Part shown: in pieces, positions 1 through 6,467 of the stretch
How the letters are laid out: each line of letters opens with the position of its first letter
How positions within the stretch are numbered: the first letter of the stretch is position 1
From: Chloroflexota bacterium
Lineage (GTDB): Bacteria > Chloroflexota > Dehalococcoidia > SM23-28-2 > RBG-16-64-32
DNA length: 6,467 bases
NCBI GenBank assembly: GCA_016190405.1
Contig: JACPQO010000043.1
Location: 1 to 6,467 of the forward strand
Reading direction: 5' to 3'
Made by a program: the position numbers and the translations under genes
The notes under the pieces: model-generated
The model's input: the letters and a program-made list of their open reading frames with translations, nothing else
Databases searched by the model: none
Told to the model about the DNA's origin: nothing

Positions 1-156
1 CCGCTCCAGGATGCGCAGGTTGTAGTCCACCACGGACGTGGAGCTGATCTGGCAGGACTCCTGGATCTGGCGGATGCTGGGTGGGTACTCGTGCTTGCCG
101 ATGAAGTCCCCGATGTACTCCAGGATCCGCCGCTGCTTGGCCGAAATCTCCTTCAT
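1..156 (-). CDS. lexA: LexA repressor, N-terminal DNA-binding domain (partial)
   Basis: LexA represses SOS DNA-damage genes and cleaves itself when RecA is activated. Only the first 52 residues are in the window; the rest, including the Ser/Lys protease domain, lies beyond base 1. The visible part is the LexA winged helix-turn-helix: ISAKQRRILEYIGDFI, then the YPPSIRQI motif, then the recognition region ending in SSTSVVDYNLRILE, which matches the family in order and spacing. I chose the ATG at 156-154 because GGAGGGG lies 3-5 bases upstream. An in-frame ATG at 168-166 would add MEGQ but has no Shine-Dalgarno. A LexA box and a consensus-like promoter lie upstream, as expected for an autoregulated lexA. 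Identity is firm for the domain; the missing C-terminus cannot be checked here. Confidence 0.9.
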   Translation of the reverse strand, partial: MKEISAKQRRILEYIGDFIGKHEYPPSIRQIQESCQISSTSVVDYNLRILER

Positions 157-203
157 CTGCCCCTCCATCGTTGTTCGCAGGCATCATGCTAACTGGAGGC
201 CAG

Positions 204-217
204 CGAACCTTTGTTCG
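204..217. promoter_or_regulatory. LexA operator (SOS box), perfect palindrome
   Basis: CGAAC-CTTT-GTTCG is a perfect match to the gram-positive-type LexA box CGAAC-N4-GTTCG. It lies just downstream of the lexA -10 box (228-233), over the early transcribed region, and 36 bases before the lexA ATG at 168. That position fits autorepression. Confidence 0.85.
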
Positions 218-227
218 CCAGAACAAC

Positions 228-256
228 AGTCTAAAGACCATCCGTTCGATTGTCAA
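228..256 (-). promoter_or_regulatory. lexA promoter
   Basis: On the minus strand there is a perfect -35 TTGACA (256-251), a 17-bp spacer, and the -10 TAGACT (233-228; 4 of 6 consensus bases). The predicted start of transcription is near 221, right at the edge of the perfect LexA box. Confidence 0.75.
235..248. promoter_or_regulatory. Second, imperfect LexA box inside the lexA promoter spacer
   Basis: Read on the minus strand, this is CGAAC-GGAT-GGTCT, which matches 8 of the 10 defined positions of CGAAC-N4-GTTCG. It fills most of the spacer between the lexA -35 and -10 boxes. Its centre is 31 bp from the centre of the perfect box, about three helical turns, so two LexA dimers could bind on the same face. 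It also abuts the -35 of the divergent deacetylase promoter. Being imperfect, it could be chance. Confidence 0.45.
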
Positions 257-279
257 TACCCCGGTGACCCCTGTACAAT
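250..279 (+). promoter_or_regulatory. Divergent promoter for the deacetylase-FAH pair
   Basis: The -35 TTGTCA (250-255, 5 of 6), an 18-bp spacer and the -10 TACAAT (274-279, 5 of 6) point toward the deacetylase gene. The -35 overlaps the lexA -35 on the opposite strand because the sequence ATTGTCAAT is nearly self-complementary. The predicted start is near 286, giving a leader of about 40 bases. Confidence 0.6.
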
Positions 280-326
280 GCCCAAGCGTACATATGGGCG
301 AAACGTCACATCTGGAAGGGGCCACC

Positions 327-1058
327 ATGGGTACCGGGCTGGAGGATGTCACCATATCCGACGACGGCGAGGACGGGCTGAAGCGGGCCCTGGTCGTCGC
401 CGCTCACCCCGACGACTCAGAATTTGGGGTGGCCGGCACCGCCGCCCTCTGGACGCGCGACGGCTGGGAGTTCCACTACCTGATCTGCACCGACGGCTCC
501 AAGGGCACCGAGGACCCGGAGATGACGCCGGAAAAGCTGGTCCCCCTGCGGCGGGAAGAGCAGCGGGCCGCCGCCGCCCTGCTGGGCGTCAAGGATGTCT
601 CCTTCCTGGACTACGTGGACGGCGAGCTCACCTACACCCGCGAGCTCATGCGCGATGTCGTGCGGCACATCCGCCGCCTGCGGCCTTACGCCGTGTTCAG
701 CCACGACCCCAATCAGATCGTGCGGAACATGTTCATCAACCATCCCGACCACCGCTGCGCCGGCACCGTGGCCCTGGACGCCGTCTACCCCATCGCCCGT
801 AACCGGCCCAGCTTTCCCGAGCTCCTGGACGAGGGGCTGGAGCCCCACAGCGTCAAGGAGGTCTACCTGTGGAGCGCCTCCGAGGGGAACTTCGAGGTGG
901 ACGTCACCCCTGTCGCCGACCTCAAGTTCAAGGCCCTCATGCAGCACAAGAGCCAGTTCGTCCATATGGAGGAGCGCATGAGGGGCTGGCGCGACCGCTG
1001 GGCCGAGCCCGACGGCCGCTTTCTGGAGCGCTTCCGCCGCATCGAGCTACCCTTCTAG
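327..1058 (+). CDS. PIG-L/LmbE-family zinc-dependent deacetylase
   Basis: This 243-aa protein belongs to the PIG-L/LmbE family, which removes N-acetyl groups from glycan- or thiol-linked GlcNAc and similar small substrates (MshB and BshB are members). The family signature AHPDD is at residues 26-30 and the second metal motif HPDH at 139-142. By family knowledge H27, D30 and H142 bind zinc and D29 is the catalytic base. The length is usual for the family, and no signal peptide or membrane segment is visible, so it should be cytoplasmic. I chose the ATG at 327 because GGAAGGGG ends 5 bases upstream; the in-frame ATG at 294 has no such site. The gene lies 16 bases before the FAH gene on the same strand, so they are probably cotranscribed. 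The substrate cannot be told from sequence; a bacillithiol- or mycothiol-type role is possible but not shown. Confidence 0.88.
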   Translation: MGTGLEDVTISDDGEDGLKRALVVAAHPDDSEFGVAGTAALWTRDGWEFHYLICTDGSKGTEDPEMTPEKLVPLRREEQRAAAALLGVKDVSFLDYVDGELTYTRELMRDVVRHIRRLRPYAVFSHDPNQIVRNMFINHPDHRCAGTVALDAVYPIARNRPSFPELLDEGLEPHSVKEVYLWSASEGNFEVDVTPVADLKFKALMQHKSQFVHMEERMRGWRDRWAEPDGRFLERFRRIELPF

Positions 1059-1074
1059 CCCGGCGACCGCCTCG

Positions 1075-1862
1075 ATGCTCTTCGCCCGCTTCCGCCACCG
1101 CGGCCACGAGTCCACGGCGTCCTGGATGGGAACAGCCTGCGACCCCTGGAGGGCGACTTCTTCGGCCAGTACCGCCTCCGCCAGGAGTCCATCCCCCTCG
1201 CCGACGCCGTCCTCCTGGCCCCCGTCCGGCCGGGCAAGATCCTGGCGGCGGCCGTCAACTACCGCTCGCACGTGGCGGGCAGCCGCCGTCTCCTGAAGCA
1301 GGAGGAACCGCCAGCCGTCCCTCAGCTCTTCCTCAAGCCGTCCTCCTCCGTCATCGGCCCGGAGGAGGCCATCGTCCTACCCGCCGAAGCCGGCCGGGTG
1401 GACTTGGAGGGGGAGCTGGTGGCCGTCATCGGCCGGCGCTGCCGCGACGTCTCGCCCGCCGACGCCCTGGACTACGTCTTCGGCTACACCTGCGGCAACG
1501 ACGTCAGCGCCCGCGACTGGCAGCGGGACGACCTCCAGTGGTGGCGGGCCAAGGGCAGCGATACCTTCTCCCCCATCGGCCCCTTCATCGCCGCCGGCCT
1601 CGACCCCACGCGGCTGGCGCTGCGCACCCGCCTGAACAGCGTCGAGGTGCAGAGCGCCGGCACCGCCGACCTCATCCACGGCGTCGCGGAGCTCATTAGC
1701 TTCGCCTCCCGCGTCCTCACCTGGGAGCCCGGCGACCTCCTGTTCACGGGGACGCCAGGCGAGACGCCGGCCATCAAGCCCGGCGACGTGATCGAAGTGG
1801 AGATCGAAGGGATCGGTGTCCTGCGCAACCCGGTGGTGTCTGGCGCCACCGCGACGGGCTGA
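1075..1862 (+). CDS. Fumarylacetoacetate hydrolase (FAH) family protein, apparently frameshifted near 1113
   Basis: FAH-family enzymes hydrolyse or isomerise 2,4-diketo or 2-keto acids using a divalent metal (HpcE/HpaG isomerases, FAHD1-like acylpyruvases). The ATG at 1075 opens a typical N-terminus, MLFARFRHRGHES, in one frame. From 1116 the family sequence continues in another frame: GVLDGNSLRPLEGDF, then KILAAAVNYRSH, VDLEGELVAVIG, the GYTCGNDVSARD block, SPIGPFI, FTGTPGETPAIKPGDVIEVEIEGIG, ending LRNPVV. One missing base in TCCAC (1111-1115) would join the two into a 262-aa protein of normal size. With that base restored, E112, E114 and D143 have the E-x-E...D metal-ligand spacing of the family. 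Without it, the core frame has no start until GTG 1272, which would lose the conserved NYR segment. No Shine-Dalgarno precedes 1075; coupling to the deacetylase is likely. A sequencing error and a real inactivating mutation both fit. Confidence 0.8.
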
Positions 1863-1889
1863 AGGGCCGCCCGCCCCAGGCTGGCCCCC
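1859..1889. terminator. Possible weak terminator between convergent genes
   Basis: Only 27 bases separate the convergent FAH stop (1862) and the stop of the minus-strand zinc-finger gene (1890). GGGCC and GGCCC can pair across a 14-base C-rich loop, but neither strand has a T-run. Termination here is possible but weakly supported. Confidence 0.2.
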
Positions 1890-2303
1890 CTACACCTCCA
1901 CCCACAGCTGGTGGCGCAGCCAGCAGTGGTCACACAGCGAGACCGGCTCCCGGACCGGCATCCCCTCGCGGCGCACGCTGCGCAGCCGGGAATGGACGTG
2001 AGACCGGCAGAACAGCGCCTGACAGTGGGAGCACTGGCCCCAGCGCGGGCGGCGGCAATCGGGCAGGCCGCACCTGGTCTGGGAGTTCCTCAGGCTGACG
2101 ATGTCCAAGTAGGCCTTGTGGACCCCCAAGTCGGCCACCTTCCTCTGGCATAGCTGCCGGTGGCATACCTGCTGCCCCTCCTCCAGCATATCGCCGTGCT
2201 GGGGGCAGAATGGCCGTCCGCAGTACTGGCAGCTCCCCACTGAGGCCTCGGGGCAGCGCTGGAACAGACGGCCGGAATAGCAGGCCTGTTGGGAGCCGGT
2301 CAT
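1890..2303 (-). CDS. Small Cys/His-rich protein with two B-box-like zinc modules
   Basis: No named family is certain. Numbering from the ATG at 2309, the 139-aa chain holds two copies of one pattern: C19-x7-C27-x2-C30-x4-C35-x2-H38 and C85-x7-C93-x2-C96-x4-C101-x2-H104, exactly 66 residues apart. Further Cys pairs follow or precede them (C10, C49, C54, C80, C126, C129 and H133). The spacing resembles B-box zinc fingers, so it probably binds several zinc ions and acts through protein or nucleic-acid contacts. No signal peptide, membrane segment or enzyme motif is seen. Of two ATGs, 2303 stands 7 bases from AAGGGA, while 2309 is only one base from it; I use 2303 (137 aa). It follows the 85-aa gene after a short gap holding a GC hairpin, so both are likely on one transcript. 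Confidence 0.7.
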   Translation of the reverse strand: MTGSQQACYSGRLFQRCPEASVGSCQYCGRPFCPQHGDMLEEGQQVCHRQLCQRKVADLGVHKAYLDIVSLRNSQTRCGLPDCRRPRWGQCSHCQALFCRSHVHSRLRSVRREGMPVREPVSLCDHCWLRHQLWVEV

Positions 2304-2319
2304 GGGCATGTCCCTTGTC

Positions 2320-2336
2320 GCCCGCCGGCCGCGGGC
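2320..2336 (-). promoter_or_regulatory. Intercistronic GC hairpin just before the zinc-module gene
   Basis: GCCCGC (2320-2325) and GCGGGC (2331-2336) form a 6-bp all-GC stem with a 5-base loop. In the minus-strand mRNA it ends about 10 bases before the AAGGGAC/ATG region. There is no T-run, so it is not an intrinsic terminator. It might stabilise the mRNA or hinder ribosome entry. Confidence 0.35.
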
Positions 2337-2360
2337 AGCGCAGGGACCGTTGAGGGGGAG

Positions 2361-2618
2361 TTAGCCTTCGCTCTGCTGCGCGGTGGCGACCGTGAAGCGG
2401 TGCAGGAGTTCCTGCGCCTCCACCCCGACGCCGACGTCTACCGCGTCGCAGTACGTCGAGTAGATCGCCCGGTCTATGAGACGGACCCCGTCGCCGTTGA
2501 GCTGCCCGGACTGCTCTCGACGCAGGCGCAGCAACCGGTGCACGCGCCGCAGGAAGTGCAGCTGGAGCGGCGAGTAAGAGGCCTCGCTCTCCTTGAGAGG
2601 AGAGAGCATCTCCTCCAT
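2361..2618 (-). CDS. Hypothetical 85-aa protein upstream of the zinc-module gene
   Basis: I do not recognise a family. From the ATG at 2618 the protein starts MEEMLSPLKESEASYSPLQ. It then has a basic, probably helical stretch, LHFLRRVHRLLRLRREQ (about residues 20-36), and a segment LIDRAIYSTYCDAVDVG (about 47-63) that reads like conserved protein rather than a random frame. There is no signal peptide or membrane segment. The mRNA reads AAGGGAGGG-ATG-ATG, so the Shine-Dalgarno suits the second ATG (2618) best; 2621 and 2609 are alternatives. Longer in-frame starts at 2651 and 2675 lack a ribosome site. The stop (2361) is about 50 bases before the next gene, suggesting one operon. The basic helix could contact nucleic acid or a partner protein, but that is a guess. 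Confidence 0.6.
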   Translation of the reverse strand: MEEMLSPLKESEASYSPLQLHFLRRVHRLLRLRREQSGQLNGDGVRLIDRAIYSTYCDAVDVGVGVEAQELLHRFTVATAQQSEG

Positions 2619-2686
2619 CATCCCTCCCTTTGTTTCATCCACGTGCTTCATATGGGCCGGCACCTCAGATAACACGCTTCGTCTTT

Positions 2687-2716
2687 AGGATATGGGAGGG
2701 CATGCAATTAGGGCAA
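2687..2716 (-). promoter_or_regulatory. Possible promoter for the 85-aa/zinc-module pair
   Basis: On the minus strand, TTGCCC (2716-2711), an 18-bp spacer and TATCCT (2692-2687) each match 4 of 6 consensus bases. The location, about 70 bases before the chosen start, is reasonable, but the match is modest. Confidence 0.3.
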
Positions 2717-2763
2717 GAGTCCGGAGGCGCTTCAGGAGTTAATATTGCGTGTAGTCACAGGTA

Positions 2764-2809
2764 GCGGGCGGCCACATATGGAAGAAAATAGGTACGCGTT
2801 CCCGCCCGC
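2764..2809. repeat. 8-bp perfect inverted repeat downstream of the DUF3870 gene
   Basis: GCGGGCGG (2764-2771) and CCGCCCGC (2802-2809) are perfect reverse complements 30 bases apart. They lie in the gap after the DUF3870 stop (2865) on the minus strand. The long loop and lack of a T-run on the 3' side make it a poor intrinsic terminator. It could slow the polymerase, protect the 3' end or bind a protein. Confidence 0.3.
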
Positions 2810-2864
2810 ACGTGGCGATGCGCTTCACCGGGCAGCAGCTCGAGAGAGCGGCGGGCCAAGATGG

Positions 2865-3248
2865 CTACGCGTGGATGGACTGCTCGGCGCCCAGCCGGTA
2901 GCGGCCGTACGCCTCGAAGGCGTTGAGGACGGCGGTGGACAGCGCCTTTTGGGACGGACAGATGTAGCGGCGCCGTATCTCCTCCACCGCTTCGAAGGGG
3001 CTATCGTTGATGTTGCGCCCCCGCAGCACCTCGGCCACCAGCCGGCCCGCCAGCTCCGCCACCGCCTTCGTCCCCACGCCTACGATGGCGCCGCTCTCGA
3101 CGTCCGTCTCCAGCTCCACGGAGACCACCGGCGACGCGTCCCGCGGCGCCAGGCTCTGGGGCAGGCGAGCGTGACCCACGAAGATGACGGTGCCAGGGGC
3201 CTTCAGGACAAGCGTGCTGGCACCCGATCTGGCTAGCTCGACCTCCAT
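2865..3248 (-). CDS. DUF3870 domain-containing protein
   Basis: This 127-aa protein matches my recollection of DUF3870, a family without an established biochemical role. After a short variable lead come TVIFVGHARLP (about residues 20-30) and a strand-rich part with VSVELETDVESGAIVGVG (42-59). A helix with ELAGRLVAEVLRGRNI (65-80) follows, then EAVEEIRRRYICPSQKALSTAVLNAFEAY (86-114), the typical C-terminal block where RRY and a QKAL-like motif stand out. It is soluble, with no signal peptide. The start at 3248 is well set: the mRNA has AGAAGGAGGTG six bases before ATG, nearly a full anti-Shine-Dalgarno match, predicting strong translation. It stands alone between two gaps and seems to be its own transcription unit. 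The family call rests on pattern memory and not on a search. Confidence 0.75.
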   Translation of the reverse strand: MEVELARSGASTLVLKAPGTVIFVGHARLPQSLAPRDASPVVSVELETDVESGAIVGVGTKAVAELAGRLVAEVLRGRNINDSPFEAVEEIRRRYICPSQKALSTAVLNAFEAYGRYRLGAEQSIHA

Positions 3249-3336
3249 TTATCCCACCTCCTTCTAACCGGGGGCTTTACCTTGCAGACGGTGGCCCGCC
3301 GTAGGCAGGGATGGGGTGAAGTGGCGACCCCCTCAG

Positions 3337-3365
3337 ATTAACATCCGGCCACGAGAGGGCGGCAA
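3337..3365 (-). promoter_or_regulatory. Possible promoter for the DUF3870 gene
   Basis: On the minus strand, TTGCCG (3365-3360), a 17-bp spacer and GTTAAT (3342-3337) each match 4 of 6. The predicted start is near 3330, giving a leader of about 80 bases. A perfect TTGACA at 3413-3408 is also present, but it has no good -10 at the right distance. Confidence 0.35.
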
Positions 3366-3490
3366 TAGGCAAAACCGATGCCGGCGATTGGAATAGCGTG
3401 AACGTGGTGTCAAGAAGTGCTTAAGTCCGCTGTCGACTTATAACACAGCAACTACTGCGTAATCGCGCCGCATCCCCAGTCGGACTAAGA

Positions 3491-3526
3491 GCGCGGATAG
3501 GACACCTGCCACTTCCCTCTCCGCGC
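3491..3526 (-). terminator. Possible hairpin terminator after the methyltransferase gene
   Basis: GCGCGGA (3491-3497) and TCCGCGC (3520-3526) form a 7-bp stem, extendable by a G-U and a G-C pair, with a loop of about 22 bases. On the minus strand it lies 20-60 bases past the methyltransferase stop. The 3' side reads TCTTAGTCC with no proper T-run, so termination strength is doubtful. Confidence 0.3.
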
Positions 3527-3548
3527 CCCGCAACGAAGCTCTAACCGC

Positions 3549-4343
3549 TCACTCCGCCTTGGTGGCCAGGATCACCGCGTTGTCCCAGGAGAAGTAGATC
3601 TCGGCGCCCTCCCAGCGGATGTCGAAGGCCCGGCGCGCCTCCTCGCTGGCGGCGGAAAACATCTGAAGCAGCTCCTGGACAGCGGCGGCCGGCGTCCCCG
3701 CCCGGTGCACCCACTCGCTGAACAGCTGCGGGTTCTTCCCCTGCACCACCTCCCGGGCGCGCAACCCAGCTCGCGGCAGCAGCTCCTGCCGCCACTGGCT
3801 CAGGGGGCGGTTCCAGACGTGGGTAGGATCGCGTGTCTTCTCCAGCTCGTTCATGAGCTCCACCATCGCTGGCGACCCGGGCGCCACCACGTCGCAGATA
3901 ACGGCCCGGCCGCCCGGCCTCAGCACCCGCCCGAACTCGCCCAGCGCCGCTGGCAGGTCGTGAAAGTGGTGGCTGGCGAAACGACACGTCACGATGTCCA
4001 GACAGGCTGTGCGGATGGGAAGCGACTCCGCGGTTGCCTTCGCCCACTCAATCCGCTCCGACAGGCCCCTCTCCTCGCCCAGCCGGCGCGCCTCGGCCAG
4101 CATCTCGCCGGTAGGGTCGATGGCGATCAGCGGGCCCGCCGCCGCCGCCAGGGCGAAAGCGGTGAAGCCGGCGCCTGTGCCTACATCCAGCGCCCGCTCG
4201 TGCGGCTGCACGGCGGCCAGGCGCAGGATGGTTTCCAGGGTTGGCCCGCGCCGGTGCAAAGCGCTCTCGGCGTAGCGGCGGGCCTGCCGGCCAAACTGCT
4301 CCTGGGTCTGCCGCAACGCCGGCGGCGCCTTCTCCTCCCTCAT
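3549..4343 (-). CDS. Class I SAM-dependent methyltransferase (UbiE/Methyltransf_11-like)
   Basis: This 264-aa enzyme should transfer a methyl group from S-adenosylmethionine to a small molecule. Motif I is LDVGTGAGF (residues 52-60) in the Rossmann fold, the acidic end of strand 2 is IAID (73-76), and a post-motif region SLPIRTACLDIVTCRFASHHFHD (107-129) precedes LRPGGRAVICD (141-151). This layout is that of UbiE/COQ5-like small-molecule methyltransferases. A C-terminal part of about 110 residues (WRQELLPRAGLRAREVV, FDIRWEGAEIYFSWDNAVILATK) is also usual for such enzymes. No membrane segment is seen. The ATG at 4343 overlaps the TGA of the upstream gene as ATGA, so translation is probably coupled; longer upstream starts would run through that gene. 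The substrate is unknown, and I would not call it a quinone methyltransferase from this alone. Confidence 0.85.
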   Translation of the reverse strand: MREEKAPPALRQTQEQFGRQARRYAESALHRRGPTLETILRLAAVQPHERALDVGTGAGFTAFALAAAAGPLIAIDPTGEMLAEARRLGEERGLSERIEWAKATAESLPIRTACLDIVTCRFASHHFHDLPAALGEFGRVLRPGGRAVICDVVAPGSPAMVELMNELEKTRDPTHVWNRPLSQWRQELLPRAGLRAREVVQGKNPQLFSEWVHRAGTPAAAVQELLQMFSAASEEARRAFDIRWEGAEIYFSWDNAVILATKAE

Positions 4344-4627
4344 CCGGCCACGAACGATCGCTCTTGATGGCCGCGGCGGACCAGCAGGTGCAGCCGCGAG
4401 CGCAGCGCCATAGAGCGCTCCAGGGTGGCCGCGCGGTCGGCCGCCGCCTCGGACTCCCACAGGCTCACACGGCCTATCTCAGACGAGCCGTCGGTCGCCT
4501 TGATGAGATGCGACTGGAGGCAGCCCTCCTGCTGGCCGTAGAAGGCCACCAGTTGCCTGTTGAGGTCGACCACCGCGGCTTCTTTGCCGGCCAGCGGTTT
4601 CATCAGCGAGATGCGTATATACGGCAC
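4340..4627 (-). CDS. Dimeric alpha/beta-barrel (ABM-like) small protein
   Basis: This 95-aa protein has the compact beta-alpha-beta-beta-alpha-beta look of antibiotic-biosynthesis-monooxygenase-like (ABM, dimeric ferredoxin-fold) proteins. Strand 1 is YIRISLMKPLAGKE (residues 3-16), the helix is EAAVVDLNRQLVAFYGQQEGC (16-36), then SHLIKATDGSSEIGRVSLWES (39-59), a helix with AAADRAATLERSMALRSRLHLL (61-82) and a short tail QERSFVAG. The W57-E58-S59 after a strand is common in this superfamily. Members include small oxygenases, heme-degrading enzymes and non-catalytic binding proteins, so the reaction is open. The start is GTG 4627: AGGAGGT lies 9 bases upstream. An in-frame ATG at 4747 would run back through the terminator and promoter. 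The stop overlaps the methyltransferase ATG, so the two products are probably made together and may act on one metabolite. Confidence 0.78.
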   Translation of the reverse strand: MPYIRISLMKPLAGKEAAVVDLNRQLVAFYGQQEGCLQSHLIKATDGSSEIGRVSLWESEAAADRAATLERSMALRSRLHLLVRRGHQERSFVAG

Positions 4628-4682
4628 GTGTGGTGGACCTCCTAGCCAGCGTGTAAGCCGCCGCCCCCGCGATGCAGCGCAA

Positions 4683-4711
4683 AGTGTACCGCAAGCCAGG
4701 GCGGACGGCAA
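4683..4711 (-). promoter_or_regulatory. Promoter for the ABM-like/methyltransferase operon
   Basis: On the minus strand, TTGCCG (4711-4706), a 17-bp spacer and TACACT (4688-4683) match 4 of 6 each. It lies just past the upstream terminator and gives a leader of about 50 bases to the GTG at 4627, so the operon need not depend on read-through. Confidence 0.45.
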
Positions 4712-4723
4712 TGGAAACGAATG

Positions 4724-4758
4724 AAAAAGAGGGCGGCCCCAATGCATGAACCGCCCTC
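4724..4758 (-). terminator. Intrinsic terminator of the zinc-ribbon gene
   Basis: On the minus strand GAGGGCGG (4758-4751), a 14-base loop and CCGCCCTC (4736-4729) form a perfect 8-bp stem followed directly by TTTTT (4728-4724). It begins 29 bases after the zinc-ribbon stop and closes that transcription unit before the next operon. Confidence 0.85.
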
Positions 4759-4787
4759 CAAGGGGCTGGCTTGTCTTCTAGGCTGGT

Positions 4788-4994
4788 CTACAGCCGCAGC
4801 TTGCCGTGGGACGGCTGCCGGCGACGCTGGCGGTGCTCCCCATTGCCCTCGTTCTCCAGCTCCAGGGCTGCCGTGGCCCCGAACTCGTAGACGTAGCCAC
4901 AGGACAGGCACGTGCTGTAGGCGCCGTACCAGTCTTCCTCAAACAGCATAGAGCCGCGACATCGTGGACAACTGCGTGGTGGAGCCGTCTGCAT
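4788..4994 (-). CDS. Small zinc-ribbon protein under a ydaO-type riboswitch
   Basis: This 68-aa protein has one zinc ribbon: C9-P-R-C12, then C29-L-S-C32, with a 16-residue loop holding LFEEDWYGAYS and followed by GYVYEF. The C-terminal third (about residues 44-68) is charged and probably disordered: ELENEGNGEHRQRRRQ, then a basic tail. Such proteins usually bind nucleic acid or a protein partner, but no specific function is known to me. The ATG at 4994 is chosen because GGGAGG lies 9 bases upstream; an in-frame TTG at 5015 would include the Shine-Dalgarno in the gene. It is the only gene between the riboswitch terminator (5024-5056) and its own terminator (4724-4758), so it seems to be the sole target of the switch. 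That link to c-di-AMP is unusual, since known targets are mostly cell-wall, potassium and osmolyte genes. Confidence 0.75.
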   Translation of the reverse strand: MQTAPPRSCPRCRGSMLFEEDWYGAYSTCLSCGYVYEFGATAALELENEGNGEHRQRRRQPSHGKLRL

Positions 4995-5023
4995 CGATCC
5001 CCGCCTCCCTCTCAAGAGACAAC

Positions 5024-5056
5024 AAAAAAGCCTGCCACCAGCGGCCCTGGTGAGGC
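5024..5056 (-). terminator. Riboswitch expression-platform terminator
   Basis: On the minus strand GCCTCACCAG (5056-5047), a 5-base loop and CTGGTGGCAGGC (5041-5030) pair as CACCAG/CTGGTG plus GCCT/AGGC around a 2-base bulge. TTTTTT (5029-5024) follows at once. It starts at the very end of the aptamer and 30 bases before the zinc-ribbon start codon, the layout of transcription attenuation. Confidence 0.8.
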
Positions 5057-5181
5057 CCTTTCGTCCGCCGCCGAGGTTAGTTGACGGGTTCGGGTCGAAA
5101 GGTTAACCCTACCCCGACCCAGTCGGGGATTCACCCCAGTCTATCCATCCCCCCGGTCCCGATACGATCGGGATTTGGCGT
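5057..5181 (-). ncRNA. ydaO-yuaA type riboswitch aptamer (c-di-AMP)
   Basis: Read on the minus strand, the parts of the ydaO aptamer appear in order. ACGCC (5181-5177) is the 5' closing strand, then AAATCCCGAT-CGT-ATCGGGA forms the first hairpin (5158-5172). GGGGTGAAT (5137-5129) precedes a hairpin CCCCGA-CTGGG-TCGGGG (5112-5128). GTAGGG, TAACC and CCTTTCGACCC follow, then the hallmark ACCCGTCAACTAACCTCG (5089-5072), GGCGG, and CGAAAGG (5063-5057). CCTTTCG (5102-5096) pairs perfectly with the last element. From memory, the crystallised Thermoanaerobacter aptamer has the same order, with GGGA/TCCC where this has GGGT/ACCC, a compensatory change. In this family c-di-AMP binding turns expression off. 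The identification rests on recalled consensus; no covariance model could be run. Confidence 0.85.
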
Positions 5182-5206
5182 GTCACCATTTGTGACTGCA
5201 ATAACT

Positions 5207-5235
5207 ATGTTAGGTGCCATTCCCTACCCTGTCAA
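5207..5235 (-). promoter_or_regulatory. Promoter of the riboswitch/zinc-ribbon unit
   Basis: On the minus strand a perfect TTGACA (5235-5230), a 17-bp spacer and TAACAT (5212-5207; 4 of 6) predict a start near 5200. That is about 20 bases before the aptamer and gives a leader of about 205 bases to the zinc-ribbon ATG. A small inverted repeat, GTCAC/GTGAC (5182-5196), lies between start and aptamer. Confidence 0.6.
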
Positions 5236-5367
5236 GCCGTTATCCGTCAACACAAAACTCTTGCTCCTGTGGCCCGGGTCACGCGAAAAATCCGGCAGCA
5301 CCAGCTCGCGCGTATCTACGTTGACGGAAGGGACCGGTTACTGCGCTGGCCGCAACTCACAAGACCC
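5236..5367. other. Intergenic stretch between divergent units, nothing recognised
   Basis: Between the riboswitch promoter (minus) and the permease promoter (plus) I see no gene, tRNA or clear hairpin. It contains several TTGACG-like hexamers on both strands without good -10 partners, which may be decoys or weak alternative promoters. Confidence 0.4.
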
Positions 5368-5396
5368 TTGACAACAAATAGGCCCGATGCTAACTT
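5368..5396 (+). promoter_or_regulatory. Promoter for the ABC permease
   Basis: A perfect TTGACA (5368-5373), a 17-bp spacer and TAACTT (5391-5396; 3 of 6) preceded by TGC, which gives an extended -10 (TGN) element. The predicted leader to the TTG at 5503 is about 100 bases. Confidence 0.45.
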
Positions 5397-5502
5397 CTAG
5401 CCACCAGTCGCCCAAAGGTACCTGATAGTTGTACTGATGGATATGTTCCTGCCGGGCCGCCACACCCCCTCGCCTGGTTGCGCGCCCTGACGGAGGCGGG
5501 TA

Positions 5503-6467
5503 TTGCAGCGATACATTGTGCGGCGCACCTTCCTTAACCTCATAGTCATCTTCCTGGTGGCCACCATGGTGTTCGGCGCCCTGCGCGTCGATTCCGACAA
5601 CGTGGTCCGCAAGAGGGCCCAGGGTTGCACCCTGGACACCTACGACGCCTGCGTCATTGCGGCACGCGAGGAGCTCGGCCTGGACCGATCGCTGCCGGTT
5701 CAGTACATCGACTACATGTGGAAGCTCGTCCGGCTGGACCTGGGGGATTCCTTCTTCAACAAAGCACCGGTCCTCGATCAGATCAAGGACCGCGCCGGCC
5801 CCTCTATTGAGCTCGGCCTCTTGCAGATTATCGTAGCCCTGGTGGTGGCCCTGCCCATAGGCATCGTCTCGGCCATCCGGCAGGACTCCCCGATCGACTA
5901 CATCTTGCGCTTTGTGGCCATCGCCCTCCTGGGCATCCCCGTGTTCGTCCTGGCCGTATTCACAATCCTGGCCACGTCCAGATATGCCGGGGATATCGGC
6001 CTCGGTTTCCTCAACGACTGGCTGGGGCCGCACATCACCTGGGTCGACTTCTTCGATAACCCCATCGAGAACATGAAACGTATGACCGGCCCGGCCCTTA
6101 TCGGCGGCCTGGGCACCGGCGCCATCATCATGCGCTTCCTGCGCTCGCAGATGCTGGAGGTGCTGCGCCAGGACTACGTGCGCACCGCCTGGGCCAAGGG
6201 GCTAAGGGAGCGGGTCATCGTCTTCCGGCACGCCCTCAAGAACGCGCTCATACCGGTTCTGACGGTGGTGGGCCTCCTTCTGGGCGCCATCGTCAGCGGC
6301 AACGTCATCCTGGAGACCCTTTACGGCATCCCTGGCATCGGCTTCTACGCTACCATCTCCATCCTTCAGTTCGATTATCCCGTCGTCCAGGGAATAGTGC
6401 TGGTAGTTGCCGTGACCCTCGTGTTTGTCAACCTCCTGGTGGACGTAGCCTACGCCTGGCTGGACCC
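5503..6467 (+). CDS. DppB/OppB-type ABC transporter permease (3' end cut by window)
   Basis: This is an inner-membrane permease of the peptide/nickel ABC import family. It has TM1 at about residues 6-26 and further hydrophobic segments near 102-126, 133-157, 198-214, 252-273 and 296-320, six in all. The cytoplasmic EAA-type loop that contacts the ATPase is DYVRTAWAKGLRERVIVFRHALKNALIP (residues 224 on, with the invariant Gly at 233). GIPGIGFY and the ending AYAWLDP are family C-terminal features, so only a few codons are missing. The start is TTG 5503, with GGAGG 6 bases upstream. After TM1 the usual IPGDP-like motif is replaced by a stretch (about 27-70) with C42 and C50, which could form a disulfide outside the membrane. 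No binding protein lies upstream; partner genes are expected downstream. The substrate may be a peptide, an opine or another solute. Confidence 0.9.
   Translation, partial: MQRYIVRRTFLNLIVIFLVATMVFGALRVDSDNVVRKRAQGCTLDTYDACVIAAREELGLDRSLPVQYIDYMWKLVRLDLGDSFFNKAPVLDQIKDRAGPSIELGLLQIIVALVVALPIGIVSAIRQDSPIDYILRFVAIALLGIPVFVLAVFTILATSRYAGDIGLGFLNDWLGPHITWVDFFDNPIENMKRMTGPALIGGLGTGAIIMRFLRSQMLEVLRQDYVRTAWAKGLRERVIVFRHALKNALIPVLTVVGLLLGAIVSGNVILETLYGIPGIGFYATISILQFDYPVVQGIVLVVAVTLVFVNLLVDVAYAWLD

What the first reader, a model, noticed from the sequence alone, without database searches (positions are those of the whole stretch)
4724..5235. Complete c-di-AMP (ydaO-type) riboswitch unit controlling only a 68-aa zinc-ribbon protein
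Promoter, aptamer, intrinsic terminator, Shine-Dalgarno, one small gene and a final terminator follow each other with nothing else inside. Known ydaO targets are mainly cell-wall hydrolases, K+ and osmolyte transporters. A lone zinc-ribbon protein as target suggests an uncharacterised c-di-AMP response factor, perhaps a regulator or a small partner protein.
Basis: partly seen in the sequence, partly recalled or inferred. Interest (0 to 1): 0.85.

Follow-up and report, generated by a model that had tools for sequence, protein, structure and literature searches.

The report
c-di-AMP switch on small zinc-ribbon gene
A well-known kind of RNA switch that senses the bacterial signal c-di-AMP sits in front of a tiny, strongly conserved metal-binding protein of unknown job, and the pairing is kept in many related, mostly uncultured bacteria, which points to an unstudied branch of c-di-AMP signalling.

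Summary
Window 5051-5190 (minus) is a canonical c-di-AMP (ydaO/yuaA, RF00379) aptamer, 83.2 bits against a cut-off of 38, between a sigma-70-like promoter and an intrinsic terminator, followed by one 68-aa zinc-ribbon gene with its own terminator. The link is not local: of 80 genome loci encoding the protein, 60 carry the aptamer directly upstream on the same strand. Rfam's own model confirmed 32 of these 60, all that I gave it, and found none in 17 of the 20 negatives. The trait needs five changes on a protein tree. Relatives' genomes encode diadenylate cyclase in 45 of 50. The protein has a TFIIB/RPB9-like zinc ribbon and a nearly invariant basic C-terminus and passes no Pfam cut-off. Related genomes also place c-di-AMP riboswitches before other small zinc-ribbon proteins, so this looks like a lineage theme. 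Many promoters carry a CRP-like palindrome. What the protein does is unknown; a transcription- or ribosome-associated factor is my inference. Ligand binding and switching are untested.

The parts
5207..5235 (-). sigma-70-like promoter, TTGACA-17-TAACAT
   Evidence: 10 of 12; TTGACA is also visible upstream of the aptamer in many relatives
5191..5206 (-). CRP-like site AGTTA-N6-TCACA just downstream of the -10; weak upstream half in the window
   Evidence: site found by my parser in 53 of 81 loci; for coordinates
5051..5190 (-). c-di-AMP riboswitch aptamer (RF00379)
   Evidence: 83.2 bits, cut-off 38
5056..5104 (-). aptamer loop CCUUUCG (within 5104-5093) that can pair with tail CGAAAGG (within 5065-5056), next to the terminator arm
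   Evidence: pairing varies together across loci; for coordinates
5024..5058 (-). intrinsic terminator of the expression platform
   Evidence: U-run in 34 of 55 parsed leaders
4999..5011 (-). Shine-Dalgarno-like GAGGGAGGCGGGG
   Evidence: sequence
4788..4994 (-). 68-aa zinc-ribbon protein gene: two CxxC knuckles plus basic tail
4791..4832 (-). codons of the C-terminal tail RQRRRQPSHGKLRL
   Evidence: exact last 13 residues in 74 of 81 loci
4724..4759 (-). final intrinsic terminator

Best explanation
This is a one-gene transcription unit of a Chloroflexota (Dehalococcoidia-like) bacterium in which a canonical c-di-AMP riboswitch sets the level of a 68-aa zinc-ribbon protein. Shown by computation: aptamer, terminator, gene, and conservation of the pairing. 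Inferred: when c-di-AMP is high, the ligand-bound aptamer lets the terminator form and the gene is off; when c-di-AMP is low, RNA polymerase reads through and the protein is made. Where leaders have no U-run, control is probably at translation. The protein is most likely a small nucleic-acid- or machine-binding factor: the ribbon docks on RNA polymerase or ribosome and the nearly invariant positively charged tail contacts nucleic acid or a fixed partner, so that transcription or translation is adjusted when c-di-AMP falls. A CRP-like site over the start region may add a second layer of control.
For: Aptamer. Coupling: 60 of 80 loci; Rfam's own model 16 of 17, the miss being L023, and 16 of 16 among the 17 lowest-scoring positives; the 17th, L053, matches by coordinates at 62.1 bits. 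Five changes on the tree against a shuffled mean of 16.2. ORF clusters around the gene differ between clades while the aptamer stays. Aptamer loop and tail vary together: 45 distinct pairs mean -11.2 kcal/mol, partners swapped -9.5 (sd 0.31, best of 500 -10.5), tails scrambled -6.8. Terminator stems with changed but still complementary letters in near relatives (by eye). Cyclase domain in 45 of 50 relatives. Strong purifying selection: 26 synonymous against 1 replacement codon difference to L001. Ribbon modelled at block-mean pLDDT 80-89 over residues 11-40; best fold matches are RNA-polymerase ribbons, Thermus ZifS and, by VIA-align, NADH pyrophosphatase and topoisomerase I, all weak.
Confidence: 0.72

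Rival explanations
1. The protein is a ribosome-associated factor (hibernation or translation tuning), ribbon and basic tail binding rRNA as small zinc-ribbon r-proteins do; c-di-AMP limits it when high.
For: Weak sequence match to eS31, E 0.24; weak structural matches to ribosome or initiation-complex chains; net charge of the last 15 residues +5 to +6 on an otherwise acidic protein.
Against: The same weak score range as the RNA-polymerase ribbons; no functional link seen. I did not annotate the neighbours one by one.
Confidence: 0.25
2. The protein is a small DNA-binding regulator that binds its own CRP-like operator (autoregulation), with the riboswitch as a second brake.
For: TTGACA-N21-24-TGT-N8-TCACA occurs 22 times in 30 genomes, 19 of them at this promoter, reversed control 1 (the 30 were chosen among carriers of the gene, 11 of 30 had no match). 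The site is present in all 16 loci of the clade without riboswitch.
Against: TGTKM-N6-TCACA is the spacing of CRP-family sites (recalled); the relaxed motif gave 15 matches in 16 genomes, only 5 at this promoter, control 2; HTH_Crp_2 matches occur in 19 of 20 genomes. 28 of 81 loci had no site by my parser.
Confidence: 0.12
3. The aptamer is real but without present use: a relic kept by descent.
For: Aptamer lost in some lineages without loss of the gene.
Against: Aptamer 30-112 nt before the start codon in 60 loci, with co-varying pairing in differing surroundings.
Confidence: 0.05

Closest known systems
ydaO/yuaA c-di-AMP riboswitch, RF00379 (B. subtilis ydaO/kimA)
   Same: Full-length aptamer well over cut-off, terminator directly after it; ligand-dependent termination in B. 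subtilis is stated in passages of PMC5575661 and PMC9960051
   Different: Target is a small zinc-ribbon protein, not a K+ transporter or cell-wall gene
C. glutamicum nlpC c-di-AMP riboswitch (translation control; PMC9960051, passages)
   Same: Possible model for the related leaders without U-run
   Different: The window itself has a terminator; target unrelated
S. coelicolor rpfA leader: ydaO switch in a scheme that also involves cAMP and ppGpp (as cited in PMC9960051, passage)
   Same: Precedent for a c-di-AMP riboswitch combined with another nucleotide-dependent layer
   Different: Here only a CRP-like site is seen, over the start region; binding untested; other target
Zinc ribbons of TFIIB (PF08271) and RPB9/TFIIS type (PF02150)
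   Same: CxxC-x14-18-CxxCG in 81 of 81 loci; best sub-threshold profile matches
   Different: The window protein is below the curated cut-offs; a few relatives carry such a domain label in the database. One ribbon with a fixed basic tail
NrdR, a zinc-ribbon repressor listed among c-di-AMP-related proteins of Listeria (PMC5575661, table passage)
   Different: NrdR chains are about 150 residues; this protein has 68 and no further domain
Thermus thermophilus ZifS (TTHA0897), PDB 8yoz
   Different: Not among the sequence matches; no paper on it found
Other small Chloroflexota zinc ribbons, some ending in RRGRR
   Same: Similar ribbon, short basic end
   Different: No RF00379 in any of the 20 short loci fetched

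Membership tests
RF00379 c-di-AMP riboswitch | covariance-model score over gathering cut-off | tested here: met
   83.2 bits against 38, model 1-134 of 134
RF00379 c-di-AMP riboswitch | lies in the 5' leader of a gene with an expression platform | tested here: met
   terminator within 5058-5024 between aptamer and start codon
RF00379 c-di-AMP riboswitch | loop-tail pairing kept by joint variation | tested here: met
   45 distinct pairs against swapped and scrambled controls, 55 of 61 leaders parsed; a cruder parse of 35 leaders was not decisive; rows are related, not independent
RF00379 c-di-AMP riboswitch | binds c-di-AMP | not testable with these tools
   needs in-line probing
RF00379 c-di-AMP riboswitch | host makes c-di-AMP | tested here: inconclusive
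   window genome not held; PF02457 in 45 of 50 relatives' genomes
Zn_Ribbon_TF PF08271 / Zn_ribbon_RPB9 PF02150 | curated gathering score | tested here: not met
   19.9 against 29 and 19.5 against 25.2
zinc ribbon fold (general) | two CxxC knuckles on a small beta sheet | tested here: met
   81 of 81 with CxxC-x14-18-CxxCG; strands 15-21, 24-29, 35-38 in the model
CRP/FNR-controlled promoter | TGTGA-N6-TCACA-like palindrome and a CRP-type protein | tested here: inconclusive
   site in 53 of 81 promoters, but genome G017, whose promoter L017 has TGTGA-N6-TCACG, shows no HTH_Crp_2 match; the window site is weak; binding untested

The most novel reading that the evidence does not exclude
Dehalococcoidia have a c-di-AMP regulon centred on small zinc-ribbon proteins: two or three different ribbon families are each placed behind c-di-AMP riboswitches, and they act on RNA polymerase or ribosomes to reset gene expression when c-di-AMP falls. 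That would make c-di-AMP a controller of the transcription or translation machinery, not only of transport and cell wall.
Probability: 0.3. Interest if true: 0.8.

Novelty: new variant of a known kind. Interest (0 to 1): 0.62.

Why it matters
The riboswitch class is known, but its gene here belongs to an uncharacterised, strongly conserved protein family whose expression is tied to c-di-AMP across a deep, mostly uncultured lineage. It gives a concrete target for finding what c-di-AMP does in Chloroflexota, and Tepidiforma flava (a named strain with a complete genome, L053) offers a testable host.

Tried and rejected
Rejected: chance aptamer (score; 60 of 80 loci). Rejected: the 75-aa frame from TTG 5015 as start; the ATG at 4994 has the SD-like sequence and matches the relatives' usual start. 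Rejected: a conserved operon partner; clusters of ORFs of 100 aa or more within 3.5 kb group by clade (25 largest clusters read, some of them antisense artefacts). Rejected: that all small Chloroflexota zinc ribbons are under this riboswitch; 0 of 20 distant loci fetched (of 46 matches listed) had RF00379. Not settled: an antiterminator for the window. The family is not widespread in the phylum: of 201 sampled genomes 26 matched, but only G001 (the centre itself) and G054 near full length with high score; the other 24 have weaker, distant ribbons. No fold identity beyond a generic ribbon. Virus records were not searched (one search did not complete).

Literature limits: the two early target surveys that I recall (Nelson et al. 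2013, Block et al. 2010) are not held, so I saw nothing of them; a zinc-ribbon target could be listed there. Searches that showed me no paper on this link: 0 papers; 30 of 58 papers listed; 8 papers; 1 paper. Of PMC5575661 and PMC9960051 I saw passages only.

Full report
What is there. Read on the minus strand, window 5235-4724 holds a complete unit: a TTGACA-17-TAACAT promoter, an RF00379 c-di-AMP aptamer at 5190-5051 with 83.2 bits, a hairpin followed by T6, an SD-like stretch, a 68-aa ORF (4994-4788) and a second hairpin followed by T5. RF00379 is the only Rfam match over a gathering score in the window. The unit lies beside a divergent ABC permease gene and, past the last terminator, a same-strand ABM-domain gene.

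Is the gene real? phmmer returned 148 proteins at E<=1 (120 listed), the best 97% identical; an alignment returned 424 among the 7981 candidates scored. Between the window and L001 the gene differs by 26 synonymous and 1 replacement codon. All 81 copies have the two CxxC knuckles, and 74 of 81 end in QRRRQPSHGKLRL. One of the two peptide patterns used to fetch the 80 loci was taken from that tail. In the alignment of the window with 45 of the 120 listed proteins the tail is invariant or nearly so, but that search also needs shared short words, so sequences with another tail could be under-sampled.

Is the pairing more than local? The genome scan matched 147 stretches, 125 of them relatives, of which the best 80 were kept. 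A covariance model built from the window's aptamer and 16 others found the aptamer directly upstream on the same strand in 60 of 80 loci at E<=4e-8; L023 has a trace at 11.4 bits, and two hits at 9.4-9.5 bits (L062, L066) are not at the right place. As that model was trained on upstream aptamers, I also used Rfam's own: 16 of 17 loci, the miss being L023; 16 of 16 among the 17 lowest-scoring positives; 0 of 16 negatives (with this covers 16 of the 20 negatives by name, L023 twice). On a protein tree the trait needs 5 changes against 16.2 for shuffled labels; the tree has few columns. One clade of 16 loci and four others (L023, L052, L074, L076) lack the aptamer. In one search, 50 of 50 genomes hold one. 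A cyclase domain (PF02457) is found in 45 of 50 genomes.

How it works. In the leaders, a loop of the aptamer (CCUUUC-type) and the tail after P1 (GAAAGG-type) vary together: 45 distinct pairs average -11.2 kcal/mol; with partners swapped -9.5 (sd 0.31; best of 500 -10.5); with scrambled tails -6.8 (55 of 61 leaders parsed; rows are related). A first, cruder parse of 35 leaders was not decisive (-12.3 against -11.5, best swap -12.5). From memory the pairing resembles a pseudoknot drawn for the class; I did not check it. In the window the tail runs straight into the terminator arm. A U-run follows in 34 of 55 parsed leaders. I infer ligand-promoted termination, as reported for B. subtilis (PMC5575661 and PMC9960051, passages). 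Leaders without a U-run may act on translation, as reported for C. glutamicum nlpC (same passages).

A second control layer? Aligning promoters at TCACA gives TGTKM-N6-TCACA right after the -10 in 53 of 81 loci, with G and T of the upstream half in 51 and 49 of 53, although sites were picked by the downstream half and a TTGA[CG] at set distance. 53 is a lower bound: L011 visibly has the site but my parser missed it. It is present in all 16 loci of the clade without riboswitch, and was not found in the Tepidiforma-titled loci L050, L053, L079. With the -35 included it occurs 22 times in 30 genomes, 19 at this promoter, control 1; 11 of the 30 had no match. The relaxed palindrome gave 15 matches in 16 genomes (one place counted on both strands), 5 of them at this promoter, control 2, so other sites exist. 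HTH_Crp_2 matches occur in 19 of 20 genomes (18 over the cut-off), but the family also rings in 14 of 14 control genomes, and G017, whose copy has the site, has none. I leave the regulator open.

A wider theme. I read the first likely genes after 40 other c-di-AMP riboswitches in 13 genomes (a convenience sample from the lists, the first of which was cut). By eye, 9 of 40 precede other small proteins with two CxxC motifs (L083, L094, L098, L100, L128, L140, L088, L132, L138); 7 a KamA-family radical SAM protein (only L084 run against libraries, below the curated cut-offs); 6 a VTT-domain protein followed by a PIN-domain protein and an IspD-like one (only L099 run: VTT and PIN over cut-off, TRAM below, IspD not run); 3 an MFS-like transporter (not run); 15 I could not assign (one, L137, has a KamA-like second ORF). 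One ribbon family was searched in 32 genomes and 13 matched. By coordinates a riboswitch lies just upstream in 8 of these 13 (G001, G005, G007, G010, G011, G012 and, for more distant matches, G017 and G018); in G004 it does not; G002, G006, G009 and G016 are undecided because the list was cut.

What the protein is. Best profile matches of the window protein are TFIIB, RPB9 and Lar zinc ribbons below cut-off (members of the alignment); a few relatives carry a ribbon label in the database. The model has a ribbon at fair confidence and a loose tail. Foldseek and VIA-align give only weak matches: RNA polymerase ribbons, ZifS, NADH pyrophosphatase, topoisomerase I, NrdR, ribosome chains. A ribbon with an acidic remainder and a fixed +5 to +6 tail suits a small factor docking on a large, conserved machine; that is inference.

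Known or new. The aptamer is an ordinary member of RF00379. The target class is new to me, and the library searches showed no paper on it, with the limit that the early target surveys are not held. The family is lineage-restricted.

Noticed in passing
L083, L094, L098, L100, L128, L140, L088, L132, L138: Other small two-CxxC proteins directly behind c-di-AMP riboswitches in relatives' genomes; judged by eye, one family searched further.
   Followed up: partly
L084, L095, L097, L101, L124, L126, L139: c-di-AMP riboswitch before a KamA-family radical SAM protein (L084 below the curated cut-offs; others by eye); beta-lysine osmolyte synthesis would fit but is untested.
   Followed up: partly
L086, L096, L099, L102, L125, L127: c-di-AMP riboswitch before a VTT-domain membrane protein, then a PIN-domain protein and an IspD-like protein (L099 run; others by eye).
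   Followed up: partly
L023:4820-4933: Trace of a c-di-AMP aptamer (11.4 bits) before an intact zinc-ribbon gene; looks like a riboswitch in loss.
   Followed up: partly
L054:4518-4680 (-), L074:5270-5415 (+): Cobalamin-type riboswitches next to the zinc-ribbon gene in two relatives.
   Followed up: no
window 1893-2309 (-): 139-aa Cys-rich protein with a sub-threshold AN1-like zinc-finger match; a related ORF lies near the zinc-ribbon gene in 14 other loci.
   Followed up: no
L103, L104, L106, L110-L114, L119: Genomes of about 1.7-1.9 Mb carry two or three small zinc ribbons, many ending in RRGRR, without this riboswitch in the stretches fetched.
   Followed up: partly
G010:C9:6368 and G012:C107:4240: A second, similar promoter with the TGT-N8-TCACA element away from the zinc-ribbon gene.
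   Followed up: no
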